Part shown: positions 1 to 64,000 of the stretch, piece by piece
Layout: the number at the start of each line of letters is the position of its first letter
Position numbering within the stretch: the first letter of the stretch is position 1
Assembly (NCBI RefSeq): GCF_017312725.1
Contig: NZ_BOPO01000050.1
Coordinates: forward strand, 1-64,000
DNA: 64,000 nucleotides
Direction: 5' to 3'
DNA from: Actinocatenispora comari
GTDB lineage: Bacteria > Actinomycetota > Actinomycetes > Mycobacteriales > Micromonosporaceae
The notes under the pieces: generated by a model
What the model saw: only the letters and a program-made list of their open reading frames with translations
The model's database searches: none
What the model was told of the DNA's origin: nothing
Program-made: the position numbers and the translations under genes

Positions 1-2358
1 CAGTGCGGGTCGAAGGCGGCCACTCCCCCGCCCGCGGTGCCCGGACCGGCGCGACCGACGTCCGGTCCGCCGGCCGCCGGCGGCGGGGCGCCCGGACCGA
101 CGTTCCGCCGGCCGGGAACGCCGGTGTCGCAACCGTTGCCCAGCGAGCCGAGCGTGCCGACCGGCGCGATGACCGGCGGCTGGCGGCCCACGGGCGCCAC
201 CGCCGGCTTCTCCGGCCGTACCGGAGCCGGGCTCGGCGGCGCGTCCGGGCTGGGTACCCGCAGCAGCCGCAGCCGGGCCACCGCGCGCGGCGGGCTCGGT
301 GCCGGGCTGGTCGACGTACCGCCGGTGCCGCTGCGCGACCCGACCACGGCGGTGATGACCGACCCGAAGGTGTCGGAGTCGCGCCGCTACTGCGGCAAGT
401 GCGACCAGCCGGTGGGGCGCTCGCGGGACGGCCAGCCGGGCCGGGCGGAGGGCTTCTGCCCGCAGTGCGGTACCGAGTTCTCGTTCCTGCCCGGGCTGAC
501 CGCCGGTGAGGTGGTCGACCACCGGTACGAGATCCTCGGCTGCCTGGCCTACGGCGGGCTCGGCTGGATCTACCTGGCCCGGGACCGGCACGTGTCGGAG
601 GGCGGGGCGGACCGCTGGGTGGTGTTGAAGGGCCTGATCAACACCGGCGACCCGGACGCGATGGAGTCCGCGGTCGCGGAACGCCGGTTCCTGGTCGAGG
701 TCGACCACCCGAACATCGTCAAGATCCACGACTTCGCCCGGCACCCGGACCCCAGGACCGGTGAGCTGATCGGCTACATCGTGATGGAGTACGTCGGCGG
801 CCAGTCGCTGAAGGACCTCGCGATGGAACACCGCGACGCGGCCGGGCAGCGCGCCCCGCTGCCGTTGCCCCAGGTCCTCGCGTACGGGCTGGAGATCCTG
901 CCGGCGCTGGGCTACCTGCACGGCCGCGGGCTGGTGTTCTGCGACTTCAAGCCGGACAACGTGATCCAGGCCGAGGAGCAGCTGAAGCTGATCGACCTGG
1001 GTGCGGTGCGCCGGCTCGACGACCCGGACGGCGCGATCTACGGCACCCCGGGCTACCAGGCGCCGGACGTGGCGACCCGCGGCCCGTCGGTGGAGTCCGA
1101 CCTGTACACGGTGGGCCGCACGCTCGCCGTGCTCAGCTTCACCTTCAGCGGCTTCTCCAGCAGGTACGCGAAGTCGCTGCCCACGCCGGCGGAGATCCCG
1201 CTGTTCGCGCAGGAGCCGTCGTTCCACCGGCTGCTCGCCCGGGCCACCCACCCGGAGCCGGAGCGGCGGTTCGCGTCCGCGGCGGAGATGGCCGACCAAC
1301 TGCTCGGGGTGCTGCGGGAGGTGCTGTCGGCGGCGGACGGGATCCCCCGGCCGTCGATGTCGACGCTGTTCACCGCGGAGCGCCGGCCGTTCGGCACCGC
1401 CGCCGGCGACGTGCCCGCGGGCGACGGCGGGCTCGACGGCCGGGAGGTGGTCCGGTCGCTGCCGCTGCCGCTGGTCGATCCGGCCGACCCGGCCGCGGCG
1501 TTCCTCGCCACCGTCGACGCGTCCGCGCCGGCCGAGGCGATCCAGGCGATGCGGCAGGCACCGGCGCGCACCGTCGAGGTGTCGTACCGGGTGATCCGGG
1601 CCCTGATCGAGACCGGTGACGTGGCGGCGGCGCGGGCCGAGCTGGGCCGGCTCGCCACCCCGGACGCCGACTGGCGGTACGACTGGCACCGCGGCCTGCT
1701 CGGCCTCGCCGCGGGGGCGCCGCGGGAGGCGCTCGGCGCGTTCGAGGCGGTGGCCGCGGCGCTGCCGGGCGAGCCGGCGGCGCTGTTGGCCGAGGCGGTG
1801 GCGGCGGAGCTGTCCGGCCGGGCCGACCTCGCCCTGGCCCGGTACGGCCGGGTCTGGCGGGTCGACCACGGGTACGTCAGCGCCGCGTTCGCGGTGTCCC
1901 GGCTGCTGCTCGCCGCCCGCGACCGGCAGGGCGCGATCGCGGTCCTGGACGAGGTGCCCGACTCGTCCAGCCGGCACACGCCGGCGCAGATCGCGGCGAT
2001 CCGGGCCCGCCTGGACCGCTCCGGCGGGGCGCGTACCGAGGCCGACCTGGTCGACGCCGCGGCCCGGCTGGAGAAGCTCGGGCTGGACTCCGGTACGCAC
2101 GCGCAGCTGTCGGTGGAGATCTTCACCGCGGCGCTGGAGTGGCTGGGCATCCCGGCCGACGCGGCGCCCGGCACCCCACCCGGTCGGCCGCCGCAGCCGA
2201 CCAGCGGTACCGTGCTCGGCCGGCGGCTGGTGGAGCGCGAGCTGCGGCTCGGGCTGGAGACCGGTTACCGTGCCCTGGCCAGTCTCGAACGCACCCCGCT
2301 GGCGCGGTACGCGCTGGTCGACCGCGCGAACGCGGTCCGGCCGAGGACGCTCGTCTAG
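1..2358 (+). CDS. pknG: PknG-type serine/threonine protein kinase (5' end outside window)
   Basis: This is a soluble eukaryotic-type Ser/Thr kinase of the PknG family, which in actinobacteria controls central carbon/nitrogen metabolism through FHA-domain targets. The frame is open to base 1 with a Pro/Gly/Arg-rich low-complexity N-terminus. A rubredoxin-like metal site follows (CGKC near base 391 and CPQC near base 460), then the kinase domain with the glycine loop AYGGLGWIY, the ATP lysine in VVLKGL, the catalytic loop CDFKPDN and the metal motif DLGAVRRL. The missing HRD arginine and the DLG in place of DFG are PknG hallmarks. The C-terminal third is helical and TPR-like. An in-frame GTG at 37 has no ribosome binding site, so the true start is probably upstream. 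The PP2C gene follows 8 bp downstream, suggesting a kinase/phosphatase pair. Confidence 0.93.
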   Translation, partial: QCGSKAATPPPAVPGPARPTSGPPAAGGGAPGPTFRRPGTPVSQPLPSEPSVPTGAMTGGWRPTGATAGFSGRTGAGLGGASGLGTRSSRSRATARGGLGAGLVDVPPVPLRDPTTAVMTDPKVSESRRYCGKCDQPVGRSRDGQPGRAEGFCPQCGTEFSFLPGLTAGEVVDHRYEILGCLAYGGLGWIYLARDRHVSEGGADRWVVLKGLINTGDPDAMESAVAERRFLVEVDHPNIVKIHDFARHPDPRTGELIGYIVMEYVGGQSLKDLAMEHRDAAGQRAPLPLPQVLAYGLEILPALGYLHGRGLVFCDFKPDNVIQAEEQLKLIDLGAVRRLDDPDGAIYGTPGYQAPDVATRGPSVESDLYTVGRTLAVLSFTFSGFSSRYAKSLPTPAEIPLFAQEPSFHRLLARATHPEPERRFASAAEMADQLLGVLREVLSAADGIPRPSMSTLFTAERRPFGTAAGDVPAGDGGLDGREVVRSLPLPLVDPADPAAAFLATVDASAPAEAIQAMRQAPARTVEVSYRVIRALIETGDVAAARAELGRLATPDADWRYDWHRGLLGLAAGAPREALGAFEAVAAALPGEPAALLAEAVAAELSGRADLALARYGRVWRVDHGYVSAAFAVSRLLLAARDRQGAIAVLDEVPDSSSRHTPAQIAAIRARLDRSGGARTEADLVDAAARLEKLGLDSGTHAQLSVEIFTAALEWLGIPADAAPGTPPGRPPQPTSGTVLGRRLVERELRLGLETGYRALASLERTPLARYALVDRANAVRPRTLV

Positions 2359-2366
2359 GAGGACAC

Positions 2367-3371
2367 GTGGTTATCGCGCAGACGATCGACTGCCCGGCCT
2401 GCGGGGCGCCCGCGTCCGCCGGCTTCCGGTTCTGCGAGGCGTGCGGGACGCCGCTGCACGGCGTGCCGGCGCCGTCGGCCGCGGCCGAGTGGGTGTCCTC
2501 GTCGACCGCACCGCAACGGTGCGAGGCCTGCGGGCACACCGGGTTCAGCTCGGACGGGTACTGCGACCAGTGCGGCCAGCGCGGCCCGACCGGCCCGGAC
2601 CACAGCGAGTTCGACCTCGGGCCGGTCGCCGGGGTGAGCGACATCGGGCACCGGCACGAGCGCAACGAGGACGCCTTCGCACTGGGTACCCTGCCGGGCA
2701 CGCCGCTGGTGGTGGTGTGCGACGGGGTGTCCTCGTCCTCGCGCGGCGACGCCGCCTCGCACGCGGCGGTCGACGCCGCGCTGCCGGTGCTGCGCACGGC
2801 GTTGACCGAGGGTTCGCATCCGGAGAGGGCGATCGCCCGGTCGGTGCACGCGGCCCGCGAGGCGGTCACCGCGGTCGCCGGGCCGGACCAGGGCAACCCG
2901 CCGAGCTGCACGTTCGTCGCCGCGGTGGTCTCCGCCGGCTCGATCACGGTCGGCTGGGTCGGCGACAGCCGCGCGTACTGGCTGCCCGACGGCGGCACGC
3001 CATGCTGCGTGACCGTGGACGACTCGCTGGCGAACGAGCTGATCGCGTCCGGGATGCCCGCCGACGAGGCGCACGCCCAGCCGCACTCCGGCGCGCTGGT
3101 GCGCTGGATCGGGGTGGACGCCGACGACGGCCCGCCGAAGGCGCGGACCTTCACGCCGGAGGGTCCGGGCCGGCTGATCGTGTGCAGCGACGGACTCTCC
3201 CGGTACCGGTCGGCGCCGGAGGCACTGGCGTCGTCCACCCCGCCCGGGCCGCCGCTCGCGGTGGCCCGCCAGCTGACCCAGCTGGCCCTGGACGCCGGCG
3301 GCGTCGACAACATCACCGTCGTGGTCGTGCCGTACCCGCCGGCGGCACCGACCGAAGGGAGCGCCCAGTGA
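2367..3371 (+). CDS. PP2C-family Ser/Thr phosphatase with two N-terminal zinc ribbons
   Basis: This is a metal-dependent protein phosphatase of the PPM/PP2C family, 334 residues, most likely the opposing enzyme to the kinase upstream. The GTG start follows a perfect AGGAGG at 2357-2362. Residues 1-70 hold two CxxC...CxxC zinc ribbons (C9, C12, C23, C26 and C52, C55, C66, C69). The PP2C domain from about residue 85 shows the expected metal motifs in order: RNED (99-102), VCDGVS (about 118), GDSRAY, CSDGL and the terminal DNIT. The zinc ribbons resemble those of the FHA protein two genes on, so they may be shared docking modules (inference). Its stop overlaps the next start (GTGA). Confidence 0.92.
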   Translation: MVIAQTIDCPACGAPASAGFRFCEACGTPLHGVPAPSAAAEWVSSSTAPQRCEACGHTGFSSDGYCDQCGQRGPTGPDHSEFDLGPVAGVSDIGHRHERNEDAFALGTLPGTPLVVVCDGVSSSSRGDAASHAAVDAALPVLRTALTEGSHPERAIARSVHAAREAVTAVAGPDQGNPPSCTFVAAVVSAGSITVGWVGDSRAYWLPDGGTPCCVTVDDSLANELIASGMPADEAHAQPHSGALVRWIGVDADDGPPKARTFTPEGPGRLIVCSDGLSRYRSAPEALASSTPPGPPLAVARQLTQLALDAGGVDNITVVVVPYPPAAPTEGSAQ

Positions 3372-4654
3372 GCCCGCAGTCCGGTTTCACCGCCGAGGTC
3401 TACCAGAACCCCTACCTCGCCGCCGGCGCCGAGACCGTCGACGCGGTGATCACGGTGACCGCGGGCGAGGGCGGCGCGGCGCCGTCCCCGGCCGGTACGC
3501 CGAGCGCGGCCGAGGCGATCATGATCGACTGCTCCGGATCGATGGGGTACCCGCGCAGCCGGATGACCGAGGCGATCAAGGCGACCGGCGTCGCGGTCGA
3601 CACGCTGCGCGACGGGGTGCTGTTCGCCGTCATCGCCGGCCGCAGCCGGGCCGAGCAGGTGTACCCGAGCCGGGGCATGGTGGCCGCGTCGGCCGACACT
3701 CGGGCGGCGGCCAAGCAGGCGATCGCCCGCCTGACGCCCAGCGGCGGTACCGCGATGGGCAGCTGGCTGGCGCTGGCGAACAAGCTGTTCGCCGAGGTAC
3801 CGGCACAGGTCAAGCACGGGATCATGCTCACCGACGGACGAAACCAGCACGAGACGCCCGAGGCGCTGCGACAGGTGCTGGCCGAGTGCGAGGGCAGGTT
3901 CAGCTGCGACTGCCGGGGGGTGGGTGAGGACTGGGCGGCGAGCGAGCTGCGCACCATCGCCTCGGCGCTGCTGGGCAGCGCGGACGGGCTGGAGGAGCCG
4001 GCGGAGCTGCCGGCCGCGTTCCGGGCGATGACCGAGCAGGCGATGGGCAAGTCGGTCGCCGACGTGAAGCTGCGGCTGTGGACCCCGGCCGGTTCCACGA
4101 TCCGGTTCGTCAAGCAGGTGTTCCCGCAGGTGGAGGAGCTGACCGGGCGCCGGGTCGCGGTCAGCGACCGGATCGGCGAGTACCCGACCGGCGCGTGGGG
4201 CGCGGAGAGCCGCGACTACCACGTCTCGGTGCAGGTACCGCCGGGCACCCTCGGCGAGGAGCGGCTCGCCGCGCGGGTCAGCCTGGTCTCCGACGACACC
4301 GTGATCGCGCAGTCGCTGGTGCTGGCCCGCTGGACCGAGGACGACGCGCTGTCCACCCAGATCAACGACCGGGTGGCGCACTACACCGGGCAGGCCGAGC
4401 TGGCCGAGGTGATCCAGCAGGGCCTGGAGGCGCGGGAGGCCGGCGACGACGCGACCGCGACCGCGAAGCTCGGCCGGGCGGTGCAGCTGGCCGACGAGTC
4501 CGGCCACGAGCAGACCGCGAAGCTGCTGCGCCGGGTGGTCGACGTCGAGGACGCGGCGACCGGCACGGTGCGGCTGCGCCGGGACGCCTCGTCGCTGGAC
4601 GCCGAGCTCACCAACGTCCGATCCACCAAGACGATCCGGGTCAAGCGGTCCTGA
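3368..4654 (+). CDS. VWA-domain protein of the phospho-signalling module
   Basis: This is a 428-residue protein with a von Willebrand factor A domain. The MIDAS motif D54-C-S56-G-S58 and a later threonine/aspartate pattern (GGTAMG, LTDGRN) indicate an intact metal-ion adhesion site. The C-terminal half is a beta-rich region followed by a helical, TPR-like segment near residues 340-400. There is no signal peptide, so it should be cytosolic. The GTG start at 3368 overlaps the phosphatase stop by 4 bp, implying translational coupling. VWA proteins of this kind typically act as scaffolds with AAA ATPases; the AAA gene three positions downstream is the obvious candidate partner (inference). Confidence 0.85.
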   Translation: MSPQSGFTAEVYQNPYLAAGAETVDAVITVTAGEGGAAPSPAGTPSAAEAIMIDCSGSMGYPRSRMTEAIKATGVAVDTLRDGVLFAVIAGRSRAEQVYPSRGMVAASADTRAAAKQAIARLTPSGGTAMGSWLALANKLFAEVPAQVKHGIMLTDGRNQHETPEALRQVLAECEGRFSCDCRGVGEDWAASELRTIASALLGSADGLEEPAELPAAFRAMTEQAMGKSVADVKLRLWTPAGSTIRFVKQVFPQVEELTGRRVAVSDRIGEYPTGAWGAESRDYHVSVQVPPGTLGEERLAARVSLVSDDTVIAQSLVLARWTEDDALSTQINDRVAHYTGQAELAEVIQQGLEAREAGDDATATAKLGRAVQLADESGHEQTAKLLRRVVDVEDAATGTVRLRRDASSLDAELTNVRSTKTIRVKRS

Positions 4655-4730
4655 CGGGCGGCACTGCCCGCGCCGCCGGCGCCCGGTGACGGGGCCGGCA
4701 CGACCGGCCGGTACGGATTCGAAAGGCTGC

Positions 4731-5750
4731 ATGCACATGCCGACCTGCCCGAACGGACACACCTCGGCCGACGCCGACTACTGCGACGAGTGCGGCGCGG
4801 CGATCGGTGGCGCGGCGGCGTCCTCCGGGGCGGCCACCGCGGTGGCGACCGAGGAGCCGGCCGCGCCGGCCACCCAGACCTGCCCGCAGTGCGGCGCGAC
4901 CCGCACCGGGCGGTTCTGCGAGGTGGACGGGTACGACTTCGTCGCGGCCGACCTGCGCGGGGACCAGCCGGCCACCGGCGCCGGCGGTTCCGGTACCGAG
5001 GCCGGCTCGGCGACCACGGCGCCGGCCGGCCCGTCGCCGTCCGGGCCGGCGGGCGACGACGCACCGACCGGTACCGCGGCGGAAGGCGACGCGCCGGACG
5101 CGCCGGACGCCGGTACCGCCGGTGGCAGCGGCCCCACCGGCAAGGATCCCGATCCTGCCGAGCCCGGCTCGGGCGGCGCGGGTACCGACAGTGCCGGCTC
5201 GGACAGCGCCGGCCCGAACGGTGCGGGTACGAACGGTGCGGGCACGGGCGGTGCCGGCTCGGACAGCGCCGGCTCGGATCGTGCCGGCTCGGACGGTGCG
5301 GGTACGGGCGGTGCCGGTTCGGCGGGGGCGGACGGTGCGGCGGCGGGGACGCGGTGGCGGCTCGCGGTGCGCGCGGACCACGACTACCACCTGCGGGTGC
5401 TCGCGATGAACGGTCCGGACGCGGAGCAGATGGAGTTCCCGAAGTTCGCCCCGGAGCGCCAGTTCGCGCTGCAGGACGACCAGGTGCTGGTGGGTCGGGC
5501 CAGCCGGTCCCGCGGCATCGAGCCGCAGATCGACCTGACCGGTCCGCCCGAGGACCCGGGGGTGTCCCGCTCGCACGCGATGCTGGTGCACGGCACCGAC
5601 GGCTGGTCGGTGGTCGACCTGGACTCCGCGAACGGCACCTACCTCAACGACTCGGACGAGCCGATCGCGGCCAACCAGCCGGTACCGCTGCGCGACGGCG
5701 ACCGGATCCACGTCGGCGCCTGGACCACCCTGCAGCTGATCACCGCATGA
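4731..5750 (+). CDS. FHA-domain protein with N-terminal zinc ribbons
   Basis: This is a 339-residue phosphothreonine-binding adaptor. Two short zinc-ribbon motifs lie at the N-terminus (CPNGH...CDEC and CPQCG...C), followed by a low-complexity Ala/Gly/Ser/Thr/Asp linker of about 150 residues. A complete C-terminal FHA domain covers roughly residues 250-339, with the signature VGRASRSR, VSRSHAML and DSANGTYLN. FHA domains read phosphothreonine, so it is a likely PknG substrate or recruiter, as GarA is for mycobacterial PknG (known family behaviour; inference here). ATG codons at 4731 and 4737 are both possible behind GAAAGG at 4721. The gene lies 76 bp after the VWA gene. Confidence 0.86.
   Translation: MHMPTCPNGHTSADADYCDECGAAIGGAAASSGAATAVATEEPAAPATQTCPQCGATRTGRFCEVDGYDFVAADLRGDQPATGAGGSGTEAGSATTAPAGPSPSGPAGDDAPTGTAAEGDAPDAPDAGTAGGSGPTGKDPDPAEPGSGGAGTDSAGSDSAGPNGAGTNGAGTGGAGSDSAGSDRAGSDGAGTGGAGSAGADGAAAGTRWRLAVRADHDYHLRVLAMNGPDAEQMEFPKFAPERQFALQDDQVLVGRASRSRGIEPQIDLTGPPEDPGVSRSHAMLVHGTDGWSVVDLDSANGTYLNDSDEPIAANQPVPLRDGDRIHVGAWTTLQLITA
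5185..5340 (+). repeat. Degenerate 15-bp coding repeat (Gly-Ala-Gly-Thr/Ser-Asp type) in the FHA gene
   Basis: Near-identical short units such as GGTGCGGGTAC, GACAGTGCCGGCTCG and GGCGGTGCCGGTTCG alternate here. They encode about ten imperfect pentapeptides of the type GAG[ST][DGN]. They form the flexible linker between the zinc ribbons and the FHA domain and are likely to vary in length by slippage. Confidence 0.7.
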
Positions 5751-5764
5751 TCGCCGGTTAGCCG

Positions 5765-7297
5765 GTGTCGTCGACCGACCCCGCCGAGCTGGACCGGGTA
5801 CAGGCGCAGCTGGAGCTGGGCCGGGTCGCCGCCGCGCGGGAACTGGTCGGCGGCTACCTGGCCCGGCATCCCGACGACGCCCGGGGCCTGTGCCTGCTGG
5901 CGTTGTGCCAGCAACGGGACGGTTCGGTCGACGCCATGCTGGAAGCCGCCGAACGTGCCTGTGCCGCCGAGCCGCGGCTGGAGTGGGGGCACCGGTTGCG
6001 GGCGCAGGCGCTGACGCTGCTGGACCGCCCGGTCGAGGCGGTGGCCGCGGCCCGCACCGCGGTACGGCTCGGGCCGGACCGGTGGCAGTGCCACGCGATG
6101 CTGGCCTTCGCGACCAGCGCGCTGCCCGGCCGCCGCGCCGTACCGCTCGCCGCGGCGGCCGAGGCGGTACGGCTGGCGCCCGACCAAGCCGAGGCACACC
6201 ACGCGCGCGGGCTGGTCCTGCACGCCAGCGGGCGGTTCGGCGCGGCGCGGCGCAGCTACCTGCGGGTGCTGCGGCTGGATCCGCAGCACGCCGGCGCGAT
6301 GCGACAGCTCGGCCGCATCGCCGAGCGGCGCGGGCAGGCCGGCACCGCGCTGCGGTACTTCGGGGCGGCCGCGGCGACCGCCCCGGCGGACACCGCAGGC
6401 GCCACCCATCTGCGCCGCATCCTGCTGCGGATCGCCGGCCTCGCCTGGGCGACCGCGGCGATGCTGACCATCGTTCTGGTGTTCGGCCGGTACCCGGTCG
6501 CCTGGTTGGTCGCCGCCGCGCTGGCCGGTGGGTACCTGTGGTGGGCCGGGCGGGCGCTGCGCGCGTTGCCGGCGCCGGCGCGGGCGGCGGCCCGGGGCTG
6601 GTTGCGTACCGATGCGCGGTTGCTGGTGCGGGTGGTCGGCACCGGGGTGCTGGTGGCCGTGGCGGTGGCGGTGGCGGTGGGCGTCGGGTCCGCGGTGTTC
6701 GACACGCCGGGGCACGGCGGCGTGCTGCTGCTGTCGCTGGCCGGCTGGCTCGTGGCGCTGCTGGCGAGCGCGCTCACGGTCGTCGGCGCCGACCTGCTCG
6801 CCCACCGGCGTCGTCCGGTCACCGACGCGGGCGATCCGACCAGCCCGGACGGCGCCGGCACCCGCCTGCTGTTCCGGGTGTACTGGGCGAGCTGCGTGCT
6901 GGCCGCGGCTCTGTGGGTACCGGCGTTGCTGCTCGGCGCCGACCAACTCGTCCGGGCCACGCTGGGCGTCGCCGCCGGCGCGGCGTTCCTCGGCTGGTTC
7001 CGGTGGCTGCTGCGCCGGGCCCGCCGTGCGCGGCGCCGGTCGGCCGCCCCGCTGTGGACCCGGCTGGTGCGGCTCGCGCCGTTCTTCGCGATCGGCCGGC
7101 TGGCGAACCTGGTGTTCGCGGTGGCGGTGGTGCTGGTACCCGACTCGTACCGGGGGCTGCTGGTCGGCACGGCGGTGGCGCCCGGCATGCTGATCCCGGC
7201 CGGGCTGCTGATCCAGGGGGTCCGGCTGGTCGGCTGGGTCCGGGCCGGCGACCTGCGGGAACTCCGAGTTCGTGAGGTGACCGGTGACCGATCCTGA
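5765..7297 (+). CDS. TPR-containing polytopic membrane protein
   Basis: This is a 510-residue protein of unknown specific function. The first 210 residues are tetratricopeptide-like helical repeats (for example LELGRVAAARELVGGYLARHP and LAPDQAEAHHARGLVL). Residues of about 220-500 contain roughly eight hydrophobic membrane segments separated by Arg-rich loops. The GTG start lies 14 bp after the FHA stop and lacks a clear Shine-Dalgarno, which suggests coupled translation. The gene overlaps the AAA gene by 14 bp. In context it may anchor the kinase/FHA/AAA module at the membrane (inference). Confidence 0.75.
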   Translation: MSSTDPAELDRVQAQLELGRVAAARELVGGYLARHPDDARGLCLLALCQQRDGSVDAMLEAAERACAAEPRLEWGHRLRAQALTLLDRPVEAVAAARTAVRLGPDRWQCHAMLAFATSALPGRRAVPLAAAAEAVRLAPDQAEAHHARGLVLHASGRFGAARRSYLRVLRLDPQHAGAMRQLGRIAERRGQAGTALRYFGAAAATAPADTAGATHLRRILLRIAGLAWATAAMLTIVLVFGRYPVAWLVAAALAGGYLWWAGRALRALPAPARAAARGWLRTDARLLVRVVGTGVLVAVAVAVAVGVGSAVFDTPGHGGVLLLSLAGWLVALLASALTVVGADLLAHRRRPVTDAGDPTSPDGAGTRLLFRVYWASCVLAAALWVPALLLGADQLVRATLGVAAGAAFLGWFRWLLRRARRARRRSAAPLWTRLVRLAPFFAIGRLANLVFAVAVVLVPDSYRGLLVGTAVAPGMLIPAGLLIQGVRLVGWVRAGDLRELRVREVTGDRS

Positions 7298-8540
7298 TCT
7301 GCTCGCCAGCCTGGCCGCCGCGGTGCAGGCCAGGCCGGACGACCTGACGTTGCGGTTGCACCTGGCCGAGCTGCTGCTCGCCGTCGACCGGCAGGACGAC
7401 GCGCTGGCGCACCTGAGTGCGGCGCTGGCGCAGGACCCGGCGGACGAGCGGACCCGCGCGCTGATGCGCCGCGCCCTGTCCGGCCCGGAAACCGCGTCCG
7501 ACGACCCGGACGCGGAGCCGGTGTGGGACGGTTCGAGTACGGCCGCGGCGGGCTCGGACTCCGCCGGCCGCGACGAGGTTGACTGGGGTGCGTACGAGTC
7601 CGAGCTGCGTGCGGTGGCGCCGCGGTTCGGTACCGCCGGCGGCCACGACGACGCCGCGGACCGGGCCTTCGATGTCGAGCCGTCCGCGGTGCGGCTCGCC
7701 GACGTGGGCGGCATGGTCGAGGTGAAGCAGCGGCTGGAACTGGCGTTCCTCGCGCCGCTGCGCAACCCGAAGCTGCGCCGGTTGTACTCGAAGAGCCTGC
7801 GCGGCGGCCTGCTGCTGTACGGCCCGCCCGGCTGCGGCAAGACGTTCCTGGCCAAGGCGCTGGCCGGCGAGCTCGGTGCGGGTTTCCTGTCGGTGTCGGC
7901 GGCGGACGTACTGGATCGCTGGCTCGGCAGTTCCGAGCGCAACGTGCACGAGGTGTTCCGCTCCGCCCGGCGGCACGCCCCGTGCGTGGTCTTCCTGGAC
8001 GAGGTGGACGCGCTGGCGGTACGGCGCAGCAAGGCCGGCGGCGCCATGCGGGCCACGGTCAACCAGCTGCTGGCCGAGCTGGACGGGCTGGAGAGCGACA
8101 ACGACGGGGTGTTCGTCCTCGCCGCCACCAACGCGCCGTGGGACGTCGACACGGCGCTGCGCCGGCCAGGCCGGCTGGACCGGATGGCGCTGGTACTGCC
8201 GCCGGACGAGCCGGCCCGCGAGGCGATCCTCGGCTACCACCTGCGGGGCCGGCCGATCGCCGACATCGACCTGGGCCGGCTCGTCGCGGCCACCGACGGC
8301 TTCTCCGGCGCCGACCTGGCGCATCTGTGCCAGAGCGCGGCGGAGTACGCGATGCACGACTCGCTGGAGCGCGGCGTGGCCCGGATGATCGGGCCGGCCG
8401 ACTTCGACCGCGCGCTCCGCGAGGTCCGGCCGTCGACCGGGCCGTGGCTGGAGGCGGCCCGCAACACGGTGCTGTTCGCCAACTCCGGCGGCGAGTACGA
8501 CGAGCTGGCCGGCTACCTCAAGCGGCGCCGCCTGCTCTGA
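7284..8540 (+). CDS. Cdc48/FtsH-like AAA ATPase with N-terminal TPR
   Basis: This is a 418-residue single-ring AAA ATPase. Residues 1-65 are TPR-like, and an acidic/Ser linker follows. The AAA core shows Walker A GPPGCGKT (180-187), Walker B VVFLDE (235-240) and the second region of homology with arginine fingers, RRPGRLDR (about 293-300). A helical lid ends in SGADLAHLCQSAAEYA. It resembles classical (SpoVK/Cdc48-like) AAA proteins rather than MoxR. A GTG start behind GAGGTGA (7274) lies inside the end of the upstream gene. It probably remodels a protein client for the signalling module. No protease domain is present. Confidence 0.88.
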   Translation: MTDPDLLASLAAAVQARPDDLTLRLHLAELLLAVDRQDDALAHLSAALAQDPADERTRALMRRALSGPETASDDPDAEPVWDGSSTAAAGSDSAGRDEVDWGAYESELRAVAPRFGTAGGHDDAADRAFDVEPSAVRLADVGGMVEVKQRLELAFLAPLRNPKLRRLYSKSLRGGLLLYGPPGCGKTFLAKALAGELGAGFLSVSAADVLDRWLGSSERNVHEVFRSARRHAPCVVFLDEVDALAVRRSKAGGAMRATVNQLLAELDGLESDNDGVFVLAATNAPWDVDTALRRPGRLDRMALVLPPDEPAREAILGYHLRGRPIADIDLGRLVAATDGFSGADLAHLCQSAAEYAMHDSLERGVARMIGPADFDRALREVRPSTGPWLEAARNTVLFANSGGEYDELAGYLKRRRLL

Positions 8541-8562
8541 CCCCTGCCGCGGTCCAGGCTGC

Positions 8563-9420
8563 TCAGCGGGCCAGGAAGTCGAGGTAGTCGCGGGCCAGGA
8601 TGGCCTTCCACCAGTTCTTCGCGACCGCCCACTCCTGCGGGTGGGCGTCCCACTGCCAGTTCGGTTCCCAGCTGCCGTCCGGGTTCCTGGTGCGGCGCAG
8701 GTGGTCCTGCTCTGCGGCGATCAGCTCGGCGTACGGCGTGGCGAACTCGCGATGCCCGGGGCCGAAGAGCGACGACGGGCGCACCACGTAGTCGCCCCAG
8801 CGGGCCGGATCGCGCTCCAGCAGCGCGTCGATGTCGCCGGCCAGCCGGTCGGCGAACCCCGCCGGCGGCTCGACGCCGAGCGCCCGCAGATCGTCGTACA
8901 GGTCCAGCGCGCAGGGCAGCTCGGTCATCGTCACCGGGCCGCCGGCCACGTACCGCTCGATCAGCGCGGTCGCCTCGTCGGCGACCGGCAGCCCGGCACG
9001 CAGCAGGTAGCCGAGCAGCGCCGCGGTCGGGTTGATGCCCCACACCCGGTCGTCCGGGCCGGTATCCTGCCACCACGGCGCGTGCGGGTAGCCGTTGGTG
9101 GAGGGATCGGTGGCGTTCCACCGTCCGTCCGGCCGGCGGGTGGCGAGCAGGTAGTCGACCGCCCGCCCGACCAGCGGCACGTCCCGGTCGTAGCAGTCGA
9201 TCTCGCGCAGCGCCGTGGTGGCCCGCCAGGTGCCGATCGGGGTCGAGTGCGGGGAGAAGTTGTCCGGCTCGATCGCCCAGCCGAACCCGCCGTCGTCGTT
9301 CTGGTACGCCGCGAGCGCCGTCAGGACCTGCTCGCGCCGGTCCTGGCCGCGGGAGTGCTCGAACAGCAACAGCTCCAGCGGCCGCGCGTTGCGCCGGATG
9401 AACGCCACCGTCGGATCCAT
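8563..9420 (-). CDS. Prenyltransferase/squalene-cyclase-like alpha/alpha-toroid protein
   Basis: This is a 285-residue cytosolic protein with repeats of the terpenoid cyclase / prenyltransferase toroid type, such as YQNDDGGFGWAIEPDN and ATRRPDGRWNATDP. The cyclase acid motif DxDD is not visible, so it is unlikely to be a complete terpene cyclase; homologues are usually annotated only by the repeat. The ATG was chosen because GGGGAGAGGA lies just upstream on the minus strand. It converges with the AAA gene, with only 22 bp between stops. The substrate is unknown. Confidence 0.6.
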   Translation of the reverse strand: MDPTVAFIRRNARPLELLLFEHSRGQDRREQVLTALAAYQNDDGGFGWAIEPDNFSPHSTPIGTWRATTALREIDCYDRDVPLVGRAVDYLLATRRPDGRWNATDPSTNGYPHAPWWQDTGPDDRVWGINPTAALLGYLLRAGLPVADEATALIERYVAGGPVTMTELPCALDLYDDLRALGVEPPAGFADRLAGDIDALLERDPARWGDYVVRPSSLFGPGHREFATPYAELIAAEQDHLRRTRNPDGSWEPNWQWDAHPQEWAVAKNWWKAILARDYLDFLAR

Positions 9421-9516
9421 CGCTGGTCCTCTCCCCCGCCGGTTTGCCACACCATAGCGGCGACCCCCGACACGATGTGGCGGCATCCGCCAGGATGGCC
9501 GGAGCCGAGCCAACCG

Positions 9517-9533
9517 ATGTCCACAGTGGACAT
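9517..9533. repeat. 17-bp perfect palindrome with TCCACAGTGGA core
   Basis: ATGTCCAC-A-GTGGACAT is a perfect inverted repeat in the 169-bp spacer between two minus-strand genes. The same core recurs at 37,384, 37,420 and 59,916, always between genes. Confidence 0.7.
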
Positions 9534-9589
9534 TCGGCGGGCCGGCGCGCCGCAGCCGGGCGGACCGGGTGCGACGCGCCGACGTACGG

Positions 9590-12412
9590 TCAGTTCTCGG
9601 CGACCAGCTGGTTGCGGCCGGGTACCTCGTCGGGGGCGAGGATGCGGCTGTCCCCGGGATACGGCTTGGTCCAGCCGGTCGAGGCGTACCACTCCACCCG
9701 GTTCTTCTGTGGCGTGTTGGACGCGTCCGGTACCGGCACGGTGCCGTTGTTCGGTTGGGCGTTGCTCCAGGTCACCCACTTGGTGAAGGTCGACCACTGG
9801 GCGGCCGGGATGATCGGCCGGCGCTTCGCCGCGCCGGGCTGGTGCGCCGCCGCCGAGTCGGACGACACCGCGGCGGACGACGTACCGGCCAGGCCGAAGG
9901 TCAGCGGCACCAGGTTGGGCAGCGCGTCGTACCGGCGGTAGTTCGGCGTGTTCGTGAACGCGTCGTACATCGGCTCGGCGGCGCGGTCCATCTGGTTCAT
10001 CGGCTGGATACCGAGGATCTGCTCGATCGTGCGGACCACGTTCAACTGCGTGTGGTAGCCGGAGTCGACCGCGTGGTGCCGCACGTACGGGCTGGCGATG
10101 AAGGTCGGCGACCGGTGGCCGTCGACGTGGTCGACGCCGTCCTGCGAGTCGTCCTCCAGCACGAAGACGGCCGAGTCCTTCCAGTCCCGGCTGTGCGAGA
10201 CGGTGTCGACGATCCGGCCGACGGCCAGGTCGTTGTCGGCCGCCATCGCCGTCGGGTACGGGTCCCGGCCGCTGGTGCCGTTCGTGTGGTCGGTGTTGAC
10301 CCACATGATGTTCAGCTGCGGCAACGTGCCCTGCCGCTCGTACTTCGCGAACTCCTGCTGCCAGATGTCGACCCGGTACTGGTCCGGGATGTCCATGTTG
10401 AATGTCGGGTAGTCCGGGTTCATCACCTTGGCCAGCGACGGCACGTCGGTCGTCGTCGGGTACGCGCCGGTCGCCACCGGCGGCTCGCCGTCCTGCTTGC
10501 CTTCCAGGACCCGGGACGAGGTGTACCAGTCCTGCCAGCTCGGCGGTGGCGACGGCAGCGTCATCCGGCCGTACTCGCCGTAGTCGCGCACGCTGACGCC
10601 GGCGCGTTCCGCCGCGTCCCACAGGAAACCGTTGCGCTGGTAGAGCAGCGCGTCCTGCTTGTCGTACCCGCGGTAGAAGGAGGCGAACTCCTTCTCCAGG
10701 TAGTCGTTGGCGTCGGCCTGGTCGATCCAGTTGTGCCCGTCGGCCGACAGGGTGGCCGGGTCGTAGAAGTTGTCGAACAGGGTGAACTGGTCGGCGATCG
10801 AGTGCAGGTTCGGCGTGACCGGGGCGCCGAACTGGGCCAGTGTCGGGTCACCGTTGCCCCGGCCGGCATCGCCGAGGATCTGGTCGTAGGTGCGGTTCTC
10901 CTTGATGACCAAGAACACGTGCTTGATCTTCGAGGGCTCGCCGAGCCGGCGCGGGACCGCCACCGGCCTGGCGTCGGAGGAGCCCTTCTGGTCGGTCGCG
11001 CCGGACGCGAGCAGGTGCTCCCAGTCGTTGTTGACGAACACCTGGTGGGTGTAGTCGCCGAGCTGCCGGGAGTCCGGCTGCCGGTAGACGGTCACCGAGC
11101 CGGTGTCGTTGTACGTGTTGTGCCCGGTGGCGACGCCCCCGCCGGGGAACGTGCCGGGGCCCTTGTCGACCGAGGTCTCCGCGCCGCGCGCACCGATGCC
11201 CTTGTCGTTGGTGACGACCAGCCTGCCGACCGCCTCGCTGTACTGCACGTCGACCGGGTACCAGTCGGTCGGCACCAGCCCCTGGTAGCGCACCGGTTCC
11301 CGCGGCCCGTCGTACCGGTACTGCGCGATCGCGTTGTCCCGGCCGATGGCGACGAGCAGCGTGTGCCCACCCACGATGGTGATGGAGTCGGGGTTGCTGC
11401 CCTCGTCGGAGCCGGGCAGCGGGTTGACGTTGAACGTCTGGGTGACCGCACCGCTCGCGGTGTCGATGATGGAGACGCTGTCGTTGTTGGCGTTGGCCAC
11501 GAACAGCGCCCGGCCGTGCCGGTACTCGAAGGTGGGTTGCAGGCCGACCCGGATCGTGCGGGTCTCGGTGCCGGTGGTGGTGTCCACGACCGACACGGTG
11601 CCGGTGCTCGCCGCACCGGTGGTCGGGTCGGCCACCAGCGAGGTGCCGCCGGAGGTGTTGACGAAGTCGCCGTCACCCGCGGGCCGGCCGCCCTGGTTGC
11701 TCACGTACGCGTCGTCGCCGACCACCACCACGCCGCGCGGCGCGTTGCCGACCGGGATCGTGGTGGTCAGCGTGTTCGTGGCGGTGTCGACGACGCCGAG
11801 CGCGTTGAGGTAGTTGAGCGCCACGTACAGCTTCGATCCGTCCGCCGAGAGCGCCATGCCGGCCGGCAGGTACTTGTGCTTGGCGTCCCTCATCGGGATG
11901 ATCGTCGGCGATTCGGCGACCGTACCGTCGTCGTTGACGTGGAACCGCACCAGGTCACCGGCCTGCCCGAACCACAGCGTCGACCCGTCCGGCGAGTAGA
12001 GCGGGGCGTCCGGGCTGTTCTTGTGGTCGCCGAGGTAGGGGTCGTCGGTGCTGGTGGCGGTGCCGACCTGCTGGATGACCGCGCCGCTGGACACGTCCAT
12101 GATGGTGAGGAACCCGGTGCCGTGCAGGTACGTCTCGGCGGCCAGGTACCTGCCGTCCGGGCTCAGCGTGCTGGCCAGCAGCCGGCCGTTGTCGACCAGG
12201 TGCCGGTCGCCGGCGGGCTTGACCCACTGGTCGTCGGGGAGCAGCACGCCCCGGGCGGTCTCGGTGCCGTCGACCTGATGGTCGCCGAACGACACGCTGC
12301 CGGCGATCGCCGCACCGGAGGCGGCGACGACGAGGCCGAGCACCACCCCGGCGGCCATCAGCCCGGGCAACCTTCTCCTGCGTTTCGCTTGCTGGGGTCG
12401 GAAACGAAGCAC
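9590..12412 (-). CDS. Secreted YncE-type beta-propeller / phosphoesterase fusion
   Basis: This is a 940-residue exported protein. A basic N-terminus is followed by a hydrophobic stretch (GLMAAGVVLGLVVAASGAAI) acting as signal peptide or anchor. Roughly residues 60-480 form a YVTN/YncE-like propeller with repeated units such as SPDGRYLAAETY and VVDTTTGTETRTI. The C-terminal half is an alkaline-phosphatase-superfamily phosphoesterase with IKHVFLVIKENRTYDQILGD, a DGHNWIDQADANDY segment and a late DGVDHVDGHRSP motif. The family is annotated as bifunctional YncE/alkaline phosphatase; substrates are not established. The GTG at 12412 has AGGAGGA five bases upstream. It lies 98 bp behind the lipoprotein gene and may share its transcript. 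Confidence 0.85.
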   Translation of the reverse strand: MLRFRPQQAKRRRRLPGLMAAGVVLGLVVAASGAAIAGSVSFGDHQVDGTETARGVLLPDDQWVKPAGDRHLVDNGRLLASTLSPDGRYLAAETYLHGTGFLTIMDVSSGAVIQQVGTATSTDDPYLGDHKNSPDAPLYSPDGSTLWFGQAGDLVRFHVNDDGTVAESPTIIPMRDAKHKYLPAGMALSADGSKLYVALNYLNALGVVDTATNTLTTTIPVGNAPRGVVVVGDDAYVSNQGGRPAGDGDFVNTSGGTSLVADPTTGAASTGTVSVVDTTTGTETRTIRVGLQPTFEYRHGRALFVANANNDSVSIIDTASGAVTQTFNVNPLPGSDEGSNPDSITIVGGHTLLVAIGRDNAIAQYRYDGPREPVRYQGLVPTDWYPVDVQYSEAVGRLVVTNDKGIGARGAETSVDKGPGTFPGGGVATGHNTYNDTGSVTVYRQPDSRQLGDYTHQVFVNNDWEHLLASGATDQKGSSDARPVAVPRRLGEPSKIKHVFLVIKENRTYDQILGDAGRGNGDPTLAQFGAPVTPNLHSIADQFTLFDNFYDPATLSADGHNWIDQADANDYLEKEFASFYRGYDKQDALLYQRNGFLWDAAERAGVSVRDYGEYGRMTLPSPPPSWQDWYTSSRVLEGKQDGEPPVATGAYPTTTDVPSLAKVMNPDYPTFNMDIPDQYRVDIWQQEFAKYERQGTLPQLNIMWVNTDHTNGTSGRDPYPTAMAADNDLAVGRIVDTVSHSRDWKDSAVFVLEDDSQDGVDHVDGHRSPTFIASPYVRHHAVDSGYHTQLNVVRTIEQILGIQPMNQMDRAAEPMYDAFTNTPNYRRYDALPNLVPLTFGLAGTSSAAVSSDSAAAHQPGAAKRRPIIPAAQWSTFTKWVTWSNAQPNNGTVPVPDASNTPQKNRVEWYASTGWTKPYPGDSRILAPDEVPGRNQLVAEN

Positions 12413-12510
12413 GAGCGTCCTCCTGACGAGGGGGGTCGGAGAGCCGTGGGCACGCGGAACCTGCCGGCCGGGGTCGGCAGCGGAACGGGTCGGTCGGGGA
12501 TCGGATGGGG

Positions 12511-12972
12511 TCAGGTCGTGAAGCAGCCGTCGAACTCGTACAGCGGGTTGGGCACGGTCGTCCCGTCCGGCGTGCGGATGTTCTGCTGACCCACGTACCC
12601 GGACGGGCCCTGCGCGGTGTAGCAGCCGTCCGGCTGCACCGAGACCTCGTACCCGAGGGTCTGGGTGTGGCCGTCCGGTGCCGGCCAGTGCACCAGGCAG
12701 GTCCAGCCGGGTCCGGCGCCGCTGCCGGAGTTGTGGGTGCTGCCGGGCACCGCGGTGACACCGGGTTTGACCGCGCCGCCGCGGAAGCAGCGGGCCCACG
12801 CGTTGTCCGCGGTGCTCTGGTCGGTGTCACCGAGCAGCCGTTGTTGCAGCCGGTACATGTTGCGGAAGGTGGGTCCGAGGCTGCCGGCCAGCGTCGCGCC
12901 GGTGATGCCCGGACCGCCGCACCCTGCCGCCAGCGACACCAATCCCAGCAGCAGGACCAGTGTCCGGCGCAT
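12511..12972 (-). CDS. Small secreted lipoprotein, function unknown
   Basis: This is a 153-residue predicted lipoprotein: a short basic N-terminus, a hydrophobic core and a SLAAGC lipobox. The mature part has several cysteines and no motif I recognise. Its ATG overlaps the stop of the ABC permease gene (TGATG), so it is translationally coupled to the exporter and probably works with it at the outer face of the membrane (inference). Confidence 0.65.
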   Translation of the reverse strand: MRRTLVLLLGLVSLAAGCGGPGITGATLAGSLGPTFRNMYRLQQRLLGDTDQSTADNAWARCFRGGAVKPGVTAVPGSTHNSGSGAGPGWTCLVHWPAPDGHTQTLGYEVSVQPDGCYTAQGPSGYVGQQNIRTPDGTTVPNPLYEFDGCFTT

Positions 12973-13787
12973 CAGCCCTCCGTGAAGTCTCGGCGGTGCA
13001 GCAGCAGGTATCCGATTCCGAGGCAGGACATTAGGTACATCGCACTCAACACGGCGCTCGTTACCAGCGGCTGGTAGTACCGGTCCGCGGTGAAGAACCC
13101 GTGCCAGGCCTCGAAGTTCGCGGTCAGCAGCAGGTGCCGGAGCGGGTCGACGCCGTTGACGAACGAGGCGAGCTGCATCAGCAGGCCCACCATGGTCGGG
13201 ATGATGATGCCGGCCGGGCCGTTGCGGGTGGCGATCGAGCACAGCATCGCCAGCGCGGCGAACCCCAACGCGGCCGGCAGCACGCTCGCCCAGGCCGCGA
13301 GCACCAGCCCGGTGGCAGCGCCACCGCCGATCAGCGTGCCGGACAGGCCGACCAGCGGCTGGTGCCCGAGCACCACGACCCCGGCGGCGAGGCTGGAACA
13401 GGCCAGCAGACCCACGAACACCACCGTGTACGTGCCGGCGGCCAGCGCCTTGCCCGCGAACACCGCGCCGCGGCCGGCGCTGCGGGTCAACAGCGTCTTC
13501 CAGGTGCCGTACCGGTCCTCGGCGGCGAAGATGTCGCCCGCCACCAGGCTGATCAGCAGCGGCAACGCGTACTGCGTGGTGAAGACCAGCACCACCAGCG
13601 GCGTCGCGAAACCGGTCAGGTGCACCCACCGCCCGAACAGGGTGTCGGCCGGTACCGCGTCCTGCAGCCGCAGCGCGGCGACGAACAGCCACGGCGCGAG
13701 CACCGCCACCCCGAACACGGCGCGCACCCGCCACTGGGCGGTGAGCTTCTCCAGCTCCCAGCGGTACAGCGTCAGCGCGTACCTCAC
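12972..13787 (-). CDS. ABC-2 type exporter permease
   Basis: This is a 271-residue integral membrane protein with about six hydrophobic segments, opening with a cytosolic YRWELEKL motif typical of ABC-2 permeases. The pattern EDRYGTWKTLLTRSAGR after the second segment is characteristic of the bacitracin/NatB-type permease group. GTG at 13787 overlaps the ATPase stop (GTGA), and its own stop overlaps the lipoprotein start, giving a tightly coupled ATPase-permease-lipoprotein set. The substrate is unknown; lantibiotic-style self-protection or lipid export are possibilities. Confidence 0.85.
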   Translation of the reverse strand: MRYALTLYRWELEKLTAQWRVRAVFGVAVLAPWLFVAALRLQDAVPADTLFGRWVHLTGFATPLVVLVFTTQYALPLLISLVAGDIFAAEDRYGTWKTLLTRSAGRGAVFAGKALAAGTYTVVFVGLLACSSLAAGVVVLGHQPLVGLSGTLIGGGAATGLVLAAWASVLPAALGFAALAMLCSIATRNGPAGIIIPTMVGLLMQLASFVNGVDPLRHLLLTANFEAWHGFFTADRYYQPLVTSAVLSAMYLMSCLGIGYLLLHRRDFTEG

Positions 13788-14704
13788 CCGTCTTCTCCCG
13801 TCGCGGCAAGGAAGAGCTGCTCCAGCGAGGTGCTGGTCTGCGCCAGCGCCCGCACCGTGACCCCGGCCCCGGCCAGCGCCAGCAGGTAGTCGTCCAGGTC
13901 GGCGGTCTCGGCGCGGACGGCCAGCCCGCCGTGCCGATGCGGCTCGACCTCGATGCCGACCCGGCCCCGCGCCGCCGCACCGGCCGCCGCATCGTCGCTG
14001 GTACGCAGGTGGTGCGCCGGCGCGGGTGCCCTGTCCCGCAACGCATCCAGGGTGCCGTGGTAGGCGACGCTGCCGGCGGACAGGATCGTCACGTCTTGAC
14101 ACACCTGCTCGACCTCGGCCATCAGATGGCTGGACAGCAGCACCGTGCGGCCGTCCTCGGCCAGCTCCCGCACCAGGGCGCGCATGTCCCGCATCCCGGC
14201 CGGGTCGAGGCCGTTCGCCGGCTCGTCCAGGATCAGCAGCCGCGGCTCGCGCAGCAGGGCGGCGGCGAGGCCCAACCGCTGGCGCATCCCGAACGAGAAG
14301 CCCGACACCTGGTCGGCGCCCCGGCCCGCCAGCCCGACCCGGGCCAGCAGCTCGTCGACCGTGTCGACGCTGGCGTGCCTGCCGTCCAGGCCCGCCAGCA
14401 GATCCAGGTTGGCCTGCGCGGACAGGTAGGGATAGAAGCGGGGGCTCTCCACGAAGCCGGCCACGCCGGTCGGCGCCCGGTGCGGCACGACCCGCTCGCC
14501 GAGCACCCGGACGGTGCCGGAATCGGGCCGTACCAACCCGAGCAGCATCCGCAGCAGCGTCGTCTTGCCGGCGCCGTTCGGGCCGAGCAGTCCGTGCACG
14601 GTGCCTGGGGTCACCCGCAACTCCACCGTGTCGAGCGCGCGGACAGCACCGAACCGCTTGACCACGCCGGTCAACTCGACGGCAGGTTCCGCAGGTCTCG
14701 GCAC
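13784..14704 (-). CDS. ABC exporter ATP-binding protein
   Basis: This is a 306-residue ATPase of the BcrA/CcmA-like group. Walker A is GPNGAGKT, Walker B is LLILDEP, and the switch histidine is in SSHLMAEV. The signature loop reads FSFGMRQRLGLA, where a phenylalanine replaces the second glycine of the usual SGGMRQR. A C-terminal domain of about 90 residues carries no recognised motif. The GTG start has no Shine-Dalgarno, but TAGCTT lies 6 nt upstream, so the message may be leaderless. It pairs with the permease and lipoprotein that follow. Confidence 0.9.
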   Translation of the reverse strand: MPRPAEPAVELTGVVKRFGAVRALDTVELRVTPGTVHGLLGPNGAGKTTLLRMLLGLVRPDSGTVRVLGERVVPHRAPTGVAGFVESPRFYPYLSAQANLDLLAGLDGRHASVDTVDELLARVGLAGRGADQVSGFSFGMRQRLGLAAALLREPRLLILDEPANGLDPAGMRDMRALVRELAEDGRTVLLSSHLMAEVEQVCQDVTILSAGSVAYHGTLDALRDRAPAPAHHLRTSDDAAAGAAARGRVGIEVEPHRHGGLAVRAETADLDDYLLALAGAGVTVRALAQTSTSLEQLFLAATGEDG

Positions 14705-14740
14705 CCGCAGAAGCTAGCAGCGCCAGCCGAAGTCGAGCAA
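14705..14740 (-). promoter_or_regulatory. Putative leaderless promoter of the ABC exporter operon
   Basis: On the minus strand TTGCTC (14740-14735) and TAGCTT (14716-14711) are separated by 18 bp. TAGCTT ends 6 nt before the GTG start, the spacing expected when transcription begins at the start codon. Confidence 0.45.
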
Positions 14741-14771
14741 ACACCGAGGTGACACGGTGCCGGCCGGCCGG

Positions 14772-16028
14772 TCACCGATAGGTACGGCCCTTCCAGGCGG
14801 CGCCGCGACCCCGGTGATGCGCGACCGCGGACTGCACCGTCATCGCCGCGTACAGCAGGCCGGTGGCCGGCAGGGCCAGCGCGGCGATCGCGGGCTGCCG
14901 GTAGTAGCGCAGCATCGGCAGGTACGTCGCCGCCATCAGCAACCACGCCGCGGCACCGAGCCCGGCCAGCGGCCACCGCCCGCTCAGCGCCCCGACCACG
15001 GCCGCCGCCACCGGCACCGCGAACAACACCAGCAGGCCGAGCACCGTACCGGCGAGCAGCGCCAGGTTGTGCCGCAGCTGGGCGTACGCGCTGCGGGCCA
15101 CCATCCGCCACAGCGAGCGCAGCGTCGGGTACGGGCGGACGGAGTCGACGCCGTCGGCCAGGCCGAGCCAGATCCGGCCCCCGGCCCGGGCCACGCCGCG
15201 GGCGAGCGACACGTCGTCGATGACCGCGCCGCGGATGGCCGCCACTCCCCCGGCAGCGGCGAGCGCGCCGGCCCGTACCAGGGTGCAGCCGCCGGCCGCG
15301 GCGGCGGTCCGCGCGGACGGGCGGTTGACCCAGCGGAACGGGTAGAGCAGCGCGAAGAAGTACACGAACGCCGGCACCACCAGCCGCTCGGCCGCCGAGA
15401 CGGTACGCAGCCGCGCCATCTGCGACACCAGGTCGAGCCGGTGCCCCTGCGCGGCCGTGACCAGCGCGGTCAGCGACCCCGGCCGGTGCGCGATGTCCGC
15501 ATCGGTCAGCAACAGGTACTCGGCGGGCTCGCCCGCCCGCGCCCCGAGCGGCCCTCCGCCCACCGGGGCGGGCTCGACGGACGGGGCGGGTTCGGCGCTT
15601 GCCGTTGCGGCGGCGACGCCGGCGCGCAGGGCCCACAGCTTGCCGGTCCAGCCGGGTGCCGGTTCGCCCGGCGACAGGACCCGCAGCGGCAGCCGGGCGG
15701 TCGGTGCGGCGGCGAGCGCGGCGGCCAGTTCGGCGGTGCCGTCGGTGGAGTTGTCGTCGACCAGCAGCACCCGGGCCGGGCCCGGATAGTGCTGCGCGAG
15801 CAGCGTCGGCAGGCTGTCGGCGAGCACCGCCGCCTCGTCCCGGGCCGGTACCACCGCGACCACGCTGGGCCAGCGCACCGGCGGGTCGCCGGGCGGCGGC
15901 AACCGCTGGTCGGTACGCCAGAAGCCGCCGCGGGCCACCGCGAGCCACAGCCAGGCCGCGAGCGCCACCGCCGCGAGCACGGTGAGGATCGCCACGATCA
16001 GCGCCAACACGGCGAGCAGCGTACGCAT
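14772..16028 (-). CDS. HpnB-like family 2 glycosyltransferase
   Basis: This is a 418-residue membrane-associated glycosyltransferase: an N-terminal transmembrane helix, a GT-A domain with VVAVVPARDEAAVLADSL, the nucleotide-binding VDDNSTDGT and the metal motif DADI, and about three C-terminal membrane helices. The GWTGKLWALRAGV motif and the C-terminal AAWKGRTYR ending match hopene-associated glycosyltransferase HpnB. No hopanoid cyclase is visible nearby, so the link to hopanoids rests on the family only. The gene is divergent from the secreted propeller gene. Confidence 0.8.
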   Translation of the reverse strand: MRTLLAVLALIVAILTVLAAVALAAWLWLAVARGGFWRTDQRLPPPGDPPVRWPSVVAVVPARDEAAVLADSLPTLLAQHYPGPARVLLVDDNSTDGTAELAAALAAAPTARLPLRVLSPGEPAPGWTGKLWALRAGVAAATASAEPAPSVEPAPVGGGPLGARAGEPAEYLLLTDADIAHRPGSLTALVTAAQGHRLDLVSQMARLRTVSAAERLVVPAFVYFFALLYPFRWVNRPSARTAAAAGGCTLVRAGALAAAGGVAAIRGAVIDDVSLARGVARAGGRIWLGLADGVDSVRPYPTLRSLWRMVARSAYAQLRHNLALLAGTVLGLLVLFAVPVAAAVVGALSGRWPLAGLGAAAWLLMAATYLPMLRYYRQPAIAALALPATGLLYAAMTVQSAVAHHRGRGAAWKGRTYR

Positions 16029-16058
16029 CCACGATCGGCGCGAATCGTTGGGTACCGT

Positions 16059-16073
16059 ACGTGATCATCACGT
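16059..16073. promoter_or_regulatory. 15-bp palindrome between divergent genes
   Basis: ACGTGAT-C-ATCACGT is perfectly symmetric and sits in the 67-bp gap between the glycosyltransferase and the propeller gene, 23 bp upstream of the latter's start. It is a plausible operator for either gene; the binding protein is unknown. Confidence 0.45.
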
Positions 16074-16095
16074 CGCAATGAGGAGTGGTGCAGCG

Positions 16096-17370
16096 ATGCG
16101 TCGGGTCACCATGGTCGCCGCCGGGCTGTTCACCGCGCTGCTGGTCGCCGCGCTCCCGACCGCGGGAGCGAGCGCCGGCGGCGCGCAGTCCACCGTCGTC
16201 TCGACCGACCCGGTCGACTGGACGCCGAACGTCCTCGACGGCACCGTGTACGCGGTCGCTGTGGTCGGCGACGAGGCGATCGTCGGCGGCGACTTCCACC
16301 GGGTCGCCAGCGCCGACGGCACCGTCCAGGTGACCCGCGACGGCCTGTTCGCGTTCCGGCTCGGCACCGGCGCGATCTCCACCCGGTTCGCGCCGCAGCC
16401 GAACGGCACCGTCCGCGCGCTCGCCGCTGGCCCGGACGGCACCGTGTACGTGGGTGGCTCGTTCACCGAGCTCGCCGGCGGCGCGCACCACGGCCTCGCG
16501 CGGCTGTCGGTCGCCGACGGCTCCGCGGCGCCGCAGTTCACCGCCGGCGTCGACACCGGTACCGTCTTCACCCTCGCCGCCGACGGCTCCACCCTGTACG
16601 CCGGGGGCACGTTCGGCGCCGTCGGCGGCACCGCGCGGCCGGCGCTGGCCCGGCTGTCCGGGCGCACCGGCGCGGTCGACACCGGCTTCGACGCGTCCGT
16701 CGCGCAGCAGCGCTCCGGCCGGCTGCGGGTCAGCAAGCTGGCCCTGTCCGGTACCGGTGCGCTCGCCGTCATCGGCACGTTCACGCAGGTCGGCGGGCAG
16801 TCACGGAACCAGCTCGCGGTGGTGTCGGCGAGCACCGGAGCGGTGCGCGACTGGTACACCGACGCCTACCAGCCGCAGTGCAACGAGGCGTACAACAGCT
16901 ACCTGCGCGACGTCGACTTCGCGCCGAACGGGTCGTCGTTCGTGGTGGTGACCACCGGGCACCAGGCCGGGCCGACCGCGATGTGCAACGCGGCGGCGAA
17001 GTTCGCGCTGGCCGGGTCCGGCGCGCACGACCCGGTCTGGGTCAACCGCACCGGCGGGAACACGCTGCTGTCGGTGGCCTGCACCGGCGCCGCGGTGTAC
17101 GTCGGTGGGCACCAGAAGTGGCTGGACAACCCGTACGGCGACAAGTCGGCCGGCGCCGGCGCGGTGTCGCGGCCCGGCATCGGCGCGATCGACCCGGACA
17201 CCGGCAAGGCGCTGGCCTGGAACCCCACCCACGACCGCGGCAACGGCGTGGACGCGCTCGTCACCTACCCGGCCGGCAGCGGCCACCCGGGCGGGCTGCT
17301 GGTGGGCAGCGACACCGAGCACATGGGCCACGAGTACCACGCCCGGATCGGCGCCTTCCCGCTGTCCTGA
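16096..17370 (+). CDS. Secreted beta-propeller (delta-60-like repeat) protein
   Basis: This is a 424-residue exported protein with a clear signal peptide (MRRVTMVAAGLFTALLVAAL, then an ASA cleavage region). The mature chain is built from repeats of the type GTVYVGGSFTELAGGAHHGLARLS and LYAGGTFGAVGGTARPALARL, typical of delta-60/WD-like propellers found in secreted actinobacterial proteins. No catalytic motif is recognisable. The ATG was chosen behind GAGGAG at 16080; the in-frame ATG at 16078 would place the ribosome site inside the gene. It converges with the TetR gene. Confidence 0.72.
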   Translation: MRRVTMVAAGLFTALLVAALPTAGASAGGAQSTVVSTDPVDWTPNVLDGTVYAVAVVGDEAIVGGDFHRVASADGTVQVTRDGLFAFRLGTGAISTRFAPQPNGTVRALAAGPDGTVYVGGSFTELAGGAHHGLARLSVADGSAAPQFTAGVDTGTVFTLAADGSTLYAGGTFGAVGGTARPALARLSGRTGAVDTGFDASVAQQRSGRLRVSKLALSGTGALAVIGTFTQVGGQSRNQLAVVSASTGAVRDWYTDAYQPQCNEAYNSYLRDVDFAPNGSSFVVVTTGHQAGPTAMCNAAAKFALAGSGAHDPVWVNRTGGNTLLSVACTGAAVYVGGHQKWLDNPYGDKSAGAGAVSRPGIGAIDPDTGKALAWNPTHDRGNGVDALVTYPAGSGHPGGLLVGSDTEHMGHEYHARIGAFPLS

Positions 17371-17473
17371 CCGCACGAAGCCGGGCCGCGACGCTCTCCC
17401 TGGCCCAGCCGACGAAGCGGCCGCCACCCCGGGCCGCCGTCGTGAATCCGCCGCCGACCGCGAGCGGATCACG

Positions 17474-18025
17474 TCAGCGCGGACGCAGACCGTCGAACAT
17501 CATCCGCAGCGTCGCGGACCGCAGCGCGTCGTCGGCGATCCGCGGTACCGCCCGGGACGCGCCGTGGATGAACGCGAAGACCTGCCCGACCGCCACGTCG
17601 TCGCGCACCGCGCCGGCCCGCTGGGCCCGGTCGAGCAGGGTACCGACCGCCTTCGTCACCCGCTCGCGCACCGGCGCGACCACCTGGTCGGTACCGACAC
17701 CGGCCCGTTCCAGCGCATCCGCGTAGGCGATCTTGAGACTGGACGCCTCGACGGTACGGGTCAGGAAGTCGAACAGCGCCGCGCCCGGGTCGGCGGCATC
17801 GGCGAGCCGCTCGGCGTCGTCGGCCAGCGTCTCCAGCCGGGCCGCGAGCACCGCGGACAGCAGCGCCTCCTTGGTGGGGAAGTGCCGGAACACGGTACCC
17901 ACGCCGACGCCGGCCCGGCGCGCGATCTGCTCGGTGGAGGCGCCCAGCCCGTCGGCCGTGAACACCTGCTGCGCCGCGTCCAACACCTTGGCGCGGTTGC
18001 GCGCCGCGTCCGCCCGGGGACTCAT
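17474..18025 (-). CDS. TetR-family repressor next to a SnoaL-like gene
   Basis: This is a 183-residue regulator. The N-terminal TetR helix-turn-helix reads [33 protein letters not shown], and the C-terminal ligand domain is divergent (AefR/SmeT-like length). The chosen ATG has a modest GGAG 9 nt upstream. It is transcribed away from the SnoaL-like gene at 18270, whose promoter carries twin palindromes (18195-18239) that are the natural candidate operators. Confidence 0.88.
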
Positions 18026-18165
18026 GGCCGGGCTCCGCTGCGCTCCGATCGGCCAGGAGACACGAGGGCACAGCACCCACGACTCGCTCGCTGACGCTCA
18101 CTCACGGCCGGGCTCCGCTGCGCTCCGACCGGGCACAGCACCCGCGATTCGCTTGCTCATGCGCA
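18021..18165. repeat. Imperfect tandem duplication of about 80 bp at the 5' end of tetR
   Basis: The segment 18021-18100 recurs at 18101-18165 with a 15-bp internal deletion and scattered substitutions. Shared words are GGCCGGGCTCCGCTGCGCTC and GGCACAGCACCC. Copy 1 includes the tetR start codon; in copy 2 the ATG has become GTG. Confidence 0.75.
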
Positions 18166-18187
18166 CTGCTCCGACACGTCTACCCCC

Positions 18188-18239
18188 TGGACAAACGGAG
18201 TCACCACTCCGTATCGTCAAAAGCGGAGCGGCCACTCCG
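18188..18239 (+). promoter_or_regulatory. SnoaL-gene promoter with twin TetR-type operators
   Basis: A sigma-70-type promoter TGGACA (18188-18193), 18-bp spacer, TATCGT (18212-18217) is visible. The spacer is filled by the perfect inverted repeat ACGGAGT-CACC-ACTCCGT (18195-18212). A second copy, CGGAGC-GGCC-ACTCCG (18224-18239), lies 28 bp downstream at the expected transcription start. This is a classic repressor architecture. Confidence 0.7.
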
Positions 18240-18269
18240 AATTCTACGTCGCCACTCAGGGAGTTCACC

Positions 18270-18668
18270 ATGTCCGACCCCGCCACCCCGCGCCAGGTCT
18301 TCGAGAGCCTGCTGCGCGGCATCACCAGCGGCGAGCTCGCCGACCTCTGGCAGCTGTACGCCGAGGACTGCGTCGTCGAGATCCCGTTCGCCCGGCCCGC
18401 CCCGCTGCGGTACGAGGGGCTCGCCGCGATGAAGGAGCACTTCACCAACCCGCTCGCGCACCGCATCGACCTCAGCGCCGAGGACGTCGAGGTGCACCGG
18501 ACCGACGACCCCGAGGTGATCGTCGGCGAGTGGGTCTACCGGTTCAGCGCCGGCGGGAAGACCGCGGTGTCCCGCAACATCCAGGTGATGCGGGTCCGCG
18601 CCGGCAAGATCGTCTGGTCCCGGGACTTCCACGACCACGCCGCGGTCGCCGCGCTGCTCACCGACTGA
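18270..18668 (+). CDS. SnoaL-like / NTF2-fold protein
   Basis: This is a 132-residue single-domain alpha+beta-barrel protein of the SnoaL/NTF2 superfamily ([32 protein letters not shown] at the start and [12 protein letters not shown] at the end). Members include polyketide cyclases, isomerases and ligand-binding proteins, so the reaction is not predictable. The ATG follows AGGGAG at 18258. It is divergent from the TetR gene and probably its main target. A strong hairpin terminator follows. Confidence 0.82.
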
Positions 18669-18674
18669 CGGCGA

Positions 18675-18709
18675 GCCGGGTCGGGGCGGCGATCCCGCCC
18701 CGACCCGGC
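18675..18709. terminator. Bidirectional hairpin terminator
   Basis: The perfect 15-bp inverted repeat GCCGGGTCGGGGCGG / CCGCCCCGACCCGGC with a 5-nt loop sits between two converging stops. There is no U-tract, as is usual in actinomycetes. Confidence 0.75.
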
Positions 18710-18726
18710 CGGCTCGGCGCCCTGGC

Positions 18727-20244
18727 TCAGTGTCCGGCCAGCAGCGCGTGGGTGCGCCGCAGCTGCGGCAGGGAGGCCGGTGCGGCGGCCGGCACCGCGG
18801 TACCGGCCGGCAGGTGGAACGCCGAGCGCGGTGGCTTGCCGGTGGTGAACAGCCAGGTGTCGAACAGCTGCGACAGGTCGCGCCCGGACAGCCGCTCGGC
18901 CAGCCACTCGAACTGCGGGATGCTGCCGTTGCCGTACCGGTGGGTCGACGCCCAGGTGCGCAGGATGGTGAAGAACGTCCGGTCGCCGACGACGTTGCGC
19001 AGTGCCTGCAGCGTCATCGCACCCCGGTCGTACACGGCGTCGGAGAACTGGTGTTTGGCGCCCGGGTCGCCGACCTTGACGCTCCACAGTGGATCGTCGG
19101 CCGGGTGCGAGTCGTAGTCGGCCAGCGCCACCGACAGGGCGCTGCCCGCACCTGTGTGCTCGGACCACAGCCACTCGGTGTAGCCGGCGAAGCCCTCGTT
19201 GAGCCAGATGTCCGACCAGTGGTGCACCGACACCGAGTCGCCGAACCACTGGTGCGCGTTCTCGTGCACCACCACGTACGGGTCGGCGGCGGATTCGAAG
19301 AAGTCCAGCCCGTACATCGGCCGGGTCTGGTCCTCCAGCGCGAAACCCGCCTCGTGGTTCGGCACGATCCCGCCGAGCGCGTCGAACGGGTACGGCCCGA
19401 AGACCGAACTCTCCCAGTCGATCACCGACGCGGTCAGCCCCACCGACGCCCGCGCGTTCTTCGCGTGCGCCGCGCTCAACCCCTGGTCGTACGCCTCGAT
19501 CACCGGGCGGCCGTGCGCGTCGGTCGAGGTGTCGAGGTCGTAGTGGCCCACCGCGAGCACCGCGAGGTAGGTGGCCATCGGTCGGCTCTCCCGCCACCGC
19601 CACGTGGTCGTACCGTGCCCGGCCGGGTGCCTGCCGGCCAGGATGCCGTTGCTGATCGCCTGGTAGCCGGTCGGCACCGTGACGTCGATCGCGTAGCTCG
19701 CCTTGTCCAGCGGGTGGTCGTTGCTGGGGTACCACCACCAGGAGATCTCCGGCTCGTTCGCCGCCACGGCGCCGTCGTCGGTGCGCATCCACGAGGTGAA
19801 ACCCTCGGCCACCACCGTCGACGGGATCCCGTGGTAGCGCACCTGCACCACCATCCGCTGCCCGGTGTGCAGGGCGCGGGTGGGGGTGAGCACCAGTTCG
19901 TGGTCACCGCTGCGGTCGAACCGCGCCGGTCGCCCGTTCACGGTCACCGCGTCGGTGGTCAGCGCGAAGTCCAGGTCGAACCTGGTCAGGTACTGGGTCG
20001 CGACGCCGGTGAGCGTCGCGGTGCCGGCCAGGTGGTCGTTGCCGGGCTGGTAGTCCAGATCCAGGTCGTAGTGCGAGATCCGATACCCACCGTTGCCGTA
20101 GTCGGGGTAGTACGGGTCGCCGATGCCGGGCGCGCCGACACCACCCGACGCGGACGCCGCCGGGGCGACGCCGACGGCCAGAACCGTGGCGAGCGCCGCG
20201 GCACCGAGCGCGGTGAGCGCCCTGCCGATTCTCTTACCGGACAC
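18727..20244 (-). CDS. Secreted M1-family zinc metallopeptidase (aminopeptidase N-like)
   Basis: This is a 505-residue exported peptidase. A signal peptide with an ASAS cleavage region precedes an N-terminal beta domain and a thermolysin-like catalytic domain. The gluzincin motif HENAH followed 18 residues later by the third zinc ligand in NEGFAGYTEWL is intact. The protein is shorter than full aminopeptidase N (about 850-900) because it lacks the large C-terminal helical domain, as in many secreted actinobacterial M1 enzymes. The GTG start follows GGAGGTGA. It probably acts as a secreted or cell-wall aminopeptidase for nutrient peptides. Confidence 0.9.
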   Translation of the reverse strand: MSGKRIGRALTALGAAALATVLAVGVAPAASASGGVGAPGIGDPYYPDYGNGGYRISHYDLDLDYQPGNDHLAGTATLTGVATQYLTRFDLDFALTTDAVTVNGRPARFDRSGDHELVLTPTRALHTGQRMVVQVRYHGIPSTVVAEGFTSWMRTDDGAVAANEPEISWWWYPSNDHPLDKASYAIDVTVPTGYQAISNGILAGRHPAGHGTTTWRWRESRPMATYLAVLAVGHYDLDTSTDAHGRPVIEAYDQGLSAAHAKNARASVGLTASVIDWESSVFGPYPFDALGGIVPNHEAGFALEDQTRPMYGLDFFESAADPYVVVHENAHQWFGDSVSVHHWSDIWLNEGFAGYTEWLWSEHTGAGSALSVALADYDSHPADDPLWSVKVGDPGAKHQFSDAVYDRGAMTLQALRNVVGDRTFFTILRTWASTHRYGNGSIPQFEWLAERLSGRDLSQLFDTWLFTTGKPPRSAFHLPAGTAVPAAAPASLPQLRRTHALLAGH

Positions 20245-20364
20245 AGATTCACCTCCGGAGACGAAAACTCCGGAAGGAACCTATCGAATGTTTCGGTCGT
20301 CAGGTGCTCGGTCGGCCACGATCCCGCCGGAGGCCTGCACGCCGGGCGCGCGGCGCCGGTCCGG

Positions 20365-20574
20365 TCACTCCTCGATACGGAAGCCGACCTTCAGACCGAC
20401 CTGGTAGTGCGCCACCCGGCCGTCCTCGACGTGCCCGCGTACCTGGGTCACCTCGAACCAGTCGACGTGTCGCAGAGTGCTGCACGCGCGGGAGATGCCG
20501 TTGTCGATCGCCTGGTTGATCGAGTCGGAGGAGGTGCCGACGATCTCGGCCACCCGGTATGTGTGATCGGTCAT
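20365..20574 (-). CDS. Dodecin family flavin-binding protein
   Basis: This is a 69-residue dodecin. The short beta-alpha-beta-beta fold is recognisable from VAEIVGTSSDSINQAIDNGI, the flavin-stacking tryptophan in DWFEVTQVRG and the terminal YQVGLKVGFRIEE. Dodecins assemble as hollow dodecamers that buffer FMN/riboflavin, and in actinobacteria also CoA. The gene follows the LysR gene on the same strand 39 bp downstream and may be co-transcribed. Confidence 0.92.
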   Translation of the reverse strand: MTDHTYRVAEIVGTSSDSINQAIDNGISRACSTLRHVDWFEVTQVRGHVEDGRVAHYQVGLKVGFRIEE

Positions 20575-20613
20575 GCCCCACCATGGCACGGCGGCGTGGC
20601 CGGCGGATCCGGA

Positions 20614-21474
20614 TCAGGTCAACCCGAGTTCGGTCCGCAGCCGGGGCAGCACCGCGAGCAGTGCCGGGTGGCCGGGCCGCGGTGTCACCAGCGACAACCG
20701 CAGCCGGGTCCGGAACGGCAGCCGGTCGATGCTCTCCCCCGGCCGCAGGTCGGTCGTCACCGCGGAGCGCGGCAGTACGGCGAGATGACCGCGGCGGCGC
20801 GCCATCCCCACCGTGGTCGGTACCGACGCGCCCCGCCGTACCGTGGCGCCGAGCAGCGTGAGTCGCTGCCGCGTCGGAGCGCCCTGCATGTCGTACGTGT
20901 AGCAGACGACCTCGCGGTCGCGCAGCGGCGTGCGCCCGGCCCCCAGCCCGGCGACCCCGGCCGGGCGGAAGGCGACCAGCTCGTCACCGCCGACCGCGCG
21001 GGCCTGGGTGCCGTGCGGCAGCGTGACCTGCTCGGCGATGGCCACCAGCGCCGCGTCCATGGTGCCCTCGGCGACCCACTCGATCAGCCGGTCGCCGTGG
21101 TCCACCCGCTGGTCGACCACCTCGTCCGGCAGCAGCGCGTCCAGCACCGGGAACAGCGCGGCCGCCATGCTCGCGAACGTACCCACCACGATCGGCCGGG
21201 CGGTGTCGGCCGACTGTGCGGCGGTGAAGGCCCGGTCCAGGTGGCCGAGGATGTGCTCGGCCTGCCGGGCCAGCTCGGCGCCGGCCGCGGTGGGTCGGGC
21301 GCCGGTGGTGTCGCGCTGGAACAACCGCACCCCGGCCCGGCGCTCCAGCCTGGTCAGCCGGGCGCTCGCGGCCGGCTGGCTGAGCCGCAGCGAGCGGGCT
21401 GCCGCGCCGATCGACCCACACCGGGCGACCGCCACCACCAGCTCCAGGTCATCGATGTCCGGTCGGGAAGCCAT
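20614..21474 (-). CDS. LysR-family transcriptional regulator
   Basis: This is a 286-residue LysR-type regulator with the N-terminal winged helix-turn-helix (LELVVAVARCGSIGAAARSLRLSQPAASARLTRLERRAG) and a periplasmic-binding-like effector domain. It is divergent from the MFS gene at 21547 across 72 bp, the usual LysR arrangement, so the carrier is a probable target. There is no Shine-Dalgarno; TAGACT (21486-21481) ends 6 nt before the ATG, which suggests a leaderless message. Confidence 0.9.
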   Translation of the reverse strand: MASRPDIDDLELVVAVARCGSIGAAARSLRLSQPAASARLTRLERRAGVRLFQRDTTGARPTAAGAELARQAEHILGHLDRAFTAAQSADTARPIVVGTFASMAAALFPVLDALLPDEVVDQRVDHGDRLIEWVAEGTMDAALVAIAEQVTLPHGTQARAVGGDELVAFRPAGVAGLGAGRTPLRDREVVCYTYDMQGAPTRQRLTLLGATVRRGASVPTTVGMARRRGHLAVLPRSAVTTDLRPGESIDRLPFRTRLRLSLVTPRPGHPALLAVLPRLRTELGLT

Positions 21475-21546
21475 AACGCAAGTCTATGGGCCGCGGCCAA
21501 CTTCCGGCGGCTACCGGTGGCCCCGACGCGCCCCGACGATGGGCTC

Positions 21547-22893
21547 ATGTCCGTACCGAGGCGCGATGTCACGATCATGTTGGGCACCACGTTCGTCGTC
21601 TGGCTGGGCCAGCGCATCACCGCGGTGGCGATGCCGCTGGTGGCGCTCGCGGCCAGCCACTCCGCCTGGTCCACCGGGCTGGTCGGTGGGATGGCGGGGC
21701 TGCCGCTCGTCACCGCGCCCTGGTGGGCCCGGCGCGGCTGGCAGCGGCTCACCAGCGGCCGGGCCATCGGCCTGGTCCTGGCCGGCCAGGTCGCCGGGCT
21801 GCTGATCGTGCCGGTCGCCGCGATCGGCGACCATGTCAGCTGGTACGCGCTCGCCGCGACCGGCCTGGTCTCCGGCTGCTGCACCGCGCTCGCCGGGCCG
21901 GCGCAACGCAGCCTGCTGGCCGAGATCGCCGAACCGCTCGGCGGCTACGCCGCGGCGAAGGCGTTGGCCTGGCAGGACTTCGCGCACCGCAGCTCGATGG
22001 TGGTGGCGCCGGCGCTGGGCGCGCTCGCGGTCGGCGCCTGGGGTCCCGTACCGCTGCTGTGGTGCGAGGCCGCCGGCGTCGCGGCCGGCGCCCTCCTGCT
22101 CACCACGGTACGGGCGCGCTCCTGCGGTGCCGGCGGTACGGCCCGGGAGCCGGTGGCGCGGCTGACGATGCGGGCGGCGCTGCGGGCGCACCCGTCGATC
22201 GCGGTCGGAGTGGCGATGTCCGGAGTCGGCGGGCTGGCCTGGTTCGCGTTCACGCTGGGCCTCGCCGTGCGCGGCGCCGAGGTGGCTCGACCCGGCGCGC
22301 TGATCGCCGCCGCGATGACCGGGTACGGGTTCAGCTCGGTGCTGTCCGCCCTGGCCAGCCCGCGACTGCTGCCGCGGCTGCCCTGGCTCGCGACCGCGGC
22401 GGCGGCCTGGGTCGGGCTCGGGCTGATGTTCGTCGGCGAGGCCGGCGCCGGCGCGTCGGTGCCGCTGATCGCCGCGATCGCCGCCGTCGGCGGGCTGCTC
22501 GCACCGCTCGGCAACGGCTCGCTGGACGCCTTGATCGGGACCCGCACGACCGGTGCGGAACGCCGTACCGCGTTCGCCGCGGCGGGCTTCGTGCACGACG
22601 GCTCGGTGTCGGTCGGCCTGGTCGTCGGCGGCACGGTGATCGGGCTCGCCGGTACCACCGGCACCCTGCTGGTCACCGGCGTCGCGCAGATCGTCGCCGG
22701 TGCCGCCGGCCTGATCTGGCGGGCGCACCGCCGCGCCAGCCGGCCCGCCGACGACGCGGCGATCGCCGGCGGGAGAGGGCCGGCCCTGGCCGGGCCGGCG
22801 ATCGGTCAGAGGACGGCGCCGTCGCCGTGCAGCCAGTCGGCCCACGCCTCGGCCACGTCGACCGCGCAGCCGAGCAGCTCGTCGAGCAGTTGA
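21547..22893 (+). CDS. MFS transporter
   Basis: This is a 448-residue major facilitator carrier with about 10-12 hydrophobic segments; the first is near residue 10 and the last ends near residue 400. The loop after segment 4 reads GPAQRSLLAEI. It is probably a drug or metabolite exporter of the MFS_3 type. The last 45 codons are hydrophilic and run antisense into the YbjN-like gene, overlapping it by 88 bp tail to tail. The ATG at 21547 has no strong ribosome site. LysR control is likely from the divergent neighbour. Confidence 0.82.
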   Translation: MSVPRRDVTIMLGTTFVVWLGQRITAVAMPLVALAASHSAWSTGLVGGMAGLPLVTAPWWARRGWQRLTSGRAIGLVLAGQVAGLLIVPVAAIGDHVSWYALAATGLVSGCCTALAGPAQRSLLAEIAEPLGGYAAAKALAWQDFAHRSSMVVAPALGALAVGAWGPVPLLWCEAAGVAAGALLLTTVRARSCGAGGTAREPVARLTMRAALRAHPSIAVGVAMSGVGGLAWFAFTLGLAVRGAEVARPGALIAAAMTGYGFSSVLSALASPRLLPRLPWLATAAAAWVGLGLMFVGEAGAGASVPLIAAIAAVGGLLAPLGNGSLDALIGTRTTGAERRTAFAAAGFVHDGSVSVGLVVGGTVIGLAGTTGTLLVTGVAQIVAGAAGLIWRAHRRASRPADDAAIAGGRGPALAGPAIGQRTAPSPCSQSAHASATSTAQPSSSSSS

Positions 22894-23453
22894 TCGTGCG
22901 CACCCGGGACCAGCGGCACCTGCATCTCCGCGTACAGCGGGAGCCGGCCCGACTCGCCCGGCTCGCCCAGGTACGCCTTGAGGAAGCGCCGGTCGTGGTT
23001 CCACGAGTTGACCGCCGGGAAGGCCTGCGGCGCCCACTCCGGCGCCACCGTGCCGTGCGCCCGGGCGCGCACCATCAGGATGTCGCGGTCCGGCCCCTCC
23101 AGGGCGAACATCACCGCGTGCCGCTCCCACATGGCGACCAGGTTGCCGGTGCCCGGGTCGGTCAGGAAGTACACGTCGAGCCGGCGCAGCGCGGCCGACA
23201 GCCGGTCCGTGGTCACCGGGCTCGGCCCGCTGCTCGCCGCCTTGAGCAGCGGCATCAGGTCGTGCACGCCGGTGCGCTCGGCCGGCACCCGGCGGCGCAC
23301 CGTCACCGCGTCGATCGGCCCGAACGCCTCCGGGCCGAACGGCCCGTCGTCGGCGGTCTGCTCGGCGCCGCCGTTGCGGGAAGCTCCGTCGGGTCGAGAA
23401 ACGCTGTCGCTCCGAGAAACACCGTCGCGCTGGCTCTTACGCCACCATGGCAT
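22806..23453 (-). CDS. YbjN-domain / type III secretion chaperone-like protein
   Basis: This is a 215-residue cytosolic protein of the YbjN family (type III secretion chaperone-like fold), recognisable in the segment RLDVYFLTDPGTGNLVAMWERHAVMFALEG and the following RRFLKAYLGEPGESGRLPLYAE. Actinobacterial members are of unknown function, and no secretion system is present here. The N-terminal 40 residues are polar and repetitive (SRSDSVSRPDGASR). The ATG follows AGGGGA. Confidence 0.7.
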   Translation of the reverse strand: MPWWRKSQRDGVSRSDSVSRPDGASRNGGAEQTADDGPFGPEAFGPIDAVTVRRRVPAERTGVHDLMPLLKAASSGPSPVTTDRLSAALRRLDVYFLTDPGTGNLVAMWERHAVMFALEGPDRDILMVRARAHGTVAPEWAPQAFPAVNSWNHDRRFLKAYLGEPGESGRLPLYAEMQVPLVPGAHDQLLDELLGCAVDVAEAWADWLHGDGAVL

Positions 23454-23639
23454 CGCGTCGTCCCCTGCTCGCTTATCGGGAGGTGTCCGACCGCCGGCAG
23501 GTACGCACGCACGATCTCTCGGCGCCGGCACGATCGGATCTGGTTGTCGGTGAGCCGACCGGTGGGACGCCGGTTTGGGGGGCTCCGCGGCCGACGTTAC
23601 CGGCGATGGGCACGCACGTCGCGGTCGCTGTTGGACAGA

Positions 23640-24275
23640 TCACCCGTCACTGCGTGTGATCTCGGCGGGGTTCACCGGATCGAGCGTCAGCCCACCGGGG
23701 CGTTGGTACCAGGCCGTACCGTTTCGGGCCTGTGCCGACAGCCACCGGCCCGCGGTGCCGAAACGTACCGGTTCGTCGGCGAGGAACCCCATCCGGACCA
23801 GCGCCAGCACCACCCGCATCGGTACCTCGACCTCGGTGTCACCGGTGGCCAGGGTGATGCCGGGATGGTCGAGCAGCGCGTCCCGGATCCGGCGCTCGCC
23901 GACCCCGCGGCCGGTCGAGTCGCGCAGCGTCGTCGCCGCGAGCTCGGCGATCCGGCGCAGGTCGCCCGCCGGTACCTGCTCCACCGGTTCGCCCGCCGCC
24001 GGCGGCAGCGCGCCGCGCCACTGCGCGTCGTACCGGGTGGGGAGCGCGCCGTCGGGCAGCGCGGCGAGCAGGTCACCGGCCCGTACCGTGGCGTCGTCGG
24101 CCAGCTCGCCGGCCACGGTCCGGGCGACCAGCACGCCGAACGGCAGCCGGGACCACAGCGCGAGCAGCCCGCCGGCGGCCGGCCGCAGCCGGACCAGCGC
24201 GGCCGGGTCCAACCGCACCAGCCGGGCGCAGTACGCACCGGCGTCGGGCACCGACTCCGCCGCGATCACCCGCAC
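23640..24275 (-). CDS. Conserved actinobacterial protein of unknown function
   Basis: This is a 211-residue cytosolic protein with good codon bias and no recognised domain. It has an Ala/Leu-rich N-terminal half and a C-terminal segment GRWLSAQARNGTAWYQRPGGLTLDP that suggests a small folded domain. The GTG start follows GGGGTGG. The spacers on both sides (about 186 and 91 bp) contain nothing I can assign. A function cannot be offered. Confidence 0.6.
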   Translation of the reverse strand: MRVIAAESVPDAGAYCARLVRLDPAALVRLRPAAGGLLALWSRLPFGVLVARTVAGELADDATVRAGDLLAALPDGALPTRYDAQWRGALPPAAGEPVEQVPAGDLRRIAELAATTLRDSTGRGVGERRIRDALLDHPGITLATGDTEVEVPMRVVLALVRMGFLADEPVRFGTAGRWLSAQARNGTAWYQRPGGLTLDPVNPAEITRSDG

Positions 24276-24366
24276 CGTGCCACCCCGTTCCGCTCGCCGA
24301 CCGCGCGAGGCCGGTCACCCGCTCGCGCCTGGCTGGACCCTATCCGGCCGCCGAACCGCAGCGGCG

Positions 24367-25254
24367 TCAGCCGTCGGTGCGGGCGATGCGGGCGAGCGCG
24401 CCGGACTCCAGCGCGGTCCACAGCGCCCCGTCCGGGCCGAGTGCGATGCCGTGCGGTTCGGAGCCGGGGGTGGGCAGGTCGTGTACCTCGACGGCGCCCG
24501 TCGCGTCGATCGACCCGACCCGGTTGGCGCCCCACTCGGTGAACCAGAGCCTGCCGTCACCGCCGTCGGTGATGGCGTGCGGTCGCGCCGCACGGTCCGG
24601 CAGCGGGTACTCGGTGATCTCGCCGGCCGGGGTGATCCGGCCGAGCTGGCCGGCGCCGATCTCGACGAACCACACCGCGCCGTCCGGGCCGGCGGTGATC
24701 CCGACCGGCGCCGCGGCCTCGGTGGGCAGCGGGTGCAGCCGTACGTCACCGTCGGGATCGATCCGGCCGATCGCGTTGCGCTGGTTGAGGGTGAACCACA
24801 GTCCGCCGTCCGGGCCGGCGGTCAGCGCCGCCGGGAACGCGCCCTCGACCGGCAGCGCGAACTCGGTGGCCCGACCGTCGGTGTCGATCCGGGCGATCCG
24901 GCCGGCGGCGGTCTCGGTGCACCACAGCGCACCGTCCGGGCCGGCGGCGAGACCGAACGGGCCGCACTCCGGCGTCGGCAGCTCGAACTCGTCGAGCTCG
25001 CCACCGAGGGTCAGCCGGCCGATCCGGTGCGCCTGGTACTCGGTGAACCAGAGCGCGCCGTCCGGCCCGACGGTCACGATCGTCGGGCCGCAGCCCGGAT
25101 CGAGCTGACGCACCGTCGGCTCCTCGCCGGGCACCAGCCGGCCGATCCCGCCGCTGTGCACGAGCGTGAACCACAGCGCACCGTCCGGGCCGGTGGTCAG
25201 CGCGTACGGCCCGGCGCCGGGGACGGGGTGCTCCTGGATCGAGACGCGGGTCAT
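24367..25254 (-). CDS. vgb: Virginiamycin B lyase (streptogramin B inactivation)
   Basis: This is a 295-residue seven-bladed propeller. Each blade carries the repeat GPDGALWFTE. Vgb opens the ring of type B streptogramins by Mg-dependent elimination at the ester bond. Counting from this start gives H226 (RPHAIT), E266 and H268 (SEPHGI) and E283 (TALESG). These match within two residues the H228/E268/H270/E284 set of the characterised staphylococcal enzyme, and the length is the same. The ATG follows AGGAGC. It is divergent from a TetR gene 99 bp away, which suggests inducible expression. A different lactone substrate cannot be excluded. Confidence 0.85.
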   Translation of the reverse strand: MTRVSIQEHPVPGAGPYALTTGPDGALWFTLVHSGGIGRLVPGEEPTVRQLDPGCGPTIVTVGPDGALWFTEYQAHRIGRLTLGGELDEFELPTPECGPFGLAAGPDGALWCTETAAGRIARIDTDGRATEFALPVEGAFPAALTAGPDGGLWFTLNQRNAIGRIDPDGDVRLHPLPTEAAAPVGITAGPDGAVWFVEIGAGQLGRITPAGEITEYPLPDRAARPHAITDGGDGRLWFTEWGANRVGSIDATGAVEVHDLPTPGSEPHGIALGPDGALWTALESGALARIARTDG

Positions 25255-25353
25255 CCGTGCTCCTGTCTGGTGCGGTGGTGGACCACGAGCATGCGGTCGC
25301 CGCACCGATTGGTCAAGTACATTTTTCGGATCGACCCAGGTATGGTGCCCGGC

Positions 25354-25995
25354 ATGACCACCGAACCGACGGGCCTGCGCGCCCGCAAGAAGCAGCAGAC
25401 CAGGGCCGCCATCTCCGACCAGGCCACCCGGTTGTTTCTCGCCCGCGGGTTCGACCAGGTGACGATCGCGGAGATCGCCGAGGCGGCCCAGGTCGCCAAG
25501 ATGACGGTGACGAACTACTTCCCGCGCAAGGAGGACCTCGCGCTCGACACGCACGACCAGTTCGTCCTGCTGCCCGCCACCACGGTACGCGACCGGCAGG
25601 TCGGCGAGTCCGCGCTGGCCGCGCTGCGCCGCGGGCAGCTCGCCGGGGTCGCCGCGCGCAACCCGCTGATCGGCTTCTCCGGCCCCGAGTTCGCCCGGCT
25701 GGTCACCGGCAGCCCGGCGCTGGTCGCCCGGCTGCGCGAGTTCCACGAGGACCGGGAGACCGCGCTCGCCGACACGCTCGCCGCCGAGACCGGCGCCGCG
25801 CCGGACGACATCGCGCCGCGGGTCGCCGCCGCCCAGCTGACCGGCGTGCTCCGGGTGCTGTTCACCGAGACGGTGCGCCGCACCCTGGACGGCCAGGACG
25901 ACGACCGGATCGCCGCCGCAATGACCCGGCTCACCGAGGCCGCGTTCGACGCGCTCGCCCCGTCGCTCGCCGAGTACGCGATCCGCACCGGCTGA
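25354..25995 (+). CDS. TetR-family regulator divergent from vgb
   Basis: This is a 213-residue TetR protein with a canonical DNA-binding domain (TIAEIAEAAQVAKMTVTNYFPRKEDLALD) and a C-terminal dimer/ligand domain. It starts 99 bp from vgb on the other strand. No Shine-Dalgarno precedes the ATG; TATGGT lies 7 nt upstream, compatible with leaderless transcription. An in-frame ATG at 25342 is an alternative. It probably represses vgb and itself, with a streptogramin-like inducer as a guess. Confidence 0.87.
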   Translation: MTTEPTGLRARKKQQTRAAISDQATRLFLARGFDQVTIAEIAEAAQVAKMTVTNYFPRKEDLALDTHDQFVLLPATTVRDRQVGESALAALRRGQLAGVAARNPLIGFSGPEFARLVTGSPALVARLREFHEDRETALADTLAAETGAAPDDIAPRVAAAQLTGVLRVLFTETVRRTLDGQDDDRIAAAMTRLTEAAFDALAPSLAEYAIRTG

Positions 25996-26174
25996 CCGTC
26001 CGTCCCGAGCCGCCGGCACGCCCTGGCCCCGGTGGCCGCAGACCGGCCTGGCCCGGCCCGATGGCCGGCGGTCGACGTGCCCTTTCCCCGGTGGCCGGCG
26101 ATCGGCCCGCGCGGCCGACGACGGGGCCGGTACGGCGGGTGGCCGCCGAACGGGACACTCCCTAGGATCGGGCC

Positions 26175-26633
26175 GTGTCCGAATCCCCGTACCCGCCGCA
26201 CGAGCCGGTCGACATCGACCTGGACCGCGTGGACGCGGACCGTTCCGCCGCCCAGGACGACCTCCCGCCTGCTCCGGGTGCCGCGGCCACGCCGCGCGAG
26301 CACTGGTTGGCGCCGCTGGTCGGGCCGGAGGCGCTCGCCCTGATCAGCCTGGTGCTCGCCGCCGTCGGCGTGTTCGCCATGAACTCCGTCGCGTTCGTCG
26401 CGATCACCATGCAGGGCGGACCGGGTGCCGACGGCCAGGCCGTTCAGGCGCCACCGCCGGTCGGCCTGGTCGGCGTGGTGGTCGGGCTCGTCGGCGTGGT
26501 GCTGAGCGTACTGAGCCTGCGGCGCCGGCCACGCGGTCGCGAGGTGTCCGTCTGGGCCCGCGCCCTCGCCGCCACCGGTCTGGTATTCGGGCTGCTCGTC
26601 ACCGCCGCCTACGCGCTGGTGTGGCGCGGCTGA
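26175..26633 (+). CDS. Small membrane protein with three hydrophobic segments
   Basis: This is a 152-residue protein. An acidic, Pro-rich N-terminus of about 45 residues is followed by hydrophobic segments at about 50-80, 95-115 and 128-150, with a short RRRPRGRE loop. The pattern resembles DUF4190-type membrane proteins. The GTG start lacks a ribosome site, but TAGGAT lies 6 nt upstream (26163-26168). The function is unknown. Confidence 0.65.
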   Translation: MSESPYPPHEPVDIDLDRVDADRSAAQDDLPPAPGAAATPREHWLAPLVGPEALALISLVLAAVGVFAMNSVAFVAITMQGGPGADGQAVQAPPPVGLVGVVVGLVGVVLSVLSLRRRPRGREVSVWARALAATGLVFGLLVTAAYALVWRG

Positions 26634-26691
26634 CCGGGCCGCTCAGGCCCCGCCCCGCTCACGCCCCGCCCCGCTCAGGCCCCCGCCACTC

Positions 26692-27096
26692 TCAGGCCTC
26701 CGTCCAGCGGGAGAGGAACTCCCGTTCGGCGGTGGACAGCCGGCGCGGCCGCCCCGCCGCCAGGTCGTACGGCACGAGCACCGAGGTCGCCCGGGACGCG
26801 AGCCGGCCCGCGTCGAACAGCTCGTACGAGACGCGGAACGAGGCGTTGCGGATCTCGGCGAGCCACAGCTCGATCCGCACCGGCTCGCCGAAGTCGACCG
26901 GCCGCAGGTAGTCGACCTCGTGCCGGGCGATGACCGTACCGGCCTCCAGCGTGGTGAGGCCCTCGGCGCGGGCGGCGAGGAACATCAGCGCCGCGCGGGC
27001 CTCCTCGTACAGGGTGAGGAACCGGGCGTTGTTGACGTGCCCGAAGGCGTCCAGGTCCGACCAGCGGACCGGGCAGTCGTAGCTGTACCGAGCCAT
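26692..27096 (-). CDS. Acyl-CoA thioesterase, YbgC/FcbC hotdog type (copy 2)
   Basis: This is a 134-residue single hotdog-fold thioesterase. The N-terminal motif VRWSDLDAFGHVNNARFLTLYEEAR contains the catalytic aspartate region of 4-hydroxybenzoyl-CoA/YbgC-type enzymes. It is paralogous to the preceding gene product (WSDPDMLGHLNHARYLTMFEDAR), and the pair sits 53 bp apart in an apparent ettA operon. It hydrolyses acyl-CoA thioesters; chain length is not predictable. The ATG at MARYSYD was chosen because homology begins there. Confidence 0.85.
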   Translation of the reverse strand: MARYSYDCPVRWSDLDAFGHVNNARFLTLYEEARAALMFLAARAEGLTTLEAGTVIARHEVDYLRPVDFGEPVRIELWLAEIRNASFRVSYELFDAGRLASRATSVLVPYDLAAGRPRRLSTAEREFLSRWTEA

Positions 27097-27149
27097 CCGG
27101 AACTCGGACCTCCCGTCGAACTCGCGGCTCGCCGAACCCGGTGCGCCGC

Positions 27150-27557
27150 TCAGGGCTCCAGGTAGCGGCCGAGGAAGTCGCGCTCGTCCGGCTCCAGCGG
27201 CCGGGACCGCGCCGTGTCGTAGTCGTAGCCGACGAGCACGCACTCGCATCGCGCCATCGGGGTGCGGCCGTCGCGCATCTCGGCGAACAGCGTCCAGGAG
27301 CTGGTACCGATCTTGCCGACCCAGGTGTCGATGTCGAGCAGCAGCCCCGGCCGGTAGGTGACCGCGGACAGGTAGTCGACCGCCACCCGCGCCGCGATGA
27401 AGCCACGGCCACCGGGCGCACCCGCGTACCCGGCCGGCGAGGACGCCAGCATCGCCATCCTGGCGTCCTCGAACATGGTCAGGTAGCGGGCGTGGTTGAG
27501 GTGACCCAGCATGTCCGGGTCCGACCAGTGCACCTGCGCCTGGTGACGTGCGCGCAC
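27150..27557 (-). CDS. Acyl-CoA thioesterase, YbgC/FcbC hotdog type (copy 1)
   Basis: This is a 135-residue hotdog thioesterase with VHWSDPDMLGHLNHARYLTMFEDARM. Its GTG start is 4 bp after the ettA stop, so translation is almost certainly coupled. Sequence similarity to the next gene across the whole length indicates tandem duplication followed by divergence. It is cytosolic and probably acts on acyl-CoA. Confidence 0.85.
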   Translation of the reverse strand: MRARHQAQVHWSDPDMLGHLNHARYLTMFEDARMAMLASSPAGYAGAPGGRGFIAARVAVDYLSAVTYRPGLLLDIDTWVGKIGTSSWTLFAEMRDGRTPMARCECVLVGYDYDTARSRPLEPDERDFLGRYLEP

Positions 27558-27561
27558 CCGC

Positions 27562-29256
<1,695 letters not shown>

Positions 29257-29475
29257 GGTGGCCACAACCTCCGCTGACGATCGACTTCCGGTACGCGGGC
29301 AGGGCACAGCCCACTCTTGGCGTCAATCGTCTCAGGCCGGCCGGTATTCCTGGCACCGGGGCAGGCGGCAGGCCCGACCAGCCGGTACCGGCGGGCGGGC
29401 GCGGTGAAAGTGTCGGCAAGGTAACGACGGTTGCCAGCAGGTAAAGGCTCGGATGGGATGTGTGTCACCACGAAT

Positions 29476-29513
29476 GTGGGGCGCCGGTGGTTGACATGTC
29501 CGGCGTACCCCAC
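29476..29513. promoter_or_regulatory. Inverted repeat upstream of the sugar importer
   Basis: GTGGGG-CGCCGG (29476-29487) is mirrored by CCGGCG-TA-CCCCAC (29500-29513), and a TTGACA hexamer lies in the loop (29491-29496). No convincing -10 follows at the right distance. It may be an operator for a sugar-responsive repressor. The rest of the 285-bp spacer after ettA shows nothing clear. Confidence 0.4.
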
Positions 29514-29541
29514 GTTCTTCACGTCGAAGGAGCAGCCAGGA

Positions 29542-30864
29542 ATGCGGATCAAGCGTTCGATGGCACGACGCGCGGTGGCCGCGCTCGGGGTTCTCGCGCT
29601 GGCCGGCAGCCTCGCCGCCTGCGGTGACTCGGGTGACGACTCGGCGTCGGGCGCCAAACCGGACAAGTTGACCGGGGTCGGCCCCATCACGCTCGCCACC
29701 GGCAAGGACACCACCGGCACCCTGAACGAGATCCTCGCCGAGTGGAACAAGGCGCACCCGGACCAGAAGGTCACGCTCACCGAGCTGCCCGAGGACGCCG
29801 ACCAGCAGCGGCAGCAGATGGTGCAGAACGCGCAGACCAAGTCCGACGCGTACACGATCCTCAACCTCGACGTGGTGTGGACCTCCGAGTTCGCCGCGAA
29901 CGGGTGGGTCGAGCAGCTGCCCGAGAACGAGTTCGCGATGGACAAGTACCTGGCGCCGGTGGTCAAGACCGCCAAGTACTTCAACAAGCTGTACGCGGCG
30001 CCGTACGCGTCCGACGGCGCGCTGCTCTACTACCGCACCGACCTGCTCAAGCAGGCCGGCGTCGCGAAGCCGCCGACCACCTGGGACGAGATGAAGGCGG
30101 ACTGCGCCAAGGTGCTCAAGCTGCCGGCCGGCAAGGGCATGTCCTGCTACGGCGGCCAGCTGGACAAGTACGAGGGCCTGACGGTGAACTTCTCCGAGGC
30201 GGTCGACTCGGCCGGCGGTGAGGTCGTCGGTTCCGACGGCAAGCCGAACGTGAACACCCCGGAAGCGAAGAAGGGCCTGGACTTCCTGGTCGACGGCGTC
30301 AAGGACAAGACGATCCCCAAGGACGCGCTGACCTGGAAGGAAGAGGAGACCCGCCGCGGCTTCGAGAGCGGCAAGGTCGTCTTCGCCCGCAACTGGCCGT
30401 ACATCTACGCGCTGATGGCGAACAAGAAGGACGCGGGCAACAAGGTCGCCGGCAAGTACAACGTGGCGCCGATCCCGGGCCTGTCCGGGCCGGGCAAGGG
30501 CACGCTGGGCGGGCACAACCTCGCGATCAGCAAGTTCGCCAAGAACAAGAAGACCGCGCTGGACTTCATCAAGTGGTTCACCAGCGAGAAGAACGAGAAG
30601 ACCTGGCTGACGAAGAACTCGCAGGCCCCGGTCTACGGCTCGCTCTACGACGACCCGGCGCTGCAGAAGCAGTTCCCGTACCTGTCGACGCTGAAGCAGT
30701 CGATCGAGAAGGCCGAGCCGCGCCCCGCGATCGTCAACTACGGCGACGCGACCGCCGCGATCGAGGAACAGGCGTACGCGGCGATCTCCGGGAGCAAGTC
30801 CTCCGCCCAGGCGCTGAAGGACCTGCAGACCAACCTCACGAAGATCACCAGCAAGGACAAGTAA
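29542..30864 (+). CDS. Sugar ABC transporter substrate-binding lipoprotein
   Basis: This is a 440-residue extracellular family 1 solute-binding protein with a signal peptide and a LAAC lipobox near residue 25. The mature chain shows the usual features: an N-terminal beta start ITLATGKDTTGTLNEILAEWNKAHP, a hinge region YAAPYASDGALLYYRTDLL and a C-terminal GGHNLAISKFAKNKKTALDFIKWF. It delivers an oligosaccharide to the two permeases downstream. The adjacent trehalose genes make trehalose or maltose plausible (inference). The ATG follows AAGGAG. Confidence 0.9.
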   Translation: MRIKRSMARRAVAALGVLALAGSLAACGDSGDDSASGAKPDKLTGVGPITLATGKDTTGTLNEILAEWNKAHPDQKVTLTELPEDADQQRQQMVQNAQTKSDAYTILNLDVVWTSEFAANGWVEQLPENEFAMDKYLAPVVKTAKYFNKLYAAPYASDGALLYYRTDLLKQAGVAKPPTTWDEMKADCAKVLKLPAGKGMSCYGGQLDKYEGLTVNFSEAVDSAGGEVVGSDGKPNVNTPEAKKGLDFLVDGVKDKTIPKDALTWKEEETRRGFESGKVVFARNWPYIYALMANKKDAGNKVAGKYNVAPIPGLSGPGKGTLGGHNLAISKFAKNKKTALDFIKWFTSEKNEKTWLTKNSQAPVYGSLYDDPALQKQFPYLSTLKQSIEKAEPRPAIVNYGDATAAIEEQAYAAISGSKSSAQALKDLQTNLTKITSKDK

Positions 30865-30871
30865 CCCCCCA

Positions 30872-30908
30872 CCGACGGCCGGGTCCGGTTTCCGGGCTCG
30901 GCCGTCGG
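30872..30908 (+). terminator. Stem-loop between binding protein and permeases
   Basis: The perfect 10-bp stem CCGACGGCCG / CGGCCGTCGG, 7 bp after the stop, encloses an inner CCGG/CCGG pair. It may act as an attenuator or 3'-end stabiliser that keeps the binding protein more abundant than the permeases. Confidence 0.55.
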
Positions 30909-30979
30909 GCTTCTCCCGGCCGGACGCCGCGCGTGCCGGACCGGCCGTTCTCCCCCGTGTGCCCTGGAAAGGCTGATCG

Positions 30980-31060
30980 ATGAGTTCTGTGCCCGCAGGC
31001 TGCCCGCTGCCGCCCGGCGGCGCCGGCCGTACCCGCCCCGTACCGGGGGTGGTGTCATGA
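30980..31060 (+). CDS. 26-codon leader ORF coupled to the permease gene
   Basis: An ATG preceded by GGAAAGG (30966-30972, 7-nt spacing) opens a 26-residue Pro/Gly/Val-rich frame (MSSVPAGCPLPPGG...). Its TGA overlaps the ATG of the first permease (ATGA at 31057). The permease itself has no good ribosome site of its own, so this small frame may deliver ribosomes by coupling. Whether the peptide matters is unknown. Confidence 0.5.
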   Translation: MSSVPAGCPLPPGGAGRTRPVPGVVS

Positions 31061-32022
31061 CCACCGCGGTCCAGGCGCCCACCCCGCCGGCCAAGGCGGT
31101 AGGCCCGATGCGGCAGGACCGGCGGCGCGGTGTCGGCCGGTTCGCCGCCCTGCTGCTGTCGCCGACGGTGCTGGTGCTCGCGCTCGTGATCGGGTACCCG
31201 ATCGTGTCGGCGTTGCGGCTGTCGTTCCAGGTCACCCACCAGGGCATCAACCCGACCACCGGGATGGTGGAGAACACCAGCCACGTCGGCCTCGCCAACT
31301 ACGCCGGGATCTTCAGCGGCGACTCGGCCAGCCAGTTCTGGAACGCGTTCTGGAACACCACCACGTTCACCGTCGCCGGTGTCGCGATCGAGACGGTGAT
31401 CGGCGTCGCGATGGCGCTGATCATGCACAAGGCGTTCCGTGGTCGCGGCATCGTCCGGGCCAGCGTGCTCGTACCGTGGGCGATCCCGACCGCGATCTCC
31501 GGCCTGCTGTGGAAGTGGATCTTCCAGTCCGACGGCATCGCGAACACGGTGCTGCACACCCACGTGCTCTGGACGACCGAGGGCTTCCACGCCTGGGGCG
31601 CGGTGCTGATCGCGGACGTGTGGAAGACCGCACCGTTCATCGGCCTGCTCGCGCTCGCCGGCCTGCAGGTCATTCCGGGCGAGGTGTACGAGGCGGCGAA
31701 GGTGGACGGCTCCGGCCCGTGGCGCACCTTCTTCCGGATCACGCTGCCGCTGGCGCGGCCGGCGCTGGTGGTGGCCGTACTGTTCCGGATGCTGGACGCG
31801 CTGCGCATGTTCGACCTGCCGTTCGTGCTGATCGGGGCGCACAAACACTCGGTGGAGACGCTGTCCACGTTCGCCTGGTACGAGGCGTCCAACCTGCGCT
31901 ACGGCACCGCCGCGGCCTACTCGACGGTGCTGTTCCTCTACATCGCGGTGGTCGCGTTCGTGTTCGTCAAGGTGCTCGGCGCCGACCTGATCGGCCGTGG
32001 CGTGGAAGGGAAGAAGAAATGA
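31057..32022 (+). CDS. Sugar ABC transporter permease (MalF/SugA type)
   Basis: This is a 321-residue inner-membrane permease with six predicted helices. The EAA loop reads EVYEAAKVDGSGPWRTFF before the last helices, the contact site for the ATPase. It forms the channel with the next gene product, which it overlaps by 4 bp (ATGA). No ATPase gene is present in the locus; a shared MsiK/SugC-type ATPase encoded elsewhere is usual for actinomycetes (established for MsiK; inference here). Confidence 0.92.
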   Translation: MTTAVQAPTPPAKAVGPMRQDRRRGVGRFAALLLSPTVLVLALVIGYPIVSALRLSFQVTHQGINPTTGMVENTSHVGLANYAGIFSGDSASQFWNAFWNTTTFTVAGVAIETVIGVAMALIMHKAFRGRGIVRASVLVPWAIPTAISGLLWKWIFQSDGIANTVLHTHVLWTTEGFHAWGAVLIADVWKTAPFIGLLALAGLQVIPGEVYEAAKVDGSGPWRTFFRITLPLARPALVVAVLFRMLDALRMFDLPFVLIGAHKHSVETLSTFAWYEASNLRYGTAAAYSTVLFLYIAVVAFVFVKVLGADLIGRGVEGKKK

Positions 32023-32942
32023 CGTCACTGCCTCCGGCCGGAGCCTCCACCCCGCTCGCCGGGGCGCTCGCGGCCGACGCCACCCGGGCCGCCACCGGGC
32101 TGCCCGTCAAGCGGACCCGGCGGGCCGGTGCCAGCCCGTGGGCGTACGCCGGGATCACGGTCATCGTGATCTACTGCCTGGCGCCGTTCTACTGGATGGT
32201 CGTCTCCGCGCTGCGCCGGCCGGACGACCAGTTCTCCAACCAGGCCTTCCCGTGGCCGATCTCGCTGGCGAACTTCGAGTCCGCGTTCAAGCCGAGCAAC
32301 GGGTTCGGCCGGGCGCTGCTCAACTCGCTGGTGGTGGCCGGGCTGACCACGATCCTGACGCTGGTCATCGGGATCACCGCGGCGTACGTGCTGGCCCGGC
32401 TGGAGTTCCGGTTCAAGAACGTGATCCTGGCGGCGATCATCGCCACCTCGATGTTCCCCGGCATCTCGCTGCTGGTCCCGCTGCTGAAGCTGTTCGTGTC
32501 GATCCACTGGATCAACACGTTCCAGGCGATGATCCTGCCGAGCATGAGCTTCGCGCTGCCACTGGCGGTGTTCAACCTGACCGCGTTCTTCAAGCAGATG
32601 CCGTTCGCGCTGGAAGAGGCGGCACAGATCGACGGGGCGTCGCCGATGCAGGCCTTCCGCAAGGTGATCCTGCCGCTCGCCGCGCCCGGCGTGTTCACCA
32701 CCGCGATCCTGACGTTCATCGCGGCCTGGAACGAGTTCATCATCGCGCTGTCGGTGACCAACAAGCAGGACATGCGCACCGCACCGGTGATCACGTCGCT
32801 GTTCACCGGCCAGTACGGCTACGACCAGCCGTTCGGTACCCAGATGGCGGCCGGCGTGGTGGTGACCATCCCGCTGGTGATCCTGGTGCTGTTCTTCCAG
32901 CGCCGCATCGTCGAGGGGCTGACCTCCGGCGGTGTGAAGTGA
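32019..32942 (+). CDS. Sugar ABC transporter permease (MalG/SugB type)
   Basis: This is a 307-residue permease with six membrane segments and the EAA loop EEAAQIDGASPMQAFRKVILP. It is the second half of the transmembrane channel. The start overlaps the stop of the first permease. A strong terminator hairpin lies 30 bp after the stop and closes the operon. Confidence 0.92.
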   Translation: MTSLPPAGASTPLAGALAADATRAATGLPVKRTRRAGASPWAYAGITVIVIYCLAPFYWMVVSALRRPDDQFSNQAFPWPISLANFESAFKPSNGFGRALLNSLVVAGLTTILTLVIGITAAYVLARLEFRFKNVILAAIIATSMFPGISLLVPLLKLFVSIHWINTFQAMILPSMSFALPLAVFNLTAFFKQMPFALEEAAQIDGASPMQAFRKVILPLAAPGVFTTAILTFIAAWNEFIIALSVTNKQDMRTAPVITSLFTGQYGYDQPFGTQMAAGVVVTIPLVILVLFFQRRIVEGLTSGGVK

Positions 32943-32971
32943 CCGTGCGCTAGCACCAGCCGGACCGACGC

Positions 32972-33003
32972 GGCCGGGGTACCCCAGTGCGGGTGCCCCG
33001 GCC
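32972..33003 (+). terminator. Terminator of the sugar importer operon
   Basis: The 13-bp stem GGCCGGGGTACCC / GGGTGCCCCGGCC (one T-G wobble) has a 6-nt loop and is followed by the T-rich GTTTCGTTG. This is the most canonical intrinsic terminator in the window. Confidence 0.85.
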
Positions 33004-33025
33004 GTTTCGTTGCCCTGACCGCCGT

Positions 33026-33050
33026 GTTTGTCCCCGTTCATCCGGGGAAC
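33026..33050 (+). promoter_or_regulatory. Possible SigB/SigF-type promoter of otsA
   Basis: GTTT (33026-33029), a 15-bp spacer and GGGAAC (33045-33050) approximate the stress sigma factor consensus GTTT-N14-17-GGGTAY. It lies about 100 bp before the start codon. Stress control would suit trehalose synthesis, but the -10 hexamer is imperfect. Confidence 0.3.
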
Positions 33051-33149
33051 GCTCAGGGTGAGATTCACACTACCGGCGGCTGAGCCGGGCGGCCGCCGGT
33101 GATTCAGTAGGCTCGATGTCTGTCCGGTTCGGCGGCGGTAGGAGGCGGC

Positions 33150-34631
33150 GTGTCGACAGCCAGCCCGTTCGTGGTGGTGGCCAACAGACTTCCGGTCGAC
33201 GAGGTGACCACGCCGGACGGGAGCCGGGAGTGGCGCCGCTCCCCCGGCGGGCTGGTCACCGCGCTGCACCCGATCATGCGGGCCGAGCACGGCACCTGGC
33301 TGGGCTGGGCCGGCGGCACCGGCCCGGCCGCCGACGAGTTCGAGCTCGACGGGATGCGGCTGCACCCGGTCGCGCTGTCCGCGCAGGAGTTCGAGAAGTA
33401 CTACGAGGGCTTCTCCAACGCCACCCTGTGGCCGCTGTACCACGACGCGGTCGAGCCGCCGGTCTACCGGCGCAGCTGGTGGGACAACTACCGCGAGGTC
33501 AATCGGCGGTTCGCCGCGGAGACCGCGAAGGTGGCCGCCGAGGGTGCGGTGGTGTGGATCCAGGACTACCAGCTGCAGCTGGTGCCGGCGATGCTCCGGG
33601 AGCTGCGGCCCGACCTGCGGATCGGCTTCTTCCTGCACATCCCGTTCCCGCCGGTGGAGCTGTTCATGCAGATGCCGCGGCGGGTGGAGATCATGCAGGG
33701 GCTGCTCGGCGCCGACCTGGTCGGCTTCCAGCGCCCGCTCGCCGCACAGAACTTCCTGCGGCTGACCCGCCACCTGCTCGGGCTGCACCCGAAGGGCCCG
33801 GAGGTGCGGGTCGACGACCGCACCGTGCGGGTGGCGGCGTTTCCGATCTCCATCGACGTGGGCGAGATCGAGCGGCTCGCCGCGAGCGAGTCGGTCCGGG
33901 CCCGCGCTGCTGAGATCCGGGCGGAGCTGGGCAACCCGAAGCACATCATCCTGGGCGTCGACCGGCTCGACTACACCAAGGGCATCGACCGGCGGCTCAA
34001 GGCGTTCCGGGAACTGCTGCAGGAGGGCACCCTCGCGGTACCGGACGTGGTGATGGTCCAGGTGGCGACGCCCAGCCGGGAGCGGGTGGCGCACTACCAG
34101 ACCCTGCGCGACGCGGTGGAGCTGCAGGTCGGGCGGATCAACGGCGACTACGGCAAGGTCGGCGTGGCGGCGGTGCACTACCTGCACCAGTCGGTCGACC
34201 GGGCGGAGCTGACCGCGCTGTACTGCGCGGCCGACGTGATGATGGTGACGCCGCTGCGGGACGGCATGAACCTGGTCGCCAAGGAGTACGTGGCGGCCCG
34301 GGTGGACCTCGGTGGCTCGCTGGTGTTGTCCGAGTTCGCCGGCGCCGCCTCCGACCTGCGCCAGGCGTACCTGGTGAACCCGCACGACACCGACGCGCTC
34401 AAGGACGGGCTGGTGCGCGCCGTCCGGGTCGACCCGACCGAGTCGGCGCGCCGGATGCGGGCGATGCGGCGGTTCCTGCGCGGGCACGACGTCGACCACT
34501 GGGCCCGCTCGTTCCTGACCGCCCTCGGCGTACCGGAGGCCACCGACGCCCTCGCCTCGGTGGTGACGCCGGCGTCGCCACCCGGTCGTACCCGCCGGCC
34601 CGGCCGGCGCATCGACGGCTCCACCCGCTGA
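33150..34631 (+). CDS. otsA: Trehalose-6-phosphate synthase (GT20)
   Basis: This 493-residue glycosyltransferase makes trehalose 6-phosphate from UDP-/GDP-glucose and glucose 6-phosphate. Diagnostic motifs are the N-terminal VVVANRLPV, the loop [48 protein letters not shown] and [12 protein letters not shown]. The length is typical. The GTG start is behind TAGGAGG. The next enzyme of the pathway, OtsB, is encoded downstream after an unusual 196-bp spacer containing tandem micro-ORFs. Confidence 0.96.
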
Positions 34632-34675
34632 CGTGCGTCCCCGAAGGCAGCCGAGCACCGACCCGCGGAGGCAGC

Positions 34676-34717
34676 ATGAGCACCGACGACGCGATCACCG
34701 CAGCGGAGGCGGCATGA
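34676..34717 (+). CDS. Micro-ORF 1 (13 residues)
   Basis: MSTDDAITAAEAA with ribosome site GCGGAGG 5' of its ATG. Its TGA overlaps the next ATG (ATGA at 34714). It begins 44 bp after the otsA stop. Confidence 0.55.
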   Translation: MSTDDAITAAEAA

Positions 34718-34755
34718 GCACCGACGACGCGATCACCGCAGCGGAGGCAGCATGA
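34714..34755 (+). CDS. Micro-ORF 2 (13 residues)
   Basis: Same peptide as micro-ORF 1, but in a different reading frame because 38 is not a multiple of 3. It has its own GGAGG, and its stop overlaps the next start. Confidence 0.55.
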   Translation: MSTDDAITAAEAA

Positions 34756-34793
34756 GCACCGACGACGCGATCACCGCAGCGGAGGCGGCATGA
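34752..34793 (+). CDS. Micro-ORF 3 (13 residues)
   Basis: Same peptide, third reading frame, with its own GGAGG. Its ATGA overlap is with micro-ORF 4. Confidence 0.55.
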   Translation: MSTDDAITAAEAA

Positions 34794-34831
34794 GCACCGA
34801 CGACGCGATCACCGCAGCGGAGGCGGCATGA
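34790..34831 (+). CDS. Micro-ORF 4 (13 residues), coupled to otsB
   Basis: Same peptide. Its TGA (34829-34831) overlaps the ATG of the OtsB-GH15 gene at 34828, so a terminating ribosome is positioned to start otsB. Confidence 0.55.
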   Translation: MSTDDAITAAEAA

Positions 34832-37380
34832 GTACGGTGGCGCCGACCGAGCCGTTGGACGCGGCGTTGCGGGCGACGCTGGGCCGGCTGGCCCGGGTAC
34901 CGCAGCTGCTGGTGGCGGTGGACTACGACGGCACGCTGGCGCCGATCGTGGACGACCCGGCGGCGGCCCGGCCGCTCCCGGAGGCGGTGACGGCGCTGCG
35001 CGCGCTGGCCGAGCTGCCGCAGACGAAGGTCGCGGTGGTGTCCGGCCGGTCGCTGCGCGACCTCGCCGCGCTGTCCCGGCTGCCCAGCGAGATCCACCTG
35101 GTCGGCAGCCACGGTTCGGAGTTCGACGTCGGGTTCGTGCAGCAGCTGTCCGCGGAGGCGAGGCAGCTGCGCACCACGCTGCAGCAGCAGGTGGAGCGGA
35201 TCGCCGCCGGGCAGCCGGGGGTACGGCTGGAGGCGAAGCCGGCGAGCGTCGCGGTGCACACCCGGACCGCGGGCGACGAGGTCGCGGCGGGCGTGAACGC
35301 AGCGGTACGGTCCGGTCCGGCGATGCTGCCCGGGGTGCACGTGACCGAGGGCAAGAAGGTGATCGAGCTGTCGGTGGTGCACACCGACAAGGGCACCGCG
35401 CTGGACACGCTGCGCAGCCGGCTGGGCGCCTCGGCGGTGCTGTTCGTCGGCGACGACGTCACCGACGAGAACGGGTTCGCCCGGCTGCGCGGCCCGGACG
35501 TCGGGGTGAAGGTCGGTTTCGGCGACACCCGGGCGACCCACCGGGTGGCCGACCCGGTCGAGGTGGCGAAGCTGCTCGCGCTGGTGCTCGACATCCGCCG
35601 CCGCTGGCTGTACGGGGAGCGGGCGGTGCCGATCGAGCGGCACTCGATGCTCGCCGGCGGCGACAACCTGGCGCTGGTCACTCCGGACGCCCGGATCACC
35701 TGGCTGTGCCATCCGCGGCCGGACTCGGCGGCGATCTTCGCCGACCTGCTCGGCGGCAGCCCGGCCGGGTACTTCGGGGTCGCGCCGCAGCGCGGCGGCC
35801 TGCCGCTGGGCCAGAAGTACCTGGGTGGCTCGATGACGGTGCAGACGCGCTGGTCCGGGCTGACCGTGACCGACTGGCTCGATCCGACCGGGCCGGCGAA
35901 CCGCACCACCCTGGTCCGGCAGCTGACCGGCACGGTCACGGTCCGGGTGCAGTTCGCGCCGCGGCCGGAGTTCGGTCAGGTGGCGGTGCGGCTGCAGCCG
36001 CTGGGCGACGGGCTGGTGATGCTCGGGTCCAACGAGCCGGCGGTGCTCTACTCCCCCGGCGTCGACTGGGACATCGTCCAGGAGGGCGAGCACGACACCG
36101 CGCACGCGCTGATCGACCTGCGGGCCGCGGGCGGCAGCGCGGTGCTGGAGCTGCGCTGCGGTACCGACAACCTCGATCCGGCGCCGCGGCCGGTCGAGCA
36201 GCGGGCCGACGAGGCGGCGACGCAGTGGCGCGGCTGGCTGGACGGGTTGCGGCTGCCCGGGGTGAGCACCGAGCTGGTGGCGCGCAGCGCGTTGACGCTG
36301 CGGGCGCTGACCTACCGGCCGACCGGGGCGATCCTCGCCGCCGGTACCTGCAGCCTGCCGGAGGACCTCGGCGGGGTGCGCAACTGGGACTACCGGTACT
36401 GCTGGCTGCGCGACGCGGCGCTGGCGGCCCGGGCGCTGGTCGACCTGGGTTCGGTCGACGAGGCGGAGGGGCTGCTCGCCTGGACGGCCGGGGTGATCGA
36501 GCGCACCGGCGGGCATCCGGAGCGACTGCACCCGCTGTACACGGTGGAGGGGCAGACGCTGGGGCCGGAGGCGGTCATCGACACGCTGCCCGGGTACGCC
36601 GGGTCGCGGCCGGTGCGGGTCGGCAACGCGGCGAACAAGCAGCTGCAGCTCGACGTGTTCGGGCCGATCGCCGATCTGGTCGACGCGGTCGCGCAGCGCC
36701 GCGGCGCGGTCAGCGACTTCGACCGCGAGGTACTCGACGCGATGGTGGACGCGGTCGCCCGCCGCTGGTTCGAGCCGGACCACGGCATCTGGGAGCAGCG
36801 CCAGCCGCCCCGGCACCACGTGTACTCGAAGGTGATGTGCTGGCAGACGGTCGACCGGGCGCTGAACGTGGTGGCCCGACACGGCCTGCCGGAGCGGCCG
36901 GACTGGGTGGAGTTGCGCGCGGCGATCGCCGAGAACGTGCTGGAGTACGGGTGGAACGAGCAGGTCGGCGCCTACACCACCGCGTACGACGGGACCGACC
37001 TGGACGCGGCCTCGCTGTGGGTGGGGCTGTCCGGGCTGCTCGCCGACGACGACCCGCGGTTCCTGGCCACGGTGCTCGCGATCGAGGCGGAGCTGCGCAG
37101 CGGCCCGGTGGTCTACCGGTACCGCTCGGACGACGGGATGCCCGGCACCGAGGGCGGTTTCCACGTGTGCACCGCCTGGCTGATCGAGTCGTACCTGCGC
37201 ACCGGGCGCCGGGCCGACGCGGAGGAGCTGTACGGGCAGTTCGTGGCGTGCTGCGGGCCGACCGGGCTGCTGCCCGAGCAGTACGACCCGCTGGCCGAGC
37301 GGGGCCTCGGCAACCATCCGCAGGCGTACAGCCATCTGGGGCTCATCCGCTGCGCGCTGCTGCTGGACTCCCGGCGCTGA
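34828..37380 (+). CDS. otsB: Trehalose-6-phosphate phosphatase fused to a GH15 glycoside hydrolase
   Basis: This is an 850-residue two-domain enzyme. Residues of about 1-250 are an HAD phosphatase of the OtsB family with the nucleophile motif DYDGTLAP (32-39), VVSGRSL and FVGDDVTDENGF, which converts trehalose 6-phosphate to trehalose. From about residue 260 a GH15 glucoamylase/trehalase-like domain follows, with LPEDLGGVRNWDYRYCWLRDAAL around the catalytic acid and GTEGGFHVCTAWLIESYL near the C-terminus. Actinobacterial GH15 members include trehalases, so one chain may both make and cleave trehalose. Translation start is coupled to the micro-ORF array. The first product depends on OtsA upstream. 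Confidence 0.92.
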   Translation: MSTVAPTEPLDAALRATLGRLARVPQLLVAVDYDGTLAPIVDDPAAARPLPEAVTALRALAELPQTKVAVVSGRSLRDLAALSRLPSEIHLVGSHGSEFDVGFVQQLSAEARQLRTTLQQQVERIAAGQPGVRLEAKPASVAVHTRTAGDEVAAGVNAAVRSGPAMLPGVHVTEGKKVIELSVVHTDKGTALDTLRSRLGASAVLFVGDDVTDENGFARLRGPDVGVKVGFGDTRATHRVADPVEVAKLLALVLDIRRRWLYGERAVPIERHSMLAGGDNLALVTPDARITWLCHPRPDSAAIFADLLGGSPAGYFGVAPQRGGLPLGQKYLGGSMTVQTRWSGLTVTDWLDPTGPANRTTLVRQLTGTVTVRVQFAPRPEFGQVAVRLQPLGDGLVMLGSNEPAVLYSPGVDWDIVQEGEHDTAHALIDLRAAGGSAVLELRCGTDNLDPAPRPVEQRADEAATQWRGWLDGLRLPGVSTELVARSALTLRALTYRPTGAILAAGTCSLPEDLGGVRNWDYRYCWLRDAALAARALVDLGSVDEAEGLLAWTAGVIERTGGHPERLHPLYTVEGQTLGPEAVIDTLPGYAGSRPVRVGNAANKQLQLDVFGPIADLVDAVAQRRGAVSDFDREVLDAMVDAVARRWFEPDHGIWEQRQPPRHHVYSKVMCWQTVDRALNVVARHGLPERPDWVELRAAIAENVLEYGWNEQVGAYTTAYDGTDLDAASLWVGLSGLLADDDPRFLATVLAIEAELRSGPVVYRYRSDDGMPGTEGGFHVCTAWLIESYLRTGRRADAEELYGQFVACCGPTGLLPEQYDPLAERGLGNHPQAYSHLGLIRCALLLDSRR

Positions 37381-37383
37381 CTC

Positions 37384-37432
37384 GTCCACAGTGGACGGTC
37401 CGGAAGCGGGGCAAACTCGGTCCACTGTGGAC
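37384..37432. repeat. Pair of GTCCAC-W-GTGGAC palindromes forming an inverted repeat
   Basis: GTCCACAGTGGAC (37384-37396) and its exact reverse complement GTCCACTGTGGAC (37420-37432) are separated by 23 bp. Each half is itself palindromic, so either small or large hairpins can form. Confidence 0.7.
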
Positions 37433-37438
37433 ACGCAC

Positions 37439-37470
37439 GGGCCGCCGCGGGGCGGGTGTCGCGGCGGCCC
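37439..37470. terminator. Hairpin terminator between converging otsB and ectD
   Basis: The perfect 11-bp stem GGGCCGCCGCG / CGCGGCGGCCC with a 10-nt loop lies between the two stop codons. Confidence 0.65.
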
Positions 37471-37485
37471 GAGGTGTTGCGCTGC

Positions 37486-38394
37486 TCAGCCGACCGGGGT
37501 GAAGTCCCGGCTGGCGATGAACGGCGGGCGCGGCGACGGGGCCGCGAACGGCTGCACCGTGGCGTTCTCGACGCTGTTGAACACCACGAAGATGTTCGAC
37601 CGCGGCCACGGGGTGATGTTGCCGTTCGAGCCGTGCATGCAGTTGCAGTCGAAGATCGTGGCCGACCCGGCCTTGCCGGTGAACTGCTCGATGCCGTGCT
37701 TGTTCGCGAGCAGCTTCAGGCTGTCCTGGTCCGGGGTGCCGATCTCCTGTTCCTTCAGCGACTGCTTGTAGTGCTCCGCCGGCGTCTCGCCGACGCACGA
37801 GACGAACGTGCGGTGCGAGCCCGGCATGATCATCAGGCAGCCGTTCTGGGCGAAGTTCTCCGTCAGCGCGATGGAGATGCTGCACGCCCGCATCGCCGGC
37901 ATGCCGTCCTCGGCGTGCCAGGTCTCGAAGTCGGAGTGCCAGTAGAAGCCGGCGCCGCCGAACCCGGGCTTGTAGTTGATCCGGCTCTGGTGCACGTACA
38001 CGTCGGAGCCGAGGATCTGCCGCGCGCGACCGACGACCCGCTCGTCGGCGACGAGCTTCGCGACCAGGTCGGAGATCTTGTGCACCTCGAAGATCGAGCG
38101 CACCTCGTTCGACGACTTCTCCACCACGGTGCGCTCGTCCGCCCGTACCGCCGGGTCGGTGGCGAGCCGGTCCAGCTCGGCGGAGTACACCTCCACCTCG
38201 GCGTCGGTGAGCAGCTGATCGACGCTGAGGTAGCCGTTCCGGTCGTAGTCCTCCAGGGTCTGCGGGTCGATCGGCCCCGTCGCGCCGGTCGACCAGACCA
38301 CCGGGTCGCGGCGGAAGATCAGGCTCGGCGTCGGACGCTTGCGCGTCGGGTACTCGTCGGGCACGGTCGTCGGCAGGGTCACGGTCGTGGTCAT
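37486..38394 (-). CDS. ectD: Ectoine 5-hydroxylase
   Basis: This is a 302-residue Fe(II)/2-oxoglutarate dioxygenase converting ectoine to 5-hydroxyectoine. The iron ligands H153-x-D155 (in [17 protein letters not shown]) and H254 ([10 protein letters not shown]) and the following arginine for 2-oxoglutarate are in place; the EctD signature region is intact. The ATG overlaps the ectC stop by 4 bp, making it the last gene of an ectABCD operon. Confidence 0.96.
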
Positions 38395-38804
38395 GCGGAC
38401 ACCTCCTGGGTGGTCTCTTCTTCGACGATCAGCGGGTAGACACCGTTGTCGTCGTGCACCTCACGGCCGGTCACCGGTGGGTTGAACACGCAGATCGTGC
38501 GGATGTCGGTGATGGGGCGCATGATGTGGTGCTCGTGCCCGTCGAGCAGGTACATGGTGCCGGGCACGATGTGGTGCTTCTCGCCGGTGTCGGCGTTGGT
38601 CAGCTCGGCCTCGCCCTCGATGCACAGCACCGCCTCGATGTGGTTCGCGTACCACATGTGCGTCTCGGTGCCGGCGTACATCACCGTCTCGTGCAGCGAG
38701 AAGCCGACCTTCTCCTTCGCCAGTACCAACCGCTTGCTGCGCCAGGTCGCCGCCTTGACGTCGCGGTCGGTCTCGGTGATGTCGGCAAGTGAACGAACGA
38801 TCAT
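38391..38804 (-). CDS. ectC: L-ectoine synthase
   Basis: This 137-residue cupin cyclises N-gamma-acetyl-diaminobutyrate to ectoine. The family sequence is recognisable from MIVRSLADI, the [22 protein letters not shown] metal-binding strand and [16 protein letters not shown]. The length is typical. It follows ectB by 12 bp and overlaps ectD. Confidence 0.97.
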
Positions 38805-38816
38805 TGGTCCTCCAGC

Positions 38817-40070
38817 TCAGTGTGCGGCGTCGGCGACCGCATCGGTGAGGATCTCGAGTCCCTCACCCAGTTCGTCGTGGCCGATCGTCAGCGCGGGCAT
38901 CAGCTTGGCGACCTCGCCGTCCGCACCGGCCGTCTCGATGAGCAGGCCGCGGTCGAACGCGCCGGTCACCACCTTCGCCGCCACGTCCGCGTCGGCGAAG
39001 GCGAGGCCCCAGGCGAGCCCCCGCCCGCGTACCGCGATGTCGAGTTCGGCGTGTTTCGACGCGATCGCGGTCAGCGCCGACTCCACCACCTCGCCCTTCG
39101 TCGCCGTCTGGGCCGGCAGTAGGTCGTCGGTCCAGAACAGTTCGAGGGCCCGGGTCGCGGTGACGAACGCCGGGTTGTTGCCCCGGAACGTACCGTTGTG
39201 CTCACCCGGCGACCACACGTCCAGTTCCGGCCGCAGCAGCACCAGCGCGAGCGGCAGCCCGTAGCCGCCGATCGACTTGGACAGGCAGACGATGTCCGGC
39301 TCGATGCCGGCCACCTCGAAGCTGAAGAACGGCCCGGTGCGGCCGCACCCCATCTGCACGTCGTCGACGATGAGCAGGATGTCGTGCCGTTTGCACAGGT
39401 CGGCCAGGGCGCGCAGCCATTCCGGGCGGGCCACGTTGATACCGCCCTCGCCCTGCACGGTCTCCACGATCACCGCGGCCGGCGCGTTCAGGCCGCTGCC
39501 CGAATCGGCCAGCAGCCGCTCGAACCACAGGAAGTCCGGCACCTGGCCGTCCAGATAGTTGTCGAACGGCATCGGCGTGGCGTGCACCAGCGGAATGCCG
39601 GCGCCGCCGCGTTTCATCGCGTTTCCGGTGACCGACAGCGAGCCGAGGGTCATCCCGTGGAACCCGTGCGTGAAGCTGATGATCGACTCGCGCCCGGTCA
39701 CCTTGCGGGCCAGCTTCAACGCCGCCTCGACCGCGTTGGTACCGGTCGGCCCGGGGAACTGCACCTTGTAGTCCAGGCCGCGCGGGGCGAACACGTGCTC
39801 GCGCAACGCCGCCAGCAGCTCGCGCTTGGCGGTGGTGTGCATGTCCAGCCCGTGCGTCACGCCGTCGCGTTCGAGGTATTCGAGCAGCGCGCGTTTCAGC
39901 TCGGGCTGGTTGTGACCATAGTTCAGTGCGCCCGCACCCGCGAAGAAATCAAGGTAGGAGCGACCGTTCTCGTCGTACATTCGGCTACCGACGGCATGGT
40001 CGAAAACAACCGGCCAGGTCCGGCAGTAACTACGGACTTCGGATTCGAGATCGGCGAAGAGATTCATCAT
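38817..40070 (-). CDS. ectB: Diaminobutyrate-2-oxoglutarate transaminase
   Basis: This is a 417-residue class III PLP aminotransferase making L-2,4-diaminobutyrate from aspartate semialdehyde. The motifs are GAGALNYGHNQPELKRAL, GPTGTNAVEAALKLAR, the DDVQMGCGRTG cofactor region and the PLP lysine in CLSKSIGGYGLP. Two adjacent ATGs (40070, 40067) follow GGAGG with very short spacing; the second may be the real start. The gap to ectA is 24 bp. Confidence 0.96.
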   Translation of the reverse strand: MMNLFADLESEVRSYCRTWPVVFDHAVGSRMYDENGRSYLDFFAGAGALNYGHNQPELKRALLEYLERDGVTHGLDMHTTAKRELLAALREHVFAPRGLDYKVQFPGPTGTNAVEAALKLARKVTGRESIISFTHGFHGMTLGSLSVTGNAMKRGGAGIPLVHATPMPFDNYLDGQVPDFLWFERLLADSGSGLNAPAAVIVETVQGEGGINVARPEWLRALADLCKRHDILLIVDDVQMGCGRTGPFFSFEVAGIEPDIVCLSKSIGGYGLPLALVLLRPELDVWSPGEHNGTFRGNNPAFVTATRALELFWTDDLLPAQTATKGEVVESALTAIASKHAELDIAVRGRGLAWGLAFADADVAAKVVTGAFDRGLLIETAGADGEVAKLMPALTIGHDELGEGLEILTDAVADAAH

Positions 40071-40094
40071 CCTCCGTCGGTTGTTCGGTTGTGG

Positions 40095-40646
40095 TCAGCG
40101 TGGCAGCGGACCGATTCGGAACAACACCTCCTCGTTGTGCGGGCCACCACTGAAATGCTCTTCGGTAAACAGGGATTGTTTGGTGAGCGAGGCACCGCGA
40201 GCGCGGGCGAAGCCCGCGAACAGACGCGCCGAGGGCACGTTGTCTGGTGTCACCGTGGCCTCCAGGAAGGCCACGGGCTGGGTCCTCGCAACCCGATCGA
40301 CCAGCGCGTCCAGCGCGCGTACGGCCAATCCACGCCGCCGGTATGCGGCGTCGACCGCCACCTGCCAGACGAACAGCGTGTCCGGCGCATCGGGGCGCAC
40401 GTACCCGGTGACGAACGAGGCCACCGAGTCACCGTCACAGCCCACCACCGAGGTGGCCGCGAAATCACGGCACCACAGCAGATAGCTGTATTCGGAGTTG
40501 ACGTCGAGCGTGCCGGAATCGGCCGCCAGCCGCCACAGTCGGGACCCGTCGGCAACCGTCGGAGCCCGATAGACGACCGAGCCACCACGATCGTCGGTCA
40601 TCGACTCGACGGTCGCGCTTGGCGAATCCTGCGGTTGCCCGGTCAT
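40095..40646 (-). CDS. ectA: Diaminobutyrate acetyltransferase
   Basis: This 183-residue GNAT enzyme acetylates the gamma-amino group of diaminobutyrate. EctA features are VVYRAPTVADGSRLWRLAADSGTLDVNSEYSYLLWCRDF and the acetyl-CoA loop VAVDAAYRRRGLAVRAL. It is the first gene of ectABCD. No ribosome site precedes the ATG; a promoter positioned for a leaderless start lies directly upstream. An in-frame ATG 15 codons later is the alternative start. Confidence 0.95.
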   Translation of the reverse strand: MTGQPQDSPSATVESMTDDRGGSVVYRAPTVADGSRLWRLAADSGTLDVNSEYSYLLWCRDFAATSVVGCDGDSVASFVTGYVRPDAPDTLFVWQVAVDAAYRRRGLAVRALDALVDRVARTQPVAFLEATVTPDNVPSARLFAGFARARGASLTKQSLFTEEHFSGGPHNEEVLFRIGPLPR

Positions 40647-40651
40647 GGCTG

Positions 40652-40683
40652 CCGACGATAGTCGGGGGGCACTGACCGCTCAA
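40652..40683 (-). promoter_or_regulatory. Leaderless promoter of ectABCD with overlapping palindrome
   Basis: On the minus strand TTGAGC (40683-40678), a 17-bp spacer and TATCGT (40660-40655) end 8 nt before the ectA ATG. The -10 is embedded in the inverted repeat CCGAC-N4-GTCGG (40652-40665), a possible operator. Confidence 0.55.
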
Positions 40684-40733
40684 CCGGAACGGGCCACAGC
40701 AGGCCCGGATTCCCAATAGCCACAACAGATCCC

Positions 40734-40782
40734 GAGAAACTGTGGCATAATTAACAGAAAATAGTTCGGGAGAAACTCTGGC
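40734..40782. promoter_or_regulatory. Direct repeats upstream of ectABCD
   Basis: GAGAAACTGTGGC (40734-40746) and GAGAAACTCTGGC (40770-40782) differ by one base and flank an AT-rich core (CATAATTAACAG) that stands out in this GC-rich DNA. They lie 50-100 bp upstream of the ectA -35 and may be activator sites. The remainder of the 278-bp spacer shows nothing else clear. Confidence 0.45.
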
Positions 40783-40924
40783 CAGGCGACCCGCCCGACC
40801 GGTAACGTCAGTCGGATCCCCTGATCGACGCTGCGCTCGTTCGGCGCCGGCGTCGGGCGCCCCCGACTCCCCGGCCGAAAGCGCGCAACCCGCAACGGTT
40901 CGGCATCGCGGCCGAGCGCGCGAA

Positions 40925-42178
40925 TCAGTCCGTTCCGATGGCGTCGACCACCGGACCGATCACCACCACCGCCGGCGCACCGATCCGCTGCCGGTCCGCC
41001 GCCGCCGCGACCGTCGCCAGCGTCGCCCGCACCGTCCGCTGCTCCGGCGTACCGCCGCGTTCCACCACCGCCGCCGGCGTGTCGGCGGCCCGTCCGAGCT
41101 CGATCAGCCGGCCCGCGATCGCGGCCAGGTTCGCCACCGCCATCAACAGCACCACGGTGCCGCGCAGCCGGGCCAACGCCGCCCAGTCCACCAGCGAGTC
41201 CGGATGGCCCGGCGGGACGTGGCCGGAGCACACCACCAGCTCGTGCGTGACGCCGCGATGGGTGACCGGGATGCCCGCCAACCCCGGTACCGCGATCGCG
41301 CTGGACACCCCGGGAACCACGGTCACCGGCACGCCGGCGGCCAGGCAGGCCGCCGCCTCCTCGCCGCCGCGGCCGAACACGAACGGGTCGCCGCCCTTGA
41401 GCCGGACCACGAACCGGCCGGCCAGCGCGCGCTCCACCAGGACCGCGTTGATCGACTCCTGGGCGAGCTGACGCCCACGCGGGATCTTCGCCGCGTCGAT
41501 CACCTCGACGTCACCGCGCAGCCCGTCCAGCAGCAGCTGCGGTGCCAGCCGGTCGACCACCACCACGTCCGCCCGGGACAGCAGCCGCCGACCACGCACC
41601 GTGATCAGTTCGGGGTCGCCGGGCCCGGCACCGACCAGCGCCACCCCGGGCACCGGACGCGGCGCCGCCGGTACCAGCCGGCCCGCGGGCGGCGGCTCGG
41701 GATGCCGGAAGCGGGGCGCGTCGAGGCTGCCGTCGGCCAGGCCGGCGGCGATCGCCTCGCGCAGCCGGACCGACCGTCGCGGGTCGCCGCCGCCCCACAC
41801 CGCGACGGTCAGCTCGTCGGCGCCGGTGACGGTCGGCGTCCAGGCGGTCGCCACCGCGGCGTCGTCGGCCCGGACGCAGAACACCCGGCGCCGCTCGGCC
41901 TCCGCCGACACCGCGGCGTTCGCGGCCGGGTCGTCGGTGGCCGCCAGTACCAGCCACTGACCGTCCACATCGGATGGTACGAACTGCCTTTGCCGCCAAG
42001 CGATCTCGCCGAGTGAGGCGCGCTCGTCCAGGGCCGGTGTCGCCGCCGGCGCGACCAGCGTGACGACCGCCCCCGCGGCGAGCAGGGCCGGAATCCGGCG
42101 CTGCGCGACCGCGCCGCCGCCCACCACCAGCACCGGGCGGCCGGCAAGCCGCAGCCCCAGCGGGTACAGCTCGCTCAC
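40925..42178 (-). CDS. cysG: Bifunctional precorrin-2 dehydrogenase / uroporphyrinogen-III C-methyltransferase
   Basis: This 417-residue CysG-like protein makes precorrin-2 and sirohydrochlorin, the branch point to siroheme and cobalamin. Residues 1-150 are the NAD-dependent dehydrogenase domain (VVGGGAVAQRRIPALLAAGA, then FCVRADDAAVATAWTP). Residues of about 165-417 are the SAM-dependent methyltransferase (LVGAGPGDPELITVRG, RLKGGDPFVFGRGGEEA, VVPGVSSAIAVPGLAGIPVTHRG). The GTG overlaps the cobC stop by 4 bp. No separate ferrochelatase domain is seen. Confidence 0.93.
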   Translation of the reverse strand: MSELYPLGLRLAGRPVLVVGGGAVAQRRIPALLAAGAVVTLVAPAATPALDERASLGEIAWRQRQFVPSDVDGQWLVLAATDDPAANAAVSAEAERRRVFCVRADDAAVATAWTPTVTGADELTVAVWGGGDPRRSVRLREAIAAGLADGSLDAPRFRHPEPPPAGRLVPAAPRPVPGVALVGAGPGDPELITVRGRRLLSRADVVVVDRLAPQLLLDGLRGDVEVIDAAKIPRGRQLAQESINAVLVERALAGRFVVRLKGGDPFVFGRGGEEAAACLAAGVPVTVVPGVSSAIAVPGLAGIPVTHRGVTHELVVCSGHVPPGHPDSLVDWAALARLRGTVVLLMAVANLAAIAGRLIELGRAADTPAAVVERGGTPEQRTVRATLATVAAAADRQRIGAPAVVVIGPVVDAIGTD

Positions 42179-43362
42179 CGGGCACCGCCGCACGCCGTCA
42201 GCGCCGCGACGAACCGGTCGGTGGTACCGGCGTCCCGGACGGTGATGCGCAGCCAGTCCGGGCCGAGACCCGGGAAGGTGTCGCCGCGGCGCACGGCGTA
42301 CCCGGCGGCGCGCAGCTCGTCCCGCAACCGGTGCGCACCGGGCCGATGGACCAACACGAAGCGTGATCTCGGCTCGCCCACCACGGGCAGCCCGGCGGCG
42401 GCCAGCCGGGCCACCAGGTACCGCCGGTCGGTGTCGAGCCGCTCGGCGATGCGCCGCTCCGCGGCCACCGCGCGCGGCTCGGCGAGTACCCGGGCGGCCG
42501 CCAGGGCCGGCGACGAGACCGGCCACAGCGGCTGGGCCGCGGCGCAGCGGCCGACCACGCCGGCCGGGCCGAGCAGGTACCCGACGCGCAGGCCGGCGAG
42601 CCCCCAGGTCTTGGTGAAGCTACGGATCACCACCAGGCCGGGCAGGTCACGGCGGCCCGCGAGCGACTCCGGCTCGCCCGGCACCGTGTCGGCGAACGCC
42701 TCGTCGACCACCACGACCCGACCGGGCCGGCACAGCCCGGCGATCGTCTCCGCCGGATGCAGCACCGATGTCGGGTTCGTCGGGTTGCCGATCATGACCA
42801 GGTCGGCGTCGTCCGGCACCAGCTCGGGTGCCAGCTCGAACGGCGGCTCCAGCAGCACCCGGTCGACCCGGTGCCCGGCCGCCCGCAGCGCCGCCTCCGG
42901 CTCGGTGAACTGCGGATGCACCAGCACCGCGCGGCGCACCGGCAGCGCCCGCGCCAGCAGTACGAACGCCTCCGCCGCGCCGGCGGTGAGCAGTACCTCG
43001 GACTCCGGCCGGCGGTGCCGGGCGGCCACCGCGGCGCGGGCCGGACCCGGATCGGGGTAGCGCGCGAGGTCGTCGAGCGCGGCCCGGACCGCGTCGGCGA
43101 GCCAGCCCGGCGCCGGTTCGTGCCGGACGTTGACGGCAAGATCCACGAGGCCGGGCGCCAGTTCGGTGTCGCCATGGTGACTCAGATCGACGGCGTCGGC
43201 GGCTAGGCTCCGCTCCGGAAGCGCGACGGAACGCTCGCTCGATGCCACGCTGAGTGCTCCGTCCGGTGACGCAGCGAGGGCGCCTCCGCTCGCCGACCCG
43301 GGCGAAGCGCCCGAAGACGTCGTCGCGACGGTGACGCCGACCGCACCCGGATTCATAGCCAT
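42175..43362 (-). CDS. cobC: CobC-like PLP-dependent aminotransferase / L-threonine-phosphate decarboxylase
   Basis: This is a 395-residue class I/II PLP enzyme of the Rv2231c/CobC group, proposed to supply aminopropanol phosphate for the cobalamin side chain. The motifs are HHGDTELAPGLVDLAVNVR, VLLTAGAAEAFVLLARAL, MIGNPTNPTSVLHP, the PLP-binding VVVDEAFAD and the lysine segment RSFTKTWGLAGLRVGYLLGP. About 60 Ala/Ser-rich residues precede the conserved part, so the true start may be downstream of the ATG chosen. It is coupled to the cysG-like gene. Confidence 0.85.
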   Translation of the reverse strand: MAMNPGAVGVTVATTSSGASPGSASGGALAASPDGALSVASSERSVALPERSLAADAVDLSHHGDTELAPGLVDLAVNVRHEPAPGWLADAVRAALDDLARYPDPGPARAAVAARHRRPESEVLLTAGAAEAFVLLARALPVRRAVLVHPQFTEPEAALRAAGHRVDRVLLEPPFELAPELVPDDADLVMIGNPTNPTSVLHPAETIAGLCRPGRVVVVDEAFADTVPGEPESLAGRRDLPGLVVIRSFTKTWGLAGLRVGYLLGPAGVVGRCAAAQPLWPVSSPALAAARVLAEPRAVAAERRIAERLDTDRRYLVARLAAAGLPVVGEPRSRFVLVHRPGAHRLRDELRAAGYAVRRGDTFPGLGPDWLRITVRDAGTTDRFVAALTACGGAR

Positions 43363-43536
43363 GACGCCATTCTCACAACCGAACGAACGGCCGAGTGTGT
43401 GCGGCCCAGTCTTGCCTTAATGTGCCTCGCTGGGATTTCGTGACCTGCGATCCCGGCATGCCGGCCGCGCAGCGGCCGGGGCGGAGCAGCAGCGGTCATG
43501 AGGACCGCAGTCTCGGCGTACGGGGAGGATTCAGCG

Positions 43537-44448
43537 TTGACGACTCCACAGAGCGGCCCGCCCGACGACCGTCGCACCGCGGCGCCGCCGGGCAGCGGTC
43601 GGCACCGTTCGGACCTGCCCATGCAGGCGCCGAACGCACCGACCGCGGCCGGCCCGCCGGCGCGCGGGTTCGCCGCACCGCCCAGCTCGCCGGGGCCCTA
43701 CGGGTCGCCCGGCCCGTACGGACCGCCCGGTGGCGGCTTCCCGTCACCGAACGGGGCCGGGCCGTACGTGCCGTCCGCGCGCTCCGGCCCGCGCAACGAG
43801 CCCGTGCAGCCGCAGGACTCGGCCGCCGGCCGCTACCGGTCGCTGAAGGACATGTCGGCCCAGCAGCCGCCGGCCGCCCCGCCGCAACGGGCCGCGCCGC
43901 GGCAGACCGCCGTGCCGGACGCGCTGCAGAACCTCACCACGACCACCGAACAGCCGAAGCGGAAGTGGACCGGGCGCCGGTGGACCATCCTCGGCAGCAT
44001 CGCCGGCGCGGTGGTGCTGGTGCTGGTCGTCGGCGGCTACTTCGGCTACCGAGCGGTCGCGCCCTACTACGGGCTCGGCTACGTCAGCGGGCGCTCCACC
44101 ACCGTCGAGGGGGTGAAGCTGACCACGACCCAGGTCAAGTGCGGGCTGTCCACGCCGCCGTTCGGCGAGCGCGGCACGCCGCACGGCGCGTACTGCGCGA
44201 TCGTCGTCTCGGCGCACAACGTCGGCAAGCAGACCGCGGTGATCAACCTGCGCACCTGGACCGCCGACCTGGACGTCGGGCTGGACCACGTCGAGCCGGT
44301 CACCGAGTGGCTCGCGTTCCGCAACGAGATCGTCGAGACCGGGCAGAAGGCCAGCTTCCAGCTCGCGTACGACATCCCGACCGGTGCCCGGCTGGACCGG
44401 TTGCACCTGGTCGTCGGCGAGCACAACGGCACCATCGCCACCACCTGA
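43537..44448 (+). CDS. Proline-rich membrane-anchored protein (DUF4352-like)
   Basis: This is a 303-residue single-pass protein. A 150-residue Pro/Gly-rich cytosolic part is followed by a basic stretch KRKWTGRRW, one transmembrane helix (ILGSIAGAVVLVLVVGGYFGY) and an extracellular domain of about 125 residues with two cysteines, resembling DUF4352 immunoglobulin-like domains. TTG at 43537 is preferred because GGGGAGGA lies 7 nt upstream; the in-frame ATG at 43498 has no ribosome site. The role is unknown. Confidence 0.68.
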   Translation: MTTPQSGPPDDRRTAAPPGSGRHRSDLPMQAPNAPTAAGPPARGFAAPPSSPGPYGSPGPYGPPGGGFPSPNGAGPYVPSARSGPRNEPVQPQDSAAGRYRSLKDMSAQQPPAAPPQRAAPRQTAVPDALQNLTTTTEQPKRKWTGRRWTILGSIAGAVVLVLVVGGYFGYRAVAPYYGLGYVSGRSTTVEGVKLTTTQVKCGLSTPPFGERGTPHGAYCAIVVSAHNVGKQTAVINLRTWTADLDVGLDHVEPVTEWLAFRNEIVETGQKASFQLAYDIPTGARLDRLHLVVGEHNGTIATT

Positions 44449-44637
44449 GACCGAACCGGCCGCGCCGTCTCGTACCGGGACGGCGCGCCGGTCCGGCCGC
44501 GCCGCAGCACCGGCGCGACGGCAACGGCGACCGGCGCCACGCCGTGAGCGGCCGGCGCACCGGTGTGTGCGGGTGGCGAGGTCGGCACGGCGGCGCAGCG
44601 GTGCGCTGACGGACATCGAGCTACCGAACCCCGGCCG

Positions 44638-45231
44638 TCAGCCGGCCGCGTGCGGGTCGCCGCGCAGGTCGGCCGGGACCAGCGACCAGACGCTCAGGTC
44701 GACCCGGCCCGACTCGACCACGCCCGCGTTGCGCAGCAGGCCCTCGTAGACGAAGCCGGCCTTCTCGGCCACCCGGCGGGAGGCCACGTTGCCGGCCGCG
44801 ACGCGCACCTCGACCCGCTGGAACCGGTGCTCCAGGATCAGGTCGACGGCGAGCGCGTCGGCCGCCTCCGCGGTGTAGCCGAAACCGCGCGCATCGGGTG
44901 CCACCGCGTACGAGATCTCGGTGCTGTGGGTGCCCCAGTCGGTGCGCTTGGTCCACAGCAGGCCGACCAGCCGGTCGTCGTCGCGCTGCACGATGCCGTA
45001 GTGGTCGCCGTCGCCTCGGGTGCGCCGCTCGGCCGCCATCCAGGTGCACCACATCTTCGCGTCGGCGTCCGTGTACGGCGAGGGGAGCGACATCCAGCGC
45101 CGGGTCTGCCGATCGGCGAACACCGCGGTGACCTCGGACGTGTCCGCACCGGTCAGCGGGCGCACCAGCAGCCGGGGCGTGACCACGGTCAGCTCCGGGA
45201 AGCGGGCAGCCGAAACTGTCTGCGCGGTCAT
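44638..45231 (-). CDS. GNAT N-acetyltransferase (RimJ/RimL type)
   Basis: This 197-residue acetyltransferase opens LTVVTPRLLVRPLTGADTSEV and contains the acetyl-CoA loop VAPDARGFGYTAEAADAL and the RVAAGNVASRRVAEKAGF motif, typical of the RimJ/RimL ribosomal-protein/amino-acid acetyltransferase group. ATG at 45231 has GGCAGGA upstream. The substrate is not predictable. The 189-bp spacer on its 3' side holds no feature I can support. Confidence 0.87.
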   Translation of the reverse strand: MTAQTVSAARFPELTVVTPRLLVRPLTGADTSEVTAVFADRQTRRWMSLPSPYTDADAKMWCTWMAAERRTRGDGDHYGIVQRDDDRLVGLLWTKRTDWGTHSTEISYAVAPDARGFGYTAEAADALAVDLILEHRFQRVEVRVAAGNVASRRVAEKAGFVYEGLLRNAGVVESGRVDLSVWSLVPADLRGDPHAAG

Positions 45232-45328
45232 CTGTCCTGCCTTCGTCATACCGCCCCCGCGGGACCAAAGCACGTCAACAGTACTCACCCGCCCGGCTCG
45301 GAACCAAACCGCCCACGCGGCGCGAAAG

Positions 45329-46735
45329 TCAGCCGATGGCCGCCACGAACCGCGCAGCCATCTCGGGATGGCCGGCCCAGTGTACGGTCAAGAACGAGGC
45401 GTGCACCTTGCGCCAGATGAAGCCCTCCGGCCGACCGCCGTTCCACTGCCAGGCCGCGTTGTCGCCGGCCCGCGGCGTCACCGTCGCGCGGTGGTGCTTG
45501 TGCCCGACCACCCGGGCGCCGACCTTGACCACCGAGCTCGACGCCCGCGCCACCGCATCCCGGTAGCCCAGCACCAGCAGGTTCGTGGTCTGTGCGGACG
45601 CGTCGAACATGCCGCACATCTCCCGCCCGTCGTGCTCCTTGACCAACCAGAGCAGACCCGCGTTCTCGGCATAGATCGGGCCGTCCTCGCGGGCCAGCGC
45701 GACCACGTCGTCCTGCAGCCGCCGGTTCGCCGACAGCTCGTCCGCGAACGCCTCCGGGAAACCACCGCCGAACACCAGCGCCCGGGTACCGGCGGGCAGC
45801 CGCTCGTCGCGCACCGGGTCGAACGGCACCACCTCCGCACCGGCGGCGGTCAGCAGCTCACCGGTCTCCGGGTACGAGAAGCTGAACGGGTCGGAGCCCG
45901 CCACCGCGACGATCGGCCGCTCCCCGGCGGCCGGCAGGCGGTCGGTGGCGTACCCGACGGCGGCCGGCGAGACCGGCGCGGCGGCCTCCGCCGCGGCGCC
46001 GACGGCGGACTCCGGCGACCAGGTGTCCACCGACAGCGGCGGCGCGGACCGGGCCAGCGCCAGCAGCCGCTCCAGGTCGAGCCGGGCCAGCATCCGCTCC
46101 CCCAGCCGGCGCACCGCGCGCACCGCGTCGACCGCGCCGTCCACCACCGGAACCATCCCGTACGTCCGGGGCGGCAGCTGGCTGAAGTCGTGCCGGCGCA
46201 GCACCCCCAGCACCGGGACGCCGATCTCGCCGAGCGCCGAGCGCAGGATCTCCTCGTGCCGGTCGGACGAGACCCGGGTCAGGATCACCCCGCCGAGCCA
46301 GAGCTGGTCGTCGTACGCCCGGAAGCCGTGCACCAGGGCGGCCGCCGACTGGCCCATCGCCGCCGCGTCCACCACCAGCACCACCGGCGCCCGCAGCATG
46401 CCGGCGACCTGGGCGGTGTTCTCCTCGCCGGCCCGGCCGGACAGCCCGTCGTAGAGGCCCATCGTGCCCTCCACGATCGCCACGTCAGCGTCCCGGGCAC
46501 CGTGCAGGAACAGGCCGGGCAGCAGGTCGCCGCCGACCATCCGGGGGTCCAGGTTGCGGCCGACCCGGCCGGCGGCGAGACCGAGATAGCCGGAATCGAC
46601 ATGATCCGGACCGATCTTGAACCCGGCCATGGTCAGACCGCGCGCCGCCAGCGCCGCGATCAGGCCGACGGACACTGCGGTCTTGCCGTGCCCGGACGAG
46701 GGCGCGGTGATCACGAGGCGGGGAACGGCGGGCAT
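45329..46735 (-). CDS. cobB: CobB-type cobyrinate a,c-diamide synthase with a substituted glutaminase site
   Basis: This 468-residue protein has the CobB layout: an N-terminal dethiobiotin-synthetase-like ATPase (APSSGHGKTAV, FKIGPDHVDSGY, IVEGTMGLYDG) and a C-terminal class I glutamine amidotransferase-like domain (FGGGFPEAFADEL). The position of the nucleophile, normally ECGG, reads YAENAGLLWL, so the cysteine is asparagine. The usual GHEFHY histidine/glutamate motif reads GHKHHRAT. The domain therefore seems unable to release ammonia from glutamine. It may use free ammonia, be regulatory, or be a diverged paralogue. The ATG follows GAGGAG. Confidence 0.8.
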   Translation of the reverse strand: MPAVPRLVITAPSSGHGKTAVSVGLIAALAARGLTMAGFKIGPDHVDSGYLGLAAGRVGRNLDPRMVGGDLLPGLFLHGARDADVAIVEGTMGLYDGLSGRAGEENTAQVAGMLRAPVVLVVDAAAMGQSAAALVHGFRAYDDQLWLGGVILTRVSSDRHEEILRSALGEIGVPVLGVLRRHDFSQLPPRTYGMVPVVDGAVDAVRAVRRLGERMLARLDLERLLALARSAPPLSVDTWSPESAVGAAAEAAAPVSPAAVGYATDRLPAAGERPIVAVAGSDPFSFSYPETGELLTAAGAEVVPFDPVRDERLPAGTRALVFGGGFPEAFADELSANRRLQDDVVALAREDGPIYAENAGLLWLVKEHDGREMCGMFDASAQTTNLLVLGYRDAVARASSSVVKVGARVVGHKHHRATVTPRAGDNAAWQWNGGRPEGFIWRKVHASFLTVHWAGHPEMAARFVAAIG

Positions 46736-46888
46736 CGGGGCACTCCTCGGTGCGGAAAGGGCAATGATCCACTCAAGGGTCTGCCGGCGGACCTCGTCCG
46801 AAGATCCCCCGAACAGCCCCTGTCAGTCTGCGCAACGCATGCAAACCACAGCTCAGCGCCCCCGGTGCCGCCGCCCGGCGCAGGTCGG

Positions 46889-46894
46889 TAGCGT
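46889..46894 (+). promoter_or_regulatory. Putative -10 element of SURF1 gene (leaderless)
   Basis: TAGCGT ends 6 nt before the GTG start at 46901. No Shine-Dalgarno is present and no clear -35 is visible. Confidence 0.35.
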
Positions 46895-46900
46895 TGACCC

Positions 46901-47875
46901 GTGCCCGACACCGGCTCGCCGACGCAGGCGAGGCCCAGCGTTCTCGGCGTGCTCCGCACGCCCCGCTGGGTGCTGTTCGGACTGCTCGCGATCGCGCTGG
47001 CGGTCGGCATGGTCTTCCTCGGCGTCTGGCAGCTGCACCGCTACCAGCTGCGCTCCAGCATCAACGATCGGATCGACCGGCACGCCGCCGCGGCGCCGGT
47101 CGCCGGCACCGACCGGATCCTGCCGGCCGGGCGCAGCCCGTCGGACGCCGACGAGTACCTCCGCGTCCGGCTCACCGGCCGGTACGACCCGGCGCACCAG
47201 ATGCTCGCCCGGGTCCGCACCGTCAACGGCAACGTCGGGTACGAGATCCTCACCCCGCTGCGCCGCTCCGACGGCACCGCGGTGCTGGTCGACCGTGGCT
47301 GGCTGCCGCCGGCCGATCCGGACGGCGCGGCCGACCCGAAGGTACCGGCGACGCCGCGCGGCACCGTGACCGTGGTCGGCCAGGTACGGCTGCCGGAGAG
47401 CGGTGGCAGTGGCCCGACCCGGCGCAACGGCCACGTGGAGGTGCGCCGGATCGATCCGCGGCTGCTCGCGTCCGCGGTGCCCTACCCGATCGCCGGCGGC
47501 TACGTCACCGCCACCTCGCAGACCCCGGCGCTGTCCTCCCGGTTCGTCCCGATCCCGATCGACCACCAGAACGCCGCGATGAACCTGTCGTACATCCTGC
47601 AGTGGTGGCTGTTCTCCGGCATGGCGCTGGTGGGCTTCGGGCTGCTGATGCGGTGGGAGTCGCGCAAGCGGGCCGGGCTGTCCGCGCCCGGAGACCGCCC
47701 ACCCGGCGCGCGGTCGGCCGGGGCGTCGGCGGGCCGCGGTTCGCGGCTGCCCGAGGACGAGCCGGCCCGACCCGCCGGCGGCTCGCGGCTGCCGGAGGAC
47801 AACGTGGCCGCGGCGGCGCCCGCCGTCCCGGATCGTTCGTCCCGGCTGCCGGAGGACCACCCCGGCACGCCCTGA
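46901..47875 (+). CDS. SURF1-family cytochrome oxidase assembly protein
   Basis: This 324-residue membrane protein has two transmembrane helices flanking an extracytoplasmic domain. The first helix (VLFGLLAIALAVGMVFLGVWQLHRY) contains the SURF1 GxWQ motif; the domain carries VLVDRGWLPP; the second helix follows NLSYILQWWLFSG. SURF1 proteins assist heme a insertion in cytochrome aa3 oxidase. After the second helix is an unusual 75-residue tail with three SRLPED repeats. No oxidase genes are nearby. Confidence 0.9.
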   Translation: MPDTGSPTQARPSVLGVLRTPRWVLFGLLAIALAVGMVFLGVWQLHRYQLRSSINDRIDRHAAAAPVAGTDRILPAGRSPSDADEYLRVRLTGRYDPAHQMLARVRTVNGNVGYEILTPLRRSDGTAVLVDRGWLPPADPDGAADPKVPATPRGTVTVVGQVRLPESGGSGPTRRNGHVEVRRIDPRLLASAVPYPIAGGYVTATSQTPALSSRFVPIPIDHQNAAMNLSYILQWWLFSGMALVGFGLLMRWESRKRAGLSAPGDRPPGARSAGASAGRGSRLPEDEPARPAGGSRLPEDNVAAAAPAVPDRSSRLPEDHPGTP

Positions 47876-47913
47876 CCGGCCCGTGCGCGCGGGAGGGTCG
47901 GGCGTCGTCGGGG

Positions 47914-49455
47914 TCAGCCGGCCGGTTCACCACCCGAGGCGCGCCAGATCTCCCGCACCGTGTCGATGGTGTCCGCCTCCGCCGCCGACTTGTCCTCCCG
48001 GTAGCGCAGCACCCGGGCGAACCGCAACGCCAGCCCGGCCGGGTACCGCGGGCTGGTCTGCACGCCGTCGAACGCGACCTCGACGAGCAGCTCCGGCCGG
48101 ACCCGAACCAGGTAGCGCCCGGTGTCGACGGCCAACTCCTGGAGCCGTTCGGTCTGCCAGGCGAGCATCGCGTCGGTCAGCCCCTTGAACGTCTTGCCCA
48201 GCATCACGAAGCCGTCCGGGCCGGCGGCGCCGAGGTGCAGGTTGGACAGCAGGCCACGGCGCCGGCCGTGACCCCACTCGGCGGCCAGCACGACCAGGTC
48301 GAGGGTGTGCCGGGGCTTCACCTTCAGCCAGCCACCGCCGCGCCGCCCCGCCTCGTACGGCGCGGCGAGCGACTTGATCACCACGCCCTCCTGCCCGGCG
48401 GCGACGGCGTCGGCGAACCGCTGCTGGGCCTCCTGGGCCGAGCCGGTGGTGCGCCGACCGACCCGGGCCACCGCGGGCACGATCCGGGCCAGTTCGGCGA
48501 ACCGGGCCGATGCCGGCTCGTCGAGCAGGTCGACCCCGTCGGCATGCAGCACGTCGAAGAAGAACGGATGCAGCGGTAGCTGCGCCGGATCGGGTGCCCG
48601 CCGACCGATCCGCGCCGCGGTCACCTGGAACGGCCGGGGCCGGCCGGCGTCGGTCAGCGCCAGCGCCTCGCCGTCCAGCACCAGGCTGCCAGCCGGCATC
48701 GCCCGGGCCGCCGCCACCAGCTCCGGCACCCGGTCGGTGATGTCGTCCAGGCTGCGGGTGAACACGGCCACCTCGGAGCCGTCCCGGTGCACCTGCACCC
48801 GGACGCCGTCCAGCTTGTCGTCGACCGAGACCGGCGCGCCGTCGACCGCCAGCCGGCGCATCGCCTCGGCCACGTCCGGCGCCGGCTGGGCCAGCATCGG
48901 CGCCAGCGGCCGCCCCACCGTCAGGCCGAACTCGGCGAGCGCGGCCTCGCCACCGGACAGCGCGGCGGCGGCGACGGCGCGCAGGTCGCCGGACCGCAGC
49001 AGCGCGCGCCGGACGGCGGTCGAGTCGACCTCGGCGGCCCGGGCCACCGCCTCGGCCAGCACACCGGCCAGCGCTCCCTGCCGCACCTCGCCGGCCACCA
49101 GCCCGGACAGCAGCCGCTGCTCGTCGGCGGTCGCGGCGCCGAACAGCTGGCCGAGCATGGCCCGCCGCCGGGTGGTCGAGCCCGCACCGCGCTGACCGGC
49201 GATCTCGGCGAACGCGACGTCGACCGCGGCGACGGTCAGCGTCGGATGCTCGGTCGGGGCGGGCAGCTCGCGCAGCCCCGCCCAGCCGACGCCGAGCTGA
49301 CGCTGGCGCAGCTCGCCGGACAGGTAGGCGACGCCGGCGGCCACCTCGTCGGGCGCGAGCCGGCGCAGCGCGTCGGCGAGCAGCTCCACCTTCGCCAGCC
49401 GCGACCGGGTCGCCGCCACCGCGGCCGAGGTCGACGCCACCTCCGCGAACAACAT
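47914..49455 (-). CDS. ligB: ATP-dependent DNA ligase
   Basis: This 513-residue ligase has an N-terminal helical DNA-binding domain, an adenylation domain with the active-site lysine motif DDKLDGVRVQVH, LDGEALAL and VIKSLAAPYEAGRRGGGWLKVKP, and a C-terminal OB domain. The length and layout match mycobacterial LigB (Rv3062). It seals nicks using ATP, in addition to the essential NAD-dependent LigA. The ATG at MLFAEVAST was chosen by the start of family homology. It converges with SURF1, with 38 bp between stops. Confidence 0.93.
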   Translation of the reverse strand: MLFAEVASTSAAVAATRSRLAKVELLADALRRLAPDEVAAGVAYLSGELRQRQLGVGWAGLRELPAPTEHPTLTVAAVDVAFAEIAGQRGAGSTTRRRAMLGQLFGAATADEQRLLSGLVAGEVRQGALAGVLAEAVARAAEVDSTAVRRALLRSGDLRAVAAAALSGGEAALAEFGLTVGRPLAPMLAQPAPDVAEAMRRLAVDGAPVSVDDKLDGVRVQVHRDGSEVAVFTRSLDDITDRVPELVAAARAMPAGSLVLDGEALALTDAGRPRPFQVTAARIGRRAPDPAQLPLHPFFFDVLHADGVDLLDEPASARFAELARIVPAVARVGRRTTGSAQEAQQRFADAVAAGQEGVVIKSLAAPYEAGRRGGGWLKVKPRHTLDLVVLAAEWGHGRRRGLLSNLHLGAAGPDGFVMLGKTFKGLTDAMLAWQTERLQELAVDTGRYLVRVRPELLVEVAFDGVQTSPRYPAGLALRFARVLRYREDKSAAEADTIDTVREIWRASGGEPAG

Positions 49456-49683
49456 CCACCCATCCTGCCCGGCCGGTACGACACTTCCGCGGCGATCGGG
49501 GCGGTCGGCCGGCGGCTCGACCGTCCAGATCGGACCGTCCGAACCGGAGGGTCGCCCCGGACCGGACGCCGGGAACGTCGTACCCATCTGGCACAGTGGG
49601 CGCGGCCGTGTCGATCGGTGCGTTCCGGTGTCGTACCAGCCTGCCGGGACGGGCAGCGAGCAGACCGTGCCATTCGGTGCATC

Positions 49684-49709
49684 GGCGCCGCCCGGCCTCG
49701 GGCGGCGCC
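49684..49709 (+). promoter_or_regulatory. Stable hairpin just upstream of a ribosome binding site
   Basis: The perfect 11-bp stem GGCGCCGCCCG / CGGGCGGCGCC with a GCCT loop ends 8 nt before GGGGAGGA of the next gene. It could be an attenuator or RNA-structure control element. Confidence 0.5.
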
Positions 49710-49733
49710 GCGATTCTGGGGAGGACGCCGACG

Positions 49734-50552
49734 ATGGTGATGGGGCCGACGCACGCGATGTCCGGCGCCGCGGTCTGGCTGGCCGGCTGCTGGGCCGCCG
49801 GCCACTGGTGGGACTACCACCCCGACCCGGTGCAGCTCGGCGTCGGCGCCGCGGTGTGTGCCGGCGCGGCGCTGCTGCCCGACCTCGACCTGTCCGGCCG
49901 GGTCACCGCCAACAAGGGCGGCGCCATCGTCGCGCACACGTTCGGCGTCGTGTCGTTGTTCCTCGCCGAGTGCGTCGAGAAGATCTCCCTCGGGGTCTAC
50001 AAGCTGACCCGGATGCGCCGCGATCCGCAGCGGCACAACGGTCACCGCACCCTCACGCACACCTGGCTGTTCAACGTCGGGCTCGGGTTCGGCGTCGGCG
50101 AGCTGTGCACCAGGTTCGGCAAGTGGGCGGTGATCGGCGTGCTGTTCTTCATGTTCGCGCTGGCCATTCGCGGCCTGCTGCACACCTGGGCGAAGAAGCG
50201 CGGCTGGGTGATCACCACCTTGTGCGCGCTCGCCGCCGCCTTCTCCGCGTACGCGTTGCTGCCGACCGGCCGCGGCTACCCGGTGATCGGCGTGGCCATC
50301 GCCGCCGGCGGCATCGTGCACACGTTCGGCGACATGATCACCAAGGAGGGCTGCCCGGTGATCTGGCCGCTGCCGACGGGGCGGCGCACCTGGCGCGAGT
50401 TCGGCGTGCCCGACGCGGTTGCTGTCAAGGTCGGCGGCGGGGTCGAACGGAGGCTGCTGCTGCCGGTGTTCGTGCTGGTCGCGCTCGTCGCCGGGGTCGC
50501 CGTGCTGGCACCCGGCTTCCTACACCACCTGGCCGACTCCGCGCTCGGCTGA
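49734..50552 (+). CDS. YdjM/DUF457-type membrane-bound metal-dependent hydrolase
   Basis: This 272-residue polytopic protein has the YdjM-family pattern: an early histidine in GPTHAMSG, an acidic LLPDLDL, the motif HRTLTHTW (metal-binding H-x3-H) and a C-terminal H in GGIVHTFGDMIT. The family is annotated as inner-membrane metal-dependent hydrolases; in several bacteria members are SOS-induced, but the substrate is unknown. The ATG is 8 nt behind GGGGAGGA. Confidence 0.83.
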   Translation: MVMGPTHAMSGAAVWLAGCWAAGHWWDYHPDPVQLGVGAAVCAGAALLPDLDLSGRVTANKGGAIVAHTFGVVSLFLAECVEKISLGVYKLTRMRRDPQRHNGHRTLTHTWLFNVGLGFGVGELCTRFGKWAVIGVLFFMFALAIRGLLHTWAKKRGWVITTLCALAAAFSAYALLPTGRGYPVIGVAIAAGGIVHTFGDMITKEGCPVIWPLPTGRRTWREFGVPDAVAVKVGGGVERRLLLPVFVLVALVAGVAVLAPGFLHHLADSALG

Positions 50553-50595
50553 GTGCCGGCGCGGCGCCGATCGGCGCCCCGGCCCCCGGCGCGGT

Positions 50596-50624
50596 CCGGT
50601 GCCGGTCGGCGTGACCGGCACCGG
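50596..50624. terminator. Hairpin terminator between converging genes
   Basis: The perfect 12-bp stem CCGGTGCCGGTC / GACCGGCACCGG with loop GGCGT lies between the DUF457 and M50 stops. Confidence 0.7.
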
Positions 50625-50629
50625 CTCGC

Positions 50630-51388
50630 TCAGGTCCAGAAGCGGAACAGCTGGTCGCCCAGCGCCACCGCGCCGAGCGGGATGCCGATCAGGTCGGCGA
50701 GGAAGAACACCAGCCGGAAGAACAACGCGTTCACCCGCGGCTCCCACAGCAGCGCGAACACCAGCAGCATCCCGTACGGAGCGATCATCGCCGCACCGCG
50801 CCGCCAGTGCGGCGGCAACCACGGCTCCAGGATGCCGTAGCCGTCCAGGCCCGGCACCGGCACCAGGTTCAGCACGCTCGCGGTGACCTGCAGGAAGCCG
50901 AGGAACGCCAGCGCGGCCCAGAAGTCCAGATGGGTCGAGTCGGCCACGCCGAGCCAGAACGGCGCCGCCAGCAGCAGCGCGAAGACCACGTTGAACGCCG
51001 GGCCGGCCGCCGAGACCAGGCTGTGCCGGGCCCGACCACCGATCCGCGCCCGGTCCACCCACACCGCGCCGCCGGGCATGCCGAACCCGCCCAGCAGGAC
51101 GAACACCAGCGGCAGCACGAAGGACAGCAGCACGTTGGAGTACTTGAGCGGGTTGAGGGTCAGGTAGCCGCGCTCGACCACGCCGCCGTCACCGAACCGG
51201 TACGCGAGGAACGCGTGGCCGAACTCGTGCAGGCACAGCGACACCAGCCAGCCCGAGCCGACCAGAAGGAACGCGTCGACGCGGACGTTGCCCACGCCCG
51301 TCCAGGTGGCGGCGCCGGACGCCACCAGCAGCGCGACCAGCCCGAGGAAGATCCAGGACGGTCGACGCTGCCGGTCGCCGGGTCTCAC
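50630..51388 (-). CDS. Site-2-protease-like M50 zinc metalloprotease
   Basis: This 252-residue intramembrane protease has about five or six hydrophobic segments, the zinc motif HEFGH in the second, NPLKY after it, and the third-ligand motif NLVPVPGLDGYG. No PDZ domain is present, as in the compact group of actinobacterial S2P homologues. GTG at 51388 overlaps the stop of the M20 gene (GTGA). It may cleave anti-sigma factors or other membrane proteins; no partner is evident nearby. Confidence 0.85.
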   Translation of the reverse strand: MRPGDRQRRPSWIFLGLVALLVASGAATWTGVGNVRVDAFLLVGSGWLVSLCLHEFGHAFLAYRFGDGGVVERGYLTLNPLKYSNVLLSFVLPLVFVLLGGFGMPGGAVWVDRARIGGRARHSLVSAAGPAFNVVFALLLAAPFWLGVADSTHLDFWAALAFLGFLQVTASVLNLVPVPGLDGYGILEPWLPPHWRRGAAMIAPYGMLLVFALLWEPRVNALFFRLVFFLADLIGIPLGAVALGDQLFRFWT

Positions 51389-52746
51389 CGCTCCGACGCC
51401 GGTGCGAGCTTGGCCAGCAGCAGCGCCTCGGCCACGCAGGCCCGCCGCCACTCACCCAGGTGCAGGCTCTCGTTGGCGCCGTGCGCCCGCGCGTCCGGGT
51501 CCTCCACGCCGGTCACCAGGATCGCCGCGGACGGGAACGCATCGGCGAACTCAGCCACGAACGGGATCGAGCCGCCGATGCCCATGTCGACCGGCGCGGC
51601 GCCGTCCCAGGCGGTCCGGAACGCGTCCCGGGCCGCGTCGAACACCGGGCCGGTCGCGTCGATCTGGTACGGCGCGCCCAGCTCACCGCGCGTCACGGTC
51701 ACCGAGGCGCCCCACTCGACGTGCGTGCGCAGGTGCTCCAGCAGCGCGGTCATCGCGGCCTCGGGGTCCTGGCCGGGCGCGAGCCGCAGGCTGACCTTGG
51801 CCCGCGCCGACGCGACCAGCGTGTTCGACGCGTTCTGCACGGATGGGCAGTCGATGCCGATCACAGTCACGGCAGGCTTGTTCCAGTTGCGCTCGGTGAT
51901 CGAACCGGTGCCGACCAGCTGCACCCCGTCGAGCACGCTGGACTCCTCGCGCAGCCGCTTCTCCGGCATCTCCACGCCGGTCGGGCCGGCCTCGTGCAGG
52001 CCGGGCACGGCGACGTTGCCCTGCTCGTCGTGCAGGGTGGCGAGCACCCGGCACAGCGTGGTGAGCGCGTCCGGCACGACCCCGCCGTACATCCCGGAGT
52101 GCACGGCGTGCTCCAGCGTGCGCACCTCGACGTAACAGTCGGCCAGGCCACGCAGCGAGGTGGTCAGCGCCGGCGTGCCGACGTCCCAGTTGCCGGAGTC
52201 GGCGAGCACCAGCACGTCGGCGGTGAGCAGCGCGGCGTACTCGTGCAGGAAGCGCTCCAGGGTCGGCGAGCCGCACTCCTCCTCGCCCTCGATGAACAGG
52301 GTCACACCGACCGGCGGCCGGCCGTCGAAGGCGCGGATGGCGGCCAGGTGGGCGGTCACTCCGGCCTTGTCGTCGGCGGCGCCGCGGCCGTAGAGCCGCT
52401 CCCCCTGCTGGGTCGGCTCGAACGCGGCAGTGTGCCAACCGCTCTCGTCACCGACCGGCTGCACATCGTGGTGCGCGTAGAGCAGCACGGTCGGTGCGCC
52501 GGGCGGCGCCGGGATGCGGCCGACGACGGCCGGTTGGCCGCCCTCGACGCTGAGGATCTGCACGTCCGGCACGCCGGCGGACCGGCACAGCTCGGCGACC
52601 AGTTCGGCCGAGCGCCGGACCTGCTCGTGGTCGAAGCCCGGGAACGCGACGCTCGGCACCCGGACCAACCGTTCCAGGTCGGCGCGAACCTCGGGGAGCA
52701 CCCGGTCGACCGCGGCCGTGACATCCGCATCGCTGGGAGTGCTCAT
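51385..52746 (-). CDS. M20 family dipeptidase/deacylase
   Basis: This 453-residue cytosolic dinuclear zinc peptidase has metal ligands in YAHHDVQPVG, GRGAADDKAG, EGEEECGSP and VLADSGNW, and a dimerisation domain in the middle. The sequence is closest to the ArgE/DapE/CNDP dipeptidase group. The ATG at 52746 and the 3' overlap with the M50 gene suggest they are translated together. Substrates are probably dipeptides. Confidence 0.9.
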   Translation of the reverse strand: MSTPSDADVTAAVDRVLPEVRADLERLVRVPSVAFPGFDHEQVRRSAELVAELCRSAGVPDVQILSVEGGQPAVVGRIPAPPGAPTVLLYAHHDVQPVGDESGWHTAAFEPTQQGERLYGRGAADDKAGVTAHLAAIRAFDGRPPVGVTLFIEGEEECGSPTLERFLHEYAALLTADVLVLADSGNWDVGTPALTTSLRGLADCYVEVRTLEHAVHSGMYGGVVPDALTTLCRVLATLHDEQGNVAVPGLHEAGPTGVEMPEKRLREESSVLDGVQLVGTGSITERNWNKPAVTVIGIDCPSVQNASNTLVASARAKVSLRLAPGQDPEAAMTALLEHLRTHVEWGASVTVTRGELGAPYQIDATGPVFDAARDAFRTAWDGAAPVDMGIGGSIPFVAEFADAFPSAAILVTGVEDPDARAHGANESLHLGEWRRACVAEALLLAKLAPASER

Positions 52747-52836
52747 GCGGCACCTCCCCGCGACGGTCGCGGCGAGCAGGGCAACGGCGCAGGTCGGAGT
52801 GGGGTCATCGTCATGGTCCGGATCGTATGCACCCGG

Positions 52837-53994
52837 TCAGCGATCGTCGCCCCCCGGGTCCTCGCCGCGACGGGCGTCGCCGGACACCCAGGCCCGCAGC
52901 TTGTCCGCCCCGGCCTTGGCCCACTCACCGGCCACGTTGGCCCCGTCACCGAACCGGCGCAGCAGGCCGGCCAGCGGGTCCTGGGACCGCGCGAACGCGT
53001 CCTGGTAGGACTTGGCGGCCGCCTTGACCTCCTCGCTGACCGAGGCGTCCGCGTCGTCCTCGCGCAGCGGGTAGTCGCCGGACAGCACCCGCCGGTACTC
53101 GCCGGTCTCCACCCAGCGACGCAGCTCGGCGGCGCGGGCCACCGGCATCGGATGGGTCGAGGCCTCCAGCAGCATCAGCTTGACCAGGCTGTCCCGCAGG
53201 TCGCCGTTGGCCCGGTCGTACTCGTTGGCCTGGGCCAGGAACGCCGCGGTGTCGATGTCGGACAGGTCGCCGCCGCCGGCGAACTTCATGTGCACCCGCA
53301 GCGCGGCGGCCGGGTCCTGGCCGGCGAGCAGGCCGGCCCGGTCGGACGACAGCTCCGCCTTGCGGTACCACTCCATCAGCGCCGCGACGATGCCGCGCAG
53401 GGCCAGCGCTCCCAGCGGGATCCAGTTCAGCCCCCGCATCAGTTCCAGCAGCCAGACCAGCAGCGTGTGGTAGACGGCGTGACCGGAGCGGATGTGGCCG
53501 AGCTCGTGGCCGAGCACGAACCGCAGCTCGTCGTCGTCCATCATCTGCACGGTGGCGCTGTTGACCACGATGAACGGCTTGTCCATGCCGAAGGCGCCGG
53601 CGTTGGCGAACGGCGTCTGGGAGACGTAGAGCTCCGGCAGGTCGGCCGGCTCGCCGGCGTCGAGCGCCGCCGCCGCCTCCAGGTAGATCGCGTGCACCCG
53701 CGAGTACTGCCAGCCGTTGGCCCGGATCGACGAGCCCAGGTACTTCATCCGGAAGTAGCGCTCGTTGAACAGGCCGAAGAACTTGCGCAGGATCTCGTCG
53801 AACCCGCGCAGCTCACGCAGCGCCACCAGGGCACCGCGGTCGGCCGGGTGCTCCCAGGCCCGCGAACTGATCCCGGTGAGGGTGACCCGACGGCGCGCGG
53901 GCTGCCGGGCGCCGGCGTCCTCTCGGTCCGGGCCACGTCCCGCACCATCCTGGCCGCTGCCCCCGCGCGGTCCGTTGCCGGTCGAGTCGGTCAT
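52837..53994 (-). CDS. M48-family zinc metallopeptidase
   Basis: This 385-residue protein has a Gly/Asp-rich N-terminus of about 35 residues, then an M48 (Ste24/HtpX-like) catalytic domain with LGHELGHIRSGH and the downstream glutamate in YRKAELSSDRAGL. There is one weak hydrophobic stretch near the active site (LLVWLLELMRGLNWIPLGAL). Unlike HtpX it lacks four clear membrane helices. It is followed by M20 and M50 peptidase genes on the same strand. Its target is unknown. Confidence 0.85.
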   Translation of the reverse strand: MTDSTGNGPRGGSGQDGAGRGPDREDAGARQPARRRVTLTGISSRAWEHPADRGALVALRELRGFDEILRKFFGLFNERYFRMKYLGSSIRANGWQYSRVHAIYLEAAAALDAGEPADLPELYVSQTPFANAGAFGMDKPFIVVNSATVQMMDDDELRFVLGHELGHIRSGHAVYHTLLVWLLELMRGLNWIPLGALALRGIVAALMEWYRKAELSSDRAGLLAGQDPAAALRVHMKFAGGGDLSDIDTAAFLAQANEYDRANGDLRDSLVKLMLLEASTHPMPVARAAELRRWVETGEYRRVLSGDYPLREDDADASVSEEVKAAAKSYQDAFARSQDPLAGLLRRFGDGANVAGEWAKAGADKLRAWVSGDARRGEDPGGDDR

Positions 53995-54080
53995 CGTGCC
54001 CTCCCGCGATTCGTCTGTGTGCCGTCAACGCTAGGCCGTCCCGGCCACCGTCGGCTGCCTTCCCCACCCGCAAGATGCCC

Positions 54081-56588
54081 CTACGGGAAACCCTGGCACG
54101 ACCCGACGCCGGGAACTATCCGGACAAAGTGCGTTTCCGGCCGATGATCGATGGTCGGGGCACCATCCGCCACCAGGTCGACCCGCTCGACCGTGCGGTC
54201 GGCCGCGAAGTGCTGGTCCTCGTCGCTCATCCACCTGGTCCAATCGGGCACCACGCCGGCGCCGTCGCGGCGCACGCCCCGCTCGTACCGGAGTCGCCGG
54301 TCGGTCTGCACGTAGAGCGACCTGGTGAGCAGCGGCCGGGCCGCCGCCCGCGCGGTCGTGACCCCGTCGAGCAGCAGCACGTCGGGGCGGCCGATCGGCT
54401 CGAACCGGTCCGGGAACGCGCCACGCTGCCAGTCGTACCGCCGGAACCGGGCCGGTTCACCCCGGCGCAGCGGCGCCAGCACCCACTCCTCCAGCCGTGG
54501 CCAGAACGACACGATGTCCAGCCAGCCCTGCAGCAGATCGTCGGTGTGCAGCAGATACACCCCGGCACCGGTGGCGGTCAGCGCGTCGGTGAGCCGGGTC
54601 GCGAGGGTGCTCTTGCCCGAGCCCGCGCGCCCGTCCACCGCGACCACCCGAGCCGGACCACACCGGGCCGGAGCGGCCAGGATCTCGGCGGCCAACCGGT
54701 CGAACGAGACGACCTCGCGATCACCGGTGACGAGCGGCTCGGCCGGGCGGGCCGGCGGTGGACCGGCCGCCACGGTGGGACGGTCGGTGCCGTCCAACAC
54801 GGCCAGTACCTGAGCGAGGCGACGCGGAACAGCCGACGTCACGAACCGTGGACCGGGCGCTGCGGCCGGGGTCGGGGTCGGCGGCGGCGGTGGGGTACCG
54901 GGCGTCGTCCCGGAAGTGGCGGGCGGCGGGCCAGGCGCTGGGACCAGCGGCTCGGTGGGAACGGTCGGTGCGGTCGCCGGCGGGACGGACCGGCCGAGCG
55001 GCGGCACCGGTGGCTCGCCGGGCGGGACGGGCCGGCCGAGCGGCGGCACCGGTGGCGGGCCGGGCGGGACGAACGGCAGGCCCGGCGGTGCGCCGTGCGC
55101 GATCAGCCGTTCGAGCGCGGCGCCGTCGAGATGCTGGTCGACCAGGTCGCCGAGGCGGTCGAGGGACGCCTCGCGCAGCGCCGGGACGTCGGTGTCGGTC
55201 GACACCTGGAAGCCGTCACGGCCGGCCAGCCGGGCGACCTCGACGAGGAACGCCCGGCGGAACGCGTTGCCGTCGAAGGTGCCGTGCCAGTGGGTTCCGA
55301 AGACCGAGCCGGCTCGGCACCCCTCGCCCGCGCCCGCCGCGTCCACGATCAGCGGCGCGGCGGTCGCGTCGTAGCCGACCTCGGCCCGGCCGTGATGGAT
55401 CTCGTACCCGTGCACCGGCGCGCCGAGTGCGCTCCCGTCGACGCGGGCGAGCCGCTTGCCGGCGGCGAACCGGACGTGCACGGGCAGCAGCCCGAGCCCG
55501 TCGACCAGCCCCCGCCCGCTCTCCACCGGATCGTCGATCGTGGCGCCGAGCATCTGGTAGCCGCCGCACAGCCCGAGCACCGGGCGACCGGCGGCGGCGT
55601 GCGCCCGGATCGGTTCGGCGAGCCCGCGGTGTCGCAGCCAGTCCAGGTCGGCCACGGTCGCCTTGCTGCCGGGCAGCACGATCAGGTCGGCGTCGGCCAG
55701 CTCGGCGGCCGAGGTGGTCAGCCGGACCGAGACGCCGGGCTCGGCGGCGAGCGCCTCGACATCGGTGGCGTTGGAGATGCGGGGCAGCCGAACCACCGCG
55801 ACCCGCAGCCACTGCGAGCCGCGGGCCGGCCCGGGGCGGCCGAGCAGCCGCCCGTCGGAGTACGACAGGGAGTCCTCGGTGTCCCACCACAGGTCCGGCT
55901 GGTAGGGCAGGACGCCGAGGGTGGGCCGACCGGTGAGGTCGGTGAGCATGTCGAGCCCGGGCCGCAGCAGCGCGGCGTCGCCGCGGAACTTGTTGATCAC
56001 GAAGCCGGCGACCAGCCGCTGATCGGCCGGTTCCAGCAGCGCCAGGGTGCCGAACATCGAGGCGAACACTCCGCCGCGGTCGATGTCACCGACGACGATG
56101 GTGGGCAGTTCGGCGGCCCGGGCCAGCCCCATGTTGGCCAGGTCACCGGCCCGCAGGTTGATCTCGGCCGGGCTGCCGGCCCCCTCGCAGATCACCACGT
56201 CGTACTCGGCGCGCAGCTGGTCGAGGGTGGTGGCGACGATCCGGCCGAGTTCGGCGCGCAGCGCACCGTAGCGCCCGGCGGACACCTCGCCGCGCGCCTC
56301 GCCCAGCACCACGACCTGGCTGCGGCGGTCGGAGCCGGGCTTGAGCAGCACCGGGTTGAACCGCACGCTCGGCTCCAGCCCGCTCGCCGCGGCCTGCCAC
56401 GCCTGCGCCCGACCGATCTCGCCACCGTCGGGCGTGACGGCCGAGTTGTTCGACATGTTCTGCGCCTTGAACGGCGCGACCCGCACGCCGCGCCGACGCA
56501 GGTACCGGCAGAGGGCGGCGACGAGGGTGCTCTTGCCGGCGTCGGAGGTGGTACCCGCGACCAGCAGGGAGCCGCGCAGCCCGGTCAC
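54081..56588 (-). CDS. cobQ: Cobyric acid synthase fused to a P-loop nucleoside-kinase-like domain
   Basis: This is an 835-residue protein. Residues of about 1-500 are complete CobQ: ATPase motif [20 protein letters not shown], and a glutaminase domain with the nucleophile in [10 protein letters not shown] and the histidine motif VHGYEIHHG. It amidates adenosyl-cobyrinate side chains b, d, e and g. A Pro-rich linker of about 125 residues with a 15-residue repeat ([15 protein letters not shown]) leads to a C-terminal uridine-kinase-like P-loop domain (about 624-835; [34 protein letters not shown]). There is no frame break between the parts. GTG at 56588 overlaps the cobD stop. Confidence 0.88.
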
Positions 56589-57859
56589 CGGGACCGTCCG
56601 CGCCGGGCGGCGAGCCGCCGCGCCACTCGCACGGTGGCACGACGCAGCAGGGCCCGCCGGGCCGGGGCCGCCAGCAGGTGCCCGGCGGTGATCGCGACCG
56701 TGGCCGCGCCGACCACCGCGGACAGCCGGGCCGCCCGGACGATGTCGACCGGTTCGGCCCGACGGCCGGTGCCGAGCTGCGGCCGGTCCTCGACTCGGCC
56801 GGCGTACACGTTCCGGCCCCCCAGCCGCACGCCGAGGGCGCCCGCGGCGGCCGCCTCGACCTGGCCGGCGTTGGGGCTGGGGTGCCGGTGTCCGTCCCGC
56901 AGCCAGGTGTGCAGCGTGGACCGCCGACTGCCGCCGACGACCGGCGCGGCCGCGACGGTCAGCGCCGCGGCCAACCGGGCCGGGGCGAGGTTCGCCAGGT
57001 CGTCGAGTCGGGCAGCGACCGTGCCGAACCTGCGGTAGCGCGGGGACCGGTGCCCGACCATCGCGTCGAGGGTGTTGATGGCGCGGTAGCCCACCAGGCC
57101 GGGCAGGCCGGCCAGCGCGCCCCAGCACAGCGGCGCGACCACCGCGTCCGAGGTGTTCTCGGCGAGAGACTCGACCGTGGCGCGGGCCAGCCCGGAAGTG
57201 TCCAGTGTGGACGGATCGCGGCCGCACAGCCGGGGCAGCCGGGCCCGCGCGTCGGCCAGGTCACCGGCGGTGAGTGCGGCGGCCAGCCCGGTCGCCTCGC
57301 GGCGCAGCGAGGTGCCGCCGAGCACCAGCCAGGTGCCACCCGCGACCGCGACGGCCCGGGCGAGCGGACGACGTCGGGTGGCGAGCCCGACGCCCAGCGC
57401 CGCGGCCACCGGAACGCCGACCGCGACCGCGGCGAAGCGCAGCCCGGCCGACCGGGATGGCCGGTAGCTGCGGCGTTCCCACCGCTGGACCAGAGATCCG
57501 AAACCCGCGACCGGATGCAGCCGGCGTGGATCGCCGAACACCAGGTCGAGACCGGCCCCGGCGACCAGGCCCGCACCGTTGGCGGCCGCCAGCCGCCATG
57601 CGGCATCGTCGCCGAGGCGTCCCGGCCGGTCCGCGAGCAAGGACACGGAGCGCTCGGCGAGGGCGCGGGCCAGGTTTGCGGGCAGGCCGGACCGGAGCCC
57701 GGGGCGGGCGACGAGTTCGGCGATCAGCTCGACGCCCTGCCGTACCGCGGGCAGCCAGGTCTCGACCGCCGCGGTCAGGTCGCCGTGGCGCGCCGGCGCG
57801 ACCGCCCGGCCGTCCAGCAACCCGCCGCCCAGGCGGACGATCTCGTCGCCCCGAACCAT
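56585..57859 (-). CDS. cobD: Adenosylcobinamide-phosphate synthase (CobD/CbiB) with N-terminal extension
   Basis: This 424-residue membrane enzyme attaches aminopropanol (phosphate) to adenosylcobyric acid. The CbiB core starts near residue 97 ([24 protein letters not shown]) and contains [41 protein letters not shown] and [21 protein letters not shown], with several hydrophobic helices. About 95 residues precede the core and match nothing I know. Their start is well supported by GGGGAGGA 5 nt before the ATG. It is coupled to cobQ by a GTGA overlap. Confidence 0.88.
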
Positions 57860-58100
57860 GGCATTCCTCCCCGAAACGCTGCCAACCCCGACCCGGGGCC
57901 GGTGGCTCGTCACCGGCAGCCTATGTGCCGTGCGGCCGGCCACCGACAGCCGTGTCGCTCACCCACGCCCGATCACCGTGTCGCCCACGCCCAGTCCGAC
58001 CCCGTCGTGCACGCCGCCGCTCCGACCCGCCTGCTCACTCGGCCGCCGCGCACCGCACGCTGCTACCGCCGGCACGAACCTGCCGGCACGGCCCGGCTGC

Positions 58101-58556
58101 TCACGCCGCCTCCGACTGCGGGGTGGTCAGCTCCGGGTCGGCACCGCCGAGGGCGAGCACGGTGACCGGCGCGGGCTGCTCGGCCTGCGGGGAGGGGCGC
58201 CGCTGGAACGTGGCGGTGCCACGGCTGAGGTCGGGACCGACGGTGGTCGCCTCGACCTCGTACGACCAGCGCCGGGTGCCGTCGGACGCCTCGTAGGACC
58301 GGCTGTACAGGTTGCCGGAGACCAGCACCGGGTCGCCGCGGTGCAGCGAGGCGGCCACGTTCTCGCCGAGCCGGCGCCAGCAGCTGACCCGCAACTGCAG
58401 CGAGTTGCCGTCGACCCAGCCGCCCTTCTCCTTGTTGAAGGTGCGGGCGGTGGTGGCGATGCTGAAGTTGGCCACCGGCACCTCGTTGGTGCGGGTGTAG
58501 GTCAGCCGGACCTCACTGATGACCGTGCCGACCAAGGTGAGCTTGGTTTCGAACAT
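58101..58556 (-). CDS. ssb: Single-stranded DNA-binding protein paralogue without acidic tail
   Basis: This 151-residue SSB has an OB fold recognisable from MFETKLTLVGTVIS, VANFSIATTARTFNKEKGGW, VSCWRRLGENVAASLHRGDPVLVSGNLYSR. The C-terminus ends PQSEAA, with no acidic DDDIPF-type tip, so it lacks the usual partner-docking peptide. It is probably the second actinobacterial SSB (SsbB-like). The ATG was set by homology and CGGGAG upstream. The 241-bp spacer on its 3' side contains nothing I can assign. Confidence 0.88.
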   Translation of the reverse strand: MFETKLTLVGTVISEVRLTYTRTNEVPVANFSIATTARTFNKEKGGWVDGNSLQLRVSCWRRLGENVAASLHRGDPVLVSGNLYSRSYEASDGTRRWSYEVEATTVGPDLSRGTATFQRRPSPQAEQPAPVTVLALGGADPELTTPQSEAA

Positions 58557-58771
58557 GCTGGCTCCCGTGACAGGCGACCGAACCAGCGGTCCGGCCGCGG
58601 CTGATGACCGCTCGCCGCCACGGTCCCCCGCCACCTCGGCCGCCGTCCGCCCCGCGGTCGGATCTGTGGACAACCGCCGGGCCTGTGGACCGCCTCGCCG
58701 CTGGCGCGGTTTCGTGGTAACGCTGGTGGCCGTTTCCGGTACCGTCCGGGGCCGAGACTCGGGAGGCAGCC

Positions 58772-59797
58772 GTGCACGGTACCCACGGCAGCGGCGACGG
58801 ACCGGTCACGGTGCACGACGTGGCGGTCGCCGCCGGCGTGTCCCGGCAGACCGTGTCGAACGTGGTCAACGCGCCGGAGCGGGTCAGCCCGGCGACCCGG
58901 CAGCGGGTGCGGGCGGTCATCGACGAGCTGGGCTACCAGCCGAACCGGGCCGCCCGCGCGTTGCGCGCGCACGCGTCCCGGCTGATCGGGTACCGGATCC
59001 GGCCGAACCGGCCGGACGCGCTCGCCGCGATCCTGGACCGGTTCCTGCACGCGTTCGCCGAGGCGGCCCGCGACCTGGACCATCACCTGCTGCTGTTCGC
59101 CGCGGCCGAGGCCGACGAGGTGGCGGCGTGCGACCGGTTGCTGCGCAGCGGCGCGGTGGACGGGTTCGTGCTGACCGATCTGGACTACCGGGACCGGCGG
59201 CCAGCGGCGATCGCGGCGCTGGGCGCCCCGTTCGCCTCGTTCGGCCGGACCGGCGACGAGTTCGTCTGGGTCGACGTGGACAACGCCGCCGGCACCGAAC
59301 GGGCCACCGAGCACCTGGTCGCGGCCGGGCACCGGCGCATCGGGTACGTCGGGGTGCCGGCCGGGGACCGGATCGGCGACGACCGCGAGTCCGGCTGGCG
59401 CACCGCGATGCGCCGGCACGGTCTGGACCAACGCCTCGCCCGGCACGCGGCGGACAGCATCGAGGCGGGCGCGCGGGCCGGCGCCGAGCTGCTGGACGAC
59501 GCCGAGCCGCCGACGGCGATCGTCGCGGCGACCGACGTGTTCGCGGTCGGGGTGTTGCGCGCGGCCGTGCAGCGCGATCTGCGGGTCGGACCGGACCTGG
59601 CGGTCTGCGGCTTCGACGACACCCCGACCGCCGACGTGCTCGGTCTGACCAGCGTGCGGCAGCCGGTCGAGGAGGTGGCCCGGGCGATGATGGCGGTACT
59701 GGCGCCGCAACTGCCCGGTGCGCCCGCCGAGCTGCCCCGGCCGCCGGCGACCCGGCTGTTCGTTCCGGAACTGGTCGTCCGCGACTCGACCGGTTGA
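58772..59797 (+). CDS. LacI-family transcriptional regulator
   Basis: This 341-residue LacI/GalR regulator has an N-terminal headpiece VTVHDVAVAAGVSRQTVSNVVNAPERVSPATRQRV with hinge helix and a periplasmic-binding-like sugar domain (FVLTDLDYRD, AIVAATDVFAVGVLRA, CGFDDTP). The GTG start follows GGGAGG. It is divergent from ssb. No sugar gene adjoins it, so its regulon is unknown. Confidence 0.92.
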   Translation: MHGTHGSGDGPVTVHDVAVAAGVSRQTVSNVVNAPERVSPATRQRVRAVIDELGYQPNRAARALRAHASRLIGYRIRPNRPDALAAILDRFLHAFAEAARDLDHHLLLFAAAEADEVAACDRLLRSGAVDGFVLTDLDYRDRRPAAIAALGAPFASFGRTGDEFVWVDVDNAAGTERATEHLVAAGHRRIGYVGVPAGDRIGDDRESGWRTAMRRHGLDQRLARHAADSIEAGARAGAELLDDAEPPTAIVAATDVFAVGVLRAAVQRDLRVGPDLAVCGFDDTPTADVLGLTSVRQPVEEVARAMMAVLAPQLPGAPAELPRPPATRLFVPELVVRDSTG

Positions 59798-59915
59798 GCG
59801 GATGCCCTGCGCCGCACCAGCGGGCCTGGGCGCATCGCGCCGACGGCCGGCGACCGCAGCGCGCCCGAGGCCGGCGCCGCCACGGGGCCGCTGCGGCGAA
59901 CCGGCGGACGGTCAG

Positions 59916-59926
59916 TCCACAGTGGA
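59916..59926. repeat. TCCACAGTGGA palindrome
   Basis: This is an 11-bp perfect palindrome in the spacer between converging lacI-type and DUF1444-like genes; same core as at 9,519 and 37,384/37,420. Confidence 0.6.
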
Positions 59927-59928
59927 GG

Positions 59929-60459
59929 TCAGAGCGACTCCCAGCCGCCCTGACGCCAGACCAGCAGGTGCCGGCTGAGCAGGTTCTCGTGGCCGGCGAA
60001 GAAGACCCGCTCGCAGGCCCGATGCACCTTCTCCAGCCCGGCCTGCGACTCGCTGCCGGTCACGAACATCACGTCCCGGGCGGGCGCGCCGACGACCACC
60101 TCGCCCTCGACCTGCTCGGCCAGGCTGGACCAGACGTCGTCGGAGGTCAGCAGCGTCGCCTCGATGCCCTCGAAGGACAGCGTGAACACCGGCGGCAGGC
60201 CGTGCACCTCGACCCGCTCCAGCTGGGCGGCCAGGTTGCCCGCGGCGGTGCGGCGCAGTTGCCGGTGGCCCAGGTCGAGCTCGGTCAGGTCGTCCGCGGT
60301 GACCAGGCGGTCGCCGTACGGCGGGGGCAGGTGATAGCCGACGACGAGATCGGCGTACCACTCCTCGAGCACCGGCGCGTCCGGGCCGGCGGCCGGGAAC
60401 GCGCTCGCGACGTCGCGGGAGAGGGGCATCGGAATGATCGCTGACACACTCGGCTGCAC
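59929..60459 (-). CDS. DUF1444 (YtpQ)-like protein
   Basis: This 176-residue cytosolic protein resembles the DUF1444/YtpQ family in the order TADDLTELDLGHRQLRRTAAGNL, FTLSFEGIEATLLTSDDVW and GEVVVGAPARDVMFVTGS. The function of the family is unknown. GTG at 60459 is preferred because TACGTT ends exactly 6 nt upstream (leaderless pattern); ATG at 60429 is in frame but has no ribosome site. Confidence 0.62.
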   Translation of the reverse strand: MQPSVSAIIPMPLSRDVASAFPAAGPDAPVLEEWYADLVVGYHLPPPYGDRLVTADDLTELDLGHRQLRRTAAGNLAAQLERVEVHGLPPVFTLSFEGIEATLLTSDDVWSSLAEQVEGEVVVGAPARDVMFVTGSESQAGLEKVHRACERVFFAGHENLLSRHLLVWRQGGWESL

Positions 60460-60509
60460 GCAGAAAACGTACTGCCTGTCGCCAAGTCCGCGCTGACCCG
60501 ACCCCGCGC

Positions 60510-60971
60510 TCAGGTGGGCCCGGTCGCCGGCAACACCTTCTGCAACCAGTGGGTCGCGGACGGGTTGTCGTTGTACCGGGAGATCTCGACGTACCCGTGC
60601 CGGCGGTAGAGCCGCAGCGCCTCGGCCAGCGGGGCGGCGGTGTCCAGCCGCATCGTGTGGCAGCCGAGGTCGCGGGCGGCGTCCTCGGCGACGGCGAGCA
60701 GCCGGCCGCCGAGCCCGGCGCCACGGCCGGCGGGACGCACGTACATGCGTTTGAGTTCGGCGATACCGGGGGCGATGGCGCGCACGGCGAGGCAGCCGAG
60801 CGGGGTGCCGTCGTCGGTGCAGCACACGATCATGCTGCCGTCGGTCGCCTCGGCGTCCGGGTCACCGCCGCCGCCGTCGAAGTCGTCGAGCCGGGACGCG
60901 ACCTCGGCCAGGTATTCACGCAACAGTTCGGCCGCAGGTCGGTACGCCTCGGCTCCGCTCAGGATCTTCAT
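60510..60971 (-). CDS. GNAT N-acetyltransferase divergent from tetR
   Basis: This 153-residue acetyltransferase has the acetyl-CoA motif MYVRPAGRGAGLGGRLLAVAEDAAR and the C-terminal ALRLYRRHGYVEISRYN. The ATG is only 27 bp from the ATG of the divergent TetR gene and has no Shine-Dalgarno; the gap is filled by a palindrome. It is probably regulated by that TetR protein. The substrate is unknown, possibly a small amine or antibiotic. Confidence 0.86.
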   Translation of the reverse strand: MKILSGAEAYRPAAELLREYLAEVASRLDDFDGGGGDPDAEATDGSMIVCCTDDGTPLGCLAVRAIAPGIAELKRMYVRPAGRGAGLGGRLLAVAEDAARDLGCHTMRLDTAAPLAEALRLYRRHGYVEISRYNDNPSATHWLQKVLPATGPT

Positions 60972-60996
60972 CGTACGACGTACGGTACGCTGTACG
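60972..60996. promoter_or_regulatory. 25-bp palindromic operator shared by GNAT and TetR genes
   Basis: CGTACGACGTAC-G-GTACGCTGTACG is symmetric at 10 of 12 positions about base 60984 and fills the 27-bp divergent spacer. TACGCT (60986-60991) ends 7 nt before the tetR ATG as a leaderless -10. Confidence 0.65.
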
Positions 60997-60998
60997 TT

Positions 60999-61622
60999 AT
61001 GCCGACGCAACGTCTCACCGCCGAGCAGATCACCGCCGCCGCCCTGGACCTGATGGACGCGGAGGGCCTCGCCGCGGTGTCCATGCGCGCGCTCGCGCAG
61101 CGACTCGGCGTCGGCACCATGACCCTGTACGGCTACTACCGCTCCCGCGACGAGCTGCTCGACGCGGTCGTCGACGCTGCCACGGCCGACGCGGCGAACC
61201 ACCACGGTTCCGGCCGTCCCGGCGGCGCACCGGTGGACGAGTTGACCCGGCTGTTCACCGCGCTGCACCGAACCCTGTCCGACCACCCGGCCCTGTACCG
61301 GATCCGGATGTCCCGGCCGTTCCTGAGTCCCGGCGTGCTGCGGCTGTGCGACCGGGCCCTGGGGCAGTTGCGCCGTGCCGGGCTGGACGACGCGGCGGCG
61401 GTCCGCGGCTACCGGACGCTCTACCTTTTCACCCTCGGTTGCGTCACCTACGCGGGCCAGGACGCCGCGGACACCCGCAGCGCACTCGGTGCGCTACCGT
61501 CGGGTGATTTCCCTCACCTGAGCGCGGTGGCGCCGACGATGGTGGCGACGGCCGGCGGCCCGGACGAGTTCGCGACCGGGCTGACCACGCTGCTCGCCGC
61601 GATCCTCGGCCGCACCGGCTGA
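60999..61622 (+). CDS. TetR-family regulator
   Basis: This 207-residue TetR protein has the DNA-binding domain AVSMRALAQRLGVGTMTLYGYYRSRDELLDAVV and a C-terminal TetR_C-like domain. There is no Shine-Dalgarno, and start codon and operator almost touch, which implies leaderless, tightly autoregulated expression. It is the likely repressor of the divergent GNAT gene. Confidence 0.9.
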   Translation: MPTQRLTAEQITAAALDLMDAEGLAAVSMRALAQRLGVGTMTLYGYYRSRDELLDAVVDAATADAANHHGSGRPGGAPVDELTRLFTALHRTLSDHPALYRIRMSRPFLSPGVLRLCDRALGQLRRAGLDDAAAVRGYRTLYLFTLGCVTYAGQDAADTRSALGALPSGDFPHLSAVAPTMVATAGGPDEFATGLTTLLAAILGRTG

Positions 61623-61793
61623 TGCGGTCGCGCGCTCCGCGCTGCGCCCGACGCGGCGGCCGTCGACCGGCGATCCCGTTCCGGCCCGTTGCCGCCTCGG
61701 CGGGGCTGGCGTCACGGTTCGCACTCCGCCAAGATGTCCCGGGGGCTGCTCACGGTAGCCTTCAGCCGCGAGCTGATCCCCTCGGCGAGCGAC

Positions 61794-61866
61794 GCGCCCG
61801 TAGCTCAGTGGATAGAGCAGCTGCCTTCTAAGCAGACGGTCGTAGGTTCGAGTCCTACCGGGCGCA
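61794..61866 (+). tRNA. tRNA-Arg (anticodon TCT)
   Basis: The cloverleaf is complete: acceptor GCGCCCG / CGGGCGC, D arm GCTC...GAGC, anticodon loop CTTCTAA in the stem CTGC/GCAG region giving anticodon TCT, and T arm GTAGG-TTCGAGT-CCTAC. The discriminator is A and CCA is not encoded. It decodes AGA. No integrase or duplicated 3' end adjoins it. Confidence 0.95.
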
Positions 61867-61966
61867 CCTCGTTTACCCAGGTCAGCGAGTTGCCGCCGGG
61901 TCGGTTCGGCGCGAGTGGCCGCCTCGGTACCGGCGCCGGTAGCAACCCCGCCCCGACCCGGGCGGG

Positions 61967-62134
61967 TCAGCCATCGTTCGGACCCGTTCGGCCGGCCCGC
62001 GCGGCCCGCAACGCGGCCCTCGCCTCGCGCACGAGCCGGGCGTGCCGTCGTGCCAGCTCCTCGACCCGTCGCGCCCGCTGCGCCGGGGACAGGCCGGTCA
62101 GCCCGAGTCGCTCGTCTCGCGCCCGCTGAGACAT
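61967..62134 (-). CDS. Small basic helical protein (55 residues)
   Basis: This short frame has high third-position GC, a GGGAAGGGG ribosome site and an Arg/Ala/Glu-rich helical sequence (SPAQRARRVEELARRHARL). It has no known domain. It may be a small nucleoid- or RNA-associated protein, but it could also be spurious. Confidence 0.45.
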   Translation of the reverse strand: MSQRARDERLGLTGLSPAQRARRVEELARRHARLVREARAALRAARAGRTGPNDG

Positions 62135-62156
62135 CCGCGCCCCTTCCCGGCGACGG

Positions 62157-62378
62157 CTACTGCCGCGGTCTGGCGTGGAAGCCGAGGATACCGACGTGTT
62201 CCTCGCCGTACCGGTCGTCGCCGGTGTCGAACTGGCCGGACGAGGTGCCCGCGTCGCCCCGGCCGAAGCGGGTTTCGCGCCACAGTGCCAGCGCGACCGG
62301 GGCGAGTTCGGCGTGGCCCGCGTCCTTCGCTTCGATCTCGACGATGTGGCCGGCGGTCTCGATCCGAACCCGGGTCAT
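62157..62378 (-). CDS. Small conserved-looking protein (73 residues)
   Basis: This is a 73-residue protein starting MTRVRIETAGHIVEIEAKDAGH behind an excellent GAGGAGGA ribosome site, with an acidic, Gly-rich C-terminal half ending HVGILGFHARPRQ. Codon bias is normal for the genome. The function is unknown. It lies 22 bp upstream of the 55-residue gene on the same strand. Confidence 0.65.
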   Translation of the reverse strand: MTRVRIETAGHIVEIEAKDAGHAELAPVALALWRETRFGRGDAGTSSGQFDTGDDRYGEEHVGILGFHARPRQ

Positions 62379-62510
62379 CGAATCCTCCTCGCAGCACGCT
62401 CGGCCGGCGACGTCCGCGGCCGGTACCACGATCGCAGCCCGGTACCAGTCGCGCCCTCGCCCACCCGGGCAGCGCGGCCGCCGGGATCGGCTCCGGGATC
62501 GCCGAACCGG

Positions 62511-62556
62511 TTGCGGCTCGGCGACCGAGGCGATAACGTACAACCAAATGGTTGTA
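62511..62556 (+). promoter_or_regulatory. Leaderless promoter with operator over the arsR-type start
   Basis: TTGCGG (62511-62516), a 17-bp spacer and TAACGT (62534-62539) place transcription at the ATG (62548). A perfect palindrome TACAACCA-AA-TGGTTGTA (62539-62556) covers the -10 end and the start codon, an ideal autorepression site. Confidence 0.7.
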
Positions 62557-62895
62557 GATGACTTGTCGGACGGCGAGCTGGACCGGGTCTTCCGAGCGTT
62601 GGCGGACCCGACCAGGCGCGACATCCTGGTCCGCACGATGCGGGCCGGCGAATCGGTGTCGTCGCTCGCCGCGCACTACCGGATGAGCTTCGCCGCGGTG
62701 CAGAAACACGTCGCCGTGCTCGAACGGGCGGGGCTCGTCAACAAACAACGGCACGGGAGGGAGCAGATCGTGCACGGTGACCCCGAGACGCTGCACCGGG
62801 CCACGACGCTGCTCGAGCGGTACGAGCGGCTCTGGACCGACCGCGCCACACGCATCGCCGGCATCCTCGCCGACGAGGAAGGGAGCACGACATGA
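62548..62895 (+). CDS. ArsR-family winged-helix repressor
   Basis: This 115-residue ArsR/SmtB-type regulator has RALADPTRRDILVRTMRAGESVSSLAAHYRMSFAAVQKHVAVLERAGLV. No metal-binding cysteine motif is seen, matching the group that partners SRPBCC/AHSA1 proteins. It overlaps the SRPBCC gene by 4 bp (ATGA). A leaderless start with an operator on the start codon is likely. Confidence 0.9.
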   Translation: MVVDDLSDGELDRVFRALADPTRRDILVRTMRAGESVSSLAAHYRMSFAAVQKHVAVLERAGLVNKQRHGREQIVHGDPETLHRATTLLERYERLWTDRATRIAGILADEEGSTT

Positions 62896-63383
62896 CAGTC
62901 CTGAAGGACACCGCCGATCCAGCCACGTTGACCCTGACGTTCGTGGCGGAGTTCGACGCCGCGCCCGAGGAGGTCTGGCAGGTGTGGGAGGACCCGCGCA
63001 AGCTGGAGCGCTGGTGGGGGCCGCCGACCTACCCGGCGGCGTTCACCCGGCACGAGTTCGTCGAGGGCGGCGAGTGCCGCTACCACATGACCGGGCCGGA
63101 GGGCGACCAACACCACGCCTGGTGGCGGATCGAGTCGATCGACAAGCCGCACACGCTGGAGATCGAGGACGGCTTCTCCGGCGACGACGGCGAACCGCTG
63201 CCCGACGACGAGCCGGTCACCATGCGGGTCACGTTCGAGCCGACCGACGGCGGCACCCGGATGACGACGGTGACGCACTTCGCCAGTACCGAGCAACTGG
63301 AGAAGATGCTCGAGATGGGGATGCAGGAGGGCATGCGGCTGGCGATGGGCCAGATCGACGCCGTACTGGCGTCCGCCGCCTGA
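62892..63383 (+). CDS. SRPBCC/AHSA1-domain protein
   Basis: This 163-residue START-like/AHSA1 protein has TFVAEFDAAPEEVWQVWEDPRKLERWWGPPTYPA and a C-terminal helix EQLEKMLEMGMQEGMRLAMGQID. Such proteins bind hydrophobic ligands, and their genes commonly follow ArsR-type regulators, as here. The ligand is unknown. A long hairpin terminator follows. Confidence 0.9.
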   Translation: MTVLKDTADPATLTLTFVAEFDAAPEEVWQVWEDPRKLERWWGPPTYPAAFTRHEFVEGGECRYHMTGPEGDQHHAWWRIESIDKPHTLEIEDGFSGDDGEPLPDDEPVTMRVTFEPTDGGTRMTTVTHFASTEQLEKMLEMGMQEGMRLAMGQIDAVLASAA

Positions 63384-63415
63384 GCGGGCGCCGCGCGGCG
63401 ACGAGCGTACCGACC

Positions 63416-63458
63416 GAGGGGCCGGTGGGGAGGGTTCGGCCCTTCCCACCGGCCCCTC
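63416..63458 (+). terminator. Long hairpin terminator after the ArsR/SRPBCC operon
   Basis: The 19-bp stem GAGGGGCCGGTGGGGAGGG / CCCTTCCCACCGGCCCCTC (one G-T wobble) with a 5-nt loop lies 33 bp after the stop. Confidence 0.8.
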
Positions 63459-63529
63459 CAGGCGATCTTGGGCGAAAGCCCGCCGCAGTACCGGCCACCG
63501 TCGCTACCTTGTGGCCGGGGGGTGGCGAC

Positions 63530-63715
63530 ATGGCGAACACCGGAGTGAGCACCGGCGTCGGGGTCGTGGGGTCGATCATCATCGCGATCTCGTGCGGCTA
63601 CATGGCCTATCTGAAGGGCCGCGGCAAGTGGCTGTGGGGCATCCTCGGCTTCTTCTTCACGCTGATCATCCTGATCATCGTGATGTTGTTGCCGCGCAAG
63701 ACACCTCGCCCGTGA
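63530..63715 (+). CDS. Small two-helix membrane protein (61 residues)
   Basis: It starts MANTGVSTGVGVVGSIIIAIS and contains a second hydrophobic helix (GILGFFFTLIILIIVMLL) after a GRGKWLWG turn, ending in a basic tail. GGGGGTGG precedes the ATG. It resembles short membrane proteins with a GKGRGxWLWGILG-type turn (superinfection/phospholipase-D-N-like fragments), but no function can be assigned. Confidence 0.7.
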   Translation: MANTGVSTGVGVVGSIIIAISCGYMAYLKGRGKWLWGILGFFFTLIILIIVMLLPRKTPRP

Positions 63716-63720
63716 CGCCG

Positions 63721-63748
63721 CCGGGCGGCGTGCCGGCACGCCGCCCGG
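63721..63748 (+). terminator. Perfect 28-bp palindrome terminator
   Basis: CCGGGCGGCGTGCC is followed directly by its exact reverse complement, 6 bp after the stop of the small membrane protein. Confidence 0.75.
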
Positions 63749-63871
63749 ACCGATCGGCGGCAATCGATGGGTAAGGGTTCCGGCTCGGCCCGGTGATCAT
63801 GGCCGGCGGCGTGGCACGCTAGCAGGTGGTGATCGCAGGGTCGCGGAAACCGTAGAGTGCATCCCCCGGCT

Positions 63872-63897
63872 GGTTGGAATGCCGTATACGAGGGTAT
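63872..63897 (+). promoter_or_regulatory. SigB-type promoter candidate
   Basis: GGTT (63872-63875), 16 bp and GGGTAT (63892-63897) match the streptomycete SigB consensus GNNT-N14-16-GGGTAY. It lies about 52 bp upstream of the start at 63950. Confidence 0.5.
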
Positions 63898-63949
63898 TAG
63901 TAACTCATGATCGAGTGACGTCGTCGCCGCGGCGGGCTGGAGGCGGGAC

Positions 63950-64000
63950 ATGGGTATCCGACGGGATTTCGACACCCACGACGTTGCGTTGCAGGACACC
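63950..64000 (+). CDS. Start of an unidentified gene (3' end outside window)
   Basis: ATG behind GGAGG (63939-63943) opens a frame of 17 codons to the window end (MGIRRDFDTHDVALQDT). It is too short to identify. The upstream SigB-like promoter suggests a stress-regulated gene. Confidence 0.5.
   Translation, partial: MGIRRDFDTHDVALQDT

Follow-up and report, generated by a model that had tools for sequence, protein, structure and literature searches.

The micro-ORF array between otsA and otsB is probably a local expansion of a short, dispersed and apparently mobile actinobacterial repeat

The window, by which we mean the whole 64,000-nucleotide stretch of DNA analysed, carries a row of very short open reading frames (micro-ORFs) in the interval from otsA to otsB. 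The features of this region, all on the + strand, are:

33150-34631, + strand: otsA, trehalose-6-phosphate synthase, the upstream gene, with its stop TGA at 34629-34631 (ORF list; Pfam Glyco_transf_20, E 7e-149)
34653-34675, + strand: partial degenerate unit without a start codon, which gives the first micro-ORF its GGAGG (sequence; the same remnant is present in sister species G002, L045)
34676-34713, + strand: repeat unit 1; micro-ORF MSTDDAITAAEAA at 34676-34717
34714-34751, + strand: repeat unit 2; micro-ORF at 34714-34755; synonymous change at 34748
34752-34789, + strand: repeat unit 3; micro-ORF at 34752-34793
34790-34827, + strand: repeat unit 4; micro-ORF at 34790-34831, whose stop overlaps the otsB start
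34828-37380, + strand: otsB, the downstream gene, fused to TREH_N and GH15 (ORF list; Pfam Trehalose_PPase, TREH_N, Glyco_hydro_15)

The four 38-bp units stand head-to-tail at 34676-34827, with starts at 34676, 34714, 34752 and 34790 and the otsB start at 34828. Every unit begins ATGAGCACCGACGACGCGATCACCGC and encodes the 13-residue MSTDDAITAAEAA. The TGA of each micro-ORF lies at +1 of the following ATG, and the last TGA overlaps the otsB ATG at 34828. GGAGG is found at 34667-34671, 34705-34709, 34743-34747, 34781-34785 and 34819-34823, in each case four bases before the next ATG. TRF reported a tandem repeat at 34665-34832 (period 38, 4.4 copies, 97% matches, score 322, no indels); this score and the zero matches for control patterns rejected a chance or low-complexity origin. 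The sequence-only reading, an earlier account made from the letters of the window, had described four 38-bp repeats, each with a GGAGG, an ATG and the same 13 residues, and stop/start overlaps running up to otsB; the sequence, TRF and the coordinates bear this out. Its "few" synonymous changes reduce to one, 34748 G to A (GCG to GCA), and its degenerate fifth copy upstream is present, though partial and without a start codon. The coupled ladder that it placed between otsA and otsB is joined by overlap to otsB and not to otsA: the otsA stop lies 44 nt before the first micro-ORF ATG, so that the chain is open on the otsA side. The otsB product is an 850-aa fusion of trehalose-phosphatase, TREH_N and GH15 domains, and its phosphatase and following part have matches in most sampled genera of the window's family. 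Rfam covariance models gave no match up to E = 1 across 33000-36500, and the array RNA folded no better than shuffles (z +1.5). Elsewhere in the window, at 5164-5322, there is a 15/30-bp tandem repeat of 5-10 copies with a different unit.

It had been proposed that the array arose at otsA/otsB as a filter or delay for ribosomes that sets the OtsA:OtsB ratio, its copy number serving as a tunable switch. Exact hand-overs and a GGAGG in every unit agree with this proposal. However, an ATGA hand-over needs 2 mod 3 spacing, so tandem duplication of a 38-bp unit starting with ATGA keeps the ATGA automatically, and its preservation in the otsA/otsB array alone is therefore no sign of selection. More telling is that a 39-bp period is found in those other arrays of the family that lack the hand-over. 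Close relatives do differ in copy number, which bears out that part of the proposal: the junction holds four units in the window genome (G000), two in G002 (L045) and one plus a remnant in G003 (L044), while no close ortholog of the window OtsB was found in the G001 assembly. This variation fits a switch, but it equally means that copy number is not conserved, and other genera have no array at all. Several of them in the same family (L287, L288, L291, L305) have a direct ATGA or GTGA overlap of otsA and otsB, suggesting that the array was probably added at an already coupled junction.

The repeat array is not an otsAB device. Its unit occurs at about 12 loci of the window genome, and the family to which it belongs has the conserved core GMC GAC GYN NTY NNN NCM GCG GAG G and the consensus unit ATGAnCACC GMC GAC GYN NTY NNN NCC GCG GAG GCG GC, then ATGA. 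According to Pfam assignments of the neighbouring genes, arrays or single units of the window genome adjoin an oligopeptide ABC ATPase (L002), an OppC-like permease (L004), an ABC ATPase (L005), a branched-chain amino acid permease (L006), an ABC permease (L007) and a LuxR-type response regulator (L008); more copies are found at L003 and on contigs C13, C45, C115 and C130. Most of the family lies at junctions of unrelated, translationally coupled genes, and some copies lie inside housekeeping genes. This placement, with insertion at overlaps that existed before the repeat, gives no support to the view that the array exists to set OtsA:OtsB, and we regard a ladder evolved for that purpose as unlikely.

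All four genomes examined within the genus carry the family. In G001 it is seen chiefly inside genes or at gene ends rather than in junction arrays (L092, L096, L100, L112, L116, L120, L121). We scanned the collection with a two-unit pattern, allowing any period from 35 to 42. Among the matches listed were Pseudonocardia, Amycolatopsis, Prauserella, Gandjariella, Geodermatophilaceae and other actinobacterial MAGs; the remaining matches listed look chance-like. Ten genomes from the scan contained 3-25 exact cores each, versus 0 for the reversed-pattern control. Exact junction units were present in 14 of 399 genomes of the window's order, spread over 7 genera, with 0 control matches. The matches of genome G761 fall at contig positions identical to those in Amycolatopsis saalfeldensis, so that Pseudonocardiaceae must be one carrier family in this sample; within the window's own family, the window genome alone gave a match. 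Presence throughout that family was rejected, the BLAST matches being weak and exact units being absent outside the genus in the sample. The related arrays in other actinobacterial MAGs (L179, L207, L221) have 42-bp or 36-bp periods, both divisible by 3. One array lies on a Pseudonocardia alaniniphila plasmid (L145). Phage or plasmid carriage was also considered and gave no blastn match in either collection, where the low-complexity filter could hide some; five viral-contig matches were without the unit architecture. At one operon start, behind a promoter-like region, the units make up a single in-frame leader ORF that ends in ATGA with the first gene, and their number is 4 in G002 (L126 1905-2205, reverse strand), 2 in G000 (L029) and 1 in G003 (L132).

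The flanks of filled sites were then used as probes against the sister species. The L004 array of G000, 116 bp long (38+39+39) with ATGA at both ends of the insert, is absent from G002 and G003, where flanks of 99% and 91% identity close up on one ATGA. At L047, G001 and G002 have no insert and retain the GTGA. Inside genes, in-frame inserts were found in the NAD kinase (117 bp, 3 x 39) and HisC (36 bp) of G002 and in the methylmalonyl-CoA mutase of G001 (36 bp), and there are other intragenic copies in CTP synthase (G003) and in IleS and PurB (G001). Thus, wherever an insertion could be sized, the added length was 2 mod 3 between genes, as with the 116 bp of L004, and divisible by 3 within genes (117 and 36 bp). 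By parsimony, the direction at these sites would be gain rather than loss. Neither a transposase nor convincing terminal inverted repeats nor a mobilisation mechanism was found for the repeat family, so the case for its mobility rests on dispersal and empty sites. The GCCG...CGGC unit ends are too short to convince as transposon ends.

To quantify the spacing, we scored the reading frame at 105 unit-to-unit steps. Fifty-nine steps were 2 mod 3, all of them 38 bp, and 58 of these had an NTGA hand-over from their own frame into that of the next unit. Another 45 were 0 mod 3 (39, 36 or 42 bp), and 43 of them were stop-free. Spacing of 1 mod 3, the class permitting neither NTGA hand-over nor in-frame read-through, occurred at one step in 105. 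Because steps within one array are copies of each other, the fair count is per array: with more loci added (n = 73), 43 arrays had a hand-over at every step, 25 were open at every step and 5 deviated. G+C by codon position gave an independent reading of the flanking-gene frames: in 52 of 58 cases the left gene was in the frame that an overlap with the first unit requires, and in 54 of 60 the right gene was in the predicted one. Thirty-three elements lay away from junctions, and 7 of these, all intragenic, were antisense to the host gene, in one common frame. Selection on coupling is the presumed cause of the frame rule. The comparison with relatives that the sequence-only reading had called for gave a variable copy number and a hand-over geometry kept across the family. 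L062 in G002 departs from this geometry. There, at 1500-1720, the ortholog of L008 has four to five units versus one, of which one is 35 bp (2 mod 3); the final hand-over ATGA is mutated to ATGG, and the last micro-ORF extends past the response regulator gene start. The persistence of this array despite the lost final ATGA counts against the frame-preserving mobile-repeat reading.

The same 73 arrays bear on the peptide, which had been suspected of being irrelevant. They contain 50 distinct core peptides, and entropy by codon position was 0.60, 0.46 and 0.50, that is, variation was not concentrated in third positions, although this estimate is biased by the search pattern. The 13-residue peptide is without sign of selection and is probably irrelevant. 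A functional product amplified for dosage would agree with the identical peptide in all four window units and with the D/A- and E/A-rich peptides that recur in the family; given this diversity, the fusion of units in 39-bp arrays and the other frames read in intragenic copies, we consider it highly improbable. Hardly credible, too, is a reading in which the otsB start region was simply duplicated in tandem on the spot, no mobile family exists, and the likeness elsewhere is convergence of SD-plus-ATGA junctions. In its favour, actinobacteria of high GC content commonly have GGAGG and ATGAGCACC-like starts, and the otsB start ATGAGTACGG is similar to the unit start. Against it, the conserved core, located between start and SD, is found again at unrelated genes and, in antisense, inside genes; the reversed control pattern gave 0 matches; and the filled and empty sites are clean. 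The empty sites and intragenic copies already contradict this reading.

The explanation that we consider very probable is that a short (38/39 bp), dispersed and mobile actinobacterial repeat has expanded locally to give the array, and that ribosome continuity decides which arrays survive. Between genes, the repeat would insert at stop/start overlaps, ATGA or GTGA. Since the unit has its own Shine-Dalgarno sequence and spans NTGA to NTGA, the upstream gene would end on a start codon and the downstream gene would be entered by a terminating ribosome as before, making the insertion near-silent. Its cost would be low, and copies would persist, because these two properties keep the downstream start within the terminating ribosome's reach; likewise, the repeat would fit between linked genes because the unit closes one reading frame exactly at the start of the next. 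Slippage or recombination would multiply the unit in tandem, and the resulting minisatellite would be tolerated because ribosomes still pass from gene to gene. Surviving arrays would be those with continuous translation, either as 38-bp steps with NTGA hand-over or as 39-bp stop-free read-through, and inside genes only in-frame copies would survive. At otsA/otsB, the four 13-codon ORFs would pass ribosomes on to otsB. The first micro-ORF is not overlap-coupled to otsA, which speaks against the explanation at that end.

The family-wide hand-over geometry suggests that ribosomes probably pass through the arrays to the downstream gene. A ribosome relay into otsB, as the sequence-only reading had it, is therefore likely, whereas the ratio-setting purpose attached to it finds no support. 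Some ribosome loss is expected at each step of serial reinitiation, and this would favour a ladder effect; such an effect may be a by-product of insertion. A graded, putative effect on OtsB, or a tuning of OtsA:OtsB, is possible and is not needed by the explanation. Tentatively, and with more doubt than confidence, the picture could be widened to a multi-family mobile minisatellite that lands on stop/start overlaps, whose 38-bp hand-over and 39-bp read-through forms let it persist silently at gene junctions as well as within leader ORFs and essential proteins, and whose copy number acts as a translational dial in some operons, e.g. otsAB.

The family provides a large natural data set on how translational coupling constrains insertions, and the same junction with 1-4 units in sister species offers ready-made serial termination-reinitiation experiments. 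The arrays may also serve as typing loci, and they can lead annotation to call wrong starts and stops.

Translational coupling by ATGA overlap (termination-reinitiation) has been studied in pairs of ordinary genes (PMC6728339, PMC10666635). The present junctions have the same stop/start geometry, and ribosomes would be expected to transfer by the same route, but serial 13-codon ORFs stand between the genes. Rickettsia palindromic elements, about 150 bp long and palindromic, are described as small dispersed repeats lying in frame inside unrelated metabolic genes (Ogata et al. 2000, in PMC10969869). As far as that account goes, the in-frame insertions in coding genes are alike (here NAD kinase, HisC, CTP synthase, IleS, methylmalonyl-CoA mutase and PurB), whereas the present unit is 38/39 bp, non-palindromic apart from its GCCG...CGGC ends, and located mainly at gene junctions.

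The core sequence strings were absent from open-access paper text. Nevertheless, the statement of the sequence-only reading that no system of this form had been described does not hold, because MIRUs have been. In a 2025 review (PMC12548453) that draws on Supply et al. 1997, they are treated as apparently mobile repeats inserted at start codons, each with an ORF inside that is coupled to the host gene through a -4 overlap; PMC4213456 cites the same work. As that review outlines them, both are short dispersed repeats, often in tandem, at junctions of co-directional genes, with variable copy number; in both an internal ORF is coupled by the -4 (NTGA) overlap, the otsA side of the window array being the exception; and both show signs of mobility or recent insertion, here from filled and empty orthologous sites with the direction set by parsimony. 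By contrast, the present units are 38/39 bp versus 77 and 53 bp at senX3-regX3 (PMC4213456), and the carriers found are other actinobacteria, not M. leprae or the M. tuberculosis complex, from which alone MIRUs are reported there. PMC12548453 and PMC4213456 give neither a 38/39 frame switch nor in-frame intragenic copies as MIRU features; both belong to the present family. Our best reading is that the family would work like MIRU; since it differs in unit length and host range, and was compared by description rather than by sequence, it is a MIRU-like variant and not a MIRU. This points to mobile repeats of a MIRU-like, coupling-preserving kind occurring beyond the mycobacteria; the present family, apparently undescribed, seems to be a frame-adaptive variant of that kind outside them.
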